The position numbers and the translations under genes are program-made. Of a stretch of 64,000 nucleotides of DNA, positions 1-64,000 are shown piece by piece. Within the stretch, counting starts at the first letter, position 1, and each line of letters opens with the position of its first letter. Below the pieces are notes generated by a model, which was not told where the DNA came from, ran no database searches, and saw only the letters and a program-made list of their open reading frames with translations. The DNA is taken from positions 93,803-157,802 of the forward strand of contig JAHEGI010000002.1 of assembly GCA_024639785.1 (NCBI GenBank). Direction: 5' to 3'. This DNA is from Cryomorphaceae bacterium (GTDB taxonomy: Bacteria > Bacteroidota > Bacteroidia > Flavobacteriales > Schleiferiaceae).

Positions 1-635
1 AGCTTCCGCGCCACCATCAAGCCATCTCTAAAAGGCAGTAGCTGGTGTTCCACGCGGGGATCCGAGGCGATTTTGGCGTTGTAGGCGCGCAGTCCTACGG
101 TTTCGTGGTCTTGGTGCTCGGGTTCGGCCACTTTCCCGCTCCAAAGGACATTGTCTGCGATGATTAAGCCACCCGGGCGCACACTGTCAACCACCAGGTC
201 GAAGTAGGCGGAGTAGTTTTCCTTATCTGCATCGATGAAGACGAGGTCCCACGGTCCTTCCAAAGACGGGGCGATTTCCAAGGCATTGCCGATATGCAGC
301 TGGATGCGGTCCGAATACCCGGCCTTCTCCATGAAGCGCAGGATGCGGGGGCGAAGTTCGGCGTTGATGTCAATCGTGTGAATGATGCCGCCTTCGGCGA
401 GACCTTCGGCCATGCATAGGGCAGAATAGCCGGTGTACGTGCCAATTTCAAGGACGCGCCCGGGACGCAAGAGGTGCGAGATCAAACTCAAGAAGCGGCC
501 TTGTTGATGGCCGCTGAGCATGCGCGGCATGAGGACTTCTTGCCAGGTTTCGCGTTCGAGGGCGGCCAGGGTTTCGCTGTGGGGCGCCGTGAATTCACCG
601 GCGTAGGCGTCAATATGGGGAGGGAGGAATTCCAT
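1..635 (-). CDS. SAM-dependent O-methyltransferase (catechol-OMT-like), cut by left edge
   Basis: Methyltransferase of the class I, catechol-OMT-like family, expected to transfer a methyl group from S-adenosylmethionine to a hydroxyl of a small molecule; the substrate cannot be read from sequence. 211 residues are visible. Motif I VLEIGTYTGYS (61-71) is the SAM-binding loop, FIDADKENY (133-141) carries the metal/SAM acidic residues, and DNVLWSG (161-167) is typical of the Mg-dependent OMTs. The family is about 210-220 residues, so only the last few residues should lie outside the window. It starts with ATG 28 bases after the M16 peptidase stop and is probably the last gene of the serS-S9-M16 run. 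Confidence 0.88.
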   Translation of the reverse strand, partial: MEFLPPHIDAYAGEFTAPHSETLAALERETWQEVLMPRMLSGHQQGRFLSLISHLLRPGRVLEIGTYTGYSALCMAEGLAEGGIIHTIDINAELRPRILRFMEKAGYSDRIQLHIGNALEIAPSLEGPWDLVFIDADKENYSAYFDLVVDSVRPGGLIIADNVLWSGKVAEPEHQDHETVGLRAYNAKIASDPRVEHQLLPFRDGLMVARK

Positions 636-663
636 GAGGTGAAGTTACAAGAGATCCTTCAGC

Positions 664-1914
664 CTAGTTCCGAGGAACAAATCTCAATTCGGTGATTTGC
701 TGCGGGTCGTAGACACGGTTTGCAACCTCCAGCAGTTGCGAAGGAGTGACCGCATCGATTTTGGCGACCATTTCATCAAAACGATCCACCCGATTAAAGG
801 TCAAGAGCGATTTGCCCAATGCAGTCATGAGATTTCCATTGCTTTCCTGGGCCAAAGCCATTTGTCCTAGAAGTTGGGTTTTCGCCTTAGAAAACTGTCC
901 TACGCCCAAACGATTTTCCCGCAAGAGTTTAAGTTCCCGCAAGATGAGGCGCTGGCATCGGTCAATGGCGTCTTCGTCGGTTCCCGCATACACGCCCCAG
1001 ATACCTGTGTCGCTGTATGGGTTTAGAAAACTTTCAATTTGGTACGCAATGCCATGGCGTTCCCGAATATTTAGATTCAAGCGCGAATTCATCGCGGGGC
1101 CTCCAAGTAAGTTATTTACTAAAACTAAAGCCGGTAGGTCCTCATGGTGTGCATCGAATCCAGTTCCACCGAGTATGAGGTGACATTGGTGGATGTCGAG
1201 TTCGCGTATTTCCGTTTTGGGCTGAATTTTTGGGGCAGCCAAACGTTCGGGCGAAGGACCAGACACGGTCCAGTGGGCGGCATATTTCATGGCCAAACGC
1301 TCAAAAGCCTTGGCGGAAATTCCTCCAACAGAACTCAGGACAGCATTTTCGGGCCGATAATTTCTTTGGACAAAACGCAGCACTTGCTCCCGGGTGAATT
1401 TGGGCACCGATTCTTCCGTACCTAAAATGTTTCGACCCAGCGGGTGATCGCCAAAAAGTAGAGCGTCAAACTCGTCAAAAATCAACTCCGAGGGGCTGTC
1501 GCGATAGGAGTCAATTTCATCGAGAATTACCTCTTTTTCTTTGGGAATTTCCTTTTCTGGAAAGCGCGCATTTTGGATAATGTCGAAAATTAATTCCATG
1601 GAACGCCCATAATGCCTAACGAGAAAGCTGGCATAGAGCGTGGTATCTTCTTTTCCGGTGTAGGCATTCAGTTCACCGCCCACATCTTCAATCCGGGAGA
1701 GAATGTGGTAGGCCTTGCGGCGGGTGGTTCCTTTGAATAGGAGGTGCTCGATAAAATGGGCCAAGCCTTCTTCGTCCGGCCCTTCATCCCGGCTACCCGT
1801 TTGTAGGATCAGGCCGACATGACCCGTGGGGGATGCCACCTGTTGATGGATCCATCGCAGCCCATTGGGCAGAGTTCCGACCTCAAAAGGGGGTCGTTCG
1901 AGTGGGGGCGTCAC
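664..1914 (-). CDS. M16 family zinc metallopeptidase (single-chain type)
   Basis: Insulinase/mitochondrial-processing-peptidase-like protease of 416 residues. The inverted zinc motif HFIEH is at 53-57, with the distal zinc-ligand Glu expected around 128-133 (EKEVILDE). The substrate-binding Arg/Tyr pair of the C-terminal half is also present (R284, Y291 in NIRERHGIAY), so this chain carries both halves of an M16 active site, unlike the split pair at 7.1-10.5 kb. No clear signal peptide is seen, so it is probably cytoplasmic. The start is GTG, 3 bases after the TAA of the S9 peptidase gene, indicating co-transcription. The first in-frame ATG would fall well inside the conserved fold. Confidence 0.9.
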   Translation of the reverse strand: MTPPLERPPFEVGTLPNGLRWIHQQVASPTGHVGLILQTGSRDEGPDEEGLAHFIEHLLFKGTTRRKAYHILSRIEDVGGELNAYTGKEDTTLYASFLVRHYGRSMELIFDIIQNARFPEKEIPKEKEVILDEIDSYRDSPSELIFDEFDALLFGDHPLGRNILGTEESVPKFTREQVLRFVQRNYRPENAVLSSVGGISAKAFERLAMKYAAHWTVSGPSPERLAAPKIQPKTEIRELDIHQCHLILGGTGFDAHHEDLPALVLVNNLLGGPAMNSRLNLNIRERHGIAYQIESFLNPYSDTGIWGVYAGTDEDAIDRCQRLILRELKLLRENRLGVGQFSKAKTQLLGQMALAQESNGNLMTALGKSLLTFNRVDRFDEMVAKIDAVTPSQLLEVANRVYDPQQITELRFVPRN

Positions 1915-1917
1915 GGA

Positions 1918-4002
1918 TTATTTCAACCAACTTTCTAACCAAGAGAAGAACTCCGCATGCCATACCAGGCCGTTCTGTGGGCTTAAGACCCAATGGCCTT
2001 CCTCAGGGAAGTATAGGAAGCGGGAAGGAATGCCGCGCAGTTGGGCTGCTTGGTAGGCCTCCATGCCTTGGTTGACGGGAACGCGGAAGTCATTGCCTCC
2101 GTGAATGACCAACAAAGGTGCCGTCCAGTTCTGCACAAAGTTCATGGGGTTGTAGTCTGTGTAGGCTTTGGGCACATCTGCGGTCCAGTAGGGGCCACCC
2201 ACATCCTTGTTCGCGAAGAAAAGCTCCTCCGTGGTGAGGTACCAGCTCTTCATGTCAAATAGGCCACAATGGCTGATCAACGCCTTGAAGCGGTTTTCGT
2301 GGATGCCGGCCAGCATGTAGACTGAATAGCCACCGTAGGAAGCGCCCACGGCGCCGAGGTTGTTCGCGTCTACGTAGGATTCTTTGGCTACGGTATCAAT
2401 GGCTGCGAGGTAGTCGCGCATGGCTTGACCGCCCCAATCTTGAGAGATTTGCTCGTTCCATTCCTTGCCAAATCCAGGCACACCGTGGCGGTTTGGAGCG
2501 ACGACGATGTAGCCTTGGGCTGCCATCAGCTGGAAGTTCCAGCGGTAGCTATAGAAGGCGCTCACAGCGCTTTGCGGACCACCTTGGCAGTAGAGCAGGG
2601 TGGGGTATTTCTTTTCGGGGTCAAAGTTGGGAGGCAAAAAGACCCAGGTCAACATGCTTCCGCCGTCGCTCGTTTTGATCCAGCGCTTTTGGATGTCGCC
2701 CATAGCGAGCTGGCTGTAGAGGTCGGCATTCTCCACGGTAAATGCGCCTGGGGCCTCTTCTTTTTTCGCATTGAGCACGAAGAGTTCAGTGGCGTGGTTT
2801 TGGTCCTGACGCTCCGCGATAAGGGTATTGCCCGATACGCCAAAGCCGCCGTAGTTGTAGTCGCCGGAGGTCAGAGCGGTTACCTTTTTGGCCGCCAATC
2901 CGTTCTTGCCCGTCATCAAATCCAAACGGCGCAATTGCTGCGTGCCTTGGGTGGTCTCATTGAAGATGATGCTGGAGGAGGAGATCCATTTGAAATCGTT
3001 GATGTATTCGGCCGAAATCACGGGCTGCAATTCGCGCTTTTCGCCGGCAGAGGCCACGTCCACGATGTAGAGTTGGTTGACGTCGCTCTCGTAGCCGTCT
3101 TCGGGCATGGCGACAAAGGCCAGCCACTTGCCATCGGGCGAGAAACTGGGATGGTTGTCGTAGCCGTCCAAGCCGTTCAAGGTGCTGGTGCGTCCTGTCT
3201 CGCGGTCGTAGAGGTAGAGCTTGCTGTCTGTGTGCAAAGCGAACTCTTTGCCGCTTGCTACTTTCTTGCTGGCGTAGACGATGAAACGGCCGTCGGGGCT
3301 CACGTCAAAACTTTCGGCACCGCCAAAAGGAGGAAGTGGGCTGTGCACCTTTTCGCCGGCCATGATGTCGGTAAACTTGCCTGTTGCGGAAGTTTTGGTG
3401 GGGTCCACTACCATGTAGGCGATGTGGTTGTAGGAGTAATCCGTCCAACTATCCCAGTGGCGGTACATCAGGTCGTCGTAGACTGCGTAGTTGGCCTTAG
3501 GGGCCTCGGGGTGGCGCTCCGCAGGCGTTTGGTCCAATTGCACGCGTGTTACGAAGGTGACAAGCAACCGACCGTCATTTAATTCAACCACTTTAGCGTC
3601 GCCCAAACCACCTTCTACGTCCGTCAAGGGGAGGGGCAGGTAGGACATATCGTTGACTTTATCCAGCCAGAGTTGACCGCCTGAAAAATAGCCAATGCGC
3701 TCGCCGCCACGAAGAAAGAAAGCGCCGTATTCGCTGGCTTTGGTCTCGCGCAAAACGGAGAGTTCACCGGAAGCAATCTCTCCAATGTAGAGGTCGCGGT
3801 TGCCGCGGTTGGCGTCCGTATCGTAGTACGACACCCCATAGAGAACGAGGCCGTTTTCACTGACGTCGTCCAAGCTGACGCGACCGAGTTCCCATAATTT
3901 TTGGGGCGTCATGACTTCAGTCTTGCCGGAAGCTTGGTCCGATTGGGCATGCATGGGGATGGCTAGCGCCAAGAGTGCGAGAATGCAAAAGTTCTTTTTC
4001 AT
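1918..4002 (-). CDS. S9 family prolyl oligopeptidase / dipeptidyl-peptidase-like, secreted
   Basis: Serine peptidase of 694 residues with an N-terminal signal peptide ending near residue 20 (AIPMHAQ). A long beta-propeller region with WD40-like PD40 segments (for example SPDGKWLAFVAMPEDG) is followed by an alpha/beta hydrolase domain. The catalytic triad can be read as S555 in GASYGGY, D638 in HGGNDFRVP and H670 in EEGHWV. Family members cleave peptides, often after Pro or Ala, in the periplasm or at the outer membrane. It lies 6 bases after the DUF4286 gene stop and 3 bases before the M16 gene, so two peptidases of different class are co-expressed. The exact specificity (DPP4-like or acylaminoacyl peptidase-like) is not resolvable. 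Confidence 0.93.
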   Translation of the reverse strand: MKKNFCILALLALAIPMHAQSDQASGKTEVMTPQKLWELGRVSLDDVSENGLVLYGVSYYDTDANRGNRDLYIGEIASGELSVLRETKASEYGAFFLRGGERIGYFSGGQLWLDKVNDMSYLPLPLTDVEGGLGDAKVVELNDGRLLVTFVTRVQLDQTPAERHPEAPKANYAVYDDLMYRHWDSWTDYSYNHIAYMVVDPTKTSATGKFTDIMAGEKVHSPLPPFGGAESFDVSPDGRFIVYASKKVASGKEFALHTDSKLYLYDRETGRTSTLNGLDGYDNHPSFSPDGKWLAFVAMPEDGYESDVNQLYIVDVASAGEKRELQPVISAEYINDFKWISSSSIIFNETTQGTQQLRRLDLMTGKNGLAAKKVTALTSGDYNYGGFGVSGNTLIAERQDQNHATELFVLNAKKEEAPGAFTVENADLYSQLAMGDIQKRWIKTSDGGSMLTWVFLPPNFDPEKKYPTLLYCQGGPQSAVSAFYSYRWNFQLMAAQGYIVVAPNRHGVPGFGKEWNEQISQDWGGQAMRDYLAAIDTVAKESYVDANNLGAVGASYGGYSVYMLAGIHENRFKALISHCGLFDMKSWYLTTEELFFANKDVGGPYWTADVPKAYTDYNPMNFVQNWTAPLLVIHGGNDFRVPVNQGMEAYQAAQLRGIPSRFLYFPEEGHWVLSPQNGLVWHAEFFSWLESWLK

Positions 4003-4008
4003 CTTCGT

Positions 4009-4332
4009 TTAGGATTGGGATAAAAATTGTTCGTCAACGACTTCAAGTAGGGTGCGGAAAGCCACAAATTTCCCTTCAAATCGCTCTTTGGTTTTTGCCT
4101 GCAAGGCGGGGGCATAAAGTTGCTGGTACAGCTGAAAATCCGTCATGTCCTTAAAGCGGTATTGAATCGAATAGGTTGTACCTGATTCTTCATCCACCAT
4201 CACACGGGTAAAACGGCAGTCTTGAAAAAGCTTCGTAGAGAGTACCTCAGGGATGTGGATGGCCATCATCCAGCCTTTCCACTCTTCGTGGACGCTGTCA
4301 TCGATGTTGAGGGTAACGTTGTAGATGTACAC
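4009..4332 (-). CDS. DUF4286 family small protein
   Basis: A 107-residue cytoplasmic protein of the DUF4286 family, common in Bacteroidota; its function is unknown. The N-terminal sequence YIYNVTLNIDDSVHEEW and the central FTRVMVDEESGTTYSIQYRF are typical, and the fold is a ferredoxin-like (dimeric alpha-beta barrel) type by inference. The start is GTG at 4330-4332: family members begin with (M/V)YIYNVT, and GTG lies 2 bases after the TAA of the upstream lipoprotein gene, whereas the longer in-frame extension would overlap that gene by about 30 bases. Tight spacing on both sides places it in the serS-to-OMT unit. Confidence 0.8.
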   Translation of the reverse strand: MYIYNVTLNIDDSVHEEWKGWMMAIHIPEVLSTKLFQDCRFTRVMVDEESGTTYSIQYRFKDMTDFQLYQQLYAPALQAKTKERFEGKFVAFRTLLEVVDEQFLSQS

Positions 4333-4334
4333 GT

Positions 4335-4880
4335 TTACAAGGTCGGATTTTCCCAGCGATCCCACATCATTTGCCAGTGGTTGTCTAAACTATCGTGCTG
4401 AGCCATTAATTCACGCATGGCTGCACAACTCGTTTTTACTTCGGCAATCAGGGGTAAGAGGGCGTTCTTCTCGGCTTCCAAGGCTTGGCGTACCGCTTCG
4501 TCATCTAGCAGCCCATTGGCCGCGTCGTGCTGTAAATTTTCGACTTGTTGAATCCCAAATTTGAGTGCCGCTTCCCATTCCACTTCTGATTGAAGTTCAA
4601 ACCATCGGCTGGTTTGTCGGTAGTGGTATTTTAGAACTTCGAATTCATTTCGGAAGAAGGTCTCGTGAACGGAATCAAAAGGTTTTGTCCGAGCGATGGA
4701 TGCATGTCGTTCTAGGTCGGCATAATCCGCCTCAATGCCGTCTTCATGGAGACTTTGGAGCGCAACTAGCGCCCCGTGACTCTCCGTTAAAAGAAGGTCC
4801 ATCTCGGAGGCATAAGGGGAAGAGCAAGCGATCAGCGTGCCCGCAATGCATGCGGTGAGAAATAAGGCGGGATGGTTCAT
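4335..4880 (-). CDS. predicted lipoprotein, function unknown
   Basis: A 181-residue protein with a lipoprotein signal peptide: hydrophobic stretch, then LIAC with the lipidated Cys at 19, followed by SSPYASE. The mature part is mostly alpha-helical and rich in Glu, Leu and Ala (for example WEAALKFGIQQVENLQHDAANG), with no recognised domain. It is expected to sit in the outer or inner membrane facing the periplasm. The start overlaps the serS stop by 4 bases (ATGA) and the stop lies 2 bases before the DUF4286 GTG, so it is embedded in an operon with a tRNA synthetase. I do not recognise the family. Confidence 0.72.
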   Translation of the reverse strand: MNHPALFLTACIAGTLIACSSPYASEMDLLLTESHGALVALQSLHEDGIEADYADLERHASIARTKPFDSVHETFFRNEFEVLKYHYRQTSRWFELQSEVEWEAALKFGIQQVENLQHDAANGLLDDEAVRQALEAEKNALLPLIAEVKTSCAAMRELMAQHDSLDNHWQMMWDRWENPTL

Positions 4881-6154
4881 TCGCTTATGCGGTCAAATCC
4901 AGTATACGGACGTAGCACCTCTGGAATGCGGATACCTTCGGGGTCTTGATTGTTTTCAAGGAGGGCTGCAACTACACGGGGTAAGGCCAAAGCGGACCCG
5001 TTCAAGGTATGCGCCAAGTGGGGCTTTTGATCCTCCGTGCTGCGGTAGCGAAGCATCAAGCGATTTGCTTGGAAGGTTTCAAAATTTGACACGGAAGAAA
5101 CCTCGAGCCAACGCGCTTGTGCAGCTGACCAAACCTCAAAATCATAGGTCAATGCGGAGGTGAATCCCATATCCCCACCGCAGAGGCGAAGAATGCGATA
5201 ATGCAGCCCTAAATCACGCAGTAAAGAGGCTACATGGGCGACCATTTCTTCCAGGCGATCATAGGATTTTGAAGGATGCTCGACACAGACAATTTCCACC
5301 TTGTCAAACTGGTGTAAACGGTTCAATCCGCGCACATCCTTGCCATAGGAGCCAGCCTCCCTCCGAAAACAGGGACTATAGGCGGTCATCTTGATGGGTA
5401 AATCTTGCTCGGCAACGATTTCGTCTCTCAATAGGTTGGTCACAGGAACTTCGGCCGTTGGAATGGCATACAAATTATCTGTGGTCATGTGGTACATCTG
5501 CCCTTCTTTATCAGGCAATTGTCCGGTACCAAAACCAGAGGCTTCGTTGATGAAGTGCGGAGGCTGCACCTCCATGTATCCGGCTTCCGTATTGCGGTCC
5601 AAAAAGAATTGAATTAAAGCACGTTGAAGCCGAGCTCCCTTGCCCGTGTAGACTGGAAAACCCGCCCCGGTGATTTTTACTCCGCGCTCGAAGTCAATGA
5701 GTTTGTAGCGCTCAGTTAACTCCCAGTGTGGAACATGTCCCTCCGCTAAAATGGGTGCCTGTCCCCAGGTTTCGACCACTTCATTATCATCGGCTGACTT
5801 CCCAGCAGCGACGGATGCATGCGGCATATTAGGGAGAGCCACAAGTTGATCGTGCTCTTTGGACTCCAAGGCTTGTAAATCCGCTGCCAACTCGCTTAAA
5901 CGCTCTTTAATTGTGCCGCTTTGCTGCTTCATTTCCTCCGCATCGGCCGCTTTTCCTTCACGGAAAAGTTGTCCAATGGCTTTCGCCAATTTGTTGGCTT
6001 CCGCTTGAAGGTTTTCTGTTTCTGCTTGCACATGGCGGCGCTGCTCATTTAGGGCAAGCAAGGCGTCAATCGCCGGTCGTGCATCCACGTGGCGCTTTGC
6101 TAAGGCGGAGATGACGCCCTCGGCGTTTTGGCGAATTGTAGTGAGTTGTAGCAT
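4877..6154 (-). CDS. serS: seryl-tRNA synthetase
   Basis: Class II aminoacyl-tRNA synthetase of 425 residues that charges tRNA-Ser with serine in the cytoplasm. The N-terminal coiled-coil arm (about 1-110, rich in Glu/Lys/Leu) is followed by the catalytic core. Motif 2 is seen in SPCFRREAGSYGKD with its HQFDKVEIV continuation, and motif 3 in NGSALALPRVVAALLENNQ near the C-terminus. Full length for the family. Only 11 bases separate its ATG from the rpmA terminator, so it is expressed by read-through or from the overlapping TAgtTTTA box at 6159-6166. Confidence 0.98.
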   Translation of the reverse strand: MLQLTTIRQNAEGVISALAKRHVDARPAIDALLALNEQRRHVQAETENLQAEANKLAKAIGQLFREGKAADAEEMKQQSGTIKERLSELAADLQALESKEHDQLVALPNMPHASVAAGKSADDNEVVETWGQAPILAEGHVPHWELTERYKLIDFERGVKITGAGFPVYTGKGARLQRALIQFFLDRNTEAGYMEVQPPHFINEASGFGTGQLPDKEGQMYHMTTDNLYAIPTAEVPVTNLLRDEIVAEQDLPIKMTAYSPCFRREAGSYGKDVRGLNRLHQFDKVEIVCVEHPSKSYDRLEEMVAHVASLLRDLGLHYRILRLCGGDMGFTSALTYDFEVWSAAQARWLEVSSVSNFETFQANRLMLRYRSTEDQKPHLAHTLNGSALALPRVVAALLENNQDPEGIRIPEVLRPYTGFDRISE

Positions 6155-6158
6155 AGTG

Positions 6159-6166
6159 TAAAACTA
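6159..6166 (-). promoter_or_regulatory. candidate -7 box of serS (TAgtTTTA), 4 nt from ATG
   Basis: On the minus strand TAGTTTTA ends 4 bases before the serS ATG, a spacing like other heads in this window. It overlaps the T-run of the rpmA terminator. The last base deviates from the TAnnTTTG consensus, so this is a weaker example. Confidence 0.35.
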
Positions 6167-6200
6167 AAAAACCCCCTGAAGCTTTGAAGGCGACAGGGGG
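6166..6200 (-). terminator. rho-independent terminator after rpmA
   Basis: A 7-bp GC-rich stem (CCCCCTG 6194-6200 read on the minus strand, pairing with CAGGGGG 6172-6178) with a 15-base loop is followed on the minus strand by six T residues (6166-6171). It lies 24 bases after the rpmA stop and directly before serS. Confidence 0.8.
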
Positions 6201-6223
6201 AATGTTTTAAGTCGAAGTAGAAA

Positions 6224-6496
6224 TTAGGCTTCGCCCCCTTCAGTGAAAGGAACTACCGAGACAAAACTCTTGTTGCCTGCCTTCTTTTTAAATTCTACCA
6301 TTCCGTGCTCAAGTGCGTAAAGCGTGTGATCCTTTCCCATTCCCACGTTTTTACCTGGGTGATGAGACGTGCCACGCTGACGAACGATGATGTTGCCTGC
6401 CAAGGCAGGTTGACCACCGTAAATCTTTACGCCGAGTCGTTTGCTTTCTGATTCGCGGCCGTTCTTAGAACTACCTACACCTTTTTTGTGTGCCAT
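6224..6496 (-). CDS. rpmA: 50S ribosomal protein bL27
   Basis: A 90-residue bL27, which sits near the peptidyl transferase centre of the large ribosomal subunit. It starts [24 protein letters not shown] and continues with the typical [10 protein letters not shown] and [14 protein letters not shown]. There is no N-terminal extension before the AHKKG block, so the cleaved leader known from Firmicutes bL27 is absent. It lies 13 bases downstream of rplU, the usual bL21-bL27 pairing. Confidence 0.98.
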
Positions 6497-6509
6497 GGCT
6501 GGTCAGATT

Positions 6510-6884
6510 TTATGCTTCAGCAGCAACTTCTTCAGTTGCCTCCGCTTTTTTGGTTGCTTTTTTCTTTGGAGCAGACAATTTAATGTCTGAAATCACGATC
6601 TGGGTCATCGGCTGGCGATGTCCGGTCTTCTTGTCATAGCCCTTGCGGCGCTTTTTCTTGAAGATGATCACTTTGTCGGCCTTTACATGGCTCAAGATGC
6701 TAGCGGTAACCGAAGCACCTTCGATAACGGGGGCGCCAACGGTGATGCCGTTCTTGTCTTCAGCAAGCATGACGCGATCAAACGTGAGTTTGTCGCCCTC
6801 ATTGCCAGCCAGACGGTGAACATACACTCGCTGATCTTTTTGCACTTTGTATTGCAGCCCTGCTATTTCTACGATGGCGTACAT
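6510..6884 (-). CDS. rplU: 50S ribosomal protein bL21
   Basis: bL21 of the large ribosomal subunit, 124 residues. The core MYAIVEIAGLQYKVQKDQRVYV is canonical, and the basic segment KADKVIIFKKKRRKGYDKKTGHRQ (about 68-92) is the rRNA-binding loop. The last 20 residues form an Ala/Lys/Glu-rich tail (KKKATKKAEATEEVAAEA) beyond the normal end, common in Bacteroidota. It is the first gene of the rplU-rpmA unit. Confidence 0.98.
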   Translation of the reverse strand: MYAIVEIAGLQYKVQKDQRVYVHRLAGNEGDKLTFDRVMLAEDKNGITVGAPVIEGASVTASILSHVKADKVIIFKKKRRKGYDKKTGHRQPMTQIVISDIKLSAPKKKATKKAEATEEVAAEA

Positions 6885-6909
6885 GTGTACATTGTTTAGT
6901 TAAGGGGTG

Positions 6910-6917
6910 CAAAGATA
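6910..6917 (-). promoter_or_regulatory. -7 box of rplU (TAtcTTTG)
   Basis: The minus strand carries TATCTTTG, a perfect Bacteroidota -7 element, 25 bases before the rplU ATG. A T-rich CTTTTAG segment about 18 bases upstream may be the -33 element. The short leader leaves little room for an autoregulatory RNA structure. Confidence 0.6.
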
Positions 6918-7110
6918 GGTGTAATTCCCATATCTAAAAGCTTCTGCCAAGAAAATCCCACAACAAGTTTCGTGGAGGAGGGGCTTCATATCCTCTAGAT
7001 GCTTTGTAACTTCACGCCCTTGCGATCGCTCGCGCCTTGTTTGGCTCGGTTTTCGTGACCATATGAACCTTTAAACGACAGTGCGGACTGTCAAATTTAT
7101 CAATACCCCC

Positions 7111-8439
7111 ATGAAGCACCCTTCTCTTATTCTTGCAGCAGGTTTGGCTTGTTTGGCGTTCACGGCCCAAGGCCAGATCGCTTTTGAGGAATATGACCTC
7201 GACAACGGCCTGCATGTGATCCTTCACCAGGACAATAGCACCCCCATTGTGGCGGTTTCTGTGTTGTACCATGTTGGATCTAAAAATGAAGACATCAATC
7301 GCACTGGATTCGCACACTTTTTTGAGCACTTGCTATTTGAAGGCTCCGAGAACATTGGTCGCGGCGAGTACATGAAACTCATTCAAGCAAATGGCGGAAC
7401 CCTGAATGCGAACACCATGCAGGACCGCACGTTCTACTATGAAATCTTGCCATCCAATAATTTGGAGCTCGGTTTGTGGATGGAATCTGAGCGCATGCTT
7501 CACGCCAAAGTAGATCAGACCGGAGTGGAGACTCAGCGTGAAGTCGTGAAGGAAGAAAAGCGCATGCGGGTAGATAACCAACCCTATGGCTCTTGGAATG
7601 CAGAGATGTTTAGTCATGCCTTCAGCGAGCATCCGTATCGCTGGGCGGTTATCGGCTCGATGGACGACTTGAATGCGGCCCAAACCGAGGACTATGTCAA
7701 TTTTTATAAAAAGTATTACATCCCAAATAATGCCACGTTAAGTATTGCCGGTGACATTGATCCGTCTCAAGCGAAGGCATGGATTGCCAAGTACTTCGGA
7801 GATATTCCAGCGGGGGAGCCCGTAGTTCAGCCAGATACCTTTGAACCCGCGCTCACGGCCGAAGTTCAGGACACCATTTTTGACAATATTCAGCTTCCAG
7901 CTGTTTTCACGGGCTACCGCATGCCAGGTCAATCGCATCCCGATGCCTATGCCTTGCAGATGCTGACGACCGCATTGAGCGATGGACCTTCTTCTCGTTT
8001 GTCCATGCGTATGGTGGATAAGGATCAGTCAGCCCTGCAAGTGGTTGCTTTTCCATACGCGTTGGAGGATCACGGCATCTTCATCACCTTAGCCCTCGTC
8101 AATGGCGATCACAGCACCGGCGAACTGCTCGGTACGATGGAAGAAGAGATTGCCAAACTTCAGAATGAACTGCTCGGAGAGCGTGAATTCGAGAAAGTGA
8201 TGAATAAGGTTGAAGCGGATTTCATCACCCAAAACGGCTCTGTATCTGGCATTGCCGAATCCCTTTCGAATTACCATGTCTATTTCGGAGACGCCAACTT
8301 GATCAATACTGAAATTGAGCGTTACCGCGCCGTGACCCGCGCAGACATCCAGCGTGTGGCTACAACCTATTTGCAACCTTCTAACCGTGTGGTCTTGACC
8401 TACTTGCCCAAGCCCAGCGCCAATCCCTCTGTAGAATAA
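7111..8439 (+). CDS. M16 peptidase, catalytic (zinc-binding) subunit, secreted
   Basis: A 442-residue periplasmic or surface M16 protease. Signal peptide 1-22 (MKHPSLILAAGLACLAF, cleavage after AQG). The zinc motif HFFEH is at 69-73, and a downstream Glu-rich helix (QREVVKEEKRMRVDNQPYG) provides the third ligand. The second half (SRLSMRMVDKDQSALQVV) lacks the usual Arg...Tyr substrate pair. The next gene has that pair but no zinc motif, so the two products probably form one protease. The ATG at 7111 is preferred over an upstream in-frame GTG at 7081 because it begins the signal peptide directly. The stop overlaps the next ATG by one base (TAATG). Confidence 0.93.
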   Translation: MKHPSLILAAGLACLAFTAQGQIAFEEYDLDNGLHVILHQDNSTPIVAVSVLYHVGSKNEDINRTGFAHFFEHLLFEGSENIGRGEYMKLIQANGGTLNANTMQDRTFYYEILPSNNLELGLWMESERMLHAKVDQTGVETQREVVKEEKRMRVDNQPYGSWNAEMFSHAFSEHPYRWAVIGSMDDLNAAQTEDYVNFYKKYYIPNNATLSIAGDIDPSQAKAWIAKYFGDIPAGEPVVQPDTFEPALTAEVQDTIFDNIQLPAVFTGYRMPGQSHPDAYALQMLTTALSDGPSSRLSMRMVDKDQSALQVVAFPYALEDHGIFITLALVNGDHSTGELLGTMEEEIAKLQNELLGEREFEKVMNKVEADFITQNGSVSGIAESLSNYHVYFGDANLINTEIERYRAVTRADIQRVATTYLQPSNRVVLTYLPKPSANPSVE

Positions 8440-10499
8440 TGAAACGTATTATCCTCGCACTTGCCGCCCTGGCTACTTTTTCAGCTTCGGCACAGTTGGA
8501 CCGAAGCATTCGACCTAGCGCGGCGGAACCTCGCGTTCCCACCATCGCCCCCTACACCCAGTTCACCCTGAAAAACGGCATGACCGTACTGGTGGTAGAA
8601 GACCACAAACTCCCTCGTATCTCCGTGGGCCTTTCTATGGATCCCGGTCAGCTGTATGAGGGCGAAATCGCCGGTGTAGGCTTCTTGACGGGGGACCTCC
8701 TGTCCGAAGGCACCACCTTGCGGGATAAAGCCAGCCTAGACCAATCTGTGGATTACATCGGTGCGCGCTTGCGCACAGGCCCCACGGGTGTAAATACCAA
8801 CGGTTTGAGCAAGTACGCGGATCAGTTGTTCAACATTGCAGCCGAAGTGGCCACCAAGCCTGCCTTCCCTGCATCGTCTTTTGACAAGTTGAAGAACCAG
8901 TTCGTCACCAGTTTGAAAAACGAGCGTGACAACCCCGGGAGCATCCGCAGCAACGTTTCTCGTGCTTTACTCTACGGCACCATCCACCCCGCTGGCGAAT
9001 TGGTGACGGAAGCCACGGTCAACAACGTGACACTCAAAGACTGCCAGACCTTCTACATGACCTACTGGAAGCCCAACATTGCCACCTTGGTCATTGTGGG
9101 AGATATCTCAGTAGATCATGCACGTCAGTTGGCTGAAACCCACTTCGGCAGCTGGAAAGGGAAATTCAAGTCCGAAGTGACCTATCCCGCACCGCCAAAG
9201 CAGGCGAACTCGCGCATCGTATTGGTCAACCGCGACGCCTCCGTGCAGTCTAGCATTACGGTAACCAATACCATGAATTTGGCCGTGGGCCATCCCGATG
9301 CGGAAGCTATGGCCGTAATGAATCAGGTATTGGGTGCAGGCTCTGCGGGCCGTTTGTTCCAAAACTTGCGCGAGGACAAGGCCTATACCTATGGGGCATA
9401 TTCCAGCTATGGTACGGGCAAGTATACCACGTCCTTTAGTGCTGAAGCAGAAGTTCGCAATGCGGTTACCGACTCTGCCGTTGCTGAATTCCTTTTCGAA
9501 CTGAATCGCATTCGCACCGAGCCGATTACAGCCGATGATTTGCGCGCAGCGAAGAACAATTTGTCGGGCAGTTTTGGTCGTTCCTTGGAGAACCCTGCCA
9601 CCGTGGCACGCTTTGCGACAAACATCCAGGAGTACGGCTTGTCATCTGACTATTACAACAACTATTTGACCCGGTTAGAGGCAGTTACTACCGCGGATGT
9701 GCAGCGCGTGGCCAACACCTACATTGAAGAAGGTAAATTCTTGATTGTCATTGTGGGTAAAGGATTGGAAATCGCCAAAGGGCTTGAGCGTTTGGGTTTC
9801 CCCATTGAATACTACACGTTAGATGCCGAACCAACGGCGGCTCCCGTAGCCACGCTGCCAGAAGGCTTGACTGCGCAAAAAGTTCTGGATGTGGCAATGG
9901 ATGCCATGGGTGGACGCGAGGCAATTGCAGCCGTTCAAAACATAGACATTCAGCAAGAGGCAAGCTTGATGGGAATGACCTTAACATTTCATTCGGTCTA
10001 CGCGCAACCCAATTTGATTTTCTCGGAGCAGAAGACCCCGATGGGAAGCAGCGTAAAGAAATACAACGGCAAACAAGTGGTTGTGCAAGCGAATGGCCAG
10101 GATGTTCCTGTAGACGAGGCCATGACGGCAGATGTCATCAATGATTCTTGGTGCACAGAGTTGCTTCTTACCGCAGGGGAGAATGGAAACGTGAAGCTTT
10201 CAGAGGCTCCTGCCACCATAGGCGATGCACTCTGCTATGAGCTCGTCGTGACCCTCGGCAGCAATGAAGTGAAGCGTTACTATGACGCCAAGACGGGTCT
10301 ATGCGTCCGTCAAAGCCAAGTAGCCCAAACGCCTCAAGGAGACCAAGTGATCAACGTGGACTTCAGTGATTATAAGGCGGTGGATGGAATATCTGTAGCG
10401 CATAGCATGAAGGTGCCTCTGCAGCCTGGAATGGATTTGGAGGTTAAAACGATCTCTGTGACCATCAACGGCGAAGTGGACAAGAACATTTTTAACTAA
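8439..10499 (+). CDS. M16 peptidase-like, non-catalytic partner with C-terminal extra domain
   Basis: A 686-residue secreted partner of the preceding protease. Signal peptide 1-18 (LAALATFSASA). The M16 fold covers about 30-450; at the zinc-motif position the sequence reads GVGFLTGDLLSEGT, without HxxEH, so it is catalytically dead alone. The substrate-binding Arg/Tyr motif is intact (NLREDKAYTYGAYSSYG). Residues about 480-686 form an added domain beginning ATLPEGLTAQKVLDVAMDAMGG, resembling LolA-like or outer-membrane-associated domains often attached to Bacteroidota insulinases. Translationally coupled to the catalytic subunit and followed by a strong terminator. Confidence 0.9.
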   Translation: MKRIILALAALATFSASAQLDRSIRPSAAEPRVPTIAPYTQFTLKNGMTVLVVEDHKLPRISVGLSMDPGQLYEGEIAGVGFLTGDLLSEGTTLRDKASLDQSVDYIGARLRTGPTGVNTNGLSKYADQLFNIAAEVATKPAFPASSFDKLKNQFVTSLKNERDNPGSIRSNVSRALLYGTIHPAGELVTEATVNNVTLKDCQTFYMTYWKPNIATLVIVGDISVDHARQLAETHFGSWKGKFKSEVTYPAPPKQANSRIVLVNRDASVQSSITVTNTMNLAVGHPDAEAMAVMNQVLGAGSAGRLFQNLREDKAYTYGAYSSYGTGKYTTSFSAEAEVRNAVTDSAVAEFLFELNRIRTEPITADDLRAAKNNLSGSFGRSLENPATVARFATNIQEYGLSSDYYNNYLTRLEAVTTADVQRVANTYIEEGKFLIVIVGKGLEIAKGLERLGFPIEYYTLDAEPTAAPVATLPEGLTAQKVLDVAMDAMGGREAIAAVQNIDIQQEASLMGMTLTFHSVYAQPNLIFSEQKTPMGSSVKKYNGKQVVVQANGQDVPVDEAMTADVINDSWCTELLLTAGENGNVKLSEAPATIGDALCYELVVTLGSNEVKRYYDAKTGLCVRQSQVAQTPQGDQVINVDFSDYKAVDGISVAHSMKVPLQPGMDLEVKTISVTINGEVDKNIFN

Positions 10500-10548
10500 G
10501 AAACCGTCTCCTTTCGGAGTTCCCGTTGAACCCCTATGCACTCTTCAA

Positions 10549-10577
10549 AACCCTGGGCCTAGCTCAGGGTTTTTTTT
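10549..10577 (+). terminator. rho-independent terminator after the M16 pair
   Basis: AACCCTG and CAGGGTT form a 7-bp stem around a 9-base loop (10549-10571), followed by a run of eight T (10570-10577). It lies 50 bases after the stop of the second M16 gene. Confidence 0.85.
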
Positions 10578-10636
10578 GGATTAAACACGCCGAGTCAATA
10601 GGAGATACTCATCCTCAAGGCTCGAAGGCATAGTAC

Positions 10637-11512
10637 CTACGCCTTGCGGTTTACCATCCAAACGCCCACTAAGATGGTGACCATCCCGATGTAGTGATTG
10701 AAGAGCAGTTCCTCCCCAAAAACAAGTCCCCAGGCCAAGGCCACAATGGGAATCACATAGGTAGTGGACGCCGCAAACAAGGGGGTGGTCATGGCAATCA
10801 AACGGTTGAAAACTACCATGGATAGGCTGGTTCCTACTAAGCCCAAAAAGGCAATGGCGGCCAAACTGCTCCACATTTCTGGGCTACCGGTGAATTGCGC
10901 CGGGAAGTTCGTGGCGGCCAGGATGCCAACGGAAGGCACGGATGCGCCAAGCATGGCAAAAAGGGTGATTGCGCGAGGGGAAAGGTGTTTTAATCGATCT
11001 CCTATGGTATTAATACTCACTCCGTAACATGCCGCAGCGAGCACGGCTAGCAGGAGATAGGGCCAGCTTTGGCCGACGGAAGAATGATCATCAAAGGGAT
11101 TGATCAAAATGAGCGCCCCAATAAAGCCAACCGCAACACCGAGCGCACGCACCCACCGCAGGGCGCGACCAAAAGCAATTAACCCCACTAATAAAGTGAA
11201 AAGAGGAGTCATGGAATTAGTAATGCCGACTACCCCAGATGGAACATGTTCGACCGCAATGGGGAAGAGCAAGTAGGGGATAGAATTTCCCAACAAAGCG
11301 ACAATTAAAAAAGCGGGAATATCCTCTTTTCGGAATTCTTTGAGTTGCGGCCAAGCGAAGGAAAGCGTGAGCAAAGCTGCAAAGACGATGCGCGCTGCCC
11401 CAATTTGAACCGCAGTGAAGGCGATCAGCGCATGCTTCATCAAAATGAAAGAGGATCCCCATACCAACACTAAGGCGGTAAACATGACCCAAGGGAGTAG
11501 ATTGCGATTCAT
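10637..11512 (-). CDS. EamA/DMT family transporter
   Basis: A 291-residue inner-membrane transporter with ten hydrophobic helices and the twin EamA repeat of the drug/metabolite transporter superfamily. Examples are WVMFTALVLVWGSSFILMKHA at the start and AIAFLGLVGTSLSMVVFNRLI in the second half. The substrate is unknown; relatives export amino acids or metabolites. The ATG at 11512 is chosen over an upstream in-frame codon at 11545 because the longer form would run through the promoter shared with the divergent COX15 gene. Its -7 box (TAccTTTG on the minus strand, 11520-11527) lies only 7 bases from this ATG. Confidence 0.9.
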   Translation of the reverse strand: MNRNLLPWVMFTALVLVWGSSFILMKHALIAFTAVQIGAARIVFAALLTLSFAWPQLKEFRKEDIPAFLIVALLGNSIPYLLFPIAVEHVPSGVVGITNSMTPLFTLLVGLIAFGRALRWVRALGVAVGFIGALILINPFDDHSSVGQSWPYLLLAVLAAACYGVSINTIGDRLKHLSPRAITLFAMLGASVPSVGILAATNFPAQFTGSPEMWSSLAAIAFLGLVGTSLSMVVFNRLIAMTTPLFAASTTYVIPIVALAWGLVFGEELLFNHYIGMVTILVGVWMVNRKA

Positions 11513-11519
11513 AAGGCGC

Positions 11520-11538
11520 CAAAGGTAGATTACCTTTG
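11520..11538. promoter_or_regulatory. overlapping divergent -7 boxes (CAAAGGTA gat TACCTTTG)
   Basis: A perfect 8-bp inverted repeat with a 3-base spacer. Its right arm TACCTTTG (11531-11538) is a -7 element for the COX15 gene, 5 bases before that ATG. Its left arm read on the minus strand is the same element for the EamA transporter, 7 bases before its ATG. Only 31 bases separate the two start codons, so polymerase binding on the two strands should be mutually exclusive and both mRNAs essentially leaderless. Confidence 0.7.
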
Positions 11539-11543
11539 CACCC

Positions 11544-12632
11544 ATGCCACAATCTCCAACAACAAAATGGACCGCGGTTTTGCGTCGGTTACTTCAGGCA
11601 GCAATCACCTTGACCTTATTGGTCATTTTGGCGGGTTCCATCGTCCGAATGACGGGATCTGGGATGGGATGTCCGGATTGGCCCACGTGCTTTGGGTATT
11701 TAATTCCCCCTACGGAAGAAGCGCAGGTCACGTGGGCGCCAAATGTGATGGTTGGCGAAGGTCAAATGATTGTGCGAAATGACACGCTTTGGGTGGCCTT
11801 GGAAACTTTTACAACCAAAGAGCAGTTCGACGGGAACCATTGGTCGGCCTATACCCGGCATGACTATGCCGTATTTAATCCGGTACACACTTGGATTGAG
11901 TATCTGAATCGATTGGTTGGAGCCTTGCTGGGCCTTCCAGTGTTACTCGCTTGCGCATGGACTTTAGGGCGGTTTAGATCGCATCCCAAATGGTCTCTCA
12001 CCATGCTTGCGGCGCTATTCGTCCTGGGATTTGAGGCTTGGCTGGGTAAAGTCGTAGTGGATGGCAATTTGATTCCCCACCAAATCACCTACCACATGGC
12101 CGGGGCCTTTTTGCTATTGGGCTTGCTTACCGCGGTGTATCGTTCCGTTTCGACCGAATGGGAAGTGCACGCGCTTCGCGCTGAACGAGGCATGGAAGGC
12201 GTAGAAGGGGACCGGAAGACGGCCTACCATATTTTCCTGGTTTTGATTGGACTATTGAGTGTTCAAATTCTCATGGGTACCCAAGTGCGCGAAGAGGTAG
12301 ACGGGTTGATCAAAGCATTCGGATTAGATGCAGATCGAAGCCAGTGGATTGATCAATTGCCCGTTGGATTGCTGATTCATCGAAGTTTCAGCATCCTAAT
12401 TCTGGGCGTTTCCTATTATCTCTATCGAAAGACCAAAGGCTTAGGCGGTTTGAAAGTACGCGCAGCGTTTGTTCTCTACGCGCTCCTTATAGAAACGGCT
12501 CTAGGGGCTGGGATGTACTATTTTGCCATCCCTCGCTTCATGCAGCCCGCACATTTACTCCTGAGCGCCATCTCCTGGTTCCTCCTAGTGGATGGGGCCT
12601 TCAAAGCCTGGTTGATATTGAGGAAGCGCTAG
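11544..12632 (+). CDS. COX15/CtaA family haem A synthase
   Basis: A 362-residue polytopic inner-membrane protein that oxidises the C8 methyl of haem O to make haem A for cytochrome c oxidase. The first helix ends in AGSIVRMTGSGMGCPDWPTCFG, whose Cys pair and GSG turn are the family signature. Conserved His residues occur in HTWIEYLNRL, HQITYHMAGA, HRSFSI and AHLLLSAISW, the expected haem ligands of the two four-helix bundles. A soluble insert (about 60-100) after helix 1 carries extra sequence not typical of proteobacterial CtaA. The ATG lies 5 bases after a TACCTTTG box, so the transcript is probably leaderless. Confidence 0.93.
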   Translation: MPQSPTTKWTAVLRRLLQAAITLTLLVILAGSIVRMTGSGMGCPDWPTCFGYLIPPTEEAQVTWAPNVMVGEGQMIVRNDTLWVALETFTTKEQFDGNHWSAYTRHDYAVFNPVHTWIEYLNRLVGALLGLPVLLACAWTLGRFRSHPKWSLTMLAALFVLGFEAWLGKVVVDGNLIPHQITYHMAGAFLLLGLLTAVYRSVSTEWEVHALRAERGMEGVEGDRKTAYHIFLVLIGLLSVQILMGTQVREEVDGLIKAFGLDADRSQWIDQLPVGLLIHRSFSILILGVSYYLYRKTKGLGGLKVRAAFVLYALLIETALGAGMYYFAIPRFMQPAHLLLSAISWFLLVDGAFKAWLILRKR

Positions 12633-12800
12633 GGCATGCGGGAGGGTGCGTGACAGATAGCGCAGGCATCGCGCCGTGGCCTTCACCCTAAAACCTTTAA
12701 ACGAATACACCCTTACTTTTTGGGCCGAGAGGCATGGTGAATATCTGTCTCTGGATTGAAGGTCAAAGGAAACTGGGACGGGCAGATTTGTCTTCCCTCC

Positions 12801-13394
12801 CTATTCCCATTCCAGCGACTCAAAGAACCGTACCACTTCAGCTTCAAAAAATGCATTGACTGGGGCGAGGGAATCCGCATTTGGTTGGGCATACACATAG
12901 GCTGCCCCGCGAATAAAATGGGATAGGCTATCGGTGGCAAAAAATTGTACTGCCGAGGCGGCATTGCCTTGCATTTGAAACATTACGGCGTACACTTTCG
13001 AGTCAGGATTGATGTAGAGCTTCTGAGCGATTCCATCAGCTACAACCGAATGTTTGAAGGCTAATTTATGAGCATCGTCAATGAGGTCGGCAAGATTGCC
13101 TTCGACGGGCTTGTAGGTGAGTTGCATGCGGCCACGACACCAAGGATAGACGAGATCCCCCCAGCCTAATTCTGGCCGTGCTTCCCATTGCGCTGAACCA
13201 TCCACCATCATTTGATACGGAAAGTGTGGTCCAGTCAAGTCGGCTAAGGATTGGACCTCGGTGATGGGCGCCTCGATTCGCAGGTAGCCCGACGGTTTGG
13301 GCGTGCCATCGCCGGTTGGCCAGAGCCAAAGGGCAAAGGTTCCCATGGCTAAGACCAATGCGACTGAAATAATCCAGACGGCCTTACGAGGCAT
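12801..13394 (-). CDS. gldD: gliding motility protein GldD (no lipobox)
   Basis: GldD, an envelope component required for gliding and type IX secretion in Flavobacterium, 197 residues. Matches by motif include KPSGYLRIEAP near the start, RMQLTYKPVEGNLADLIDDAHKLAFKH, NPDSKVYAVMFQMQGNAASAVQFFATDS and the C-terminal FFESLEWE. GldD is normally a lipoprotein, but here the N-terminal hydrophobic segment (VWIISVALVLAMGTFALWLW) contains no Cys, so it is probably an uncleaved membrane anchor. Start is ATG at 13394, overlapping the gldE stop by 11 bases; a TTG three codons upstream is the alternative. gldE-gldD is a conserved pair. Confidence 0.92.
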   Translation of the reverse strand: MPRKAVWIISVALVLAMGTFALWLWPTGDGTPKPSGYLRIEAPITEVQSLADLTGPHFPYQMMVDGSAQWEARPELGWGDLVYPWCRGRMQLTYKPVEGNLADLIDDAHKLAFKHSVVADGIAQKLYINPDSKVYAVMFQMQGNAASAVQFFATDSLSHFIRGAAYVYAQPNADSLAPVNAFFEAEVVRFFESLEWE

Positions 13395-14694
13395 GGCGTT
13401 CAATTTTTACTTTGACGCGAACAATGCGGCGGCGATCGGCTGCTTCAACTGTCCAATGCACCGGTCCGGTATGCAGTGCCTCCCCTTTCAAGGGCATCCG
13501 ACCTAGTTGTTCTAAGATCAACCCAGCGACCGTATCGGCCTCACCGCGGTAACTGTCAAGCACATCCGGTTCAAGGTCTACTGCGCGGAACAAATCACTG
13601 AGCTGGGCTCGCGCTTCAAACACAAAGGTGTCCTCATCGAGTTGGGAAAATAGCTGCTCCTCCGTGTCAAATTCATCGCGAATCTCACCAACAATTTCTT
13701 CCATGACGTCTTCCAGGGTCACCAGTCCGGATACCCCGCCAAATTCATCGACGACCAGCGCCATGTGCATTTTCTTTTCCCGAAAATCACCAAGCAAATC
13801 ATCGATTTTCATGCTTTCTGTGACAAAAAATGCGGGCCGAACCAATTCGGTCCAAGCAAAATTCTCGGGGGCATCCAAATGTTTTAGAAGGTCTTTGGCA
13901 TGGAGTACCCCGAGGATGGTATCTAGATTTTCCTGAAAGATGGGCACGCGAGAATAGCCGTTTTCGGAAACGGAACCCAAGACTTCCGATAGCGCCTTCC
14001 CTGATTCAATCGCCAAAACATCTTGACGTGGGGTCATGATTTGTTTCACCGAGGTGTTGCCAAAGCGCACGATCTCCCGCAAGAGTCGCTGCTGCTCTGG
14101 GGTGGTCGCATCATCGGAAGTGAGATCTAAGGCGTCTTCCAATTCTTCTACGGTCAAGGTTTTATTCTTGCTGCTTCGTTCAATAAAGCGGCTCGAGCCA
14201 ACGAGCGCGCGGCTGATGGGTTCCAGTAGGCGCATGCTTCCTTGAATCAGTGGAGCGATACTCTTGGCCCATGAAACGCCGTGGCTGGCCGCATAGGTTT
14301 TTGGGATAACCTCTCCAAAAATGAGGAGTAAGGCCGTCACTAAAACGGTTTGAATACCAATAGCCAACCATGGATGCGCTTCGAAATTGAAGATTAAGCC
14401 CGTCACCCAAGTGGACAGTAAAATGAGCGCCAAGTTGAACAAGTTGTTCAATATCAATAACGAGGCGAGGAGTTTCTCAGGGTGCTTGAGAATGTCCAAA
14501 ACGCGGTCAGATACCGGTGATTTATCCTCATTTAAACCCGCCTTGTCATTCGGGGTCAAAGAGAAGAAGGCAACTTCCGACGCCGAAGCCACAGCTGAGC
14601 CGAGCAATAGCAGTCCCATGATGCCCATGGGGACTAAAGCTTCCGCGGGAAAAGGTTGAAATAAATCGGAGAAAGGGGTCGGGTCAGGGTCCAA
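13384..14694 (-). CDS. gldE: gliding motility-associated protein GldE (CNNM/CBS/CorC type)
   Basis: A 436-residue inner-membrane protein. An N-terminal CNNM-type membrane domain (about 20-200, ASASEVAFFSLTPNDK onward) is followed by a CBS pair (VKQIMTPRQDVLAIE; GYSRVPIFQENLDTILGVLHAKDLL; ALVVDEFGGVSGLVTLEDVMEEIVGEI) and a CorC/HlyC C-terminal domain. GldE supports GldD function in gliding; ion transport is suggested by family but unproven. The start is TTG giving MDPDPTPFSDLF, which matches the usual MDPDP-like GldE beginning; the next in-frame ATG would cut into the first helix. It lies 29 bases after ssb. A paralogue is at 46840-48084. Confidence 0.9.
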   Translation of the reverse strand: MDPDPTPFSDLFQPFPAEALVPMGIMGLLLLGSAVASASEVAFFSLTPNDKAGLNEDKSPVSDRVLDILKHPEKLLASLLILNNLFNLALILLSTWVTGLIFNFEAHPWLAIGIQTVLVTALLLIFGEVIPKTYAASHGVSWAKSIAPLIQGSMRLLEPISRALVGSSRFIERSSKNKTLTVEELEDALDLTSDDATTPEQQRLLREIVRFGNTSVKQIMTPRQDVLAIESGKALSEVLGSVSENGYSRVPIFQENLDTILGVLHAKDLLKHLDAPENFAWTELVRPAFFVTESMKIDDLLGDFREKKMHMALVVDEFGGVSGLVTLEDVMEEIVGEIRDEFDTEEQLFSQLDEDTFVFEARAQLSDLFRAVDLEPDVLDSYRGEADTVAGLILEQLGRMPLKGEALHTGPVHWTVEAADRRRIVRVKVKIERHAS

Positions 14695-14723
14695 GGAGGA
14701 GAGTTTGGTTCACAGAAAGGGAG

Positions 14724-15194
14724 TTAGAACGGGAAATCGTCTTCTCCCTGATCCGAGGGGAGGTCGGATCCATACGCGCTACGATCATCGGCATTGCGAT
14801 AGGCAGCGCGGGGCGTGCCGGTGTGTTCTCCTTCTTCCCGCGTGCTGGAGCGCATGGGGTTCGGACCGAGCATCGTCATGGAATCTGCGGCAATTTCAAT
14901 ATTGTATCGTGTTTGATTGTGGTCATCCGTCCATTGGCGTGAACGAATCTTGCCCTCAATAAATACTTTGTCGCCTTTCTTTAAGTAGCGTTCGCAGACT
15001 TCTGCCAAGCGAGGTGAGCGCACGACAATCGTGTGCCATTCTGTGTTTTCACGGCGATTGCCGTCGCGATCTGTAAAGTTTTCGGTGGTAGCAATAGGGA
15101 ATCGCACCAGCATGCCTCCATTGTCAAAGTTGCGAACCTCAGGGTCTTTGCCCAGGTTGCCGATCAACATGACCTTATTTAAAGTACCTGCCAT
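14724..15194 (-). CDS. ssb: single-stranded DNA-binding protein
   Basis: A 156-residue SSB that coats single-stranded DNA in replication and repair. The OB-fold occupies 1-110 (MAGTLNKVMLIGNLGKDPEVR, NTEWHTIVV, KKGDKVFIEGKIRSRQWTDD). A disordered linker leads to the acidic tail ending EDDFPF, close to the canonical DDIPF tip that recruits partner proteins. It lies 18 bases after mutY, consistent with co-expression of repair genes in the mutY-ssb-gldE-gldD order known from flavobacteria. Confidence 0.97.
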   Translation of the reverse strand: MAGTLNKVMLIGNLGKDPEVRNFDNGGMLVRFPIATTENFTDRDGNRRENTEWHTIVVRSPRLAEVCERYLKKGDKVFIEGKIRSRQWTDDHNQTRYNIEIAADSMTMLGPNPMRSSTREEGEHTGTPRAAYRNADDRSAYGSDLPSDQGEDDFPF

Positions 15195-15212
15195 TTGTAT
15201 GAAGTGTAAAAA

Positions 15213-16214
15213 TCAAAAGTAGTTTTTTTCCTCAAACCACCATCGAATTGGTACGGGAAGGCCAAGGTTTTTCACTTCCTCCAAGGAGAACCATTGAACT
15301 GCCGGCGTCATGGGGACTTTTACAACGTCTTTTTCGTGGAAAAACAACGTGAGTTTCTTGTGGGATAGCAGGTGGGTGCAGCGCAAAGCGGTCGCAGTAG
15401 CAGCCTCGGGAGCTATGGCGACCGGAAATGACCATAGGCCGCCCCAAATACCTTGATCCACGCGTTTTTCTAGCCCGAATTTGCCTTGGTCGACATAAAT
15501 ATGGAAATGCCAGTCCTCTACGTTGGGGGCTTTCTTGGAGGGTTTTACGGGAAAAGATTCCATCGTGCCACGACGAAAGGCCTCGCATTGACGGTGCAAA
15601 GGACACTCCGGGCATTTTGGTTGCGTTGGCGTGCAAATTCGCGCGCCCAAATCCATAATTGCTTGATTGCTATCTCCGGGACGATGGGCATCCAGCACGG
15701 GAATCGCCTGTGCACGAATGGTAGCGAGGGTACTGCTTCGATCAATCCGGTCAGCGATAGCAAAATATCGGCTATACACGCGCAGCGCATTGCCATCTAG
15801 GGCTGGGCTGAGCTCTTTAAAGCATATGGATGCGATGGCAGCTGCGGTGTAAGGGCCAATTCCAGGGAGCTTTACGAGCTCTGAACTTTGGGAAGGGAAG
15901 GAGCCTCGTTCCTGAATGAGTTGTGCGGTCCGATGCAAATTTCGAGCGCGACTGTAGTATCCCAAGCCGGCCCAGAGAGCCATCACCTGGTCGCTTGGCG
16001 CATTGGCCAAGGATTCTACCGTGGGAAAAGTTGCCATGAATCGTTCCCAGTAGGGGAGTCCCTGATCCACTCGGGTTTGCTGCAGAATGATCTCACTGAG
16101 CCAAATGGCATACGGATTGCTATCTTTTCGCCAAGGCAAGGGTCTGCGATGGTGGTCAAACCACTCAATCAGAGAGTCTTTGGCATTGAAATCCTGTATT
16201 GTTGTTTCGGTCAC
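15213..16214 (-). CDS. mutY: A/G-specific adenine glycosylase
   Basis: A 333-residue MutY that removes adenine mispaired with 8-oxoguanine. The HhH-GPD glycosylase domain has catalytic Glu41 in SEIILQQTRVDQG, the helix-hairpin-helix LPGIGPYTAAAI (116-127) and Asp140 in LDGNALRVY. The 4Fe-4S cluster Cys residues are C194, C201, C204 and C210 (spacing 6-2-5). The C-terminal NUDIX-like domain that recognises 8-oxoG covers about 230-333. The start is GTG; no ATG occurs before the catalytic region. Divergent from HU, as is usual in this phylum. Confidence 0.96.
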   Translation of the reverse strand: MTETTIQDFNAKDSLIEWFDHHRRPLPWRKDSNPYAIWLSEIILQQTRVDQGLPYWERFMATFPTVESLANAPSDQVMALWAGLGYYSRARNLHRTAQLIQERGSFPSQSSELVKLPGIGPYTAAAIASICFKELSPALDGNALRVYSRYFAIADRIDRSSTLATIRAQAIPVLDAHRPGDSNQAIMDLGARICTPTQPKCPECPLHRQCEAFRRGTMESFPVKPSKKAPNVEDWHFHIYVDQGKFGLEKRVDQGIWGGLWSFPVAIAPEAATATALRCTHLLSHKKLTLFFHEKDVVKVPMTPAVQWFSLEEVKNLGLPVPIRWWFEEKNYF

Positions 16215-16221
16215 TATTACT

Positions 16222-16229
16222 TAACTTTG
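16222..16229 (+). promoter_or_regulatory. -7 box of the HU operon (TAacTTTG)
   Basis: TAACTTTG on the plus strand, 70 bases before the HU ATG, so this unit has a genuine leader. The leader contains a CCCC(attcttt)CCGGGG-type small stem near 16247-16262. It contrasts with the leaderless heads elsewhere in the window. Confidence 0.5.
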
Positions 16230-16299
16230 CGCCCGCTAAAATAACCCCATTCTTTCCGGGGTAAGACACGGAAAGAAACACGTATAAAACGCAATTACC

Positions 16300-16593
16300 A
16301 TGACAAAAGCGGACATCGTCACGCGAATCTCAGACCGTACTGGTCTCGAAAAATCAGATGTACTAGCCGTAGTAGAGGGCTTCATGCGCGAAGTAAAGTC
16401 GAGCATGGAATCCGGCGAAAATGTTTACCTCCGTGGCTTTGGCAGCTTTGTGCTGAAGAAGCGTGCGGAGAAAACCGGTCGCAATATTTCCAAAAACACC
16501 ACATTGATTATCCCTGCCCATTACATTCCTTCTTTCAAGCCTGCAAAGACTTTTGCGGAGGAGGTAAAGAGCAATGTTGAGGTAAAAGACTAA
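16300..16593 (+). CDS. HU/IHF family DNA-binding protein
   Basis: A 97-residue nucleoid protein that bends DNA as a dimer. It begins MTKADIVTRISDRTGLEKSDV with the two-helix body, followed by the beta arm region YLRGFGSFVLKKRAEKTGRN and the DNA-intercalating Pro in LIIPAHYIPSFKPAKTF. Family length is about 90-100. It heads a plus-strand group of HU, a TPR protein, a 29-residue basic protein and RNase G. Confidence 0.96.
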   Translation: MTKADIVTRISDRTGLEKSDVLAVVEGFMREVKSSMESGENVYLRGFGSFVLKKRAEKTGRNISKNTTLIIPAHYIPSFKPAKTFAEEVKSNVEVKD

Positions 16594-16608
16594 AAGCGAA
16601 TAGAAGGA

Positions 16609-17121
16609 ATGAAGCGCGCATGGGTTTATGCTATTTCTGCGGTGGTTGTGGTGACCGCTGTAGTGATGCTTATGCCGCATGCGCCCAGTGCGCCCGAAGC
16701 GACAGTGGCCGAAACGCCTACCCTAAGTCCCTTGGATCAGAAAGTCCAAGATGCCCTCGCCATCATTGAATCTCAAGATGGCAATCCTATGCAGGCTATT
16801 TTCCTCCTTCGTGAGGTGGTAGCTGAAGATCCTGAACATCGCGACGCCCAATACACGTTGGGTCGTTTCTCCATGATGTCAGGACAGTGGGATAAGGCCG
16901 TGGAGCGTTTCCAAATTGTACTGCAGATTCAATCAGATGATGCAGACGCGGCGGAAGGCCTGGCCCAGTCCCTAGTTGAGTTAGGACAAGTAGAAGGGGC
17001 AATTCAAGGCCTTCAGTCGTTTTTAAACGAACACCCCAACACATCCCGTGCCTCCGAATTGACAGCACTTATGGAAACGCTGCAAGCGGGAAACGCAACG
17101 GAGGCGAAAGAACTTCAATGA
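16609..17121 (+). CDS. TPR protein, membrane-anchored
   Basis: A 170-residue protein with an N-terminal membrane anchor (about 5-24, VYAISAVVVVTAVVMLM), a Pro/Ala/Thr linker, and two to three tetratricopeptide repeats covering about 45-160 (AIFLLREVVAEDPEHRDAQYTLGRFSMMSGQ; ADAAEGLAQSLVELGQVEGAIQGL). TPRs mediate protein-protein contacts; no partner can be named. It sits 15 bases after HU and 25 bases before the small basic gene, a neighbourhood conserved in Bacteroidota. Confidence 0.82.
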   Translation: MKRAWVYAISAVVVVTAVVMLMPHAPSAPEATVAETPTLSPLDQKVQDALAIIESQDGNPMQAIFLLREVVAEDPEHRDAQYTLGRFSMMSGQWDKAVERFQIVLQIQSDDADAAEGLAQSLVELGQVEGAIQGLQSFLNEHPNTSRASELTALMETLQAGNATEAKELQ

Positions 17122-17146
17122 TTGTTTCATTTTAATCGACAGCATT

Positions 17147-17236
17147 ATGCCTAGCGGTAAGAAAAGAAAGCGCCATAAGATGGCCACACACAAGCGGAAG
17201 AAGCGTTTGCGCAAAAACCGTCACAAAAAGAAATAA
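17147..17236 (+). CDS. 29-residue basic protein, AURKAIP1/COX24 (bS22/mS38)-like
   Basis: A very short gene encoding MPSGKKRKRHKMATHKRKKR... with 29 residues, more than half Lys or Arg. The KRRKRHKMxxHKRKKRLRKxRHKKK pattern matches the AURKAIP1/COX24 domain, the family of mitochondrial mS38 and mycobacterial bS22, which thread into the small ribosomal subunit near helix 44. The reading frame fits exactly between the TPR gene and RNase G (13 bases to the rng ATG). A role as a small-subunit ribosomal protein is inferred from the family, not shown by sequence alone. Confidence 0.82.
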   Translation: MPSGKKRKRHKMATHKRKKRLRKNRHKKK

Positions 17237-17249
17237 GTAGCGGCAAATC

Positions 17250-18800
17250 ATGCGTACCGAACTTATCATTCAAGCGAATGAGTCGGACGCAGTCATTGCC
17301 CTTCTTAAGGATGGCCGTTTAACGGAGCTTGTACAGGAAGATGCGAAACAGCAATTTTCTGTCGGCGATGTTTACTTGGGACAAGTGCGCAAACTCGCAC
17401 CTAGTCTCAATGCGGCGTTTGTGGATGTAGGATACGAGAAAGATGCGTTCCTGCACTACCATGATTTAGGTCCTCAAATTTCATCGTGGCAATCCTTCAA
17501 CAAGAAGGTTCACCTAGGTAAACAACCCGCGAATATTGCGGATTTTACCATGGAGCCCCTCATCGAAAAAGATGGGGCTATGGAGAACATTCTGAAGCAA
17601 GGGGATCAGATTCTGGTCCAAGTGGTGAAGGAACCCATATCGACGAAAGGCCCTCGGGTCACCTCTGAAATATCTATTGCGGGACGGTTCATCGTATTGG
17701 TGCCGTTCACTAGCCGCATTTCGGTATCTCAGAAAATTCGAGAGCGAAAAGAGAAGGAACGACTGCGCAAGCTCGTTCAATCGATACGTCCTGATGGTTT
17801 TGGTGTGATTGTTCGCACCGTAGCCCAAGGCGTCTCCACAGAAGAATTGACTGCCGACTTGGCAGACTTGATGTCTAAGTGGAAAACACTGCACCGCAAT
17901 CTGCGGAATGCAAAACCACGTAAATGTGTTCTTCGCGAGATGGACCGCGCAAGCGCCTACCTCCGAGATGTATTCAACGACAGCTTCGATCAAATCGTGG
18001 TGGACGACGAGTCCCTACACCAGGAGATCAAGGAATACGTAGAATCCATTGCCCCAGAACGCGCTGAGATTGTGAAACTTCACAAATCTGCGGTGCCTGT
18101 ATTCCAACATTATGGGGTGGATCGCCAGTTGAAATCGGCCTTTGGTCGCACCGTCAACATGGGCAAGGGCACGTATCTCATCATTGAGCACACGGAGGCC
18201 ATGCACGTCATTGACGTGAATAGTGGCAACCGAAGCAATAAAGGAGAAAGCCAAGAAGACAATGCCCTCGCGGTGAATATCATGGCGGCAGAAGAAATTG
18301 GACGCCAGTTGCGCCTACGGGACATGGGCGGGATCATCTGTATCGACTTTATTGATTTGCACAAAGGGGAGCACCGAAAGCAACTTTTCGAAAAAATGAA
18401 GGAAGTAATGGAAGGCGATCGTGCCCGACATAAGATCCTTCCGCCTTCTAAGTTTGGCATCGTAGAAATTACTCGACAACGGGTTCGACCTGCACGCCGC
18501 TTGGAAACGAAAGAAGAGAATCCGGACAATCTAGTGGAGGCGCCAATCACAATGATTGATGCGCTCGAGCAAAAGTTTGACCAGATTGTTGCCAAGATGC
18601 GTCAAAAGAAAGACAAAGGGACGGTACACCTCCATGTCCATCCGTTTATTCATGCGTACTTGACGAAAGGCTTCCTATGGAAAGCACGGTATAAGCAATG
18701 GTCCAAGCTGTATGGCCACCCGCTAAAGGTGGTGGAGCGCGATGCATTCAAAATGCTTGAGTATCGCTTTGCCGATGATCAAAACAAGAAGCTCGGTTAA
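17250..18800 (+). CDS. rng: ribonuclease E/G family protein (RNase G-like)
   Basis: A 516-residue endoribonuclease for rRNA maturation and mRNA decay. The N-terminal S1 RNA-binding domain (about 35-130; VGDVYLGQVRKLAPSLNAAFVDVGYEKDAFL) is followed by the RNase H-like/DNase I-like catalytic core with HVIDVNSGNR (the Asp metal ligand) and GIICIDFIDLHK. C-terminal residues about 430-516 form the small domain. The Cys pair of the RNase E Zn-link is not evident. No long scaffold tail is present, so it is RNase G-like in size. The gene ends at a strong terminator. Confidence 0.95.
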   Translation: MRTELIIQANESDAVIALLKDGRLTELVQEDAKQQFSVGDVYLGQVRKLAPSLNAAFVDVGYEKDAFLHYHDLGPQISSWQSFNKKVHLGKQPANIADFTMEPLIEKDGAMENILKQGDQILVQVVKEPISTKGPRVTSEISIAGRFIVLVPFTSRISVSQKIRERKEKERLRKLVQSIRPDGFGVIVRTVAQGVSTEELTADLADLMSKWKTLHRNLRNAKPRKCVLREMDRASAYLRDVFNDSFDQIVVDDESLHQEIKEYVESIAPERAEIVKLHKSAVPVFQHYGVDRQLKSAFGRTVNMGKGTYLIIEHTEAMHVIDVNSGNRSNKGESQEDNALAVNIMAAEEIGRQLRLRDMGGIICIDFIDLHKGEHRKQLFEKMKEVMEGDRARHKILPPSKFGIVEITRQRVRPARRLETKEENPDNLVEAPITMIDALEQKFDQIVAKMRQKKDKGTVHLHVHPFIHAYLTKGFLWKARYKQWSKLYGHPLKVVERDAFKMLEYRFADDQNKKLG

Positions 18801-18822
18801 TTCTGAGATCAAATGTTTGTAA

Positions 18823-18854
18823 GCAGGCGGCCATGGGCCGCCTGCTTTATTTTT
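18823..18854 (+). terminator. rho-independent terminator after rng
   Basis: A perfect 10-bp inverted repeat, GCAGGCGGCC (18823-18832) and GGCCGCCTGC (18836-18845) with a 3-base loop, followed by the T-rich tail TTTATTTTT. It ends 6 bases before the recX ATG, so recX needs its own promoter or read-through. Confidence 0.88.
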
Positions 18855-18859
18855 ACCCC

Positions 18860-19345
18860 ATGGCCCCATTCAAACGCGAGAAGATTTATGATTTGGAGAC
18901 CGCACGGGTTCAAGTGCGGAAATACTGTGCGTATCAAGAGCGCTGTCAATATGAAGTAGCGCAGCGCCTCCGAGATATGGGCCTTCAAGCGGGCGTGGCA
19001 GAAAGTCTCTTGATTGAACTTATTGAGGAGGGGTTCCTCTCGGAAGAGCGATTTTCACGGGCCTATGTGCGCGGGAAGCATCGAGCCAAAGGCTGGGGTC
19101 GAATCAAAATCATTCAAGGCTTAAAAGCGAAGCGCGTACCCGAATCGTGTATCCGACTTGGATTGCAAGAATTGGATGAGACGCTCTATCGAGACACGCT
19201 ACTCAGCCTCCTAGAAAAAACGCAGCCATGGGCTAGCCGGGCTGAGGAGTATGCAGCCAGTCAAGCAGCTCAACGCAAAGGGTATAGCTGGGACGAAATC
19301 CAGGAGGCCATTCGTCATCAAACGAATACAGCGCCTGGCCAATAA
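18860..19345 (+). CDS. recX: RecX family regulatory protein
   Basis: A 161-residue helical protein with three-helix RecX repeats. Motifs include YCAYQERCQYEVAQRLRDMG, LIELIEEGFLSEERFSRAYVRGKHRAKGWG and the third repeat near the C-terminus. RecX proteins bind along the RecA filament and limit recombinase activity. The ATG at 18860 is used because an in-frame ATG at 18833 falls in the loop of the rng terminator hairpin. No recA gene lies in the window. The gene converges on the threonine aldolase gene with 23 bases between stops. Confidence 0.9.
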   Translation: MAPFKREKIYDLETARVQVRKYCAYQERCQYEVAQRLRDMGLQAGVAESLLIELIEEGFLSEERFSRAYVRGKHRAKGWGRIKIIQGLKAKRVPESCIRLGLQELDETLYRDTLLSLLEKTQPWASRAEEYAASQAAQRKGYSWDEIQEAIRHQTNTAPGQ

Positions 19346-19368
19346 AACATAGGAATGGCGCGGTTGAC

Positions 19369-20400
19369 CTAGGGCTGAAATGATCGCAAGCCATCATGCA
19401 GCGCCTCCATGTGGGCCGACGTGACGTCGCGGTGGGTCACAATGCGCAGCCATTCACGGTCCATGGCGATGATTCGAATCCCGAGCGCAGCAAGATGGGA
19501 TTGAAGTGCGGGCGCCCCGCCGGAGGCTTCGATGCGAAAGAGGACCATGTTGGTCTCGCAGGGCTTGCGCTCGAGGACATAGTCGAGTTGGCTGAGCCAC
19601 TGGTCGATTTCAGCGGCCTTTTCATGGTCTTCCACGAGGCGGTCGACATGATGCGCTAGGGCATAGAGGCCCGCTGCGGCGAGATAGCCTGCTTGACGCA
19701 TGCCTCCGCCAAAACGCTTGCGAACCCGCTTGGCTTGGGCAATAAAATCTCGGGAGCCAAGCAATACCGAGCCAACGGGAGCACCCAATCCCTTGCTCAA
19801 ACAAATTGAAATGGAATCAAAAAAACGGTAGTCCTCCGTGCGATCTCCTTCCCGAACGATGGCGTTAAAGACTCGAGCTCCATCCAGGTGATAGGCGAGA
19901 CCGTGTGATTTTGCCGCCGCATGCAGTTCGTGAAGTAGGGGCAAGCCCAAACTAGTTCCACCGCCCTTATTTGCAGTATTCTCCACGACGACTAGGCGGC
20001 TTGGTGCGGCATGTACATCCATTTCCGGCTGAACAAGGCGGTGAATATCGTCAGGAAATATGCGCCCATAGGCATCCCCGCCGCTCCGTACTTGTACGCC
20101 AGAATTAAAGGCCACGCCTCCTCCTTCGTAATTGTAAATGTGGGCAAGAGAAGAACATATGACTTCGTCTCCAGGCCGACAATGGACGTTGATCGCAATT
20201 TGATTGGTCATGGTACCCGATGGGCAAAAGAGCCCCGCTTCCATGCCAAAGCGTTCTGCCGCATTGGATTCCAGGGATTTAACCGTAGGATCATCGCCGA
20301 GGACATCGTCGCCCACAGGGGCGGCATGCATCGCGGCGAGCATTTCCGCACTGGGTCGTGTGACCGTGTCGGATCGAAAATCAGCATCAATCAAAAACAT
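19369..20400 (-). CDS. threonine aldolase family PLP enzyme
   Basis: A 343-residue fold-type I PLP enzyme that cleaves L-threonine or allo-threonine to glycine and acetaldehyde. Seen: [18 protein letters not shown] at the N-terminus, [27 protein letters not shown] (phosphate loop), [10 protein letters not shown] with the PLP-ring Asp, and [14 protein letters not shown] with the Schiff-base Lys. The ATG at 20400 begins [16 protein letters not shown] and is preferred over an upstream in-frame start at 20433 that would occupy nearly all of the 35-base gap to prfB. A weak TAccTTGT box lies 4 bases upstream. Confidence 0.93.
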
Positions 20401-20404
20401 GGGG

Positions 20405-20430
20405 ACAAGGTACTCACCGCCGTACTTTTG
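20405..20430. promoter_or_regulatory. divergent promoter region of threonine aldolase and prfB
   Basis: Only 35 bases separate the two ATGs. TActTTTG (20423-20430, plus strand) ends 5 bases before the prfB ATG. On the minus strand TAccTTGt (20405-20412) ends 4 bases before the aldolase ATG. The plus box fits the TAnnTTTG consensus; the minus box has one mismatch in TTTG. No clear -33 elements are seen. Confidence 0.55.
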
Positions 20431-20435
20431 CACCT

Positions 20436-21551
20436 ATGGTTTCCAGTGAACAAGTCAAGGATTTTCATGAGCGTTTGAAAGCGCTCAAAAACTACGTGCG
20501 CCTCAATGAAAAGCGCATCCAACTCGTCAATGAGGAGGAGCGGACAGTGGACCCCAGTTTTTGGGAAGATTCCAAGAAGGCGGAGCAGGTAATGAAGAAA
20601 ATTCGGGAGCTGAAGTACTGGATTCAGGGCTATGAATCCCTTGAAGCGATGCTTGGAGAGGTGGAGTTGTCGATTGAATTTTACCGAGAAGGCGAACTCA
20701 GCGAGGCTGAAGTGGAAGAGGCTGGGTCCAAGTTGGAAGAAGAGTTGAGCAACTTGGAATTCCGCAATATGCTTTCCGGAGAAGAAGATAAAATGTCCGC
20801 CGTCTTGCAAATCACTGCAGGGGCTGGCGGCACAGAATCCTGTGACTGGGCGGGAATTCTGATGCGGATGTACTTGCGTTGGGCCGAACGCAACGGACAC
20901 AAGGTGCGCGAGCTCAATTTTCAAGAAGGAGATGTCGCAGGAGTGAAGACGGTAACCTTAGAAATTGAAGGGGACTTTGTTTTTGGTTACCTCAAAGGGG
21001 AAAACGGGGTGCACCGATTGGTGCGAATTAGCCCGTTTGACAGCAATGCCCGACGCCATACGTCTTTTGTGAGCGTGTATGTTTTCCCCTTGGTGGATGA
21101 TACGATTGACATTCAGGTCAATTTGGCCGAAATCGACTGGGATACTTTCCGCTCGAGTGGCGCAGGGGGCCAAAACGTGAACAAAGTGGAAACGGGTGTT
21201 CGACTCAAGCACCGCCCCACAGGAATTGTTATTGAAAACACGGAAACGCGTTCTCAGCTTCAAAACAAAGAGAAAGCCATTCAATTGCTTAAGTCACGCT
21301 TATATGAGATGGAGATTGAAGCACGGAATGCCAAGCGCTCCGAAATTGAAGCTGGCAAAAAGAAAATCGAGTGGGGTTCGCAAATCAGAAACTATGTCTT
21401 GCACCCGTATAAACTCGTCAAAGATGTTCGAACTGGTGTCGAAACGACCGATCCCGATAGCGTGCTAGATGGGGATCTCGATGCATTCCTCAAAGCCTAT
21501 CTGATGTCGGATGGATCTGGGGCCGGGGAGGATGATTTGGATTTGGATTGA
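20436..21551 (+). CDS. prfB: peptide chain release factor 2, without programmed frameshift
   Basis: RF2 of 371 residues, which recognises UGA and UAA stop codons and triggers peptide release. The stop-codon tripeptide SPF is at 199-201 and the catalytic GGQ at 244-246. The gene is one uninterrupted frame: where most bacterial prfB genes carry CUUUGAC and need a +1 shift (around residues 21-25), this one reads TAC GTG CGC CTC AAT in frame. The usual autoregulation by RF2 level is therefore absent. The ATG lies 5 bases from a -7 box. Confidence 0.97.
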
Positions 21552-21594
21552 AATCGAATACGCGATGATCGGCCTGAGGGCTTGACATCCGGCG

Positions 21595-21602
21595 TATCTT
21601 CG
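21595..21602 (+). promoter_or_regulatory. candidate -7 box (TAtcTTCG), 5 nt before a GTG start
   Basis: TATCTTCG ends 5 bases before the GTG start at 21608, the same spacing seen at prfB, fumC and COX15. One base differs from TAnnTTTG. A TTGAC sits upstream (21582-21586) but closer than the usual -33 position. Confidence 0.45.
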
Positions 21603-21607
21603 GGATC

Positions 21608-24600
21608 GTGCGATCCCGATTCCTCCTATTCCTCCTTTTTGCGGCCTGGACCTCCTGGGCTCAAACGGCCGTGATAGAACGGCCCGCGGTAGGATTCATT
21701 CCGAATCTAGGGCAATGGCCGACGGAGGTGTTGGCGCAGCTCCCAACGGAACATGCACGTATTTGGATCTTAGAAACAGGGATTCGATTTAGCCTGAGAG
21801 GAACCGATGAAGGGGATAGCTCGGACTTATTTGTACTCACAGAACACTTTGTTGGAGCGGGGCAGGGCGAATTCCATGGCGACGGGCCATTGCCCGGTCG
21901 CTTTTCGTACCATTTCCCCGAGCATCACGCGCAACAGGTACCTCACTATGCACGGGGCACAATCCAAGGTCTGTATCCCGGGGTGATTTTGCACATAGAA
22001 CAAACCCTGGATGGGTACTTAAAAACGACGTGGACCGCAGATCAGCCAGCGCAACTGATGCCCTTGCGTTCTCATTTTGAAGGGGCGGAAAGCCAGGAAT
22101 TATCGAGGTCAGAGGTGCTCCGCTTGGGACTGCCTATCGGGCATTTGGATATAGAGCTTCCCGAGGCACACAGTCATGATGGCCCGAAGCGTACGAGTTG
22201 GAAGCATGTTGGAAGGGATTGGGTACCCTCTGCTCGAAAGGCGACCAGTATCGATCCGGTGTATCGGTTTTCCACCTTTTCAGGCGCGATATCGGACAAT
22301 TTTGGCTACACGGCTACCTATGATGCGCAGGGTCGCACCTGGGCGGGTGGCATTGCTTTTGGCAGTCAGTTCCCTGTAGCAAATGGCCTTCAGTCGAGCT
22401 TTGGCGGCGGCGGCACGGATGTCGCTTTGATGCTATTTAGTGCGGATGGAACCACGTTGCGCTGCGGGACTTTTTTTGGCGGTGGAAATCGCGAACAGCC
22501 CCACTCGATGATGGCAGCACCCAATGGGGACCTAGTAGTCATGGGGGTGACGGCCTCTCTGAATCTACCTCATTTGAGCGCGTGCTATGACAGCATCTTT
22601 GCCGGGGGGAGCAGCATCAATGGGGGTGGCCAGTCCTTTGCCAATGGCACGGATCTATTCATCTTACGCTTGGATTCTACGGGGAGCAGTATGACGGGCA
22701 TGACCTATGTGGGCGGAAGTGGAAATGATGGCCTCAATCCCAATGTGGCCCTTAATTATGGCGATCAAGCCCGCGGTGAAGTTTTAGCCACGGATGATGG
22801 GGTGTATATCGCCTCATCCACAACCTCTTCCAATTTCCCGAGTACTCCCGGATTGAATGGCAATTATCAAGGACTTCAAGATGCCGTCTTGCTGAAATTG
22901 AGTCCGAACTTGGACAGTCTATACTGGTCTGGAATCTATGGGGGGACGAGCGCCGATGGGTTCTTTGGCGCGAGCCTCGTGGAACATGCGGGAAGTCTCA
23001 AGCTCGTGGCTGTAGGAAGCAGCCTTTCCGATAGTTTGGCATCCTCTAGCGCATATCAAAGTCAACCGGCCGGACTACACGAGGCCTGGATTCAACGGGT
23101 AGACGCCATGACGGGACAACCGGAGAAATCGACCTATTTGGGTAGCACCGGGCCAGATTATGGCTACATGATTGCCCATGAACCGGCAGGAGCCTTCAAG
23201 GCAGTTGGGGATTCTTCGGCCATCGCAATCGTTGGTAATACCAAAGGAATCCTTTCCGCGACCGCGGGACTCTGGGGTCAGGCGAATTCCTCCCAATTCA
23301 TTGCATGGTTTAATGCGGATTTGGATAGTTTGTATCGGCTTCAAACCTTTGGCTCGGGGACGATAACCTCGATCAATTGCTCGCCTACGGCTTTTATGAT
23401 GGACGACTGTGGATCCGTCTATTTTTCAGGCTGGGGTGGCTTAGCAAACAATGGCGGGAACACTCAGAATTTGCAGACGACGGCCAATGCCTATCAGACC
23501 ACGACGGATGGAAGTGACTTCTATTTCTTAGTCCTTCATCGAAAAGGCGGGCCCTTGTATGCTAGTTATTTCGGAGGGGCTCCTTCCTATGAACATGTGG
23601 ATGGGGGCACTTCACGTTTTGATCCGCAAGGCGTGATCCACCAGGCGATCTGCGCGGGCTGTGGTGGGAATAGCAATCTTCCTATTTTTCCGCACAATGC
23701 CTATTCCTTGACAAACAATGCTGGTAACTGCAACATGGCAGCTGTGCAGATTGCGTTTGAGCTTCAGGCAGCCCAAGTTTCCTTGGATCTTAGCGCGGAC
23801 ACCTTGTGTGCGGGCAACCAAGCCATTTTAACTGGGAACATGGGGTTGGCGGACTCCATCTACATTGATTGGGGAGATGGTAATCAATGGTCTGGAACGG
23901 GAGGCCCTCCGTATGTCCATTCGTATAACTTGGCGGGGCCCTTTGGCATAACCATCGAAGCCTACGACACGGTCTGCGCTACGCAGGCTAGCCAACAGCT
24001 CAGCGTGCTTATCGCCAGTCCCGAGCCGCCCTATGCCGCGATGAATTTGGTTTTTGATCCGTGCGACACGGCGTTGCACGTCGAATTGCATCCAACCGAT
24101 TCCCTGGTAAGTCAAGCTTTAGAAGTTTTTTGGGGGGATGGAAACAGTCATTATGAGCGCATGCAATGTCCTTTGATTCATAGCTATCGGGGCATTTATG
24201 GCCCTACGACCATCACGCTAGTTGCCTTGGATACGTTGTGCGGCGCTTCGGATACTTCTACGTATGTGGTGACTTTTCGCCCTCCACTCGGGGACATTCA
24301 TGGGGAAATTACCGTAAATCCCTGTGGCGCATCGCCCATTATCACGGGAGACGCTAACGCCAACTTTGCGACGCACGTGTTTTGGTATCCCAATGGACTT
24401 TCTGGATCGGCCCTGTCCGGCCGTGAGCGCCAATGGCAAGTTTCCGGCCCAGGCACGTATACCGCTGCTATAGTGGTCTGGGATAGTTTGTGCGATCGCC
24501 GAGATACCGCCTATTGGTCGTATGAAGTGTTACCGATCGACCAACCGGATGCCATTCAGTTTCCCAATATGTTTAGTCCCAACGGGGATGGCTTAAATGA

Positions 24601-24838
24601 TGCCTTCCGACTCAGTCAAGCAGGGGCATCGGCCTTAGATCAATTGAATTTGATTGTCTACGATCGTTGGGGTCAAAAAGTGTTTACCTCAAGCGATCCA
24701 AATTTCATGTGGGATGGGCGTTTCCGGGGTCGTCCCTTATTGGATGGAGTGTACTTTTACGTGGCCCAATGGATGAGTACCTGTGGAACGGCTGGAGAGT
24801 CCAAAGGGTCGATTACCTTGAATAAAACCTTGCCCTAA
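21608..24838 (+). CDS. large secreted protein with beta-propeller/PKD-like regions and type IX (type B) C-terminal domain
   Basis: A 1076-residue cell-surface or secreted protein. Signal peptide 1-19 (FLLFLLFAAWTSWAQ). Residues about 25-220 resemble the N-terminal domain found before SBBP-type propeller repeats (NLGQWPTEVLAQLP...). The middle holds repeated Gly-rich blade-like segments (GRTWAGGIAFGSQFP, MTYVGGSGNDGLNPN). Two to three PKD-like modules follow (IDWGDGNQW, VFWGDGNSHYE). The last ~90 residues are the gliding-associated C-terminal domain: FPNMFSPNGDGLNDAF ... YDRWGQKVFTS ... WDGRFRGRPLLDGVYFYVA. This domain directs type IX secretion. The start is GTG. No PorP/SprF gene adjoins. Confidence 0.9.
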   Translation: MRSRFLLFLLFAAWTSWAQTAVIERPAVGFIPNLGQWPTEVLAQLPTEHARIWILETGIRFSLRGTDEGDSSDLFVLTEHFVGAGQGEFHGDGPLPGRFSYHFPEHHAQQVPHYARGTIQGLYPGVILHIEQTLDGYLKTTWTADQPAQLMPLRSHFEGAESQELSRSEVLRLGLPIGHLDIELPEAHSHDGPKRTSWKHVGRDWVPSARKATSIDPVYRFSTFSGAISDNFGYTATYDAQGRTWAGGIAFGSQFPVANGLQSSFGGGGTDVALMLFSADGTTLRCGTFFGGGNREQPHSMMAAPNGDLVVMGVTASLNLPHLSACYDSIFAGGSSINGGGQSFANGTDLFILRLDSTGSSMTGMTYVGGSGNDGLNPNVALNYGDQARGEVLATDDGVYIASSTTSSNFPSTPGLNGNYQGLQDAVLLKLSPNLDSLYWSGIYGGTSADGFFGASLVEHAGSLKLVAVGSSLSDSLASSSAYQSQPAGLHEAWIQRVDAMTGQPEKSTYLGSTGPDYGYMIAHEPAGAFKAVGDSSAIAIVGNTKGILSATAGLWGQANSSQFIAWFNADLDSLYRLQTFGSGTITSINCSPTAFMMDDCGSVYFSGWGGLANNGGNTQNLQTTANAYQTTTDGSDFYFLVLHRKGGPLYASYFGGAPSYEHVDGGTSRFDPQGVIHQAICAGCGGNSNLPIFPHNAYSLTNNAGNCNMAAVQIAFELQAAQVSLDLSADTLCAGNQAILTGNMGLADSIYIDWGDGNQWSGTGGPPYVHSYNLAGPFGITIEAYDTVCATQASQQLSVLIASPEPPYAAMNLVFDPCDTALHVELHPTDSLVSQALEVFWGDGNSHYERMQCPLIHSYRGIYGPTTITLVALDTLCGASDTSTYVVTFRPPLGDIHGEITVNPCGASPIITGDANANFATHVFWYPNGLSGSALSGRERQWQVSGPGTYTAAIVVWDSLCDRRDTAYWSYEVLPIDQPDAIQFPNMFSPNGDGLNDAFRLSQAGASALDQLNLIVYDRWGQKVFTSSDPNFMWDGRFRGRPLLDGVYFYVAQWMSTCGTAGESKGSITLNKTLP

Positions 24839-24848
24839 TTTTCTGCTC

Positions 24849-25196
24849 ATGACGGCGAAAGTCTATCACAATCCCCGCTGCGGTAAAAGCCGTGAAGCCC
24901 TGACCTGGCTGGAGTCCAACCACATTGCCTATGAGGTAATTAAGTACATGGATGAGCCCTTGACATACGCCACATTAGACGCCCTGTTGCAGACGCTGAA
25001 TTTGGATCCCATGGATTTGGTCCGACAAAACGAGGCGGAGTGGAAAGCACATTTTGCCGCCAGTGAATTGGAGGATGAGGAGGTCATTTACGCCATGATT
25101 GAGTATCCCAAACTCATGCAGCGTCCCATTGTGGTCCTCGGGGATAAAGCGGTGGTCGCTCGTCCCGCAGATCGGATCGCGGAGATTATCGGCTAG
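24849..25196 (+). CDS. ArsC/Spx-like family protein (glutaredoxin-type arsenate reductase family)
   Basis: A 115-residue thioredoxin-fold protein of the ArsC family. Catalytic-position Cys11 lies in YHNPRCGKSREAL, the HNPRC(G/S)KSR signature of glutaredoxin-dependent arsenate reductases. The region RPIVVLGDKAVVARPADRI (about 93-112) provides the conserved Arg. Members reduce arsenate using glutathione/glutaredoxin, though many Bacteroidota copies have no arsenic-gene neighbours, as here. It starts 10 bases after the large cargo gene. Confidence 0.9.
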   Translation: MTAKVYHNPRCGKSREALTWLESNHIAYEVIKYMDEPLTYATLDALLQTLNLDPMDLVRQNEAEWKAHFAASELEDEEVIYAMIEYPKLMQRPIVVLGDKAVVARPADRIAEIIG

Positions 25197-25284
25197 GGGA
25201 ATCTGAAGTAAAAAGGAGGCAGGGATCATGATGCCTTGTTTGCGCTAAGCGTTTAGCGCTTCGGATACCTAAGCCCTTTCACGC

Positions 25285-26670
25285 TCAGCACATATCTTCA
25301 GGACGCACCCATGCGTCAAACTCTTCGTGGCTGACATAGCCAAGTTTAACCGCGGCTTCACGCAAGGTGCTACCCTCCGCATGGGCTGTTTTGGCAATCT
25401 TTGCCGCTTTGTCATAGCCGATATGGGGGTTCAATGCAGTGACTAGCATCAAGCTGTTTTCGAGGTGCTTTTGAATGACCGGACGGTTCGCTTGAATACC
25501 TACTGCGCATTTGTCGGCAAAACTCACACAAGCGTCACCAATCAATCGGGCACTTTGGAGGACATTGGCGGCGATCATCGGCTTGAAAACATTGAGTTCA
25601 AAGTGGCCTGTGGCTCCTCCAATACCCACGGCAACATCATTGCCCATGACTTGAGCAGCCACCATAGTAAGGGCTTCTGGTTGGGTCGGGTTCACTTTGC
25701 CCGGCATGATGGATGAACCGGGTTCGTTGTCGGGAATGACAATTTCGCCAATTCCGGAGCGAGGTCCACTGGATAGCATGCGAATGTCATTGCCGATTTT
25801 CATGAGCGAAACAGCGACGCGCTTGAGGGCTCCGGATAGCTCTACCATGGCATCGTGGGCGGCGAGTGCTTCAAACTTATTTGGAGCGGAAACAAAGGGC
25901 AAGCCCGTTAATTCTGCCATCTTCGATGCGACTTTTTCAGCATAGCCCGCTGGGGTATTCAATCCCGTACCGACGGCCGTGCCTCCCAAAGCGAGCTCAG
26001 CGACCATCACCAAGGCATTTTCTACCGCGCGTATGCCGTTGTCCAATTGCTGAACATACCCAGAGAATTCCTGGCCCAAGGTTAATGGGGTCGCATCCAT
26101 AAAATGCGTACGACCTGTTTTGACGATATCCTTAAACTCCGCTTGCTTTTGGGATAATACCTCCCGAAGGTGACGCAAGCCCGGCAAGGTGACCTGGGCA
26201 GCCTGACGGTACGCGGCAATGTGCATGGCCGTTGGGAAGGTGTCATTGGAGGACTGCGACTTATTTACGTCATCATTTGGATGTAAAAATTTGCTTTCAT
26301 CCGTCAAATGGCCGCCGCGAAGTACGTGTCCTCGGTAGGCGATGACTTCATTGCAATTCATATTGCTTTGCGTCCCAGACCCGGTCTGCCAAATGACCAA
26401 GGGAAATTGATCATCCCACTGGCCCGCAATGATTTCATCGCAAACTTGGGCAATCAACTGCGCTTTTTCGTTCGAAAGCACTCCGAGTTCCGCATTGGTC
26501 AAAGCGGCCGCTTTTTTTAGGTAGCCAAAAGCGTGAATGATTTCCTTCGGCATGCTGCCTTCCGGACCAATTTTAAAATTGTTGCGGGACCGTTCCGTTT
26601 GGGCTCCCCAATAAACGTTTGCGGGGACATGGACTTCGCCCATGGTGTCCCGTTCGATGCGTGTGCTCAT
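25285..26670 (-). CDS. fumC: class II fumarate hydratase
   Basis: A 461-residue fumarase converting fumarate and water to L-malate in the TCA cycle. Family signature [16 protein letters not shown] is present in the C-terminal third. Other blocks are [48 protein letters not shown] and [18 protein letters not shown]. Iron-sulfur Cys residues are not needed in this class. Full length for FumC. A TAccTTTG box ends 5 bases before the ATG. Confidence 0.98.
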
Positions 26671-26675
26671 AATTG

Positions 26676-26683
26676 CAAAGGTA
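26676..26683 (-). promoter_or_regulatory. -7 box of fumC (TAccTTTG), 5 nt from ATG
   Basis: Perfect TACCTTTG on the minus strand with exactly 5 bases (CAATT) before the fumC ATG, implying a transcript that starts at or next to the start codon. Confidence 0.65.
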
Positions 26684-26698
26684 GCATTCCATCCATGC

Positions 26699-26727
26699 TT
26701 GCTGTGCCCGTTTGCAATGTATCTTTG
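26699..26727 (+). promoter_or_regulatory. promoter of the small membrane protein gene (TTG-N18-TAtcTTTG)
   Basis: TTG at 26699-26701 and TATCTTTG at 26720-26727 with an 18-base spacer fit the Bacteroidota -33/-7 arrangement. The ATG follows 22 bases after the -7 box, giving a short leader. Confidence 0.6.
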
Positions 26728-26749
26728 TCACAAATTCAAACGCACGACC

Positions 26750-26914
26750 ATGAAATTCATCGGATTCCTCATTGCCCTTTTGATCATTCTTACCGGATTT
26801 AGCATGCTCCTTTTTTTGGGCTTGTTTGTAGGATACTGGTTGACTTTGGTTGGTTTGGAGCGTGTAGCCCCCAAGTTTGTCTACAAATTAATCGGGCACC
26901 AAGAAGAAAACTAA
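26750..26914 (+). CDS. small hydrophobic membrane protein
   Basis: A 54-residue protein that is almost entirely membrane-spanning: MKFIGFLIALLIILTGFS begins one or two helices (about 3-45), followed by a short polar tail KFVYKLIGHQEEN. I do not recognise the family. It has its own promoter and is followed by a strong terminator. It is divergent from fumC with 79 bases between starts. An upstream in-frame extension to 26642 overlaps fumC and the promoter and is rejected. Confidence 0.65.
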   Translation: MKFIGFLIALLIILTGFSMLLFLGLFVGYWLTLVGLERVAPKFVYKLIGHQEEN

Positions 26915-26963
26915 ACCTGGGCTGGGCGACCACCTTCCGATCTAATTTGGGCTAATTCAGCTC

Positions 26964-26998
26964 AAAAAAAACCGCACTATTTGGTGCGGTTTTTTTTT
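26964..26998. terminator. bidirectional rho-independent terminator
   Basis: ACCGCAC (26971-26977) and GTGCGGT (26984-26990) form a 7-bp stem with a 6-base loop, flanked by seven A (26964-26970) and nine T (26990-26998). It can serve the small membrane gene on the plus strand and the convergent guanylyltransferase gene on the minus strand. Confidence 0.88.
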
Positions 26999-27015
26999 GG
27001 TCTTATCGGATGCTC

Positions 27016-28101
27016 CTAGACATGCTTATCGCCTAAGCGAACTTTCACTTCGCTGACATATTGCTTGATCTCTTGTTCTTTGTTTCGAGGGCATATCAAA
27101 AGGCGATCCTCCGATTGAATGATAATGAAGTCCTCTAGGCCATCAATGACGGCCACGACATGCTTTGGAAGAGAGAGAATATTGTTTTGGCTATTGTAGA
27201 CCAAAATATTCGGACTCACCCCCGTATTGCCGTGCGGGTCTGCTTCGCGTTGATCGTGCACAGCACCCCAGGAGCCCAGATCACTCCATCCAAATTCAGC
27301 AGGGAGCACAAAAACCTGAGCGGCTTTCTCCAAAATTCCATAATCGATGGATTCGTTGGGACATTGAGAATACATGCCTCCAATGAAATCCGCTTCCCGC
27401 TCGCTATTCAACATATCCCAACCCGCATTGAAGGCGCTATAGACCTCCGGCATATGCCGTTCATAGGCACTGAGGATGGCATTCGCGTTCCAAATAAAAA
27501 TCCCGGCATTCCATAAAAATTCTCCTGTGGCTAGAAAGGATTCAGCTAATTCTTGGTTTGGTTTCTCCGTGAACGTCTTGACTGGCTTGATTTCAGGGGA
27601 TAAATCCGTTTCTTCATTCTTGAATTGAATGTATCCATAGCCCGTTTCTGGACGGTGAGGGGTCATTCCTAGCGTGAGAAGGACATTGTTTTCTTTCGTA
27701 GCAGCCAAGCCGAGGCCGAGGATTCGAACAAATTCATCTTCTTTTGTGACCAAATGATCCGCTGGGGTGATGACAAAATTGGCGAGCGGATCGCGCTTTT
27801 TTAGTTTAAAAGCCGCGTATGCCACACAAGGTGCGGTATTCCGACGCGCGGGTTCAGCAATAATTTGGCTGCGGTCCAAGGTGGGTAATTGCTCCAAACA
27901 TTGGTCAACATAGTCCACATGGGTGACGATGTAGATGTTTTGAGATGGAACCACCCGCATCATTCGGCGGACGGTCTGTTGAAGTAGACTTTCCCCTGTG
28001 CCCAGAATGTCCAAGAATTGCTTGGGCTTCTGCGAAGTGCTGGTGGGCCAGAAGCGGCTTCCGACGCCTCCAGCCATGATTACGGCATAAGTATGTTCCA
28101 T
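27016..28101 (-). CDS. mannose-1-phosphate guanylyltransferase
   Basis: A 361-residue nucleotidyltransferase that makes GDP-mannose from GTP and mannose-1-phosphate for glycan synthesis. The nucleotide-binding loop is AVIMAGGVGSRFWPTSTSQKPKQFL near the N-terminus, and further family blocks are VITPADHLV, FTEKPNQELAESFL, WNAGIFIW and FGWSDLGSWGAVHD. The cupin/isomerase domain of bifunctional ManC is missing, so this is the short monofunctional form. The ATG at 28101 begins MEHTYAVIMAGG; the longer frame starts with TTG inside the -7 box (28123-28130) and is rejected. Divergent from adk. Confidence 0.95.
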   Translation of the reverse strand: MEHTYAVIMAGGVGSRFWPTSTSQKPKQFLDILGTGESLLQQTVRRMMRVVPSQNIYIVTHVDYVDQCLEQLPTLDRSQIIAEPARRNTAPCVAYAAFKLKKRDPLANFVITPADHLVTKEDEFVRILGLGLAATKENNVLLTLGMTPHRPETGYGYIQFKNEETDLSPEIKPVKTFTEKPNQELAESFLATGEFLWNAGIFIWNANAILSAYERHMPEVYSAFNAGWDMLNSEREADFIGGMYSQCPNESIDYGILEKAAQVFVLPAEFGWSDLGSWGAVHDQREADPHGNTGVSPNILVYNSQNNILSLPKHVVAVIDGLEDFIIIQSEDRLLICPRNKEQEIKQYVSEVKVRLGDKHV

Positions 28102-28122
28102 GACAGGATCGAGTTTGGAATG

Positions 28123-28130
28123 CAAAGGTA
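28123..28130 (-). promoter_or_regulatory. -7 box of the guanylyltransferase gene (TAccTTTG)
   Basis: Perfect TACCTTTG on the minus strand, 21 bases before the chosen ATG, so this unit has a short leader rather than a leaderless start. Confidence 0.55.
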
Positions 28131-28173
28131 AAAAATGCAGGAGGGTCGTACCTTCGCGCTTTGGTATTTTCAG

Positions 28174-28746
28174 ATGAAAAACATTGTATTATTTGGCCCT
28201 CCCGGGGCAGGCAAAGGGACACAGAGCACCTTTTTAGTGGAAAAATTCGGTTTTGTCCACCTAAGTACGGGGGATATCTTCCGGTACAACATCAAAAATG
28301 CCACGGAATTGGGCACCTTGGCCAAGTCCTATATGGATCAAGGGCAGTTGGTTCCGGACTCTGTGACGATTGACATGCTGAAGTCCGAATGGAGCAAGTA
28401 TCCCGAGGCGGTGGGCTTTCTTTTTGATGGGTTTCCGCGTACCCAAGCTCAGGCGGAAGCATTAGATGAGATATTGGAAGCAGCCGGGCAGCAGATTTCT
28501 GCCATGATTGGTTTGGAAGTGCCGGATGCCGAACTTACCAATCGACTTTTAGCACGCGGTAAGACGTCTGGTCGTCCGGACGACGCAAATCCCGAGGTCA
28601 TTGCCCAAAGGGTTGCCGTTTACCACAAAGAAACCGCCCCGGTTCAAGGGTATTATGAAGCGCAAGGCAAATACAAAGCCATCTCTGGAGTGGGCAGTAT
28701 TGCGGACATTGCCGCTTCTTTAGAACAAACGATTCAGACGCTTTAA
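28174..28746 (+). CDS. adk: adenylate kinase
   Basis: A 190-residue adenylate kinase that interconverts 2 ADP with ATP and AMP. P-loop GPPGAGKGT at 8-16; AMP-binding STGDIFRYNI and GFPRTQAQAEAL; LID-region RLLARGKTSGRPDDANPEV. It is the short-LID form without zinc Cys residues, as in many Bacteroidota. The ATG at 28174 gives the canonical MKNIVLFGPPG start. obg follows after 12 bases. Confidence 0.98.
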   Translation: MKNIVLFGPPGAGKGTQSTFLVEKFGFVHLSTGDIFRYNIKNATELGTLAKSYMDQGQLVPDSVTIDMLKSEWSKYPEAVGFLFDGFPRTQAQAEALDEILEAAGQQISAMIGLEVPDAELTNRLLARGKTSGRPDDANPEVIAQRVAVYHKETAPVQGYYEAQGKYKAISGVGSIADIAASLEQTIQTL

Positions 28747-28758
28747 GCGTCCAAGCAT

Positions 28759-29751
28759 ATGGCTGATAACAACTTTATCGATTACGTCAAAATCTTCTGC
28801 GCTTCAGGCAAAGGAGGGGCCGGTAGTGCCCACTTTTACCGGGCACGTGGAATTCCCAAAGGTGGACCTGACGGCGGCGATGGGGGGCGTGGCGGCCATA
28901 TTATCCTAGAGGGAAATGACCAAATGTGGACCTTGCTCCACCTTAAGTATCGAAAGCATATCAAGGCGGTCATGGGTGGAGGAGGAAGCCGAAACGATCG
29001 CCATGGTGCCGATGGCGAGGATATTGTGCTTCAAGTCCCTTTGGGTACGATTGCCAAAGATGCGGAGACCGGCGAGCAAATGTGCGAAATCACGGAGAAT
29101 GGCCAGCGCGTCATTTTGCTACCCGGCGGCCGAGGGGGGTTGGGAAATACCCACTTCAAGAGCCCGACCAATCAAGCTCCTCATTATGCCCAACCTGGGG
29201 AAGAGGGCCAAGAAGGTTGGTTCATTCTCGAATTGAAGGTCCTTGCAGACGTAGGGCTCGTGGGCTTCCCAAATGCGGGCAAGTCGACATTGCTTTCTGT
29301 CGTTTCGGCGGCTAAGCCTGAAATTGCAGATTACCCGTTTACAACCTTGGTTCCAAATCTCGGGGTGGTCGAACACCGTGGGTACAATTCCTTTATTATT
29401 GCGGACATTCCGGGAATCATCGAAGGGGCGAGTGAAGGCAAGGGCCTCGGACATCGCTTTTTGCGTCACATTGAGCGTAACTCCATGCTTCTCTTCCTGG
29501 TGCCTGCCGATGCTGCAGATCATGCCAAGGAGTATGCGATTCTCCTTTCTGAATTGGAGAAATACAACCCAGATTTGGTCGGAAAACAGCGGCTGCTGGC
29601 CATTTCAAAATCCGACATCCTCGATCAGGAATTGAAGGATGAAATCGCGGCCACGCTGCCGACTTCGGTGCCTCATTTGTTTTTCAGTTCAGTTTCAGGG
29701 GAGAACATCCAAGAACTAAAGGATTTGCTTTGGGGAGCGTTGAACGCTTAA
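28759..29751 (+). CDS. obgE: GTPase Obg
   Basis: A 330-residue Obg GTPase that binds the 50S subunit and links ribosome assembly to growth control. The Gly-rich Obg fold covers 1-158 ([32 protein letters not shown] region). The G domain has P-loop GFPNAGKST (169-177), [11 protein letters not shown] (switch I), DIPGIIEGA (switch II) and SKSDIL (NKxD equivalent, here SKSD). The optional C-terminal OCT domain is absent. It lies in an adk-obg-PAP2-crcB run. Confidence 0.97.
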
Positions 29752-30299
29752 TTCAGATCGACCGCGATCTCTTCTTAGCCTGGACCAATTGGGGTCCGGA
29801 TTCAGTAGATGCTATTTTTCGAGTATTCAGTTCAGCTGGACTGAGCTACGTAGTGCTGTTAGCCTTGATTGTCTACGCCTCGCGTCAATGGAATGCGATG
29901 CAAGTGATTCGATGGTCCGCATTGCTTATTGCCTCCGTGGCATTGAGCGATTGGCTATCCGTTCATGCATTTAAAGATGTGTTCGAACGATTACGCCCCT
30001 GCCATGACCCCGAAATGCAAGATCAGTTTATGCTCGCTGCGAATCGCTGCGGTGGGCGCTTTGGCTTCGTCTCTTCCCATGCAGCCACCGTTTGGGCCGC
30101 CTTTATGGTCGTCCGATCCGCTCGGCCTCATGCCCTCATACTATGGGCGGTAGGAATCTACGCGCTGCTCGTATCCTACAGCCGTATTTACCTGGGTGTG
30201 CATTACCCGGGCGATGTGCTTGCAGGAGCCTTGCTTGGTATGATGATCGCCCAAATCCTCGTCACCTGGCGTAAATCGCCTACCTTTTCGTCCAGATGA
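29730..30299 (+). CDS. PAP2 family phosphatase
   Basis: A 189-residue integral membrane phosphatase of the PAP2 superfamily, with about five helices. The three-part active site reads KDVFERLRP (KX6RP), SSHAATVWA (in place of PSGH) and [13 protein letters not shown] (SRX5HX3D). Likely substrates are undecaprenyl pyrophosphate or phosphatidic/phosphatidylglycerol phosphates; which one cannot be told. The only usable start is TTG at 29730, 22 bases inside the obg coding region, since no other start codon precedes the conserved IDRDLFLAW. Confidence 0.88.
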
Positions 30300-30652
30300 T
30301 GACCATGGTGTACATTTTCATTGGCGGAGGCGTTGGTTCCGTTCTTCGGTGGGCGGTGGGCGAGGGCTTTAAATCCCTTGGGAGTCATCCCTATGCCATC
30401 CTTGGTGGGACCTTGGTGGCTAATCTTTTGGCCTGTTTGATCTTGGGCTACGTTTTAGCCAAGGCCCCCCAGCAAAAAACCATATTTCTCTTAGCTGTTG
30501 GATTGTGTGGAGGATTTAGCACCTTTTCAACCTTCTCTAATGAGGTCCTAAACTTGCTGAAGCAAGGAGAATTTTGGCTGCCTTTAAGCTATGTAGTGCT
30601 GAGTGTGGCCATGGGCCTAGGCGCCCTCTTTCTGGGCGCAAAAGTGGCTTAA
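30296..30652 (+). CDS. crcB: CrcB/FluC family fluoride channel
   Basis: A 118-residue four-helix membrane protein that exports fluoride as a dual-topology dimer. Signature elements are IGGGVGSVLRW, TLVANLLACLILGYVL (the Asn lining the pore) and LCGGFSTFSTFSNEVL (the Phe box and central Na+ site). The start may be any of three ATGs (30296, 30299, 30305); the first overlaps the PAP2 stop in ATGA. No fluoride riboswitch is apparent, as the gene lies inside an operon. Confidence 0.95.
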   Translation: MMTMVYIFIGGGVGSVLRWAVGEGFKSLGSHPYAILGGTLVANLLACLILGYVLAKAPQQKTIFLLAVGLCGGFSTFSTFSNEVLNLLKQGEFWLPLSYVVLSVAMGLGALFLGAKVA

Positions 30653-30658
30653 TCCAGC

Positions 30659-32866
30659 CTAACGGTATAATACAACGGTTCCGGTGTATTCCACGGGAGA
30701 GTCTCCGAAGTCTACAATGAATAGATGCCACGAATAGACATCTTGCGGGCTTTCGGGCCCTTTGTTTTGAATTTGGCCATTCCACTCTTCATTGGCGTTT
30801 CGCGACTGAAAGACCACTTGACCCCAGCGATTGGTGATGACGAGATTGTATTCCGTAAATCCTGTCACAAAGGGTCGGAATAAGTCATTGCGACCATCGC
30901 CATTTGGGGTAAAGGCGCTCGGGGCCCAAATATTTAGGACGGGATTGATGCGAACCCAGAGGCCCAGCGTATCCCAACAACCGAACTCATTGACAGAAAT
31001 TCGTTTGACCTCGAAGTTGCCCGTATCGCTGTATTGATGTGCAAAAAAGGAGGTCTGAGTATAGAGGGTAGAATCCCCCATATCAAAGAAATATTGCTCC
31101 AAGTGACTGAAATTGCTTGCATCGACAGTCACTACAGGGGTGTAAATACTCGTAGTCGATGGACTCACATTAAAACTACTTGTCGGCCGGGGATTGACTA
31201 AAATGGCCCCAGGGTAGGACTGATAAATTGTGTCAATGCATCCTTCATCTGTCCACATCCACAATTTCACGTCGTATGTGCCTGCTTGCAAATAGGTGTG
31301 CGTCGGCATGGCTGAATGGCTCGTGTCGCCATCCCCAAAGTCCCATAGATAAAACAGGGGAGTGGAGGCCGAAGCCATCGGATCAAAGACATGGGTATAA
31401 GGCTCACAGCCCACAATCCCTTGGAAATCTGCATCAACCCTAGGCCGCTGATACACCCGAATGGTGTCGTAAACAGTTTCTTCGCAGGCTTTGGATTTGA
31501 TATAGAGTTGAATGGGATAAGCCCCGGGCTGATTGAAGGTGATTGGAGGGGGCGTTTCACCGCTATAGGTGGCCAAATTGGCATCGCCTGGCTGGCCAAA
31601 GGCCCATTCGATCGTGGCGTCGGGGTACCAAAATCCCGTAGGAATGAACTGGAAATTTTGTTCATCCGCACAGACTCCACCCGACCATTGAATGCCTGCG
31701 TTAATTGGCGGATAAATATGAAAAGCAACTTGATCCGTATCGGCACAGGGCCAACCGGGATTGGCGATCAGCGTGACGAGGTAAACCCCAGTGTCATTGA
31801 ATGTGAATGTGGGATTGGGCAGATTTGATGTATCCGTGGTCGAATTAGGGTCTCCGAAATCCCAATGAAAGAACGTGGCGTTATAGCTGTCTTCTTGAAA
31901 GGGTACGGTCGTACCAATGCAGAGTTGCGTTGGGTCGTCCACTTCGGATATAATATCGGCCCAAATGGAAGCTTGGCAGGAGGTTACATTGAATTGATAA
32001 TCCCGTCGAATCGTATTAAGGAGCACCCCATTGCGCCATTCCTCCACACAGATTGCCATGACATACTGCCCGAGCACAGTGATTTTACCCGCCAAAAATC
32101 CTGTTTGTGGGTTCATCGACACAGGTGGGTTTCCCGGGATAGGGTTGGACGTGGTATTGGGCGACTTGTAGGGAACTACGGTGTAGGGCGGGGGAGCTGG
32201 TGGGCTCGGTTGTGGGGTGTTGAAACCAGTTCCATTGCCCTTGCCGCCCCCGTGGTATAATCCACAGAGTTCGTAATACAGCGAATCCCCATCCGGATCG
32301 GTACAGGTGATGGGAATGTTGAGGTTTTCCTGGCTGCAGAGTACAATGGGCGGGGTAGAGTCCCACTGCGGACTGCTGTTGCAACTATCATTCGGTGGAA
32401 TCCGGGTGGTGATCGTCATGCCCCAATCATCCGGGGTGTTGATGTTGGTGATCGTCGCATTTCGGCAACAACGTTGATAGGAAATCACATAGCCCGTGGA
32501 TCGGGCGGGGAGGGTCTGTAGCGTAATGTAGTTTGCGTATTCCGTGCAGACATTAGGTGGGGCTTGAAGGCAGGGATTTCCTGTATTCGCAGGGAGGGGA
32601 ATCGTCGGACCTTTATTTACCTGCAGGTTGTATAAAAGCTGTCCAGACACGCCATCATAAATACCAATGGAAGCAGTTTGGTCCAATTGTGCCCCGGTAG
32701 AATTGCAATCGCGGTAAACGATTAATTTGATTTGGTACAGATTGTTGCCCGTGCAGGTATACGTCATTTCCCCGCCGACGAGGTGGGCTGCTTGGAGGCT
32801 GTATGCCCCAAAGAAAATCCCTAGGCAGAGCCATAGGCCGGAGAGGCCATAGCGCGCCTTAGGCAT
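30659..32866 (-). CDS. PKD-repeat secreted protein with type IX (type B) C-terminal domain, 'AHLVGGE' family
   Basis: A 735-residue surface or secreted protein. Signal peptide about 1-27, cleaved before AHLVGGEMTYTC. A Cys-rich N-terminal domain (about 28-270) carries IKLIVYRDCNSTG and SYQRCCRNATI. At least three PKD-like modules follow (FFHWDFGDPNSTTD, FYLWDFGDGDTSHS, FFDMGDSTLY). The last 85 residues are the gliding-associated C-terminal domain, IWAPSAFTPNGDGRNDLF to TGTVVLYR. The start MPKARYG overlaps the GHMP kinase stop by 8 bases, so it is coupled to mevalonate genes. It shares its N-terminal domain with the truncated gene at 63224. Confidence 0.9.
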   Translation of the reverse strand: MPKARYGLSGLWLCLGIFFGAYSLQAAHLVGGEMTYTCTGNNLYQIKLIVYRDCNSTGAQLDQTASIGIYDGVSGQLLYNLQVNKGPTIPLPANTGNPCLQAPPNVCTEYANYITLQTLPARSTGYVISYQRCCRNATITNINTPDDWGMTITTRIPPNDSCNSSPQWDSTPPIVLCSQENLNIPITCTDPDGDSLYYELCGLYHGGGKGNGTGFNTPQPSPPAPPPYTVVPYKSPNTTSNPIPGNPPVSMNPQTGFLAGKITVLGQYVMAICVEEWRNGVLLNTIRRDYQFNVTSCQASIWADIISEVDDPTQLCIGTTVPFQEDSYNATFFHWDFGDPNSTTDTSNLPNPTFTFNDTGVYLVTLIANPGWPCADTDQVAFHIYPPINAGIQWSGGVCADEQNFQFIPTGFWYPDATIEWAFGQPGDANLATYSGETPPPITFNQPGAYPIQLYIKSKACEETVYDTIRVYQRPRVDADFQGIVGCEPYTHVFDPMASASTPLFYLWDFGDGDTSHSAMPTHTYLQAGTYDVKLWMWTDEGCIDTIYQSYPGAILVNPRPTSSFNVSPSTTSIYTPVVTVDASNFSHLEQYFFDMGDSTLYTQTSFFAHQYSDTGNFEVKRISVNEFGCWDTLGLWVRINPVLNIWAPSAFTPNGDGRNDLFRPFVTGFTEYNLVITNRWGQVVFQSRNANEEWNGQIQNKGPESPQDVYSWHLFIVDFGDSPVEYTGTVVLYR

Positions 32867-33752
32867 GAAGAACAACTTCAGCCCACGGAAAAGCAACGAG
32901 ATCAGCACGTTGGTGAAGGTAATCCAAGGCACCTAGATTAGGATCGCAAAACAAGGCAAAGTCCCCGCCCCAGGCGCCTAAGCTCTTGCCGCCTGCGTGA
33001 GCGCGAAAGGGGCTGTGCGCGGTGAGCGCAAAGACAGGGGAGGTCCGTTGTAGATGTTGTTCCATGAACTGCTCATGTGCCACAAGGATTGCAGACCACT
33101 CGGATGGCGTGGAAGCCTCGAGCAATTTTTCGGTCAGCCGGGTGGTATGAGCCACAGCCCTAAGCACATCCGTCGTTCCGAGGTAGTGCTTCACTTCGAC
33201 TTGACTGTCTTGCTTTTGGCCCAAATACGCTAAATAGAGATGGTCTGTAGGCCAGTTCTCCATCGAGACTGGTCGAATCTCCGCAGAATCCCCCTGACGA
33301 CGGTAGAGGATGGCACCCTGGGCTTGAGCACAGGCAACATCGTAGCCGGAACCTTGTGAAACTCGGAAGTGTAAATCAAGCGCCGCTACCCCGATCCATT
33401 GAGCAATCAAAGAAATGACGGTAGACGAACTGCCCCATCCCCAATCACGCTCAAATTCAAGGACGGTGCGAATGCGGCCCGTAGGCATCTCACTCAGGCC
33501 CGCTAAAGCAAGGGCTTCTTGGATGCAGCGCTTAAGCCATGCCAATGAGGGATCCCTGTCTACATAGCCCGATAACCAGATTTGCCCGTGACAATCCACG
33601 GCTTCCCAAAACAAGGGGCCGATGTTCGATTCGACATACAGGTGTTGGCCTTTTTGCGTAGGCACCGCCAAGGCCCAAGCGCCATGGAGTACGGTGTACT
33701 CAGAGCTTAGGAGCAATTTCCCTCGGGCAAATAAGTGTGTGGCGGGCTCCAT
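32859..33752 (-). CDS. GYDIA-type GHMP kinase (mevalonate pathway)
   Basis: A 297-residue GHMP-superfamily kinase. Segments: ARGKLLLSSEYTVLHGAWALAVP at the N-terminus, the ATP loop RDWGWGSSSTVISLI and GSGYDVACAQAQGAI, matching the GYDIA-type kinases of Bacteroidota that accompany HMG-CoA reductase. It should phosphorylate mevalonate or phosphomevalonate in isoprenoid synthesis; which step is inferred. The ATG lies 3 bases after the HMG-CoA reductase stop. Confidence 0.88.
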   Translation of the reverse strand: MEPATHLFARGKLLLSSEYTVLHGAWALAVPTQKGQHLYVESNIGPLFWEAVDCHGQIWLSGYVDRDPSLAWLKRCIQEALALAGLSEMPTGRIRTVLEFERDWGWGSSSTVISLIAQWIGVAALDLHFRVSQGSGYDVACAQAQGAILYRRQGDSAEIRPVSMENWPTDHLYLAYLGQKQDSQVEVKHYLGTTDVLRAVAHTTRLTEKLLEASTPSEWSAILVAHEQFMEQHLQRTSPVFALTAHSPFRAHAGGKSLGAWGGDFALFCDPNLGALDYLHQRADLVAFPWAEVVLHA

Positions 33753-33755
33753 CCT

Positions 33756-35087
33756 TTAATGCGCTCCGGGGACGGGCAGCCCGCGCAAGTCATAAAAAGC
33801 CTTGACGACGTCTGCATGGTGTGGGACGAGTTTGGCAAATTGGGCCGCTATAATTTCTTTTTCGGTTTCGGTGGCACCGAGTTGATTCAAAATATTCAAG
33901 AGGTGCATCTTCATATGCCCTTTTTGAATTCCGGTGGTCGTGAGGGCGCGCAGGGCGGCGAAATTTTGAGCCAAACCCGAAGCCGCAACGATCATCATGA
34001 GCTGGTGTGCGCCTGGATTGCCGAGCATTTCGAGTGCCATTTTCACCAAGGGGTGAAGTTGTGTGAGGCCTCCGACCGTGCCCAGTGATAAAGGAATCTC
34101 AATCCAAAAGCGGAAGAGGCCATCTTCCACGGAGCAATGGGTCAAACTTCGGTATTGGCCATCGCGTGCAGCGTAAGCATGGCACGCAGCCTCCACCGCA
34201 CGGAAATCGTTGCCCGTAGCCAAAATCACCGCATCGATGCCATTCATAATGCCTTTGTTATGAGTGGCTGCACGGTAGGGTTCCACTTCTGCGATGCGCA
34301 CGGCACGCTGAAATTTATGGGCGAATTCCATCGCCGTCATGTCGGTGCCTTCGACCATGTCTTCGAGTGCACAATGCACTTCGCAGCGGACGAGGCATTC
34401 GGGCGTGTAATTCGAAAGAATGCACATCACCACGTCTAAGTGGCTTGCAGCGGTGGTTTCCGCTTGGGCCACCCCACGTTTGAGGACCTTGGCCATTTCC
34501 TCCAAACAGGAATTGATGAAATTGGCCCCCATGGAGTCGCGCGTGTCAAAACGAACTTCCACCTGATAGTACTCCGCCAACGCCGCGGTCTTATCCACGA
34601 GTTGAATGTCCAAAATGCCGCCTCCACGCTTTTCCATATTCGCCGTGATATGGGAGGTGGCTTGCTTGAGTTCAACAGAAAGTTCCGCAAAAACAGACTT
34701 TAAAGCCTCCGTATCTCCATCGAACATGAAGTGGATGTGGCCAATCTTCGTGGAGGAAATGATCTCAGAGTGAAAGCCCCCGCGCGCCATCCAAAACTGT
34801 GCAGATTTCGCCGCAGCGGCCACGACAGAACTTTCTTCGATGGCCATGGGTAGGGTATATACCTCTCCATTTATCAAAAAGTTCGGGGCTACGCCAAAGG
34901 GTAAAAAGTAATTTGCCACCGTATTCTCAATGAACTCGTCATGACGCTTTTGAATTTGCGCATCGGAATGCATGTAGCTCTGCATAAGGGTTAAACCCTC
35001 AGTGGGATTCGCCAAATGGGCCTTGGCCAGCCATTCCATTTTGGCTTGCTTCGATAGCTTTGAGAATCCTTTAATACGTTTTTCCAT
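33756..35087 (-). CDS. mvaA: hydroxymethylglutaryl-CoA reductase, class II
   Basis: A 443-residue class II HMG-CoA reductase that converts HMG-CoA to mevalonate. N-terminal GFSKLSKQAKMEWL is typical of the class. Other family elements are ENTVANYFLPFGVAPNFLING, EESSVVAAAAKSAQFW (catalytic Glu), DTRDSMGANFINSCLEEMA (dinucleotide/Lys-Asp region) and NKGIMNGIDAVILATGND. With the coupled GHMP kinase it indicates a mevalonate route to isoprenoids. A TAccTTTG box lies 19 bases upstream. Confidence 0.95.
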   Translation of the reverse strand: MEKRIKGFSKLSKQAKMEWLAKAHLANPTEGLTLMQSYMHSDAQIQKRHDEFIENTVANYFLPFGVAPNFLINGEVYTLPMAIEESSVVAAAAKSAQFWMARGGFHSEIISSTKIGHIHFMFDGDTEALKSVFAELSVELKQATSHITANMEKRGGGILDIQLVDKTAALAEYYQVEVRFDTRDSMGANFINSCLEEMAKVLKRGVAQAETTAASHLDVVMCILSNYTPECLVRCEVHCALEDMVEGTDMTAMEFAHKFQRAVRIAEVEPYRAATHNKGIMNGIDAVILATGNDFRAVEAACHAYAARDGQYRSLTHCSVEDGLFRFWIEIPLSLGTVGGLTQLHPLVKMALEMLGNPGAHQLMMIVAASGLAQNFAALRALTTTGIQKGHMKMHLLNILNQLGATETEKEIIAAQFAKLVPHHADVVKAFYDLRGLPVPGAH

Positions 35088-35106
35088 GGGTCAACAAGAA
35101 TAGCTA

Positions 35107-35114
35107 CAAAGGTA
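35107..35114 (-). promoter_or_regulatory. -7 box of the mevalonate operon (TAccTTTG)
   Basis: Perfect TACCTTTG on the minus strand, 19 bases before the HMG-CoA reductase ATG. It is expected to drive mvaA, the GHMP kinase and the coupled PKD protein gene. Confidence 0.6.
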
Positions 35115-35182
35115 ACGCGCGCCACGAGCCTTTGTTTTAGCAAAGTCCATGGCGCGCGTTGGCGGATTTAGCCTTCGGCGGC

Positions 35183-36835
35183 TCAGCTCCAGAAGAACGC
35201 GTAGAGCGCCGAGAGGATTAACAAAAGGGCAAATGCGCCAATGTTGTATATGCCATCGGTTTTGAAAGTCTCCTTGGTGATGTCGATGCCTTTTTCATCG
35301 TTGGCCCCACGATTTTGGCGGTAGGAGATGAACGCAATGATACTCATCGTCAACAGGGTGGTCAACCCCATTTGGTCCAAGAAGGGCAAATCGACAAATA
35401 AGGAAGAACTCGACCATCCCTTCGGTGCCACTTTGAAGTACATGGCGATGGGGATGGACGCGAGCGCACCGGTGATCGCCGCTTTATTGGTGGTCTTCTT
35501 CCAGAATAACCCTAAGACGAATACCGCGAGAATTCCAGGGCTCACTACGCCGGTATATTCCTGAATGAACTGGAAGGCTTGATCGATGCCACCCAACAAT
35601 GGGGCCATAATCGAAGCGATAATCAATGCGACCACAGCCGAAATTCGGCCCATTGACACGGTTTGACGATCATTGGCGTCGGGCTTGATGTAGGGTTTGT
35701 AAATGTCCATCGTGAAGATGGTTGCGGTAGAATTCAGCATGGAAGCTAACGACGATACAATGGCGGCGGTCAAGGCAGCAAAGGCTAATCCCTTCAAGCC
35801 AGTGGGTAAAAACTGTAGCAACCATGGGTAGGCCTTATCTGCCTGATCCATGCTGGGCATATTGGTCTGAGCCACATCACCTAGACCCGCTAAAATCTCC
35901 GGGTCATTAATCATGACATAGGCTGCAATGCCTGGGATGACGACGATGAGAGGCAAAATGAGTTTGATTCCCGCAGCCAGGAGGATTCCCTTTTGAGATT
36001 CCCGCAGGGATTTGGCGGCCAAGGTGCGCTGAATGATGTATTGATTGAATCCCCAATAATAGAGGTTAGCTACCCACATTCCGCCCACGAGAACCCCAAT
36101 GCCAGGCAAGCTAATGTATTCGGGGTTGCTTTTGTCCAATATCATCGCAAAACGCTCGGGTGCAGCATCCATGATGGTGGTCATGCCGGCCAAAAAGCCT
36201 TCACCCCCGGAAACAGCATCCAAGGCGAGGTAGGTTGTGACCAAACCGCCGATGGTCAAGAAGATGACCTGGATCACATCCGTCCATGAGACCGCGGAAA
36301 GTCCACCGTAGAGAGAGTAGGCCGCAGCAAATACTGCGAGTCCAAGAACCCCATACATCATCGGAATCCCCATGATGGTCTCCAGAGCCAAAGATCCCAG
36401 GTAAAGTACCGAGGCGAGATTTACGAAGACATACAGGGCGATCCAAAAGACGGCCAGAATAGTTTTGAGATTGGTTGAAAAACGTTTCTCAACGAATTCG
36501 GGTATGGTGTACAGACCTTTTTCAATAAAAATGGGTAGAAAGTACTTGCCCACAATAATCAAGGTCAGAGCGGCCATCCATTCATAGGAGGCGATGGCCA
36601 AACCAATCTTGAATCCAGATCCAGACATGCCAATAAATTGCTCTGCGGAAATGTTGGCCGCAATCAGCGAAGTGCCTACCGCCCACCAGGGGAGGGATTT
36701 GCTCGCCAAGAAGTAGTCTTCTGCGTTTTTTTCGTGGCCTTTTTTGTCGCGGGAAACCCAAAGGCCTACGCCTAGGATCAAGAGGGCATAGCCCATGAAG
36801 ATGGCGTAATCAAGGAATTCAAAGGTGCCGGTCAT
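35183..36835 (-). CDS. sodium/solute symporter family (SSS), probable Na+/sugar symporter
   Basis: A 550-residue inner-membrane symporter with 13-14 helices. The N-terminal block DYAIFMGYALLILGVGLWVSR, the SWWAVGTSLIAANISAEQFIG-like region (about 45-70) and GFNQYIIQRTLAAKS are typical of sugar-transporting SSS proteins (SglT-like). It should couple Na+ entry to uptake of a sugar or related solute. The gene lies 117 bases downstream of a Nudix-type regulator on the same strand, which in Bacteroidota often controls sugar use, so the two are likely functionally linked. The separating region contains a G-run cluster. Confidence 0.93.
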   Translation of the reverse strand: MTGTFEFLDYAIFMGYALLILGVGLWVSRDKKGHEKNAEDYFLASKSLPWWAVGTSLIAANISAEQFIGMSGSGFKIGLAIASYEWMAALTLIIVGKYFLPIFIEKGLYTIPEFVEKRFSTNLKTILAVFWIALYVFVNLASVLYLGSLALETIMGIPMMYGVLGLAVFAAAYSLYGGLSAVSWTDVIQVIFLTIGGLVTTYLALDAVSGGEGFLAGMTTIMDAAPERFAMILDKSNPEYISLPGIGVLVGGMWVANLYYWGFNQYIIQRTLAAKSLRESQKGILLAAGIKLILPLIVVIPGIAAYVMINDPEILAGLGDVAQTNMPSMDQADKAYPWLLQFLPTGLKGLAFAALTAAIVSSLASMLNSTATIFTMDIYKPYIKPDANDRQTVSMGRISAVVALIIASIMAPLLGGIDQAFQFIQEYTGVVSPGILAVFVLGLFWKKTTNKAAITGALASIPIAMYFKVAPKGWSSSSLFVDLPFLDQMGLTTLLTMSIIAFISYRQNRGANDEKGIDITKETFKTDGIYNIGAFALLLILSALYAFFWS

Positions 36836-36856
36836 GCGGGGAAAGTTTGGAGGTTA

Positions 36857-36893
36857 GGGGGCTAGGGAGTTTGGGAGTTCGTGGGTTTGGGGG
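36857..36893 (+). other. G-quadruplex-like motif (five G-runs)
   Basis: On the plus strand five runs of 3-5 G occur in 37 bases (36857-36861, 36865-36867, 36873-36875, 36883-36885, 36889-36893) with loops of 3, 5, 7 and 3 bases. This meets the classical G3+N1-7 rule. It lies between the Nudix regulator and the symporter, on the strand that is template for both. Confidence 0.6.
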
Positions 36894-36904
36894 TTACTGG
36901 CAAT

Positions 36905-36950
36905 CAGTGCAAACGAACCAACGATCAAACAAACCAACGAACAAACAAAG
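36905..36950 (+). repeat. low-complexity CAAA/AACG-type direct repeats
   Basis: The stretch is built from imperfect reiterations of CAAAC, AACGA and CCAACGA, for example AACGAACCAACGATCAAAC then AAACCAACGAAC. It contains almost no T and sits directly after the G-run cluster in the regulator-symporter gap. Its origin is unclear. Confidence 0.5.
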
Positions 36951-36952
36951 CA

Positions 36953-37684
36953 TTAGAGTTCAAAGTGAAAGCCACGCTTAGAGAGCGCATCGTAGCGGGC
37001 GGGGTCAAATCGGTAGAGGCGTGCGGGACGGTGACGAACCGCTTTTTGAGTTTTGTCCAAGGCGATGAGCAGGTCCATCGCGAGGATTTTCTTTCGGAAG
37101 TTGGCCTTGTCAAATTCGGTATTTAACAAAGTCTCATACAAATGTTGAAGATCGGCGAGTGTGAACTCCTCAGGAAGTAGCTCAAAGCCAATGGGCTTCT
37201 GGCGCACTTTGGTTTGAAGACGCTCAAGGGCTGCATTAAAGATCTCCTTGTGGTCAAAGGCCATATCGCCCAAATCCTGGATCGGCGTCCACTGTGCCGC
37301 GGTCGCCCAAGAAGAGGGGCGCGGGTTGTAGTCCCCGATTTTAAGTAGAGAATAGTAGGCAATGGTTGCAACGCGGCCGAGCGGGTGGCGGTTCACGCTG
37401 GCAAACGTTTGCAACTGCTCGAGGTAGACGTCTTTCAAACCCGTCAAGTCGCGCAGCACGCGTTGAGTGGCGGTTACGGCGTCTTCATGTGGGTGGACCA
37501 AGTCGCCCGGAATCGCTTGGTAGCCAAGGTAGGGGTCCGTGCCCCGCTCAATAAGCAAAACCTTCACATCCTTCCCGTCGTAGCCAAATACCACGCAGTC
37601 CACGGAGATGCCAAAAGAAAAGTACTCGGCGATGTCCGGGTGGTTAAGGGTATTTACGGGGCTGTAGTCGGGTTGGGCAGGCAT
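36953..37684 (-). CDS. Nudix-domain transcriptional regulator (NrtR/AraR-like)
   Basis: A 243-residue protein with an N-terminal Nudix fold (about 20-155) and a C-terminal winged helix (about 165-240; EFTLADLQHLYETLL, FRKKILAMDLL). The Nudix box is degenerate: GDLVHPHEDAVTATQRVLRDLTG lacks the REUXEE acidic cluster, so hydrolase activity is unlikely. This architecture is that of NrtR and of Bacteroides AraR, which use the Nudix domain to sense ADP-ribose or a sugar. Next to a sodium/sugar symporter gene, a sugar-responsive repressor is the best inference. Two AGTACT palindromes lie in its promoter region. Confidence 0.88.
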   Translation of the reverse strand: MPAQPDYSPVNTLNHPDIAEYFSFGISVDCVVFGYDGKDVKVLLIERGTDPYLGYQAIPGDLVHPHEDAVTATQRVLRDLTGLKDVYLEQLQTFASVNRHPLGRVATIAYYSLLKIGDYNPRPSSWATAAQWTPIQDLGDMAFDHKEIFNAALERLQTKVRQKPIGFELLPEEFTLADLQHLYETLLNTEFDKANFRKKILAMDLLIALDKTQKAVRHRPARLYRFDPARYDALSKRGFHFEL

Positions 37685-37728
37685 TTCAAATGAGGCGGTA
37701 TAGGGATCGGTCCTTTGTTATGGTCTAA

Positions 37729-37734
37729 AGTACT
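37729..37734. promoter_or_regulatory. candidate operator half (AGTACT) in the regulator leader
   Basis: Palindrome in the context TAAAGTACTA, downstream of the predicted transcription start of the Nudix regulator. It is 53 bp from the second copy, about five helical turns, so a dimer of dimers could contact both on one DNA face. Confidence 0.45.
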
Positions 37735-37767
37735 AAAAGAAAATCGGATTTTCCTATCAAAGGATGT

Positions 37768-37798
37768 CAAATATACATTATAGTACTTCTCACCAAAA
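37768..37798 (-). promoter_or_regulatory. promoter of the Nudix regulator (TTTTG-N18-TAtaTTTG) with AGTACT in the spacer
   Basis: Minus-strand -33 TTTTG (37794-37798) and -7 TATATTTG (37768-37775) with an 18-base spacer. The palindrome AGTACT (37782-37787) lies inside that spacer. The coding ATG is 83 bases downstream. A repressor bound to the spacer copy would block polymerase, suggesting autoregulation together with the symporter gene. Confidence 0.6.
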
Positions 37799-37963
37799 TA
37801 AACAGCGTTGGAATTCACGCCGGTCCTAAAATTCGTTCCCCAGGAAATTTACAAGGGCAAAGTGGTCGAATTATGCGGTTTTTAACGGTTGCAAAAAATA
37901 TGGGCAGAGAATTTTAATGTAAGATGTACACTTATTAAGAATGTTCCTCGTAGGGGGTACATC
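37799..37963. other. intergenic, no gene seen
   Basis: Between the regulator promoter and the small membrane gene. No open frame with family features, no clear hairpin terminator and no repeat beyond short AT-rich words were found. Confidence 0.5.
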
Positions 37964-38335
37964 CTACACCAACCCACCCGCGCGGGCCTCGGTGCGCTGA
38001 AACAGCCAAGCCCCCAACGCATAGCTGAGCACATCCCAGGCATCGCCGGTAAACCGCGGGTCGAACGACGGAATCCAGGCCTCAAAGGCCACAGAAGTAG
38101 CCGCCCAGGCACCGACAATAAATGCAGGGTTCCACCGAAAAGCGGGCTGCCAAAAACGGATCATCCAGGCAGGTAGGCCCAGAGCGACGAGTAAAAAGAG
38201 AAAGGTATCTAGGTAGGAATCCGCCCAAGGATGCGATACACCCAGAGCAATAGCCCCTTGATGCAGGACAAAAAGCACTAGGCTGCCCGCAAAAAGGCGT
38301 GTTGGCGTTAAACGGCCACCCAGTAGGCCATCCAT
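37964..38335 (-). CDS. small polytopic membrane protein (VanZ-like)
   Basis: A 123-residue protein with about four hydrophobic helices (LFAGSLVLFVLHQGA, TFLFLLVALGLPAWMI, FIVGAWAATSVAFEAWI, DVLSYALGAWLF). The pattern of a helix ending in FEAWIPSFDPRFTGDAWDVLSYALGA resembles small VanZ-like proteins of Bacteroidota; its function is unknown. The ATG at 38335 is chosen because the longer frame lies fully inside the upstream gene. It overlaps that gene by 28 bases. Confidence 0.65.
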   Translation of the reverse strand: MDGLLGGRLTPTRLFAGSLVLFVLHQGAIALGVSHPWADSYLDTFLFLLVALGLPAWMIRFWQPAFRWNPAFIVGAWAATSVAFEAWIPSFDPRFTGDAWDVLSYALGAWLFQRTEARAGGLV

Positions 38336-38595
38336 GCGATAGAACCCGCAAAGAGCATGGCGACCCATTGCAAGGCGACCACGGAATTTTTCAATAAACG
38401 AACAGGAGCTGGAATAGCGGGATCTTTCACCCAAGTAGGTAGGGGCATTTCAAAAGGATTCGGAGTGCGGTGATCGAGCGTGTGCCGACCGTCAGGACGG
38501 AGCGATTCGGAATTAACTGGCCCGCAAGTGGGGCAGTGGCCATCCTCGGCGGCATGCCAAACGGCACATTTACTGCAGAGGTAGGAACGTTTCAT
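38308..38595 (-). CDS. zinc-ribbon membrane protein, function unknown
   Basis: A 95-residue protein with an N-terminal zinc ribbon of two CxxC knuckles (YLCSKCAVWH at 6-14 and GHCPTCGPV) and a C-terminal membrane stretch (about 67-95, NSVVALQWVAMLFAGSIAWMAYW). The ribbon may bind metal or a partner at the cytoplasmic face. No characterised homologue is recognised. Its 3' end overlaps the downstream membrane gene by 28 bases, implying coupling. Confidence 0.7.
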   Translation of the reverse strand: MKRSYLCSKCAVWHAAEDGHCPTCGPVNSESLRPDGRHTLDHRTPNPFEMPLPTWVKDPAIPAPVRLLKNSVVALQWVAMLFAGSIAWMAYWVAV

Positions 38596-38614
38596 GAGGC
38601 AAAGATAACTTGGC

Positions 38615-40063
38615 CTAGCGTCGCATCATGTTTTTTTGCCACGCGTGAATGGTTCGTTTGCGTCGTTTGTGGATGCGCCAAGGACCACCAAGCTTAATAT
38701 CATCTACATAGATCCATTCGCTTTGGGCGCCCAATGCGTCAAAGTCCACCATGAGGTATCCATGGTTTCTGGTATCGACGTATTCCAAATTCCGATTACT
38801 CAGCCACAGTAAAAAACCTGCAAAACGCGCCAAAGCTTCCGAGGTGAATTCATTGAAATTCGTAGAGGTAATCGATGGAGTGCACAATTCTACATAACCC
38901 GGACCTTCAAAGGCCCATGAGCAATGGGAGTCCCCTGTGAGTACCACGATGGGCGCAGTTTGTTTGAAGGTTTGTTCTAAGCTGTTTCGCTCATCCGCAT
39001 AGCCATCCCAGGCATCCAAATTGAATCGTTCAAGTCGATCGCTTGGGATGATGCCCAAGTTCAATTCCGAAAAGATGACTTGATTTCCGATCACTCGGTA
39101 AGCAGCGGCGCTCTGACTCAGCTCGGTTTCGAGCCATTCGTGCTGCTCCGGGCTCATCATGTGGTGTTCACTCGCAGGCAAAAAGCGATCCGCCTCCTGA
39201 CTTACCGCTTTACTTCGACCATCCAAACGCGTTTCAATCATGTACAAATCCAACATGGCGCCGAATCGAAACTTCCGGTAGCCCTTAGAATATTCGGGCC
39301 GGATCGGCATCCACTCTTCGTAGGCTTTCATCGCGGCAATTCGGCGCACCTCGTAGTTGCCCTCCTCTTCTTGATGATTCTGAGCTCCCGTGCTAAAACT
39401 GTTGTTTGCAATTTCATGATCGTCCCAAATGGCAATGACGGGATGCGCGGCGTGAAAAGCTTGAAGATCCGGATCCTTTCGGTACTGGGCATAGCGTGTC
39501 CGATAATCTTGGAGGGTTACAATCTCATGCGGGGGTTGATGGAGCCTCCCTGGCACTTTCCAGCGGGCATCCCAACGTTCGTATTCATAGATATAATCTC
39601 CCAAATGGACGACCGCATCTACCTGTTCTTCGCCCGCGAGAGCGGCATACCCATGAAAATACCCCGCTTCATAGTGGGCGCAAGAAACTACGCCCAAGCG
39701 AATGGCTTGAGTAGATAAGGGGTGCGGACTCGTCTTTGTCCGACCAATATCCGAGGCGATTTCACGCCACCAAAAACGATAATAGTAGGTGGTACTTGAC
39801 TCCAAGCCCCGAGGAATAGCCTTGACCGTACCCCCTTGAGCCGGAGAGGTCGTACAACTGCCGCTAATAAGTATGTGTTGAAAGTCGATGTCCGTCGCCA
39901 CTTCCCAGATCACAGATTCTTCCCGCTCGATCCCTTCCAACGCGGTCCAAATCACCACGGATTCAGATTGAGGATCGCCTGAGGCCACGCCATAGCTGAA
40001 CTGAGCCCAGAGATGGAATGGACTGGAAGCGATGAGGAGGCTTATCCAAAGAACGTATTTCAC
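38615..40063 (-). CDS. PhoD-like alkaline phosphatase D family metallophosphoesterase
   Basis: A 482-residue secreted phosphatase of the alkaline phosphatase D family, using Ca/Fe ions. Signal peptide about 1-20 (LWISLLIASSPFHLWAQ). PhoD blocks: GVASGDPQSESVVIWTAL (N-terminal domain), VVHLGDYIYEY (metal ligands), VIAIWDDHEIANNSF and VLTGDSHCSWAFE. The start is GTG at 40063, which directly begins the signal peptide; the longer frame runs backwards through tRNA-Phe and its terminator and is therefore wrong. The C-terminus lacks a type IX signal domain. Confidence 0.92.
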   Translation of the reverse strand: MKYVLWISLLIASSPFHLWAQFSYGVASGDPQSESVVIWTALEGIEREESVIWEVATDIDFQHILISGSCTTSPAQGGTVKAIPRGLESSTTYYYRFWWREIASDIGRTKTSPHPLSTQAIRLGVVSCAHYEAGYFHGYAALAGEEQVDAVVHLGDYIYEYERWDARWKVPGRLHQPPHEIVTLQDYRTRYAQYRKDPDLQAFHAAHPVIAIWDDHEIANNSFSTGAQNHQEEEGNYEVRRIAAMKAYEEWMPIRPEYSKGYRKFRFGAMLDLYMIETRLDGRSKAVSQEADRFLPASEHHMMSPEQHEWLETELSQSAAAYRVIGNQVIFSELNLGIIPSDRLERFNLDAWDGYADERNSLEQTFKQTAPIVVLTGDSHCSWAFEGPGYVELCTPSITSTNFNEFTSEALARFAGFLLWLSNRNLEYVDTRNHGYLMVDFDALGAQSEWIYVDDIKLGGPWRIHKRRKRTIHAWQKNMMRR

Positions 40064-40121
40064 GGGCCGCAAGAAACGAAAGCAGATTGAATTGGATGTT
40101 AATCTTTTCCGAATTAAATGC

Positions 40122-40153
40122 AAAAAAAAGCCCCGCTCCGGAGAGCAGGGCTT
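40122..40153 (-). terminator. terminator of tRNA-Phe
   Basis: On the minus strand AAGCCC (40153-40148) pairs with GGGCTT (40133-40128) and GAGC-type inner pairs extend the stem with one mismatch and a 4-base loop. Eight T follow (40122-40129). It lies 11 bases after the tRNA 3' end. Confidence 0.82.
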
Positions 40154-40164
40154 CACTTTGGAAG

Positions 40165-40237
40165 TGGTTCGGGGCGGGATCGAACCGCCGACACATGGAT
40201 TTTCAGTCCATTGCTCTACCAACTGAGCTACCGAACC
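40165..40237 (-). tRNA. tRNA-Phe (anticodon GAA)
   Basis: A 73-base tRNA read on the minus strand. Acceptor GGTTCGG pairs with CCGAACC, D-arm GCTC...GAGC, anticodon stem ATGGA/TCCAT with loop CTGAAAA giving anticodon GAA, variable loop GTGTC, T-arm GGCGG/CCGCC with TTCGATC loop, discriminator A. The 3' CCA is not encoded (CTTC follows), so it is added after transcription. Confidence 0.97.
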
Positions 40238-40330
40238 ATTCAAAATGGAGGCGCGAAGATAATCACAATTGTTGATTGTCTGCTAGGGCTTTTTGCGCAA
40301 AATTTTTATGATATCTAGGGTGGAAATGTT

Positions 40331-40344
40331 AATTAGACCTAATT
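40331..40344. promoter_or_regulatory. perfect inverted repeat AATTAG-ac-CTAATT upstream of the acyltransferase-synthetase gene
   Basis: A 14-bp dyad, located 7 bases before the candidate -7 box (TAaaTTTC, 40352-40359) and therefore where a -33/-7 spacer would lie. It is a plausible operator for a fatty-acid-responsive repressor; no regulator gene adjoins. Confidence 0.4.
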
Positions 40345-40351
40345 CAGGCAC

Positions 40352-40359
40352 TAAATTTC
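40352..40359 (+). promoter_or_regulatory. candidate -7 box (TAaaTTTC), 4 nt from ATG
   Basis: One mismatch from TAnnTTTG; 4 bases (TGCC) separate it from the ATG at 40364. A weaker member of the close-spacing class. Confidence 0.35.
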
Positions 40360-40363
40360 TGCC

Positions 40364-42556
40364 ATGAAACTTACATTTCTCCGCGGCCGACTGGCCAAGA
40401 AGGGTTGGGAATACCGTGATTCCTTGCCGCAGGATCTCTCTCAATTTGTCTTGATTGCAGGGCCTCATACCTCGTGGCGAGACTTTTTTACCGCCTTGTG
40501 CATCCGAGAGGATTTAGGCGTACATGACCTTAAATTCTTGGCCAAGCACAGCTTATTCTGGTGGCCTTTGGGCGGTATTTTGCGTGCTTTGGGCGCGATT
40601 CCAGTCAATCGAAGCGCGAGTGAGGGGGTCGTGGAGCAGTTGGCGGCGCACTTTGCCAGTGATCCAAATTTTAAATTAGGCCTGGCGCCCGAAGGGACGC
40701 GGTCCAAGGTGGACGGCCTGAAGGCCGGATACCACGCCGTAGCGCAAGCCGCGGGCGTGCCCATCGTCACACTCGGCATGGACTTTGGCCGCAAAGTAGT
40801 TAGCATAGCCCAACCTTTCCAGCCACAAGCAGACCTCGAAAAAAGCCATCAACACGTATTGGAAATTCTTGCTCCACTTGAAGGCTATCATGTAAATCAA
40901 GGCTTAGGGCATCTTGCTCCAGATCGTTCTTCCCGAACCCTGCCTGAACAGTTGGAATGGAATGCACAACATTTTCCGGACCGTCTCTTTTTGGATGAAC
41001 CCCATGCGCTTGCTGGTCGGATTCAGTTCACCTTCAAAGAGGCCTATCAAGAAGCTTGTGGATTTGCTGCAGGGCTGCGAACCTTGGGTGTCGAACCCGG
41101 GGATAAAGTGGCTATTGTTGGAAAGAACTCCGCCCATTGGCTGCTTGCAGACTATGGCATTGCTCTAGCAGGTGCAGTTTCCGTCCCGATTTACCCGACC
41201 ATTGATAGTGAAACGGCCTATAAGATTTTAGAACATTCCGAATCTAAAGTATTGGTCATTGGCAAACTTGATGATGCCAGCGTGTATTCCGATCACTGCC
41301 CAGCGTCTGTGCATTGTGTGGCGATTCCACATATGAAACTGACTTCCTCAGAAAAACACCACGACTGGAAGGCATTGATCGATGCGGGCGCTGCGGATTT
41401 TGAGCCCTATCCCATGGATCCTAAGGCGCTAATGACCATCATTTATACTTCAGGAACCACCGGAATGCCCAAAGGGGTCATGCACAATTTTGCAAGCTTC
41501 CAATCAGCGTTTCGAATGATTTTGCAGCAATTCGACTTCCTGCACCAAGAGGTATTCATTTCGTACTTGCCATTGAGTCACGTAGCGGAGCGCATGATTA
41601 TTTCCGCGGCGGGGGTATATCTCACTGGCCGAATTCATTTTGTCCAAGCCTTGGACACCTTTGCCAGAGATCTCGAATATGCACAGCCCACGGTCTTTTT
41701 AGCGGTGCCGCGCATTTGGGAAAAATTTGGAGAGACCTTACACAAGAAAATCCCGGCCGCCTTCCTTCGCAAAGCCCTTGCTCCCGTGCTTCGCAAGAAA
41801 CTCGGACTTTCTCGGGCGCGGCTTGTGCTATCCGGTGCAGCGCCAATTCGGGCTAGCCTGCTTGAGGAATTTGCTACGTTAGGCATTCACATCCAAGAGG
41901 TCTATGGGATGACAGAAAACCTGGGCATATCTACCGTGAACTTCCGTGGAAAAGTAAAAATTGGTACGGTGGGTCAAGCCTTTTCTGGCATGGAAGTCCG
42001 CATAGGCGAGGGGAATGAAGTGTTGGTAAAAGGACCAACTTGTACTATCGGATATTACAAGGAGCAAGCGAAGACCGACGAGCTGTTTGAAGGGGGCTAC
42101 CTTCATACGGGAGACTGCGGCAGTATTGACGCCGAAGGCTATTTGACCATCACAGGTCGAATCAAGGATATCTTCAAAACCTCCAAAGGCAAATATGTAG
42201 CACCCGCCCCAATAGAGAACCTCTTGATGGCCAATGACGACATGGCCCAAGTTTGTGTAGCTGGTTTTGATCTTCCCCAGCCCGTGGCCTTGGCGGTTCT
42301 GACAGAAGAAGCGCGAATCGCCCCAAGAAAACCCATCTACAAAAATGCCAAAGCCCAACTAGCGGAGATTAATTCGGGTTTAGCGCCACACGAAAAATTG
42401 GCCAAACTCATCTGGGTATCCGAAGATTGGGCCGTGGAAAATGGATTTCTCACTCCAAGTTTGAAAATCAAACGCAATGTGATAGAGTCCTATTACCAGG
42501 GACGCATAGCTCAAGCCATGGAATCGCCAAAAACCGTTGTTTTCTTGGAAGCTTAG
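40364..42556 (+). CDS. PlsC-like acyltransferase fused to long-chain acyl-CoA/acyl-ACP synthetase (Aas-like)
   Basis: A single 730-residue frame with two enzymes. Residues 1-175 are a glycerophospholipid acyltransferase: HTSWRD (H35-D40, the HX4D catalytic motif) and EGTRSK (110-115). Residues about 190-730 are an AMP-forming acyl synthetase: YTSGTTGMPKG at 361-371, EVYGMTENLG, and LHTGDCGSIDAEGY followed by GRIKDIFKTSKGKYVAP. The order matches E. coli Aas, which re-acylates lysophospholipids with fatty acid activated in place, so membrane lipid repair or uptake of exogenous fatty acids is likely. It differs in lacking the transporter domain of some Aas proteins. Confidence 0.9.
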   Translation: MKLTFLRGRLAKKGWEYRDSLPQDLSQFVLIAGPHTSWRDFFTALCIREDLGVHDLKFLAKHSLFWWPLGGILRALGAIPVNRSASEGVVEQLAAHFASDPNFKLGLAPEGTRSKVDGLKAGYHAVAQAAGVPIVTLGMDFGRKVVSIAQPFQPQADLEKSHQHVLEILAPLEGYHVNQGLGHLAPDRSSRTLPEQLEWNAQHFPDRLFLDEPHALAGRIQFTFKEAYQEACGFAAGLRTLGVEPGDKVAIVGKNSAHWLLADYGIALAGAVSVPIYPTIDSETAYKILEHSESKVLVIGKLDDASVYSDHCPASVHCVAIPHMKLTSSEKHHDWKALIDAGAADFEPYPMDPKALMTIIYTSGTTGMPKGVMHNFASFQSAFRMILQQFDFLHQEVFISYLPLSHVAERMIISAAGVYLTGRIHFVQALDTFARDLEYAQPTVFLAVPRIWEKFGETLHKKIPAAFLRKALAPVLRKKLGLSRARLVLSGAAPIRASLLEEFATLGIHIQEVYGMTENLGISTVNFRGKVKIGTVGQAFSGMEVRIGEGNEVLVKGPTCTIGYYKEQAKTDELFEGGYLHTGDCGSIDAEGYLTITGRIKDIFKTSKGKYVAPAPIENLLMANDDMAQVCVAGFDLPQPVALAVLTEEARIAPRKPIYKNAKAQLAEINSGLAPHEKLAKLIWVSEDWAVENGFLTPSLKIKRNVIESYYQGRIAQAMESPKTVVFLEA

Positions 42557-42569
42557 GCGCGAATCGACC

Positions 42570-42577
42570 TACCTTTA
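42570..42577 (+). promoter_or_regulatory. -7 box of coaX (TAccTTTA), 5 nt from ATG
   Basis: TACCTTTA followed by GGCTC and the ATG at 42583. The final base deviates from the consensus, but the 5-base spacing is the same as at prfB, fumC and COX15. Confidence 0.5.
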
Positions 42578-42582
42578 GGCTC

Positions 42583-43287
42583 ATGATAAGCGCATTGGAA
42601 TTGGGCAATAGCCGAAGCAAGTTGACTCGATTCGACATGAATGGGGTTCCGATGGGTGAAACACGCTACTTCGATGCGGGAGACATGCAATGGCAAAGGG
42701 AAATTCCCTCGAACGATGTGCTGCGCATCGGAAACACCTCAGGCGTAACCTTGTCTGCCCCGTGGGCTGAGCAGGTGGTGACTTTGAGCCATCCATGGCC
42801 CTTTGATTTTGACTGTTCTCCCGACCTAGGCATTGATCGATGCCTGGCCATGCTTGGCGCAAGGCAAAAACAGCCTCAAGGGCCCCTAGCCGTTATTTCA
42901 TGTGGAACCTGTTTGACGGGTACCCTGCTAACTGATCAAAACGTCTTGCTTGGGGGACCAATATCTCCCGGGTGGTCCACGCGCCTTGAATCCATGGCTG
43001 ATTATGCCCCAGCCTTACCCAGATTAAGTGCCGTGGCTCAGCGGCTTTCCAGCATGGGTAGCCGGACTACCAAGGACAGCATGTTGCAGGGTTCCTACGA
43101 AGGAATGTTGGCCGAAATCCAACGGATCATCCATCTGTGGACTCAAGAATACCCCAATCTGACGATATTTTTAACCGGAGGGGATGGCCCGGCTTTTGCT
43201 AAACCATTGGAAAGCGGCATCTTTGCGGCTTCAAATTTGGAGGCCCTCGGGCTATTTGCCCAGTACAGCTATGAACAAAATCAATAG
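42583..43287 (+). CDS. coaX: type III pantothenate kinase-like protein with altered active site
   Basis: A 234-residue member of the CoaX family, which phosphorylates pantothenate in coenzyme A synthesis. Family landmarks are ELGNSRSKL (6-14; normally DxGNTxxK, here Glu6), SPDLGIDRCLAMLGA (79-93), SCGTCLTGT (106-114; normally DAGT, here Ser106) and GGPISPGW (124-131). The usual catalytic Asp of the DAGT motif is therefore replaced. The protein may be an inactive or changed enzyme. The start ATG follows a -7 box; the longer frame overlaps the preceding gene. It heads the conserved coaX-OMP-TPR-lptC group. Confidence 0.8.
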   Translation: MISALELGNSRSKLTRFDMNGVPMGETRYFDAGDMQWQREIPSNDVLRIGNTSGVTLSAPWAEQVVTLSHPWPFDFDCSPDLGIDRCLAMLGARQKQPQGPLAVISCGTCLTGTLLTDQNVLLGGPISPGWSTRLESMADYAPALPRLSAVAQRLSSMGSRTTKDSMLQGSYEGMLAEIQRIIHLWTQEYPNLTIFLTGGDGPAFAKPLESGIFAASNLEALGLFAQYSYEQNQ

Positions 43288-44626
43288 AGTCCTCGCCTTA
43301 ATCCTCCTCTGCTCTGGGGCCTACACTACGTATGCTCAAAGCGGCGGCGTGAGTCCATACTCTTTCTATGGTCATGGATTAGCGCAACCCAATGCGTTTG
43401 CCTTCCACCAATTGCTTGGCGGCACGCAAGCGGCGGCTCAATCCAATTTATACGTCAATCCAGCTCAACCGGCTAGCTATGCCCATATCCGCTACACTAC
43501 GTTGGATCTGGGCGGTACGTATCAGGGCATTCACCAAGAAACCCAATCAGCGGGTCTGTGGAATACGACCGGTGGATTTCGCAACATGGGCGTGGCCTTT
43601 CCGCTCAAAAAATGGATGGGCTTCTCCGCAGGCATCATGCCATATTCCTTGGCTGGATATGACATGTTAACGAATGGGACGGATGTGGATTTTGGGGATT
43701 ACACTCGTCAATACAAAGGCAAAGGAGGCTATAACAAAGCGCATTTTGGGATTGGATTAACCGCGCTCAAATATCTCTCCTTGGGCTTCAATGCCAATTA
43801 TATTTTTGGTTCATTGGACCAGAATACCAATTTGATTTTTCTTAACAATCAGTATAATTCTGTCCGTTTGAGTGAACGCACACTGGCGAGCGATTGGATG
43901 TGGGATGCTGGAGCGCAGTTGAGAATCCCAACCGGATCCATCCAGACCGTGATAGGCCTTACCATGCGTGATGGAGCATCCATTCAAAGCTCCTTCAGCG
44001 ACGTGAGCTACACGTACATTCAGAACGGTTCAGGGTCAGAGACGCCCTTGGACACGGGAATGGCCGCCTTGAATCAGCCGGGTTACATCTACGTCCCCAG
44101 TCAAATGTCTGTAGGGGTTGAAATCTCCAAGCCAGTCAAAGACCTACCCATCAGTGCATGGACCGTGGGCTTTCAATACCAAGTCACGGATCAGATGGAA
44201 TTGCTGCCTTTTTCGACCGGTACATTGCCTTGGCTTTCTTCCGAACCTTGGACGCCCACGTATGCAGAGAGTGGCCAGCGATATTCCATGTCGGCATCGA
44301 TGATTCCTTCCTTGGCTCTTCCCGGACGCCGTTTGAAGTCCTATGGGGCGGAAGTCGCCTACCGTGCCAGTTTCCAATTCGAAAATACCGGCCTAGTATT
44401 GAACTCCACGCCCATACGTGCATGGCAATGTGGTCTTGGCGTGGGACTTCCTTTGGGCGGTCGAGCTATTATGCCCGGGGATGTTAAATTTGCCACCCTT
44501 CACATAGGAGCCCAAGTGGGGAACTATGGTACGAAGCAAAATAATTTGATCAATGAATTCTATACGCAAGCCGTGGTTGGGGTGACCCTCAATGATCAGT
44601 GGTTTGTTAAATTTAAATACCGTTAA
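43271..44626 (+). CDS. outer-membrane beta-barrel protein, function unknown
   Basis: A 451-residue protein with signal peptide 1-23 (VLALILLCSGAYTTYAQ). The mature part consists of alternating hydrophobic strands and Tyr/Gly-rich turns (NLYVNPAQPASYAHIRYTTLDLGGTYQG, KYLSLGFNANYIFG), ending in VKFKYR, a terminal aromatic-rich strand typical of outer-membrane barrels. It resembles conserved FadL/porin-like proteins beside coaX in Bacteroidota. Its ATG overlaps the coaX stop by 17 bases. Confidence 0.75.
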   Translation: MNKINRVLALILLCSGAYTTYAQSGGVSPYSFYGHGLAQPNAFAFHQLLGGTQAAAQSNLYVNPAQPASYAHIRYTTLDLGGTYQGIHQETQSAGLWNTTGGFRNMGVAFPLKKWMGFSAGIMPYSLAGYDMLTNGTDVDFGDYTRQYKGKGGYNKAHFGIGLTALKYLSLGFNANYIFGSLDQNTNLIFLNNQYNSVRLSERTLASDWMWDAGAQLRIPTGSIQTVIGLTMRDGASIQSSFSDVSYTYIQNGSGSETPLDTGMAALNQPGYIYVPSQMSVGVEISKPVKDLPISAWTVGFQYQVTDQMELLPFSTGTLPWLSSEPWTPTYAESGQRYSMSASMIPSLALPGRRLKSYGAEVAYRASFQFENTGLVLNSTPIRAWQCGLGVGLPLGGRAIMPGDVKFATLHIGAQVGNYGTKQNNLINEFYTQAVVGVTLNDQWFVKFKYR

Positions 44627-44631
44627 TACCT

Positions 44632-46035
44632 ATGAAGCGTTTCCTTCTCGCTTGCATCGCGTTGATTACGTTCAGCGCTCAAGCCCAGCAATGGGGCTCC
44701 AGCGAAACCGACAGTATCCGTTGTTTTGACAATTACAACAACTTTGGTTCCTTGTGCAATAGCAAAGAATACCTTCAGGCCTATGAGCCATGGTTGATGG
44801 TCTATACGACCTGCCCTCAAGCTAGTGAGGTAGTGTACAAGTTTGCACCTAAAATCTTTGATGCCAAGATCAAAGCAGAAGTGGATGCCGCCAAAAAGCA
44901 AGCCTTGATTCTTGACTTGATGAAAATGTATGATGATTGGATCCTCTATTATCCGGGGAACGAAGCCAAGATTCTCGGTCAGAAAGCCAATGATTACTAC
45001 GATTATCATCCGGACGATTCCTACACTGCATTCCAAATGTTTAATGCGGCCTTGTCGGTAAATCCTGGAGATATTCAGCCTTTGTACTTGAATAACTACT
45101 TCAATGCCGCCATTGCTTTGTACAAGGTGGACACCTTGGATTCAGAAGGCTTGCTAAATGCCTATGGTGCAGTGGGGGAGGCCATTGAAATGCAAACCAA
45201 CAATTGGAACCGCGAAATCACCGCTTTGACGGAAAAAGACACCTTAGGAACCATTTCTTCGAGAGAGAAGCGAGTCTTAGACATCGACAAGCGTTTGCTC
45301 GAGCAATCAAATAAGTTGATTGGAAACATCGAGCGTGGCTTAGCTCCATTGTTGACATGTGACCGTTTGGGGCTGATTTACAACCAAGAGAACTTTGAAA
45401 AGCACGCGGACGATGCCTCATGGTTGCGCCGTGCAGAGAAAATGCTTTCTAAGGAGCGCATAGACACGGCCGGCACTTCGGACTGTACGGATAACCCGAT
45501 TTATTACCTCGTAGCCCAGTCCCTGTATGACCTTGAGCCATCTTCACAGGCGGCGCGTTCCATGGGCGTGTTGAGTATCAAAAACGAGAAGTACGAAGAT
45601 GCCATCAAGTACTTCACGGATGCGATTTCTCAAGAGGTTGATCCGATGAGAAAATCTCGCGACTACTTGCGCTTGGCGGCCATTCACTTGAAGTTGGGCA
45701 ATTTGTCTGCAGCCAAAGGGGATTGTGCCAACGCAGTAAGAGCCAACGAGAATTCCGGCGACGCTTACCTCATGTGGGCTAATGTCTACGCTTCAGCAGC
45801 GGGCACATGCGGAAACAACGTCTTCGAAAAGAATGCCGTGTACTGGGCAGCCATCGACAAGGCATCCCGCGCAAAGCAAGTGGATGCGAGTCTCACGGGA
45901 CGTGCAGACAAGCTGATTGCTGCGTTCCGTAAGGGTATTCCGGATAAGTCCATTTCCTTCCAGTTTAACTACAAAGAAGGAGATCGCTATGCCATCGGAT
46001 GTTGGATCAACGAAACGGTAACGGTTCGTTTCTAA
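44632..46035 (+). CDS. secreted TPR-containing protein
   Basis: A 467-residue periplasmic or outer-membrane-associated protein. Signal peptide 1-19 (MKRFLLACIALITFSAQAQ). Helical repeats include EKYEDAIKYFTDAISQEVDPMRKSRDYLRLAAIHLKLGNLSAAKGDCANAV (about 330-385), a TPR pair. A set of Cys residues in the N-terminal part (CFDNYNNFGSLCNSKEYLQAYEPWLMVYTTC) may form disulfides. It lies in the conserved cluster with lptC; a structural partner role is inferred. Its stop overlaps the lptC start (TAATG). Confidence 0.78.
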   Translation: MKRFLLACIALITFSAQAQQWGSSETDSIRCFDNYNNFGSLCNSKEYLQAYEPWLMVYTTCPQASEVVYKFAPKIFDAKIKAEVDAAKKQALILDLMKMYDDWILYYPGNEAKILGQKANDYYDYHPDDSYTAFQMFNAALSVNPGDIQPLYLNNYFNAAIALYKVDTLDSEGLLNAYGAVGEAIEMQTNNWNREITALTEKDTLGTISSREKRVLDIDKRLLEQSNKLIGNIERGLAPLLTCDRLGLIYNQENFEKHADDASWLRRAEKMLSKERIDTAGTSDCTDNPIYYLVAQSLYDLEPSSQAARSMGVLSIKNEKYEDAIKYFTDAISQEVDPMRKSRDYLRLAAIHLKLGNLSAAKGDCANAVRANENSGDAYLMWANVYASAAGTCGNNVFEKNAVYWAAIDKASRAKQVDASLTGRADKLIAAFRKGIPDKSISFQFNYKEGDRYAIGCWINETVTVRF

Positions 46036-46613
46036 TGCGTCATCTGTCGACGTTGCATATAATACTCAAGGGGGCCTTCGCGGCTCCCTTGCTGTTCCTA
46101 TATCCGTCATGTTCGAATGATGAAGTCGCAGTGAGTCAATTGGCGCAGTCCTTCCATGGGGCCATGATTGAGCAGGAAAATGTCCAAATCACATACAGCG
46201 ATTCTGGCATGTCCAAAATCCGCGTCGTGGCGGGCGTACTTGAAGATTTTTCGGAAGAAGACGAACAGCCGCGGCAAGTTTTTCGACGTGGCTTCCGTGT
46301 GAGTATTTTGGCAGCCAATGGCCGAGAATCCGGGTATGTTCAGGCGGAAAAAGCGGTTCGCCGTATGAAGGATCAGGTCTGGGTGCTCACAGGAAACGTT
46401 GAAGTAATCCAAGAGGGAGGCGATGCTTTATATACAGATGCGATGGAATGGGATCGCATGAAACAGGAGTTTCGCAGCGAATCAGAAGTCCGAATCATCG
46501 ATAAAGGGGAAGAAGTTCGAGGAAAAGGCTTCACCGCCAAAGAAGATTTGTCGCAATACACCATCTTTGCAGTGTCGGGTCACTTTGAAGGCGACGACCA
46601 AAACACGGAATGA
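46035..46613 (+). CDS. lptC: LPS export protein LptC (lipoprotein)
   Basis: A 192-residue LptC-family protein that links the LptB2FG transporter to LptA during LPS export. The N-terminal segment ends in the lipobox-like LYPSC, with Cys26 the likely lipidated residue. The core has EDFSEEDEQPRQVFRRGFRVSIL, KAVRRMKDQVWVLTGNVEVI, DALYTDAMEWDRMKQEF and a beta-jellyroll pattern. Start coupled to the preceding stop by TAATG. Confidence 0.82.
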   Translation: MRHLSTLHIILKGAFAAPLLFLYPSCSNDEVAVSQLAQSFHGAMIEQENVQITYSDSGMSKIRVVAGVLEDFSEEDEQPRQVFRRGFRVSILAANGRESGYVQAEKAVRRMKDQVWVLTGNVEVIQEGGDALYTDAMEWDRMKQEFRSESEVRIIDKGEEVRGKGFTAKEDLSQYTIFAVSGHFEGDDQNTE

Positions 46614-46843
46614 AACCAACTGTATACCGCCGCAGCCTCCGCACCGTAGAATGGGTATGGTTGGTCATAGCCCTACTTTCCATGGAGACCATTTACAGTC
46701 AGTGGAATGTGGATAGGAACAAGTCTTACATGTTCATTCTCTTCGCCTTTTTAGGATTGTTCATGTTTGGTCTGCGCCGGAAACAACGGAAGACCATGGA
46801 AGCGCGTTGGAAATCCAACGACGACGCTTCCAAGCAGTCATGA
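46610..46843 (+). CDS. small membrane protein, function unknown
   Basis: A 77-residue protein with two transmembrane helices (about 13-33 and 41-58) and a basic C-terminal tail (LRRKQRKTMEARW). It overlaps lptC by 4 bases (ATGA) and the next gene by 4 bases, so it is part of the LptC-hemolysin cluster. No domain is recognised. Confidence 0.7.
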   Translation: MKPTVYRRSLRTVEWVWLVIALLSMETIYSQWNVDRNKSYMFILFAFLGLFMFGLRRKQRKTMEARWKSNDDASKQS

Positions 46844-48084
46844 GCGAAGGTCTTTCTCTATTGCTTGCATTGGTATGCTCCGCCTTTTTTTCAGGGATGG
46901 AGATTGCCTACTTAAGTGCGAACCGACTCCAAATCGAAATTGAAACAAAGCGCTCTACGCTGATGGGGCGTTGGTTGGCCTACCTCATTGCGCACCCCGG
47001 CCACTTCATCGGAGCGATGCTTATGGGGAACACCTTGGCCCTGGTCCTAGTAGGTCTAAAGACGGCTGCATTGCTTGATCCCTGGCTGCTGCATTATATG
47101 GATACAGGTTGGGCCGTGGCCATTGAAACGTTAGGATCCACTTTGGTCGTTCTCTTTGTCGCAGAATATCTGCCCAAAGCCTTCTTCCGTCACCGTGCCA
47201 ATGATTCCTTGCGCTGGTTTACGGCCCCATTGATGCTCATTTATCTGCTCTTGTGGCCATTGGTCGAAGTATTGACTCGGATCAGCCGAATGTTTCTTCG
47301 TCGGATGGGTCGCGACATCCAATCCGCAAAAGAGCCCGTGGTTTTTGGGCGTGCCGATTTGGATCACTACCTGGAGGAGGGCAGCTCTGCCGAGGAGGTG
47401 GAGCCTGAAATTGAGTTATTCCGAAACGCATTAGACTTTGGCGATACCAAAGTGCGCTCTTGCATGGTTCCAAGAACAGAAATTTGCGCCGTGCCCGCGA
47501 GCATTAGTATGGAGGAACTCCGCGAGCAATTCACGGAAACGGGCTTTTCGAAGTTGGTGGTTTACCGCGAAACGATTGATGACGCCTTCGCCTATGTGCA
47601 TGCCTTTGGTCTGTTTCGACGCCCCAAGCGCTTAGCGTCCATACTGACCCCGCTTTCCTTTGTGCCTGAGACCATGAGCGCCCAAGAGGTGTTTAAAATG
47701 CTCATTCGAGAAAAGCGATCCATGGCTTCCGTCGTGGATGATTTGGGATCCTTGACCGGAATCGTCACCTTGGAGGACGTGGTAGAAGAACTCTTTGGTG
47801 AAATTGATGACGAGCACGATAGCGACATTCGTACCGAGGAGGTCCTATCCAATGGAACATGGAAGCTTGACGCTTCGCTCGAGGTGGATTATTTGAATGA
47901 GACCTATGGGTTTGATTGGCCCGAGGAGGATGCCTACAGCACTTTGGGCGGATTAATTGCAGATCACCTGGGTCATTTGCCAGTGGAAGGCGAGACCTTA
48001 CAACTCGAAAATTGGGTGTTTACCGTTGAAACCATGGACGCTCAGCGCATTGCTTGCGTAATTGTATCCAAAGATCAGGACTAA
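46840..48084 (+). CDS. hemolysin-C/CorC-family protein (CNNM-CBS)
   Basis: A 414-residue inner-membrane protein with CNNM-like transmembrane domain (about 1-190; LVCSAFFSGMEIAYLSANRLQIE), a CBS pair (VRSCMVPRTEICAV; FSKLVVYRETIDDAFAYVHAFGLF; SMASVVDDLGSLTGIVTLEDVVEELFGEIDDEHDSD) and CorC/HlyC C-terminal domain. Relatives act in metal ion or Mg2+ homeostasis. It is a paralogue of gldE but lies outside the gld cluster. The ATG at 46840 overlaps the preceding stop (ATGA). Confidence 0.9.
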   Translation: MSEGLSLLLALVCSAFFSGMEIAYLSANRLQIEIETKRSTLMGRWLAYLIAHPGHFIGAMLMGNTLALVLVGLKTAALLDPWLLHYMDTGWAVAIETLGSTLVVLFVAEYLPKAFFRHRANDSLRWFTAPLMLIYLLLWPLVEVLTRISRMFLRRMGRDIQSAKEPVVFGRADLDHYLEEGSSAEEVEPEIELFRNALDFGDTKVRSCMVPRTEICAVPASISMEELREQFTETGFSKLVVYRETIDDAFAYVHAFGLFRRPKRLASILTPLSFVPETMSAQEVFKMLIREKRSMASVVDDLGSLTGIVTLEDVVEELFGEIDDEHDSDIRTEEVLSNGTWKLDASLEVDYLNETYGFDWPEEDAYSTLGGLIADHLGHLPVEGETLQLENWVFTVETMDAQRIACVIVSKDQD

Positions 48085-48122
48085 AGCCTGCATTTCTTAG
48101 TGGATTAGGGCATTCTGATTTG

Positions 48123-48130
48123 TATATTCG
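48123..48130 (+). promoter_or_regulatory. candidate -7 box of the PpiD-like gene (TAtaTTCG)
   Basis: TATATTCG lies 21 bases before the ATG at 48152. One base off consensus. Confidence 0.35.
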
Positions 48131-48151
48131 CAGCCTTATTTTCTACGCATT

Positions 48152-50233
48152 ATGGGTATGTTTGATCGCCTTCGTCGCCGTTCCGGCCTTGTTATCGTCG
48201 CCATTGGTTTTGCCTTGGGCGCATTCATTTTAGGAGAGTTCTTCACTTCGGGCTCCGTCTTATTTAATGGAGACGCTGATGCAGTGGGCTTCATCAATGG
48301 AGAGAAAGTGTCTTCCATGGACTTCAATCGAGAGATGGAAGATCTCCGTGTGAATAATCCCCAAATGGCAAGCATGGGCACGATGCAATTGTCACAGATG
48401 GTTTGGAACCAGCAATTGCAGAACCGCCTGGTCGGTGACCTGCAAGATGAATTAGGCTTCACCGTGTCTACGGATGAATTATGGGATGCCATCATCAACA
48501 ACCCCAGCATTCAGTCTATGGAGGGTTTCCGCGACCCAAATACAGGTCAGTTCAATGTAGACTTGCTCCGCAATGCCCTGTCTAACCTGCGCGACAACAA
48601 AGAGGCGAGCCAAGAGGCCACAGATCAATATTTGAACTGGGTCAATTTTGAAAGCGATGTGCGCAATGAAGCTTTATCGAACAAGTTTTACACGGCGGTA
48701 AAGCAAGGTCTTCGCACACCGGTTTCTCTGTATCAACACAGCATGGCGCGTCAAACACGCCAGGCAGAAATCGAATGGGCTGGACTCTTGGTTAGCGGAG
48801 TAGAGGATTCACTCGTCGATGTTACCGAAGCGGACTACAAAGCCGTGTATGCGGACAATAAAGAGAGTTTCAAGGTGATCAATGAATTGCGCGACATTTA
48901 TTTCGCCAATTTCCCCATCGAACCCTCCCAAGCGGATCGGGATGCCGTCATCGCTGAGATGAACGCGATGCAGTCTGAATTGGCCGCAAGTACCGACGAT
49001 TCGGCCTATGTGATGGCCAATAGCGATGTTCCTTTTCAGGACAACTACTTCAGCTTAGAGCGTCTGGATGAATCTTTGAAGACGGCCATCGAAGGTCAGC
49101 CTGCTGGCTTTGTTAGCGCTCCAATCGAAATCGGCCCGGGCTATCAGATTGTCAAAGTGATGAATCGTCGCAACATGCCTGATTCTGTTTCTGCGCGTCA
49201 CATCTTGGTGGCCTTTGCAGGAGCCGAGCGCTCTCAGGCAACACGTGATTTTAATGCGGCCAAGACCATTGCGGACTCTTTATTGGCCGGGATCAAGTCG
49301 GGTTCCTTGAATTTCGACGAGGTCGCAACGAGCTTCAATGACGACGTAGTAGCCGGAATGAAGGGTGGCGATTTAGGATGGTTCAAGCAAGGCATGATGG
49401 CCAAGCCATTCGAAGATTATTGTTTCCGTAACGCCACGGGCACGACCGGATTAGTCTTTACCAATTTTGGATACCACATCATCAACGTTACAGGTCAACG
49501 CGGATCGGTTCCTTCCGTGCGTCTAGCACAGGTTTTCCGTCGCGTGAATGTTTCCAAAGAAACGGAGCAAGGAATCTATGCTCAGGCTGCGGAATTTGCG
49601 AAGTCTATTCAATCTGGAGAAGATGCGCAATCTGTGGCTAACCGCTTCAATGTGGCACTTCTTCCTAATAAAAACACTTCAGCGACCGATCAGAACATCG
49701 TTGGTTTGGGCGAGAGCCGTGAAGTGGTTCGTTGGGCTTTTAACGCAGACCGCAGCGTGAATGAGGTAGGGGTGATCAACAACAACTATCAGAGCTATGT
49801 GGTAACTCAGCTGACCGCTGTATATGAGCCAGGCTACAAATCGGTGGCGGAAGTACGCGATGAGTTGCGCATGTTGGCGACCAATCACGCCAAGGTTCGT
49901 TACCTCAAAACGCAGTGGGAGACGCAAAAGCCAGTGGCTCAAAAAGCAACGGTGAGTCTTTCTAGCGTGTTCTTGCCAGGTGCAGGTCGTGAAGCCGGTA
50001 TCGTTGGAATGGCCTTGGGTTCACCCACCGGCTTCAATTCCGACGTCCTTGGTGGTTTGAACGGGGTCTACCAGTTCAAGGTCTTAAACATCATTGAGAA
50101 CCCAGGCATGAATTCCAGCGCAGGGGATGTTGCAGCGCAAAATAACCAACTTCGCCAGCGTGCACAGTCGGGCTTATTCCAGGCGTTGATTGAGGCCGCG
50201 GATGTGCAAGACTATCGCGGAAAGTTCTACTGA
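48152..50233 (+). CDS. PpiD/SurA-type peptidyl-prolyl isomerase, membrane anchored
   Basis: A 693-residue periplasmic folding factor. One N-terminal transmembrane helix (about 12-32, LVIVAIGFALGAFILGEFF) anchors it. A SurA-N-like chaperone region follows (NREMEDLRVNNPQMASM). The parvulin PPIase domain spans about 345-440 (SVSARHILVAFAGAERS to ATGTTGLVFTNFGYHIINV). The C-terminal half is helical. The single-anchor plus parvulin layout matches PpiD. A strong terminator follows. Confidence 0.9.
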   Translation: MGMFDRLRRRSGLVIVAIGFALGAFILGEFFTSGSVLFNGDADAVGFINGEKVSSMDFNREMEDLRVNNPQMASMGTMQLSQMVWNQQLQNRLVGDLQDELGFTVSTDELWDAIINNPSIQSMEGFRDPNTGQFNVDLLRNALSNLRDNKEASQEATDQYLNWVNFESDVRNEALSNKFYTAVKQGLRTPVSLYQHSMARQTRQAEIEWAGLLVSGVEDSLVDVTEADYKAVYADNKESFKVINELRDIYFANFPIEPSQADRDAVIAEMNAMQSELAASTDDSAYVMANSDVPFQDNYFSLERLDESLKTAIEGQPAGFVSAPIEIGPGYQIVKVMNRRNMPDSVSARHILVAFAGAERSQATRDFNAAKTIADSLLAGIKSGSLNFDEVATSFNDDVVAGMKGGDLGWFKQGMMAKPFEDYCFRNATGTTGLVFTNFGYHIINVTGQRGSVPSVRLAQVFRRVNVSKETEQGIYAQAAEFAKSIQSGEDAQSVANRFNVALLPNKNTSATDQNIVGLGESREVVRWAFNADRSVNEVGVINNNYQSYVVTQLTAVYEPGYKSVAEVRDELRMLATNHAKVRYLKTQWETQKPVAQKATVSLSSVFLPGAGREAGIVGMALGSPTGFNSDVLGGLNGVYQFKVLNIIENPGMNSSAGDVAAQNNQLRQRAQSGLFQALIEAADVQDYRGKFY

Positions 50234-50255
50234 ACCGAGAGAAATTTGATATGAA

Positions 50256-50287
50256 AAGGGGCGCCCACCGGGCGCCCCTTTTTTTTC
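50256..50287. terminator. bidirectional rho-independent terminator
   Basis: An 11-bp perfect stem (AAGGGGCGCCC 50256-50266 and GGGCGCCCCTT 50270-50280, 3-base loop) followed by a nine-T run. It lies between the PpiD-like gene and the convergent rodA and can serve the plus strand strongly, with A residues on the other side. Confidence 0.9.
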
Positions 50288-50304
50288 CTATGAAGTAAGC
50301 GGGC

Positions 50305-51582
50305 TTAGAGCGTATTCCAGCGTTGTGAGTCGAGCCGCAGGAAGACAAAGAGCATGAAGGTGAATGCCCAGAGCGAAGAACCACCATAACTAAAGAAGGG
50401 CAGCGGAATACCGATGACGGGAACCAAGCCGAGAGTCATTCCAATGTTCACTAAAAAGTGAATAAGAAGGATGGAAGCAATGCCAAAGCCATAAATGCGA
50501 GAAAAAGCTTCTTTCTGACGTTCTGCCAAATAGAGAATGCGTGCGATGAGGCCCGCGAAGGCCAGGAGCACGGCCAAGGATCCAAGAAAACCCCATTCCT
50601 CTCCAACCGTACAAAAGATGTAATCCGTGGTTTGTGCAGGCACAAAATTCAATCGGGTCTGTGTGCCTTGCAAATAGCCTTTTCCAATAAACCCACCGGA
50701 TCCAATTGCAATGAGTGATTGGGCTGTTTGGTATCCGGCGGCATTGGGCTGTTCGACTTGACCCAAGAGTAATTGAACCCGTAATTTTTGGTGGGGCTGC
50801 ATGACAGAATTGAAAACGGTATTCACGGTGAGAGCCCACCCCATAGCCAAGATGCCAAACCAAATAGCTGGATGTCGGACCACCGTCATGAATTTCAAAC
50901 GCCGTTGCAAGCGATCCAGACCGAGGGCGACTGCGCTAGCCAGGGCGATGAGGATCAACACGGTTTTGGAGGCAAAGGCAAGCGCTAAGACGGAGATGAC
51001 AAGGGCCCCCAGTCCAAGGAAAATGAAGTACCCCGGTAAACCCTCCCGGTAGAAGACAAGCATGAAACCCAAGAATACAATAGCTGAACCGGTATCTGGT
51101 TGAAGCAAGATGAGCCCCATGGGCAAGAAGGCCAACAGGCCAGGGATCCATCGAGATCGCCATTGACGGAGGTCTACCCCCCGTTGGGCGAGCATGCGGG
51201 CGGTGATCAGGGCAGCACCCATTTTGGCAAATTCAGAGGGTTGCAATCCAAAACTTCCAAGTTGAAGCCAACTTTTATTTCCCCCAACTTCCTTTCCCAC
51301 CGCAAGGACAGCTAAAAGCAAGAGCAAGGTGGCAACATAGATTGTGACCGTGAGTGCCTCGTAAATTCGTGCATCACTTAAGAGCACGATGAGAATGATC
51401 AGGGCGGACATACCCATGAAAACAAGTTGTCTGCCCGCCTCATTGTTCCAATCCCATCCGAAGCCTTCGATGACCGGATTGACAGTGGCGTAAATGTTCA
51501 TCCAGCCGAAGATGACCAGGAAGAGGAATAGTCCTACGGCTAATCCATCCAGTTTTCCAAACCATCCGCTTTGCCGTTGCAT
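50305..51582 (-). CDS. rodA: peptidoglycan glycosyltransferase RodA (SEDS)
   Basis: A 425-residue SEDS-family polymerase of the elongasome that builds glycan strands with PBP2. Ten helices; motifs include WLQLGSFGLQPSEFAKMGAALI, LLQPDTGSAIVFLGFMLVFYREG (catalytic Asp region), LIAIGSGGFIGKGYLQGTQT and GIPLPFFSYGGSSL near the C-terminus. The ATG at 51582 overlaps the mrdA stop (TGATG); a TTG one codon upstream is the alternative. Confidence 0.97.
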   Translation of the reverse strand: MQRQSGWFGKLDGLAVGLFLFLVIFGWMNIYATVNPVIEGFGWDWNNEAGRQLVFMGMSALIILIVLLSDARIYEALTVTIYVATLLLLLAVLAVGKEVGGNKSWLQLGSFGLQPSEFAKMGAALITARMLAQRGVDLRQWRSRWIPGLLAFLPMGLILLQPDTGSAIVFLGFMLVFYREGLPGYFIFLGLGALVISVLALAFASKTVLILIALASAVALGLDRLQRRLKFMTVVRHPAIWFGILAMGWALTVNTVFNSVMQPHQKLRVQLLLGQVEQPNAAGYQTAQSLIAIGSGGFIGKGYLQGTQTRLNFVPAQTTDYIFCTVGEEWGFLGSLAVLLAFAGLIARILYLAERQKEAFSRIYGFGIASILLIHFLVNIGMTLGLVPVIGIPLPFFSYGGSSLWAFTFMLFVFLRLDSQRWNTL

Positions 51583-53417
51583 CAATAAGGGGGGAGTTCA
51601 GTTTTTACACTTTGTACACGGTATTGACCCGTTAAGCTTCCTTCGACCATGGTCTTCTCTAAGTTGGGGCGCGAAATCTCTCCATGAATATACTTTTCCA
51701 TCATGAGGCTCGCAATTGGAGCGGCCCATCGGGACCCCCAATAGCCGTTTTCGACAATGATAGCCAAAGCTATTTTTGGGTTGTCAACGGGCGCAAAGGC
51801 CATGAAGATCGAATGGTCTTGGCCGTGTGGATTTTCGGCTGTCCCCGTTTTTCCGGCCATAGGGAGTCCTTCTAAACGCGAAGTCCGCGCAGTACCACTT
51901 TCAAAAACATCGGCCATACCTTGAATGATGATGTCATAATGTGCCGCATCGATGGTGGTCATGTGCTTGAAATGGAATATTTCGGGATCCACGGATTTGG
52001 CACCTATTTGTCGAACCACATGAGGGGTATACCAATATCCTCGGTTAGCCATGGCCGCGGCAACATTTGCCAGCTGAATAGGTGTGACGACTAATTCCCC
52101 TTGGCCAATCGCCAAAGAGATCACGGTTGGGGACTTCCAGCGGTCACTGCGGTAAACGCGATTGTAGTACGCACCATCGGGAACAAATCCACGTCGACCA
52201 GTGGGCAAATCGACTCCAAGGAATTCGCCCAAGCCAAAACTATGGACATGCTTATGCCAAACATCCATGCCTTGGCTGGCGGTGGGGTACTTGTCCAGCG
52301 TCTTCTTGAGAATTTGGCAGTGATAATTATTACAAGACTTAGAAATGGAGCCACGCAAATCCAGAGTTCCCGCTTTACAATGGCAGCCCACATGCAAGCG
52401 TCCAAAATGATAGCCGTCCACACAAGTGTATTGGGTAGTCGGACTCACGACCCCTTCTTGCAAGGCAATAAGGGCATTGATGACTTTAAACGGAGATCCC
52501 GGGGGATATTCGGCGAGGATGCCGCGGTCATACAACGGTTTATTGATGGAGTCAGTATAGAGTCGGGAATAGTTCCGAGAGCGGTAGCGACCAACCAATG
52601 CATTCGGGTCATAATTCGGTGCGCTGACCAATGCGAGAATTTCCCCCGTAGTAGGTTCAATGGCGACAATGGAACCACGCTTTCCAGACATGAGCAACTC
52701 TCCGTAGGCCTGCAAAGTGGCATCCAAGGTGAGCGTGAGGTTTTCTCCCGGAATAGGTTTTTGATCGTATTTCCCTTCTTGTAGAGGACCTACATCTCGG
52801 TTGAGGTTGTCCACGGTAATGTAGCGTCGACCCGCTTGGCCGCGAAGCGCTTCTTCATAGCTAGCTTCAATACCTGATATTCCGATATAGTCCCCAAGTT
52901 CATATTCAGGCTTTCGACTCAGTAGATAGTCATTGACTTCAGAAACATAGCCCAACACATTTCCGCCCGTCGGAGTGATATACTTACGCAGTATTCTGCG
53001 ACGCAGATGAATCCCGGGATAGAATGAAATTTCTTCTTGGATCCGCGCATAGTCGTTCGCCGTCAGTCCGCGCAAAATGGCGCTCGGTCGAAACGGCGAA
53101 TAGACCATTGCCTTCTGAAGTGCACGTTGAAGCCGATTTGGTTCCTCCCCAAGCAGTTGTGCGAGCTTGAGTGTATCAATATCATGCATGAGCCGCGGGG
53201 TCGCCTCGACATCATAGGCGATTTGGTTGGAAGCCATGACCTGTCCATTTCGATCCAGCATTACTCCGCGCGGAGCGAACACTTTTTCAATGCGCTGGGC
53301 ATTGTTGGCTGCATTGAGGGTATAGCGATCATCAATCAGCTGGATGTAAAAAAGGCGGGCAATAAAGATGGCCGTAGCGCCCAATAGCAGAAAGAAGTAC
53401 AAAGAGGTGCGCTTCAT
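51582..53417 (-). CDS. mrdA: penicillin-binding protein 2
   Basis: A 611-residue class B PBP, the transpeptidase partner of RodA. One N-terminal transmembrane helix, a dimerisation domain (EATPRLMHDIDTLK, then IQEEISFYPGIHL), and a transpeptidase domain. Catalytic motifs: PGSPFKVINAL (SXXK equivalent, S-x-x-K around SPFK), SKSCNNYHCQ and KTGTAENPHGQDHSIFM. Part of the purH-mre-rod unit, with its ATG 4 bases overlapping mreD. Confidence 0.96.
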   Translation of the reverse strand: MKRTSLYFFLLLGATAIFIARLFYIQLIDDRYTLNAANNAQRIEKVFAPRGVMLDRNGQVMASNQIAYDVEATPRLMHDIDTLKLAQLLGEEPNRLQRALQKAMVYSPFRPSAILRGLTANDYARIQEEISFYPGIHLRRRILRKYITPTGGNVLGYVSEVNDYLLSRKPEYELGDYIGISGIEASYEEALRGQAGRRYITVDNLNRDVGPLQEGKYDQKPIPGENLTLTLDATLQAYGELLMSGKRGSIVAIEPTTGEILALVSAPNYDPNALVGRYRSRNYSRLYTDSINKPLYDRGILAEYPPGSPFKVINALIALQEGVVSPTTQYTCVDGYHFGRLHVGCHCKAGTLDLRGSISKSCNNYHCQILKKTLDKYPTASQGMDVWHKHVHSFGLGEFLGVDLPTGRRGFVPDGAYYNRVYRSDRWKSPTVISLAIGQGELVVTPIQLANVAAAMANRGYWYTPHVVRQIGAKSVDPEIFHFKHMTTIDAAHYDIIIQGMADVFESGTARTSRLEGLPMAGKTGTAENPHGQDHSIFMAFAPVDNPKIALAIIVENGYWGSRWAAPIASLMMEKYIHGEISRPNLEKTMVEGSLTGQYRVQSVKTELPPY

Positions 53418-53923
53418 CGCTTCCCACTAGGTTTCATGAGTGCTCCCGCTAAATACATCAACATCGTCGTGGTCCCCGCGGATAGAATGGTGCGCCAGAG
53501 GTAGCCGCCAATAGCATAGAGGCCATGAGCATCCACCGCAAACAGGTAGGAGTGATGCACCAACGTAGCAAGTCCCGTGTAAACAAGCCATTTGCCCGCA
53601 CCCATGTCGCCCATGGTGAAACCTAAATCCTCTTCCGCGGCACGGGGCAAGACGGAGGCCAAGAGTTGCGGGCGGAAATAGGCGACCAAACTGGTTGCCA
53701 TCAAGTGCATGCCGCCACTGTGCATTTGAAAGTCCATCCACGCGCCAAGTAGCGAACCAATGATGAGTAGATTCATTCGGCTCCATGTGGCCGGAGCTAG
53801 GAGAAGGACCAAAATATAGAGGTATGGATTCAGATAGCCATAGACTTGCACTTGACTGAGTATAAAACTCTGAAAGAGCAGGAGAGAAAGGGACCAAATT
53901 GCCCAAAGCTGCCAATGTCTCAT
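53414..53923 (-). CDS. mreD: rod shape-determining protein MreD
   Basis: A 169-residue inner-membrane protein with five to six helices (LWAIWSLSLLLFQSFI, YLYILVLLLAPATW, LLIIGSLLGAWMDFQMHSGGMH). MreD links MreC to the elongasome. Identity rests on size, topology, the MDFQMHSGGMHLMATS-like loop common to Bacteroidota MreD, and position between mreC and mrdA. It overlaps mreC by 4 bases and mrdA by 4. Confidence 0.9.
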   Translation of the reverse strand: MRHWQLWAIWSLSLLLFQSFILSQVQVYGYLNPYLYILVLLLAPATWSRMNLLIIGSLLGAWMDFQMHSGGMHLMATSLVAYFRPQLLASVLPRAAEEDLGFTMGDMGAGKWLVYTGLATLVHHSYLFAVDAHGLYAIGGYLWRTILSAGTTTMLMYLAGALMKPSGKR

Positions 53924-54717
53924 GGGGCTAGTAATGATCGCTGTTCATCCATCAAGGTATTCTTGACTACATAGGCGGCTTGTTGCCTGCTCACGCCACC
54001 CCACATTTTCAAGCGGGCGGACTGAGTAAATGAGGAGGAGTCTGATTCTACCGCGATCACCATCCCGATAGGCCATCCTTCTGGAAAAATGGCTGAACGG
54101 GCGTCCGTCACGACCGTATCGCCCAATTGCAATTGGGCCTCAAGGGGGATGTCCTCAAACTGGACTTCATCTGCGGCACCTCCATGCCAGAGGATCGTTC
54201 CAAAATGGCCTGAGTGCTTCGCGGTGCCTGAAATTCGAGACTCGCTGTGCAGTAAGGATACGACCTTGGCGAAATGCGGACTCGTTTGACTGACGACGCC
54301 CAAGACCCCTAGAGGAGATAGGACCCCTTGGCCGACGGTAATGCCATCGTCACTGCCTCGATTGAGAATCAAGACATTGTTTAACAACTGAGAGGTGGAG
54401 TAAATAACCTCCGAGGATACCCATTCGAATTGGTTGCTGTCCACGGCATTGACGGGTCGCGCTTGCGGTTGGCTGAGTTGGTGCCGAAGCCTGGCATTTT
54501 CGGCACGTAGGCTTTCGTTGTCTTGGGCCAAGTCGAAATAATCATTCCAACCATCGATTGTGGAATTCCAACGGGCCTGACTTTCGAGCACACGAGACCA
54601 ATACATGGACGTATGCATGGGGGATTCTCGGTACGTCAACGCCAAACCGCCAAACTGGAATACCAGTAAGAGAAGTATGAGGCGGTAGCGCAGAAAAAAG
54701 CGCAGGACGTTCCGCAT
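53920..54717 (-). CDS. mreC: rod shape-determining protein MreC
   Basis: A 265-residue periplasmic scaffold of the elongasome. One N-terminal helix (LRFFLRYRLILLLLVFQFGGLAL), then a coiled coil (about 65-95, YFDLAQDNESLRAENARLRHQL) and two beta-barrel domains (GITVGQGVLSPLGVLGVVSQ, LGDTVVTDARSAIFPEGWPIG). It lies 4 bases after mreB. Confidence 0.95.
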   Translation of the reverse strand: MRNVLRFFLRYRLILLLLVFQFGGLALTYRESPMHTSMYWSRVLESQARWNSTIDGWNDYFDLAQDNESLRAENARLRHQLSQPQARPVNAVDSNQFEWVSSEVIYSTSQLLNNVLILNRGSDDGITVGQGVLSPLGVLGVVSQTSPHFAKVVSLLHSESRISGTAKHSGHFGTILWHGGAADEVQFEDIPLEAQLQLGDTVVTDARSAIFPEGWPIGMVIAVESDSSSFTQSARLKMWGGVSRQQAAYVVKNTLMDEQRSLLAP

Positions 54718-54721
54718 GGGA

Positions 54722-55750
54722 TTAACGCATCAAAAGGGTCCGGTATTTCTCCAAGTTCTTCAGCGCGATGCCCGTTCCGCGGACAACAGCTCGAAGCGGA
54801 TCCTCAGCGACATAGACGGGAAGATCGGTCTTGGCAGAAATACGCTGATCCAGTCCGCGCAGCATGGAGCCACCGCCCGCCATGTAGATTCCAGAGTTAT
54901 AGATGTCTGCAGAAAGTTCAGGGGGCGTCATCGAAAGGGCTTCTATGACAGAGTCTTCGATACGAGTCAAGGATTTGTCAAGAGCACGCGCAATTTCCTT
55001 GTAAGAAATGTCCACCTGCTTGGGTTTGCCTGTGATTAAGTCACGACCCTGAACGCTCATGTCATCAGGTGGAGAACTGAGGTTTTCAATGGCCGCGCCG
55101 ACGTTGATTTTGATCATCTCAGCGGTGCGCTCCCCAACATAAAGGTTGTGCTGCGAGCGCATGTAGTAGGCGATATCGTTGGTAAACACGTCACCTGCCA
55201 CTTTCACGCTCTTATCACAGACGATTCCACCTAATGCCATTACCGCAATCTCCGTAGTACCCCCGCCGATGTCGATAATCATGTTACCCTTAGGTTCCAA
55301 AACGTCCACACCAATACCGATAGCCGCAGCCATCGGTTCGTGAATGAGATATACTTCTTTGGCGTTGGCATGCTCCGCGGAGTCGCGAACCGCGCGTTTC
55401 TCCACTTCGGTAATTCCTGATGGGATACAGATCACCATGCGCAACGAAGGAGTGAGCCACTTGTTTTTTAGGACTGGAATACTCTTGATCATCTCGCGGA
55501 TCATGTGTTCTGATGCCACAAAATCGGCAATGACACCATCCTTCAATGGCCGAACGGTACGGATGTTCTCGTGGGTTTTGCCGTGCATTTGCATCGCTTC
55601 GTGGCCGATGGCGAGGATAGCGTTGGTTGTGCGGTCCATGGCCACGATGGACGGTGCATCAACAACCACCTTGTCGTTATGAATAATCAGCGTATTGGCC
55701 GTTCCGAGGTCAATCGCGATGTCGTAGGTTAAAAAATCAAACAGTCCCAT
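54722..55750 (-). CDS. mreB: cell shape protein MreB (actin homologue)
   Basis: A 342-residue actin-family ATPase that directs lateral wall synthesis. Phosphate 1 motif DIAIDLGTANTLI near the N-terminus, phosphate 2 MIIDIGGGTTEIAVM, and adenosine motif AGGGSMLRGLDQRI. Length typical. Its ATG is 12 bases after the purH stop. Confidence 0.98.
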   Translation of the reverse strand: MGLFDFLTYDIAIDLGTANTLIIHNDKVVVDAPSIVAMDRTTNAILAIGHEAMQMHGKTHENIRTVRPLKDGVIADFVASEHMIREMIKSIPVLKNKWLTPSLRMVICIPSGITEVEKRAVRDSAEHANAKEVYLIHEPMAAAIGIGVDVLEPKGNMIIDIGGGTTEIAVMALGGIVCDKSVKVAGDVFTNDIAYYMRSQHNLYVGERTAEMIKINVGAAIENLSSPPDDMSVQGRDLITGKPKQVDISYKEIARALDKSLTRIEDSVIEALSMTPPELSADIYNSGIYMAGGGSMLRGLDQRISAKTDLPVYVAEDPLRAVVRGTGIALKNLEKYRTLLMR

Positions 55751-55762
55751 AGGTATCAGGTA

Positions 55763-57286
55763 TCAATGTTTAAAATGGCGAATTCCAGTCATCACCATCG
55801 CCATGTCCTTTGAGTCACAGTAGTCGGTACTCAATTGGTCTTTGATGGATCCTCCTGGTTGTATAACTGCTCTAATGCCAGCTTCGTATGCAATTTCGAC
55901 ACAATCTGGGAAAGGAAAAAATGCATCGGAGGCCATGACGGCTCCTTCGAGTGAAATTCCAAAAGATTCTGCCTTTTGGATTGCTTGCTTTAGTGCATCG
56001 ACGCGTGATGTTTGTCCTGTGCCGCTGGCGATGAGTTGGCGATCTTTGGCAAAGACGATGGTATTGCTCTTGGTGTGCTTGCATACCGCCGAAGCAAAAA
56101 GCAGGTCATCCACTTCTTGGGCGGAAGGCGCACGCTTGGTAGCTACCGTCAAATCGGCTTCGCTGTCGCGGTGGCTGTCACGCGCTTGGAGCAGCACCCC
56201 ATTCAAGGTGGATCGCACCAAATGCTGAGGCCATTCGCAGGGCTGACTTTCCAGGATGATGCGGTTTTTCTTGCTCTTCAAGATCTCCAATGCGGCAACA
56301 CTATACCATGGAGCGATGACTACCTCAAAGAATAAATCATTCATCTTGGCGGCCGTTTCTTCATCGATGGTTTCGTTGCATGCGATCACACCTCCAAATG
56401 CCGAAACAGGGTCTGCGGCCAATGCGCGATCCCAGGCTTGGCTTAAGGTATCCGCTGAAGCCATGCCGCAGGCGTTGTTGTGCTTAATGATGGCCACGGT
56501 GGGGTCTTCACCGCCCTCGGCGCAGAAGAGCATCGCGGCGTCGATATCCAACAAATTGTTGTAGCTCAGTTCTTTTCCATTGTGTTGGATAAACAACTCG
56601 TCGAGATTGCCAATGAACCAAGCCGGCTGATGGGGATTTTCGCCGTAGCGGAGCGCCCTGCGTTCGCCATTCAAACCAGGGAAGGGCTTGAATTCCCCGG
56701 CAAACCAGGCACTGATCGCGCCATCGTAGTGGTTGCTAACTTGAAAGCTGCGCCCAGCAAATGCTTTGCGCTGCGCCAAGGTGGTCTTCGCCCCTTGGCT
56801 TGTCAAAAGGTCTAGCACTTCAGCATACTCGTTCCGAGAAGAGACCATCCACACGTCGTGAAAGTTTTTGGCTCCAGCGCGAATAAGCGAAATGCCCCCA
56901 ATGTCAATTTTTTCGATGATATCCGATTCGGAGGCTCCGGATGCGACCGTATCCTCAAAAGGGTAGAGGTCCACAATGACCATGTCAAAACTCGGAATTT
57001 GTCGTTCCGTGACCGTCTTTTGATCCTCAGGATTAGCACGACGCCATAGGATTCCTCCAAAAACATTCGGGTGTAAGGTCTTTACTCGGCCATCCAATAT
57101 GCTTGGAAAGCCTGTGACCTCCTCAATGGCCACGCATGACAAGCCCTGTTCCTCGATAAATGCTTGAGTTCCACCGGTTGAGTACAGGACTACCCCTTCC
57201 TTGTGCAAGGCATGGAGAATGGGGGCGAGCCCATCTTTGTGGAAGACGGAAATCAGGGCAGAACGGACGGGAGTGAGGGCAGACAT
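55763..57286 (-). CDS. purH: bifunctional AICAR formyltransferase / IMP cyclohydrolase
   Basis: A 507-residue enzyme for the last two steps of IMP synthesis. The MGS-like cyclohydrolase domain (1-190) has GVVLYSTGGTQAFIEEQGL and FPSILDGRVKTLHPNVFGGIL; the transformylase domain has RYGENPHQPAW, VAIIKHNNACGMASADT and SDAFFPFPDCVEIAYEAGIRAVIQPGGSIKD. The gene starts the elongasome unit, as in other Bacteroidota. A TAccTTTG box lies 23 bases upstream. Confidence 0.98.
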   Translation of the reverse strand: MSALTPVRSALISVFHKDGLAPILHALHKEGVVLYSTGGTQAFIEEQGLSCVAIEEVTGFPSILDGRVKTLHPNVFGGILWRRANPEDQKTVTERQIPSFDMVIVDLYPFEDTVASGASESDIIEKIDIGGISLIRAGAKNFHDVWMVSSRNEYAEVLDLLTSQGAKTTLAQRKAFAGRSFQVSNHYDGAISAWFAGEFKPFPGLNGERRALRYGENPHQPAWFIGNLDELFIQHNGKELSYNNLLDIDAAMLFCAEGGEDPTVAIIKHNNACGMASADTLSQAWDRALAADPVSAFGGVIACNETIDEETAAKMNDLFFEVVIAPWYSVAALEILKSKKNRIILESQPCEWPQHLVRSTLNGVLLQARDSHRDSEADLTVATKRAPSAQEVDDLLFASAVCKHTKSNTIVFAKDRQLIASGTGQTSRVDALKQAIQKAESFGISLEGAVMASDAFFPFPDCVEIAYEAGIRAVIQPGGSIKDQLSTDYCDSKDMAMVMTGIRHFKH

Positions 57287-57309
57287 GAGCGATGGAAAAA
57301 ATCAAAAAA

Positions 57310-57317
57310 CAAAGGTA
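57310..57317 (-). promoter_or_regulatory. -7 box of the purH-mreBCD-mrdA-rodA unit (TAccTTTG)
   Basis: Perfect TACCTTTG on the minus strand, 23 bases before the purH ATG. No other clear promoter is seen between purH and mreB, so shape genes and purine synthesis probably share this start. Confidence 0.6.
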
Positions 57318-57355
57318 GGGATTCCATGGCATGGACTTTGTAAATTTCAAGGCTC

Positions 57356-58606
57356 ATGCGTAAAATAACCGCCTTACTTTCTGAATCCTTTCGTTTTGCT
57401 TGGATGGCCCTGGTTTCCAATCGATTACGGACATTTTTGAGCTTGCTCGGAATCACCATTGGCATCTTCGCCATCATTGCTGTTTATGCCATTGTGGACA
57501 GCTTAGAACGCAACATCCGACAATCCGTAGAGAGCCTTGGAAGTGATGTGGTCTATGTCCAAAAATGGCCTTGGGGCGGCGGCGGCGGCGAGTATGCCTG
57601 GTGGAAGTATTTCCAGCGACCCGAAGTGGGGATGACCGACTTCAAGCGTTTGACCGCGCGCAACCCCCGCACAGCGGCCTCCTTGACCTACATCGTGGGC
57701 TCCAATGAAACGCTGAAAATGGGAAACTCCAGTGTTGAACGGGTAGAAGTCAATGGGGTGACCTATAACTATGGGGCCCTGAACAGCCTCGACATTGCCG
57801 AGGGCCGGTATTTTACGGAAAGTGAGATGACGTCCGCCCGAAATGTCATTATTCTTGGAGCGGATATTGCCGCTGGTCTGTTTCCCTCAGGGCAAGGCAT
57901 TGGGCAATCCATTCAAACCTTTGGCCGGCGTTTTACGGTCATCGGCATTTTACCCAAAGAGGGAGCCAACATTATCGGCCAAAGCCACGATACCAAAGCG
58001 ATTATTCCCGCCAGTTTATTTACGGCTTTAAAGGGCGATGAGATGGGAGGTTCCGCCATTCAGGCTAAAGTCAAAGATGGATTTACTACCCTCGAATTGA
58101 AAGAAGAACTTCGGATGCACATGCGGGCTATTCGGCGATTAAAACCCATTTCGGAAGACGATTTTACCTTGAATGAATCCTCCGTCTTTTCTCAAGGCTT
58201 GGATACCATGTTTGGGGCCATCGGGATGGCAGGTACAGTCATCGGTGGATTTTCAATCCTCGTCGGGGGATTTGGAATTGCCAATATCATGTTTGTCTCC
58301 GTTCGTGAACGAACGGGTCAAATCGGCGTCCAAAAAGCCTTGGGTGCCACGCGTAGCTTTATTCTCACCCAGTTTCTGGTGGAGTCTACCATGCTATCCG
58401 TGGTTGGAGGACTTGCAGGGCTTGTTTTGGTAGCCATTCTCATGGCCGTAGGCACGGCAATTTCTGGTTTCGATCTAGCGATGAGCCTAAACAATGTGCT
58501 CACAGGCGTGCTGCTCTCCGCTGCCATAGGCTTACTTTCTGGCCTCGCCCCAGCTTCTATGGCCGCGCGACTGGATCCCGTGGAAGCCATTCGCTTCAAT
58601 CAATAA
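57356..58606 (+). CDS. ABC transporter permease (MacB/FtsX-like)
   Basis: A 416-residue type VII ABC permease. One N-terminal helix (about 20-45, RLRTFLSLLGITIGIFAII), a periplasmic MacB-PCD domain (about 45-285) and three C-terminal FtsX-type helices (GGFSILVGGFGIANIMFVSVRERTGQIGVQKALGATR). These proteins drive mechanotransmission of substrates such as lipoproteins or peptides with a separate ATPase. No ATPase gene adjoins. A TAaaTTTC box precedes the ATG by 7 bases. Confidence 0.9.
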   Translation: MRKITALLSESFRFAWMALVSNRLRTFLSLLGITIGIFAIIAVYAIVDSLERNIRQSVESLGSDVVYVQKWPWGGGGGEYAWWKYFQRPEVGMTDFKRLTARNPRTAASLTYIVGSNETLKMGNSSVERVEVNGVTYNYGALNSLDIAEGRYFTESEMTSARNVIILGADIAAGLFPSGQGIGQSIQTFGRRFTVIGILPKEGANIIGQSHDTKAIIPASLFTALKGDEMGGSAIQAKVKDGFTTLELKEELRMHMRAIRRLKPISEDDFTLNESSVFSQGLDTMFGAIGMAGTVIGGFSILVGGFGIANIMFVSVRERTGQIGVQKALGATRSFILTQFLVESTMLSVVGGLAGLVLVAILMAVGTAISGFDLAMSLNNVLTGVLLSAAIGLLSGLAPASMAARLDPVEAIRFNQ

Positions 58607-58611
58607 GATGG

Positions 58612-59037
58612 CTATTCCAGCGCAGAAGCCACTTCCTCACAGATTTTTTCCAGGAGGGCTTGGTCATTGGGGCCAAAGGCATCCCGAACATGGCTGTCGA
58701 TGTCTAATTGGCCGATGAGCTTTCCATCTTTGTAAATGGGCAAGACGATTTCAGATTTTGTCTCGATGGAACAAGCCAAATAGTTGTCTTGGGCATGGAC
58801 ATCAGGAACGACAAAAACCTCTCCACTTTCAGCCACTTGACCGCAAATTCCCCGACCATATGGGATACGTGTATGATCTGTAGAAGCCCCTACATAGGCC
58901 CCCAATTCTAAGAGTTGATCCGCATCATTCATCCAGTAAAATCCAACCCAATTGTACTTGGGATACTCGGACTGTAGACGGATGCAAATCGCCTTGTGAT
59001 CGTCAAAGGCAGCCTCAATTTTTTCGCGCAATTCCAT
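58612..59037 (-). CDS. GAF-domain protein, free methionine-R-sulfoxide reductase type
   Basis: A 141-residue single-GAF protein of the fRMsr family. Family elements are NWVGFYWM, RIPYGRGICGQVAESG (Cys65) and NYLACSIETKSEIVLPI (Cys89), which correspond by spacing to the catalytic Cys pair (E. coli C94/C118). The third Cys ten residues before Cys65 is a His (H55) here. The likely substrate is free Met-R-sulfoxide. It is followed upstream on the same strand by dgkA with 9 bases between. Confidence 0.82.
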   Translation of the reverse strand: MELREKIEAAFDDHKAICIRLQSEYPKYNWVGFYWMNDADQLLELGAYVGASTDHTRIPYGRGICGQVAESGEVFVVPDVHAQDNYLACSIETKSEIVLPIYKDGKLIGQLDIDSHVRDAFGPNDQALLEKICEEVASALE

Positions 59038-59046
59038 TTCGTACTC

Positions 59047-59439
59047 TTATGCTGCTTGAAGTAGGCCCCAAACTTTTGGACCAAGTAAAATGATGGCGAT
59101 GGCCACCGCAAAAACGGAGGCAACAAGGACGGCGCCAGCGGCTAAATCCTTCGTTCGTTTAATTGCTGGGTGATCTTCGGCCTGGACATAATTACACAAG
59201 GCTTCCACGGCTGTATTCATCAATTCCATGCTCATCACTAGTCCAAAAAGAATGAACAAGACCATCCATTCAAATAGACTTACCTCCAGAAAATAGGCTG
59301 CGATGCAAACCACGGTCATGGCGACGAGATGAAGGCGCATAGTCAATTCACTTTCCCAGCTTAAGGAAATCCCATTTAAGGCTTGACCAAAGCGTTTTGA
59401 CCCATGAACCAGCAGGGTGTAGAGGGATTTTTTCTCCAT
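59047..59439 (-). CDS. dgkA: diacylglycerol kinase family protein
   Basis: A 130-residue inner-membrane DgkA-type kinase (diacylglycerol or undecaprenol). Three helices with the active-site blocks NGISLSWESELTMRLH (Glu-rich), VMSMELMNTAVEALCNYV and KRTKDLAAGAVLVAS. Typical size about 120-130. A perfect TACCTTTG box ends 4 bases before its ATG. Confidence 0.93.
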   Translation of the reverse strand: MEKKSLYTLLVHGSKRFGQALNGISLSWESELTMRLHLVAMTVVCIAAYFLEVSLFEWMVLFILFGLVMSMELMNTAVEALCNYVQAEDHPAIKRTKDLAAGAVLVASVFAVAIAIILLGPKVWGLLQAA

Positions 59440-59443
59440 TCCC

Positions 59444-59451
59444 CAAAGGTA
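59444..59451 (-). promoter_or_regulatory. -7 box of dgkA (TAccTTTG), 4 nt from ATG
   Basis: Perfect TACCTTTG on the minus strand with only GGGA between it and ATG, implying a leaderless transcript for dgkA and the GAF gene. Confidence 0.6.
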
Positions 59452-59608
59452 CTAGACCCATCGCGCCTTGCATCCATGGGGAGTGAAAAAGTCGCAATAA
59501 ACTGGATGAGATACCTGTAGTTTCATCGCAATCTCATTGGGAGCATTCGGATATACAATGCGTTGCACCGCTAATAAATGGAATCAGATAACCTGGGGCT
59601 TTACGCAG

Positions 59609-59616
59609 TACCTTTG
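59609..59616 (+). promoter_or_regulatory. -7 box of the type IX gene cluster (TAccTTTG)
   Basis: Perfect TACCTTTG on the plus strand, 27 bases before the ATG at 59644, probably driving the cargo-PorP/SprF-cargo cluster. Confidence 0.55.
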
Positions 59617-59643
59617 ACTGTTATTAATAAAAGCAAATTGCTC

Positions 59644-61707
59644 ATGGCATTGTTCCGCCGTTTTTTCCTAGCACTGCTGTTTTTTCTCCCGACCGTTCTT
59701 GGGGCTCAAACACTAGACCTGGTGCAGGCACCAAACTTATCTAAATGTACTGGGGATTCCTTGCGTCTGACGATGACCATCAGTACGCCGGGTATGGCTG
59801 CAGCGAATGATTTCTATGTATTGCTCGCACCGGGAATGAAAGCTGCCTTTACGCAAGCCACGAGCGATACGCTAGACATTGTCAAATGGCAATCCATTAC
59901 GCCAGCACCAACCGGTACCGTAGCGGATACGATTTCTGCGGGTGTGAAATATGCCTGGGTGGTAATTCCTGTGACGATCACTACGAATAATTTCTACAGT
60001 CTTGCAGTTCGATCCACCAGTCCGATTTTGTGGTCTGATACCATCCAAATGACGGTAAATGTCGCGCCTGAGGTGACTATTGACTCCATCATTGGTGGAT
60101 TTGAAAACCTATACAGCGGAGGACCCGATTGGGGAATGTGCGAAGGAGATACCATTGTGTTGTATGCCACCAAAGGGTTAGATAGTTATGTCTGGACGAA
60201 TGGGGGTAGCGCTATTTCTGGAGCTACATCAGATTCCTTATTGGTATTTGCGAGTGGAACCTATGGCGTTACTGGATCTTCTGGAAATTGTGACGTCATG
60301 AGCGTGGACACAATCATCAATATCTACAGTCCGCAAACAACAATTACCCATATCCCAACAGGGATGTTTACCCTCACCGTTTTAGACAAAGACAGCCAAG
60401 TAGATTCGTTGGCCTTCTGCGAAACGGAGTCGATCACCTTGCGTGGTCCTACCACATTCGCCCCGGGCACAAGTGTGGCATACCAATGGGTGAAGGATTC
60501 CATCGACCAATTTGGCCAAACATTAAAAGTGACGATAAACGGTGCAACTAACCGTGACTTTACCACGAATTCCTCCGGATTGTATTCTTTGGTTACCTCT
60601 TGGTTCCCGGGAGGATGTCCAGATACCAGCTACAGTGTAGAATTATTTGTGGATACGGTACCGGATACCTTCATTGAAAACATCATGTGGTCATGGCAAA
60701 GTGCGGCGTCCTTGGATATCTGCCCGGGTGATTCCACATTATTGCGCAGCAATGCAACAAGCTTAACCAATGATTGGACCTTCCAATGGGAAGTGAAATA
60801 CCCAATTAGTACGGGCACATGGCAAGCAATTCCAGGCGAAGATCAGCCAGACCTCATCGTAGATACTGCCTTGGTTGCAGGTTCGGCTCAATACCGTTTA
60901 GTGATTAACAGCGAAAGTTGTGACTTTACTACAGCGCCGCTCCAAGTGAATGTGATTCCACTTCCTACGGTTAACGTGGCCCCCAAGGATAGTCTAGCAC
61001 TTTGTGCCGGTGATTCAGTCTTGATTGGTGCCACAGGAAACGGTTTGAGCTATCAGTGGACTTGGGCTACCGGGTCGTATTCTGGGGTATCTTTCTATGC
61101 AAAGGACCCAGGGACGTATGTGGTTGAAGCGACTGGAGCAAATAACTGTACCAGCTTTGACACGTTAAAGATCACGCAAATTGTCGTGACGCCCAATGCA
61201 GGGCCTGACCAAGTCATCATGCCGGGCGACGTAGTGCAACTCAACGCGTCAGGCGGTTTACAGTATTACTGGTATGCAGATAAGCCGGCCTACTTCAGTG
61301 ATCCCTACAATCCGAATGCACAGACCCGCCCTACCAGCGACACCACGTGGTACTTCGTGGAGGTCCGCAGTGCACTGGGCTGTTGGGGTATTGATTCCAT
61401 GATGGTGGTACAATTTGATCCAGCGACCCTCTTGCCCAACATCAGCAATGTCATGAATGTGATCACACCCAATGGAGATGGCTTCAATGACGTATTTGAC
61501 CTCTCCGAAGTCGTTCAAGCGGACTCCTGTGATCTTGTCATCCTAGATCGTTGGGGATCAAGAGTGTATGAAGAAGGACGCTACATGTCTGGTTGGGATG
61601 GCCGCAATACGGGCGGAGACCCACTTCCTGACGGAACGTATTACTATTTGCTGCTCTGCGACGGGGAACCTCGCTACCGCGGCGCCATTACAGTTATTCG
61701 CAATTAA
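59644..61707 (+). CDS. Ig-like secreted protein with type IX (type B) C-terminal domain
   Basis: A 687-residue secreted protein. Signal peptide 1-21 (LALLFFLPTVLGAQ). The body is a series of beta-sandwich Ig-like modules of about 90-100 residues, each with a Cys and a CxGDS/L-type beginning (LSKCTGDSLRL, MCEGDTIVLYA, FCETESITLRG, ICPGDSTLLRS, LCAGDSVLIGA). The C-terminal ~90 residues are the gliding-associated domain: MNVITPNGDGFNDVFDL ... LDRWGSRVYEE ... GWDGRNTGGDPLPDGTYYYLLL. The ATG at 59644 gives the signal peptide directly. It is 14 bases upstream of the PorP/SprF gene. Confidence 0.9.
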   Translation: MALFRRFFLALLFFLPTVLGAQTLDLVQAPNLSKCTGDSLRLTMTISTPGMAAANDFYVLLAPGMKAAFTQATSDTLDIVKWQSITPAPTGTVADTISAGVKYAWVVIPVTITTNNFYSLAVRSTSPILWSDTIQMTVNVAPEVTIDSIIGGFENLYSGGPDWGMCEGDTIVLYATKGLDSYVWTNGGSAISGATSDSLLVFASGTYGVTGSSGNCDVMSVDTIINIYSPQTTITHIPTGMFTLTVLDKDSQVDSLAFCETESITLRGPTTFAPGTSVAYQWVKDSIDQFGQTLKVTINGATNRDFTTNSSGLYSLVTSWFPGGCPDTSYSVELFVDTVPDTFIENIMWSWQSAASLDICPGDSTLLRSNATSLTNDWTFQWEVKYPISTGTWQAIPGEDQPDLIVDTALVAGSAQYRLVINSESCDFTTAPLQVNVIPLPTVNVAPKDSLALCAGDSVLIGATGNGLSYQWTWATGSYSGVSFYAKDPGTYVVEATGANNCTSFDTLKITQIVVTPNAGPDQVIMPGDVVQLNASGGLQYYWYADKPAYFSDPYNPNAQTRPTSDTTWYFVEVRSALGCWGIDSMMVVQFDPATLLPNISNVMNVITPNGDGFNDVFDLSEVVQADSCDLVILDRWGSRVYEEGRYMSGWDGRNTGGDPLPDGTYYYLLLCDGEPRYRGAITVIRN

Positions 61708-61721
61708 TCGCATCTGATTCC

Positions 61722-63224
61722 ATGAAAAAGACTTTCCTATTTGTTTTCGCTCTAGGTAGCATCCTGGCACAAGGCCAGCAGCTTCCTTTATATGCGAATT
61801 ACTTCTTCGCTCCTCAAATGACGAATCCAGCCACTTCAGGAGCAGATGGTTTCAGCGAATTAACCACCATGCACCGCCAACAATGGCAAGGAATGGAAGG
61901 TGCCCCTGAAACTTCGGCACTCGTCTTCAATGGTGCCATGAATAAAGAGCGCATTGGATATTCTGTGTATGCCTTCACGGATAAAACGGATATCGTAAGC
62001 CGCTCTGGTATCTATGGCAATTATGCCTATCATGCGCAGCTTTCAGAGAATTCAGCATTGAGCATGGGGGTAGGGCTAGGCTACGTAAATAACGCCTTTG
62101 ACATGGCGTCTGTTCGCGTGAAGAACGAAGGTGACCCCTTCTTGTTCCCTGCAAATCAGAACGGAACGCTTGACATGACGTTAGGTGTGAATTTGCGTGT
62201 GGCAGACTTCAACCTTGGCCTCAGTGTGCCTCAGTTACTCAATCCAACCATCACCTACAGTAACAACTACGATGGACCGGTAGCGTATCATTTGATTCGT
62301 CATTACGTGGCTCGCACCCAATATGACATCAATATCCAGAAAGACCGCATGGTCCTTTCTCCCATGGTCACGGTACGTGCAGCCGCCTTTGTCAAGCCGC
62401 AAGTCGACGCGGGCTTGTTGTTTGACATGAAAGAGTATGGCTACCTCGGTGCTATGTATCGCTCGAATTATGCTGCAACGATCAATGCGGGGGTGCATTT
62501 GACTCCCGTGCTTTCTTTGGGCTATGCCCATGAGTTTAGCACCAATACCTATGCGTCTTATTTGGGTATGTCTAATGAGTTTATTCTATCCTACAAGTTT
62601 GGTGACAACAACCGCAATGAGCGCATGGAAGCGGAAATCAAGCGTCTCAAAGACAAGCAACGCCAATCTAGCCAAGAGACTGAGAAACTTCTGAATGAGC
62701 GATTCGAAGAGTTCAAAGAGGAACTTGGCGCAGCGCAAGTGGCCGAATTGGAAAAGCAAAAAGAAGCGTGGAAAACAGAAGGCTTGCAACTCCAAGAGGC
62801 AGGTGCTCAAAATGGTGGCTTGCGTGGAAACCAAAATAGCAACCAAGGCGGAGGCAACAACGATGGCTTTGCTGATGGGGGCTCTTGGGATCAAGGTTCT
62901 TCGTCGATGAATAATGGTGGGGCCATCAACAATGAAGGAGCCATCAAAGGTTACCGCAATGATGAATACGCCAACAACGTAGCACCAGGATCACCAGGCT
63001 ACTATGTAACCGCGGGTGTTTATGGCGAAGCAGTCAATGCGGAGCGCATGGCGAGCAGCCTATCCAAAAAAGGAATTACGGCCAAAGTCTTCCGTGACAA
63101 CCGCAACAACATGTACTATGTGTACTTGCTCAAATTCCGCAACTATGAGGGAGCGGATCGTGCGAAGAGTTCAGGCCTAAATGGTCAGTACTCAGGTAAA
63201 CTATGGATCAAGGTGGTTGAGTAA
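61722..63224 (+). CDS. PorP/SprF type IX membrane protein with C-terminal SPOR domain
   Basis: A 500-residue outer-membrane protein. Signal peptide 1-18 (LFVFALGSILAQG). Residues about 20-300 are the PorP/SprF barrel: PLYANYFFAPQMTNPATSG, HRQQWQGMEGAPET, NPTITYSNNYDGPVAYHL, FGDNNRNERME. A coiled coil follows (about 305-365, ERMEAEIKRLKDKQRQSSQE onward), then a Gly/Asn-rich linker (about 370-425) and a SPOR-like domain at 426-500 (GYYVTAGVYGEAVNAERM, GITAKVFRDNRN, YYVYLLKFRNYEGADRA). SPOR domains bind denuded peptidoglycan, so this barrel could be tethered to the wall. It lies between two type IX cargo genes; the stop overlaps the next ATG (TAATG). Confidence 0.88.
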   Translation: MKKTFLFVFALGSILAQGQQLPLYANYFFAPQMTNPATSGADGFSELTTMHRQQWQGMEGAPETSALVFNGAMNKERIGYSVYAFTDKTDIVSRSGIYGNYAYHAQLSENSALSMGVGLGYVNNAFDMASVRVKNEGDPFLFPANQNGTLDMTLGVNLRVADFNLGLSVPQLLNPTITYSNNYDGPVAYHLIRHYVARTQYDINIQKDRMVLSPMVTVRAAAFVKPQVDAGLLFDMKEYGYLGAMYRSNYAATINAGVHLTPVLSLGYAHEFSTNTYASYLGMSNEFILSYKFGDNNRNERMEAEIKRLKDKQRQSSQETEKLLNERFEEFKEELGAAQVAELEKQKEAWKTEGLQLQEAGAQNGGLRGNQNSNQGGGNNDGFADGGSWDQGSSSMNNGGAINNEGAIKGYRNDEYANNVAPGSPGYYVTAGVYGEAVNAERMASSLSKKGITAKVFRDNRNNMYYVYLLKFRNYEGADRAKSSGLNGQYSGKLWIKVVE

Positions 63225-64000
63225 TGGGTAGACTCTTAACCATTATTGCCCTGGGTTTCGGCCTCTTGTGGACCAGTCAAAACGCTCAAGCAGCGCATTT
63301 GGTTGGTGGAGAGATCACCTATACCTGCAATGGGAGCAATAACTACACCATCAAGCTACGTGTGTACCGCGATTGCAATAGTGGCGGAGCGCAGTTTGAC
63401 AATACTGTGACGTTCACCATTTTTGACAACACCGGGGCTCAGCTCTATAACCCGACGGTAAACAAGGGGACGACCATCAATGTCCCCGCGGGAACGGGAA
63501 ATCCGTGTCTGACGACGCCACCGAATATTTGTACGGAATACGCGGATTACGTCCATACCATGACGTTGCCAGCGCGCGTAGGCGGCTACACTATTTCGTA
63601 TCAGCGTTGTTGCCGGAATGCGACAATTTCAAATATCGCAGCGAGTGGCAAGGGCAATACCTACACTGTGCAGATACCTTCTATGGATAACTGCAATAGT
63701 TCTCCGGAATTCACCACTGTCCCGCCGATTGTATTGTGCCTGAATGATTTTCAAAACATCAATTCCTCGGCGACAGATGCTGATGGCGATTCGCTCTATT
63801 ATGAGTTCTGCGACATCCTCAATGGAGGTTCTAGTGGCAATGCCTCTCCAAATCCGGCGGCAGCTCCACCCTACGCGGTAATTCCTTTTATCGCGCCTCA
63901 AACGAGCATCAGCCCTATTCCCGGGAATCCTGCATTGAATATTGATCCCAATACGGGATACATCACGGGTGTCGCGAATACCACCGGCCAGTTCGTAGTG
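63224..64000 (+). CDS. 'AHLVGGE' Cys-rich secreted protein (probable type IX cargo), cut by right edge
   Basis: The first 259 codons are visible. Signal peptide about 1-23 (LLTIIALGFGLLWTSQNAQA), then AHLVGGEITYTCNGSNNYTIKLRVYRDCNSGG and SYQRCCRNATISN. This N-terminal domain is closely similar to that of the protein at 30659-32866 (shared VYRDCNS, NPCL, CTEYA, SYQRCCRNATI, DADGDSLYYE), so the missing part may likewise contain PKD modules and a type IX signal domain. It is coupled to the PorP/SprF-SPOR gene by a one-base overlap. Confidence 0.85.
   Translation, partial: MGRLLTIIALGFGLLWTSQNAQAAHLVGGEITYTCNGSNNYTIKLRVYRDCNSGGAQFDNTVTFTIFDNTGAQLYNPTVNKGTTINVPAGTGNPCLTTPPNICTEYADYVHTMTLPARVGGYTISYQRCCRNATISNIAASGKGNTYTVQIPSMDNCNSSPEFTTVPPIVLCLNDFQNINSSATDADGDSLYYEFCDILNGGSSGNASPNPAAAPPYAVIPFIAPQTSISPIPGNPALNIDPNTGYITGVANTTGQFVV

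Follow-up and report, generated by a model that had tools for sequence, protein, structure and literature searches.

The window (the whole 64-kb stretch of DNA that was analysed) encodes a Nudix-type regulator, and the intergenic DNA at 37685-37964 carries two copies of the palindromic hexamer AGTACT. This locus raises the question of which DNA element the regulator would read, which genes it would control and which ligand would release it. The first-pass annotation had proposed that a Nudix-type, sugar-sensing regulator is autoregulated through two AGTACT elements at its promoter; comparative genomics supported two operators on the promoter of such a regulator, whereas AGTACT as the unit was not supported. 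From the promoter comparisons, the predicted operator is TRGTR-N5-YACYA, and the hexamer is not the functional unit. The features concerned are the following.

35183..36835, minus strand: vSGLT-like sodium/glucose-galactose symporter, 550 aa (vSGLT 2xq2, E 2.4e-239)
36953..37684, minus strand: NrtR/AraR-family regulator, 243 aa, with a degenerate Nudix domain and a winged-helix domain (Pfam, BtAraR match)
37718..37738, no strand: predicted operator site 2, TTTTAGTACTTTAGACCATAA on the minus strand (PWM 20.8)
37729..37734, no strand: downstream AGTACT, made up of AGTA from the half-site and two bases of the site 2 spacer (sequence)
37768..37775, minus strand: -7 promoter element TATATTTG, consensus TAnnTTTG (sequence)
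37778..37798, no strand: predicted operator site 1, TTTTGGTGAGAAGTACTATAA on the minus strand (PWM 20.1)
37782..37787, no strand: upstream AGTACT, made up of TACT from the half-site and two bases of the site 1 spacer (sequence)
37794..37798, minus strand: TTTTG, a -33-like element separated from the -7 element downstream by 18 nt (sequence; weak motif)
37916..37932, no strand: predicted operator of the paralogue type, AGTGTACATCTTACATT, the third site and the one most distant from the regulator (pattern match, conservation in L004)

The regulator and its neighbours

In the regulator, Pfam found a NUDIX domain at residues 25-149 (4.2e-8) and an NrtR_WHD domain at residues 166-226 (1.3e-27), each above its cut-off, which is the architecture of the NrtR family, together with an AraR_C match (2e-15). 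The best solved relative (E 4.6e-46) was BtAraR, BT0354 of Bacteroides thetaiotaomicron (PDB 5bs6, 5dd4, 5ddg, 5deq; PMC4666351), likewise an NrtR-family protein with a Nudix-like sensor and a winged helix-turn-helix domain; this match is enough to fix the fold. Shewanella NrtR (3gz5/3gz6; E 2.8e-26) shares the Nudix and winged helix-turn-helix domains, and the Nudix box is impaired. BtXylR (BT0791), likened here by description, is another NrtR-family protein of Bacteroidota for a monosaccharide pathway, but is linked to xylose genes (PMC3878776). Pfam and the sequence itself confirmed the degenerate Nudix domain that the first-pass annotation had noticed: against the signature GX5EX7REUXEEXGU, as quoted in PMC4666351, the regulator reads D-LVHPH-E-DAVTATQ-RVLRDLTGL, with Asp replacing the first Gly and V, D and L replacing the three Glu of REUXEE. 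The DNA contacts K179, N181, K184 and R205 of BtAraR are kept, whereas Arg180 is replaced by Ala (30 rows) or Gly (5 rows) and K204 by His or Tyr in 35/35 orthologue rows; all six residues are described in PMC4666351 as absolutely conserved among AraR orthologues. On these comparisons and those below, the protein belongs to the NrtR/AraR family, has a shifted operator and probably controls a glucan regulon. A homologue at E 1e-20 was present in 77/88 genomes of the family, and L118 encodes a regulator 93% identical over residues 1-95. Our search of the open-access literature listed no paper that describes control of laminarin or starch use by a regulator of the NrtR/AraR type.

The sugar symporter said to adjoin the regulator is indeed the next gene, and its residues 6-549 align with vSGLT of Vibrio (2xq2, 3dh4), whereas its host belongs to another phylum and its transport is predicted. 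The sugar site of vSGLT, which we take to comprise Q69, E88, N260, Y263, K294 and Q428, is identical at all six residues between the symporter and 3dh4, and 2xq2 carries a change at K294. The order of regulator and symporter is conserved in nearly all genus loci, and the two genes probably form one operon; the 117-bp gap between them holds no operator-like site at PWM ≥8. At 36866-36949, the gap contains short G/T-rich and C/A-rich tandem repeats with the units GGGAGTTT and CAAACAAACCAACGAA. The 443-aa and 297-aa genes downstream of the symporter (32859-36835) presumably resemble HMG-CoA reductase and GHMP kinase, and the gene order regulator, symporter, 443, 297 and 735 aa is seen in the window and in eight genus loci. 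On the other side of the regulator, the sole tRNA of the window, tRNA-Phe (GAA; 40164-40237), overlaps the 5' end of the 542-aa ORF 38615-40243, and the PhoD-like gene therefore probably starts further in than this ORF. A contig deposited as Aquiluna sp. (L090; Actinomycetota) encodes a 97% identical regulator and is probably misbinned.

The palindrome before orthologous regulators

The promoters of orthologous regulators in the family have in common a 21-bp palindrome, TTATAGTA-N5-TACTATAA. An unseeded palindromic Gibbs sampler run on 21 orthologue promoters returned it with a score of 378 (reached by 1/4 restarts, the others ending at 218-239), compared with 190-211 in four mononucleotide-shuffled sets; the L061 promoter was the one of the 21 without a credible site. 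In a direct count of the T-type pattern TRGTV-N5-BACYA, 17/24 orthologue promoters carried it against a shuffle mean of 0.16 and a maximum of 1, a count that is not blind, as this pattern and the paralogue-type one below were chosen after the sites were known, and that covers a set with near-duplicates (L010, L012 and L014; L011 and L013). The set excludes L032, a near-duplicate of L031, and also L015-L022, L026 and L028-L030, where the regulator lies close behind another gene. The position weight matrix (PWM) was built from 19 sites including both window sites, so the window scores are favoured by construction; after these two, the next best score in the 64 kb was 12.9.

Within the genus, the palindrome was found at PWM ≥13.6 in all 12 promoters where the regulator is preceded by an upstream region of its own (L001, L004-L014), some of these sites having trained the PWM. 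Three of the 11 promoters other than that of the window (L005, L006 and L008) have the proximal site, as a 21-mer near-identical to site 2, and L005 and L006 additionally have the upstream site; in each of the remaining eight, a single site reaches PWM ≥10. Both window sites are imperfect, with TGGTG and GACCA halves. Site 1 is the sole match of TTNTRGTRNNNNNYACYANAA at 0 mismatches in the whole 1.8-Mb genome, and site 2 is among three further places at 1 mismatch to the degenerate pattern. The geometry is that of the BtAraR operator, whose core GTGTT-N5-TACAC also has two 5-bp halves around 5 bp and which is described as occurring in tandem ahead of the BtAraR operon, with 3 or 42 nt between the copies (PMC4666351); the half-site here is TAGTA, not GTGTT, and the two operators lie 60 bp apart from centre to centre. 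We rejected a transfer of the motif to Saprospiraceae orthologues, where the T-type pattern was found in 0/11 promoters and the PWM gave one weak site (L099) in 11 loci.

Predicted mechanism and regulon

As the first-pass annotation had claimed, one hexamer lies between the -33 and -7 elements, where TATATTTG and TTTTG flank the upstream copy with a spacer of 18 nt. TAnnTTTG is placed at -12 to -5 in PMC9723704, which sets +1 near 37763 and the downstream AGTACT in the leader, past +1 as annotated. Site 1 spans about -35 to -15, over the -33 element and the spacer that separates it from the -7 element; the centre of site 2 lies near +36, within the leader. The arrangement recurs in 18/24 orthologue promoters, where TAnnTTTG starts 9-25 nt downstream of a site centre.

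We consider it likely that the regulator is an autoregulated, sugar-relieved repressor of glucan use that acts through two operators, with glucose as the most likely effector. The inactive Nudix domain would sense a monosaccharide, most likely glucose. In its absence, site 1 would be occupied by one dimer, which would lie over the -33 element and the -33/-7 spacer, and site 2 in the leader by a second; acting together, the two dimers would shut off the regulator-symporter promoter. Sugar released from laminarin-type or starch-type glucans would then bind and the dimers would leave the DNA, which would derepress not only the regulator and the vSGLT-like symporter but also the loci of the SusC/SusD-GH16 and SusC/SusD-alpha-amylase types with the same operator. 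The family, the palindrome, its position on the promoter and its recurrence before glucan genes are computational results; binding by the regulator, repression, the identity of the effector and any cooperation between the sites are what we infer. Sugar sensing is suggested by the kinship with BtAraR, by the vSGLT-like symporter and by the glucan loci. Glucose is our best guess, given that the symporter is of the glucose type and that the alpha- and beta-glucan loci, both of which carry the operator, share glucose as their product. Conceivably, the regulator could also act as an activator at some sites. The predicted operator, regulon and effector reduce the question to a gel-shift experiment.

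The palindrome recurs before glucan genes. In the whole genome at E ≤10, the 19-site model had three matches, i.e., both window sites and C9:8181, which was absent from the training set and is followed by a locus that encodes a secreted CBM48-like protein, SusC, SusD, a PKD protein and a GH16 enzyme. A second model, built without the window sites and without the site of L005, L006 and L008, matched 21/22 genus genomes; in the genome of the window it listed C9:8181 and C16:77715, the latter preceding SusC, SusD and an alpha-amylase-type gene, and the two window sites themselves fell below its E 10 limit. Loci were kept for only a part of the 58 matches listed. Among these 27 genus loci, of which L168 and L192 represent a single site, 24 are placed ahead of the regulator (6), a starch-type SusC (10) or a laminarin-type SusC (8), and the other three lie elsewhere, before unrelated or unidentified genes. 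L189, which ends before SusC but holds the gene upstream of it, is counted here as starch-type; loci are called laminarin-type on the basis of 33-36% identity with SusC of C9 and, in the case of G050, G051, G052 and G056, of a cluster with GH16-like and GH3 genes ending in the regulator. Across nine promoters of starch-type SusC genes, conservation extends over the operator block but not to the DNA upstream of it.

The picture in other genera (13 genomes, 27 loci kept) is more mixed, with 10 sites before the regulator (mostly training sites), three before a second SSS gene, four before a GH2-like gene, two at PKD-like genes, one before a SusC-like gene and seven before other genes, unrelated or unidentified. 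From our comparison of neighbourhoods (40 stretches minus L044 and L071, where no regulator was found), orthologues often lie inside laminarin-type clusters, and the annotated neighbours include the GH16, GH30, GH3, GH2-like, GH17, CBM48, SSS and MFS families. At L073:6747-6767, a strong operator-like sequence, TTTTTGTATAAAATACTATAA (PWM 18.6), stops 2 bp short of a 436-aa gene, presumably for an ammonium transporter; this site may be due to chance.

Paralogues and competing readings

The 1.8-Mb genome encodes three homologues of the NrtR/AraR type, the window regulator and the paralogues C5 and C1. C5 is 46% identical to the window regulator, and the promoters of its group in the family carry another palindrome: GTGTW-N5-WACAY was found in 17/20 and the T-type palindrome in 0/20. 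These are direct pattern counts, which replaced Gibbs sampling for C5-type promoters; the Gibbs result was discarded, as it apparently represented conserved coding DNA of a divergent gene. In the genome of the window, AGTGTANNNNNTACACT (AGTGTA-N5-TACACT) has 8 places at 1 mismatch, compared with 1 for a control pattern. Two of the eight lie before the C5 paralogue and one at 37916-37932, the third site of the regulator's upstream region; one shares two bases with the operator of the starch-type SusC, one precedes another SusC-like gene (C7:43053, named from its N-terminus), and three are elsewhere. In another genus (L196-L199), TGTR-N5-YACAC lies 18 bp upstream of the regulator's T-type operator, as observed in L023, L024, L025, L027 and L031; here, too, the two site types adjoin each other.

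The two palindromes go along with a difference at residue 180. Arg180 intercalates DNA in BtAraR (PMC4666351); it is lost in the orthologues of the window regulator and kept in both paralogues of the same genome. The window regulator, without Arg180, would read TAGTA-N5-TACTA and the C5 paralogue, with Arg180, GTGTA-N5-TACAC. Since the starch-type SusC promoter and the upstream region of the regulator carry both site types, glucan use would be under combinatorial control by two sugar sensors. That duplicated NrtR/AraR regulators in one cell read two related palindromes, identical in geometry, for combinatorial glucan control, the loss of Arg180 having re-specified the operator once duplication had taken place, is a tentative proposal about which we are more doubtful than confident. 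On the sequences compared, the link between residue 180 and the half-site is a correlation, and L119, a more distant relative with Ala180, counts against it in having no PWM site ≥14. Arg180 is kept in four Saprospiraceae rows, and GTGTA-N5-TACAC was found in 2/11 Saprospiraceae promoters (L091, L096), the broader NTGTW-N5-WACAN in 3/11 with a shuffle mean of 0.38 and a maximum of 3, which is only suggestive of a use of GTGTA-type sites in that family. With Arg180 and GTGT half-sites in one member and Ala180 and TAGT half-sites in the other, the paralogue pair would make it possible to examine how the specificity for the operator is set by the unusual intercalation of an arginine known from BtAraR.

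The presence of three homologues bears on whether the T-type palindromes are bound by another protein, e.g., C5 or C1, and not by the neighbouring regulator. NrtR-type operators share their geometry, which makes cross-binding likely, and a paralogue-type site does stand at 37916-37932; the promoter counts, however, follow the regulators, with the T-type in 17/24 promoters of the orthologue group against 0/20 of the C5 group, which has GTGTW-N5-WACAY instead. We regard binding by another protein as unlikely.

A related matter is whether the ligand is L-arabinose, or of the ADP-ribose/NAD type, as in characterised members of the family. In BtAraR, L-arabinose is hydrogen-bonded by R34, R86 and H131 (PMC4666351), all three of which are conserved in 35/35 orthologue rows and compatible with a pentose; the NAD-metabolism NrtR equivalog NF050029 also matches the regulator at E 1e-38. 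Its score of 133.2 bits is, however, far under the cut-off of 400, by which we rejected an NAD-metabolism NrtR identity; and unlike Shewanella NrtR, no NAD genes were seen nearby in the examined loci. Three further residues differ from BtAraR in 35/35 rows (F36 to Thr, Ala or Val; G48 to Asp; F49 to Leu). BtAraR is linked to arabinose genes, whereas the identified operator-linked genes here are glucan-type, none being of the arabinose or NAD type, with most of the unmatched genes unannotated. Clustering with arabinose utilisation genes was not seen among the annotated orthologue neighbours, and for this and for the differing DNA-contact residues an arabinose regulator was rejected. We consider either ligand improbable and retain a glucan-derived monosaccharide, most likely glucose, as the predicted effector.

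The hexamers themselves could have been the operators, each bound by one dimer and phased by 53 bp. Both copies are present as annotated, at 37729-37734 and 37782-37787 with starts 53 bp apart, and a chance origin of the pair is unlikely: AGTACT occurs 10 times in the 64-kb window against 4.56 expected, a pair within 60 bp arose in 2/200 dinucleotide shuffles of the window, two copies within 37685-37964 arose in 1/5000 dinucleotide shuffles of that stretch, and no other palindromic hexamer has two copies there. L005 has two AGTACT, and L006 and L008 one each. However, a motif search upstream of the orthologues, which had been suggested at the outset, found the hexamer not conserved and the larger palindrome conserved. 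AGTACT lies within 130 bp of the start in 4/12 genus promoters, and the other eight have the 21-bp palindrome all the same; on this comparison, AGTACT as a conserved unit was rejected. The register of the hexamer within the palindrome also differs between the sites: it starts at offset 11 of site 1 but at offset 4 of site 2, and each copy hence comprises part of one half together with spacer bases. The distance of 53 bp had been read as five helical turns on the same face; this did not hold, as the centres are 60 bp (5.7 turns) apart here and 67 bp apart in L005 and L006, which leaves a fixed phasing unsupported. Operators made of the hexamers are thus very improbable, and the palindrome is preferred.

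That AT-rich promoter DNA merely looks like a palindrome is scarcely credible: the intergenic DNA is AT-rich and AGTACT just about twofold over-represented in the window, but the top PWM score in 2000 shuffles of the intergenic stretch (18.6) stays below the observed 20.8 and 20.1, and the palindrome recurs before the same SusC genes in many genomes.
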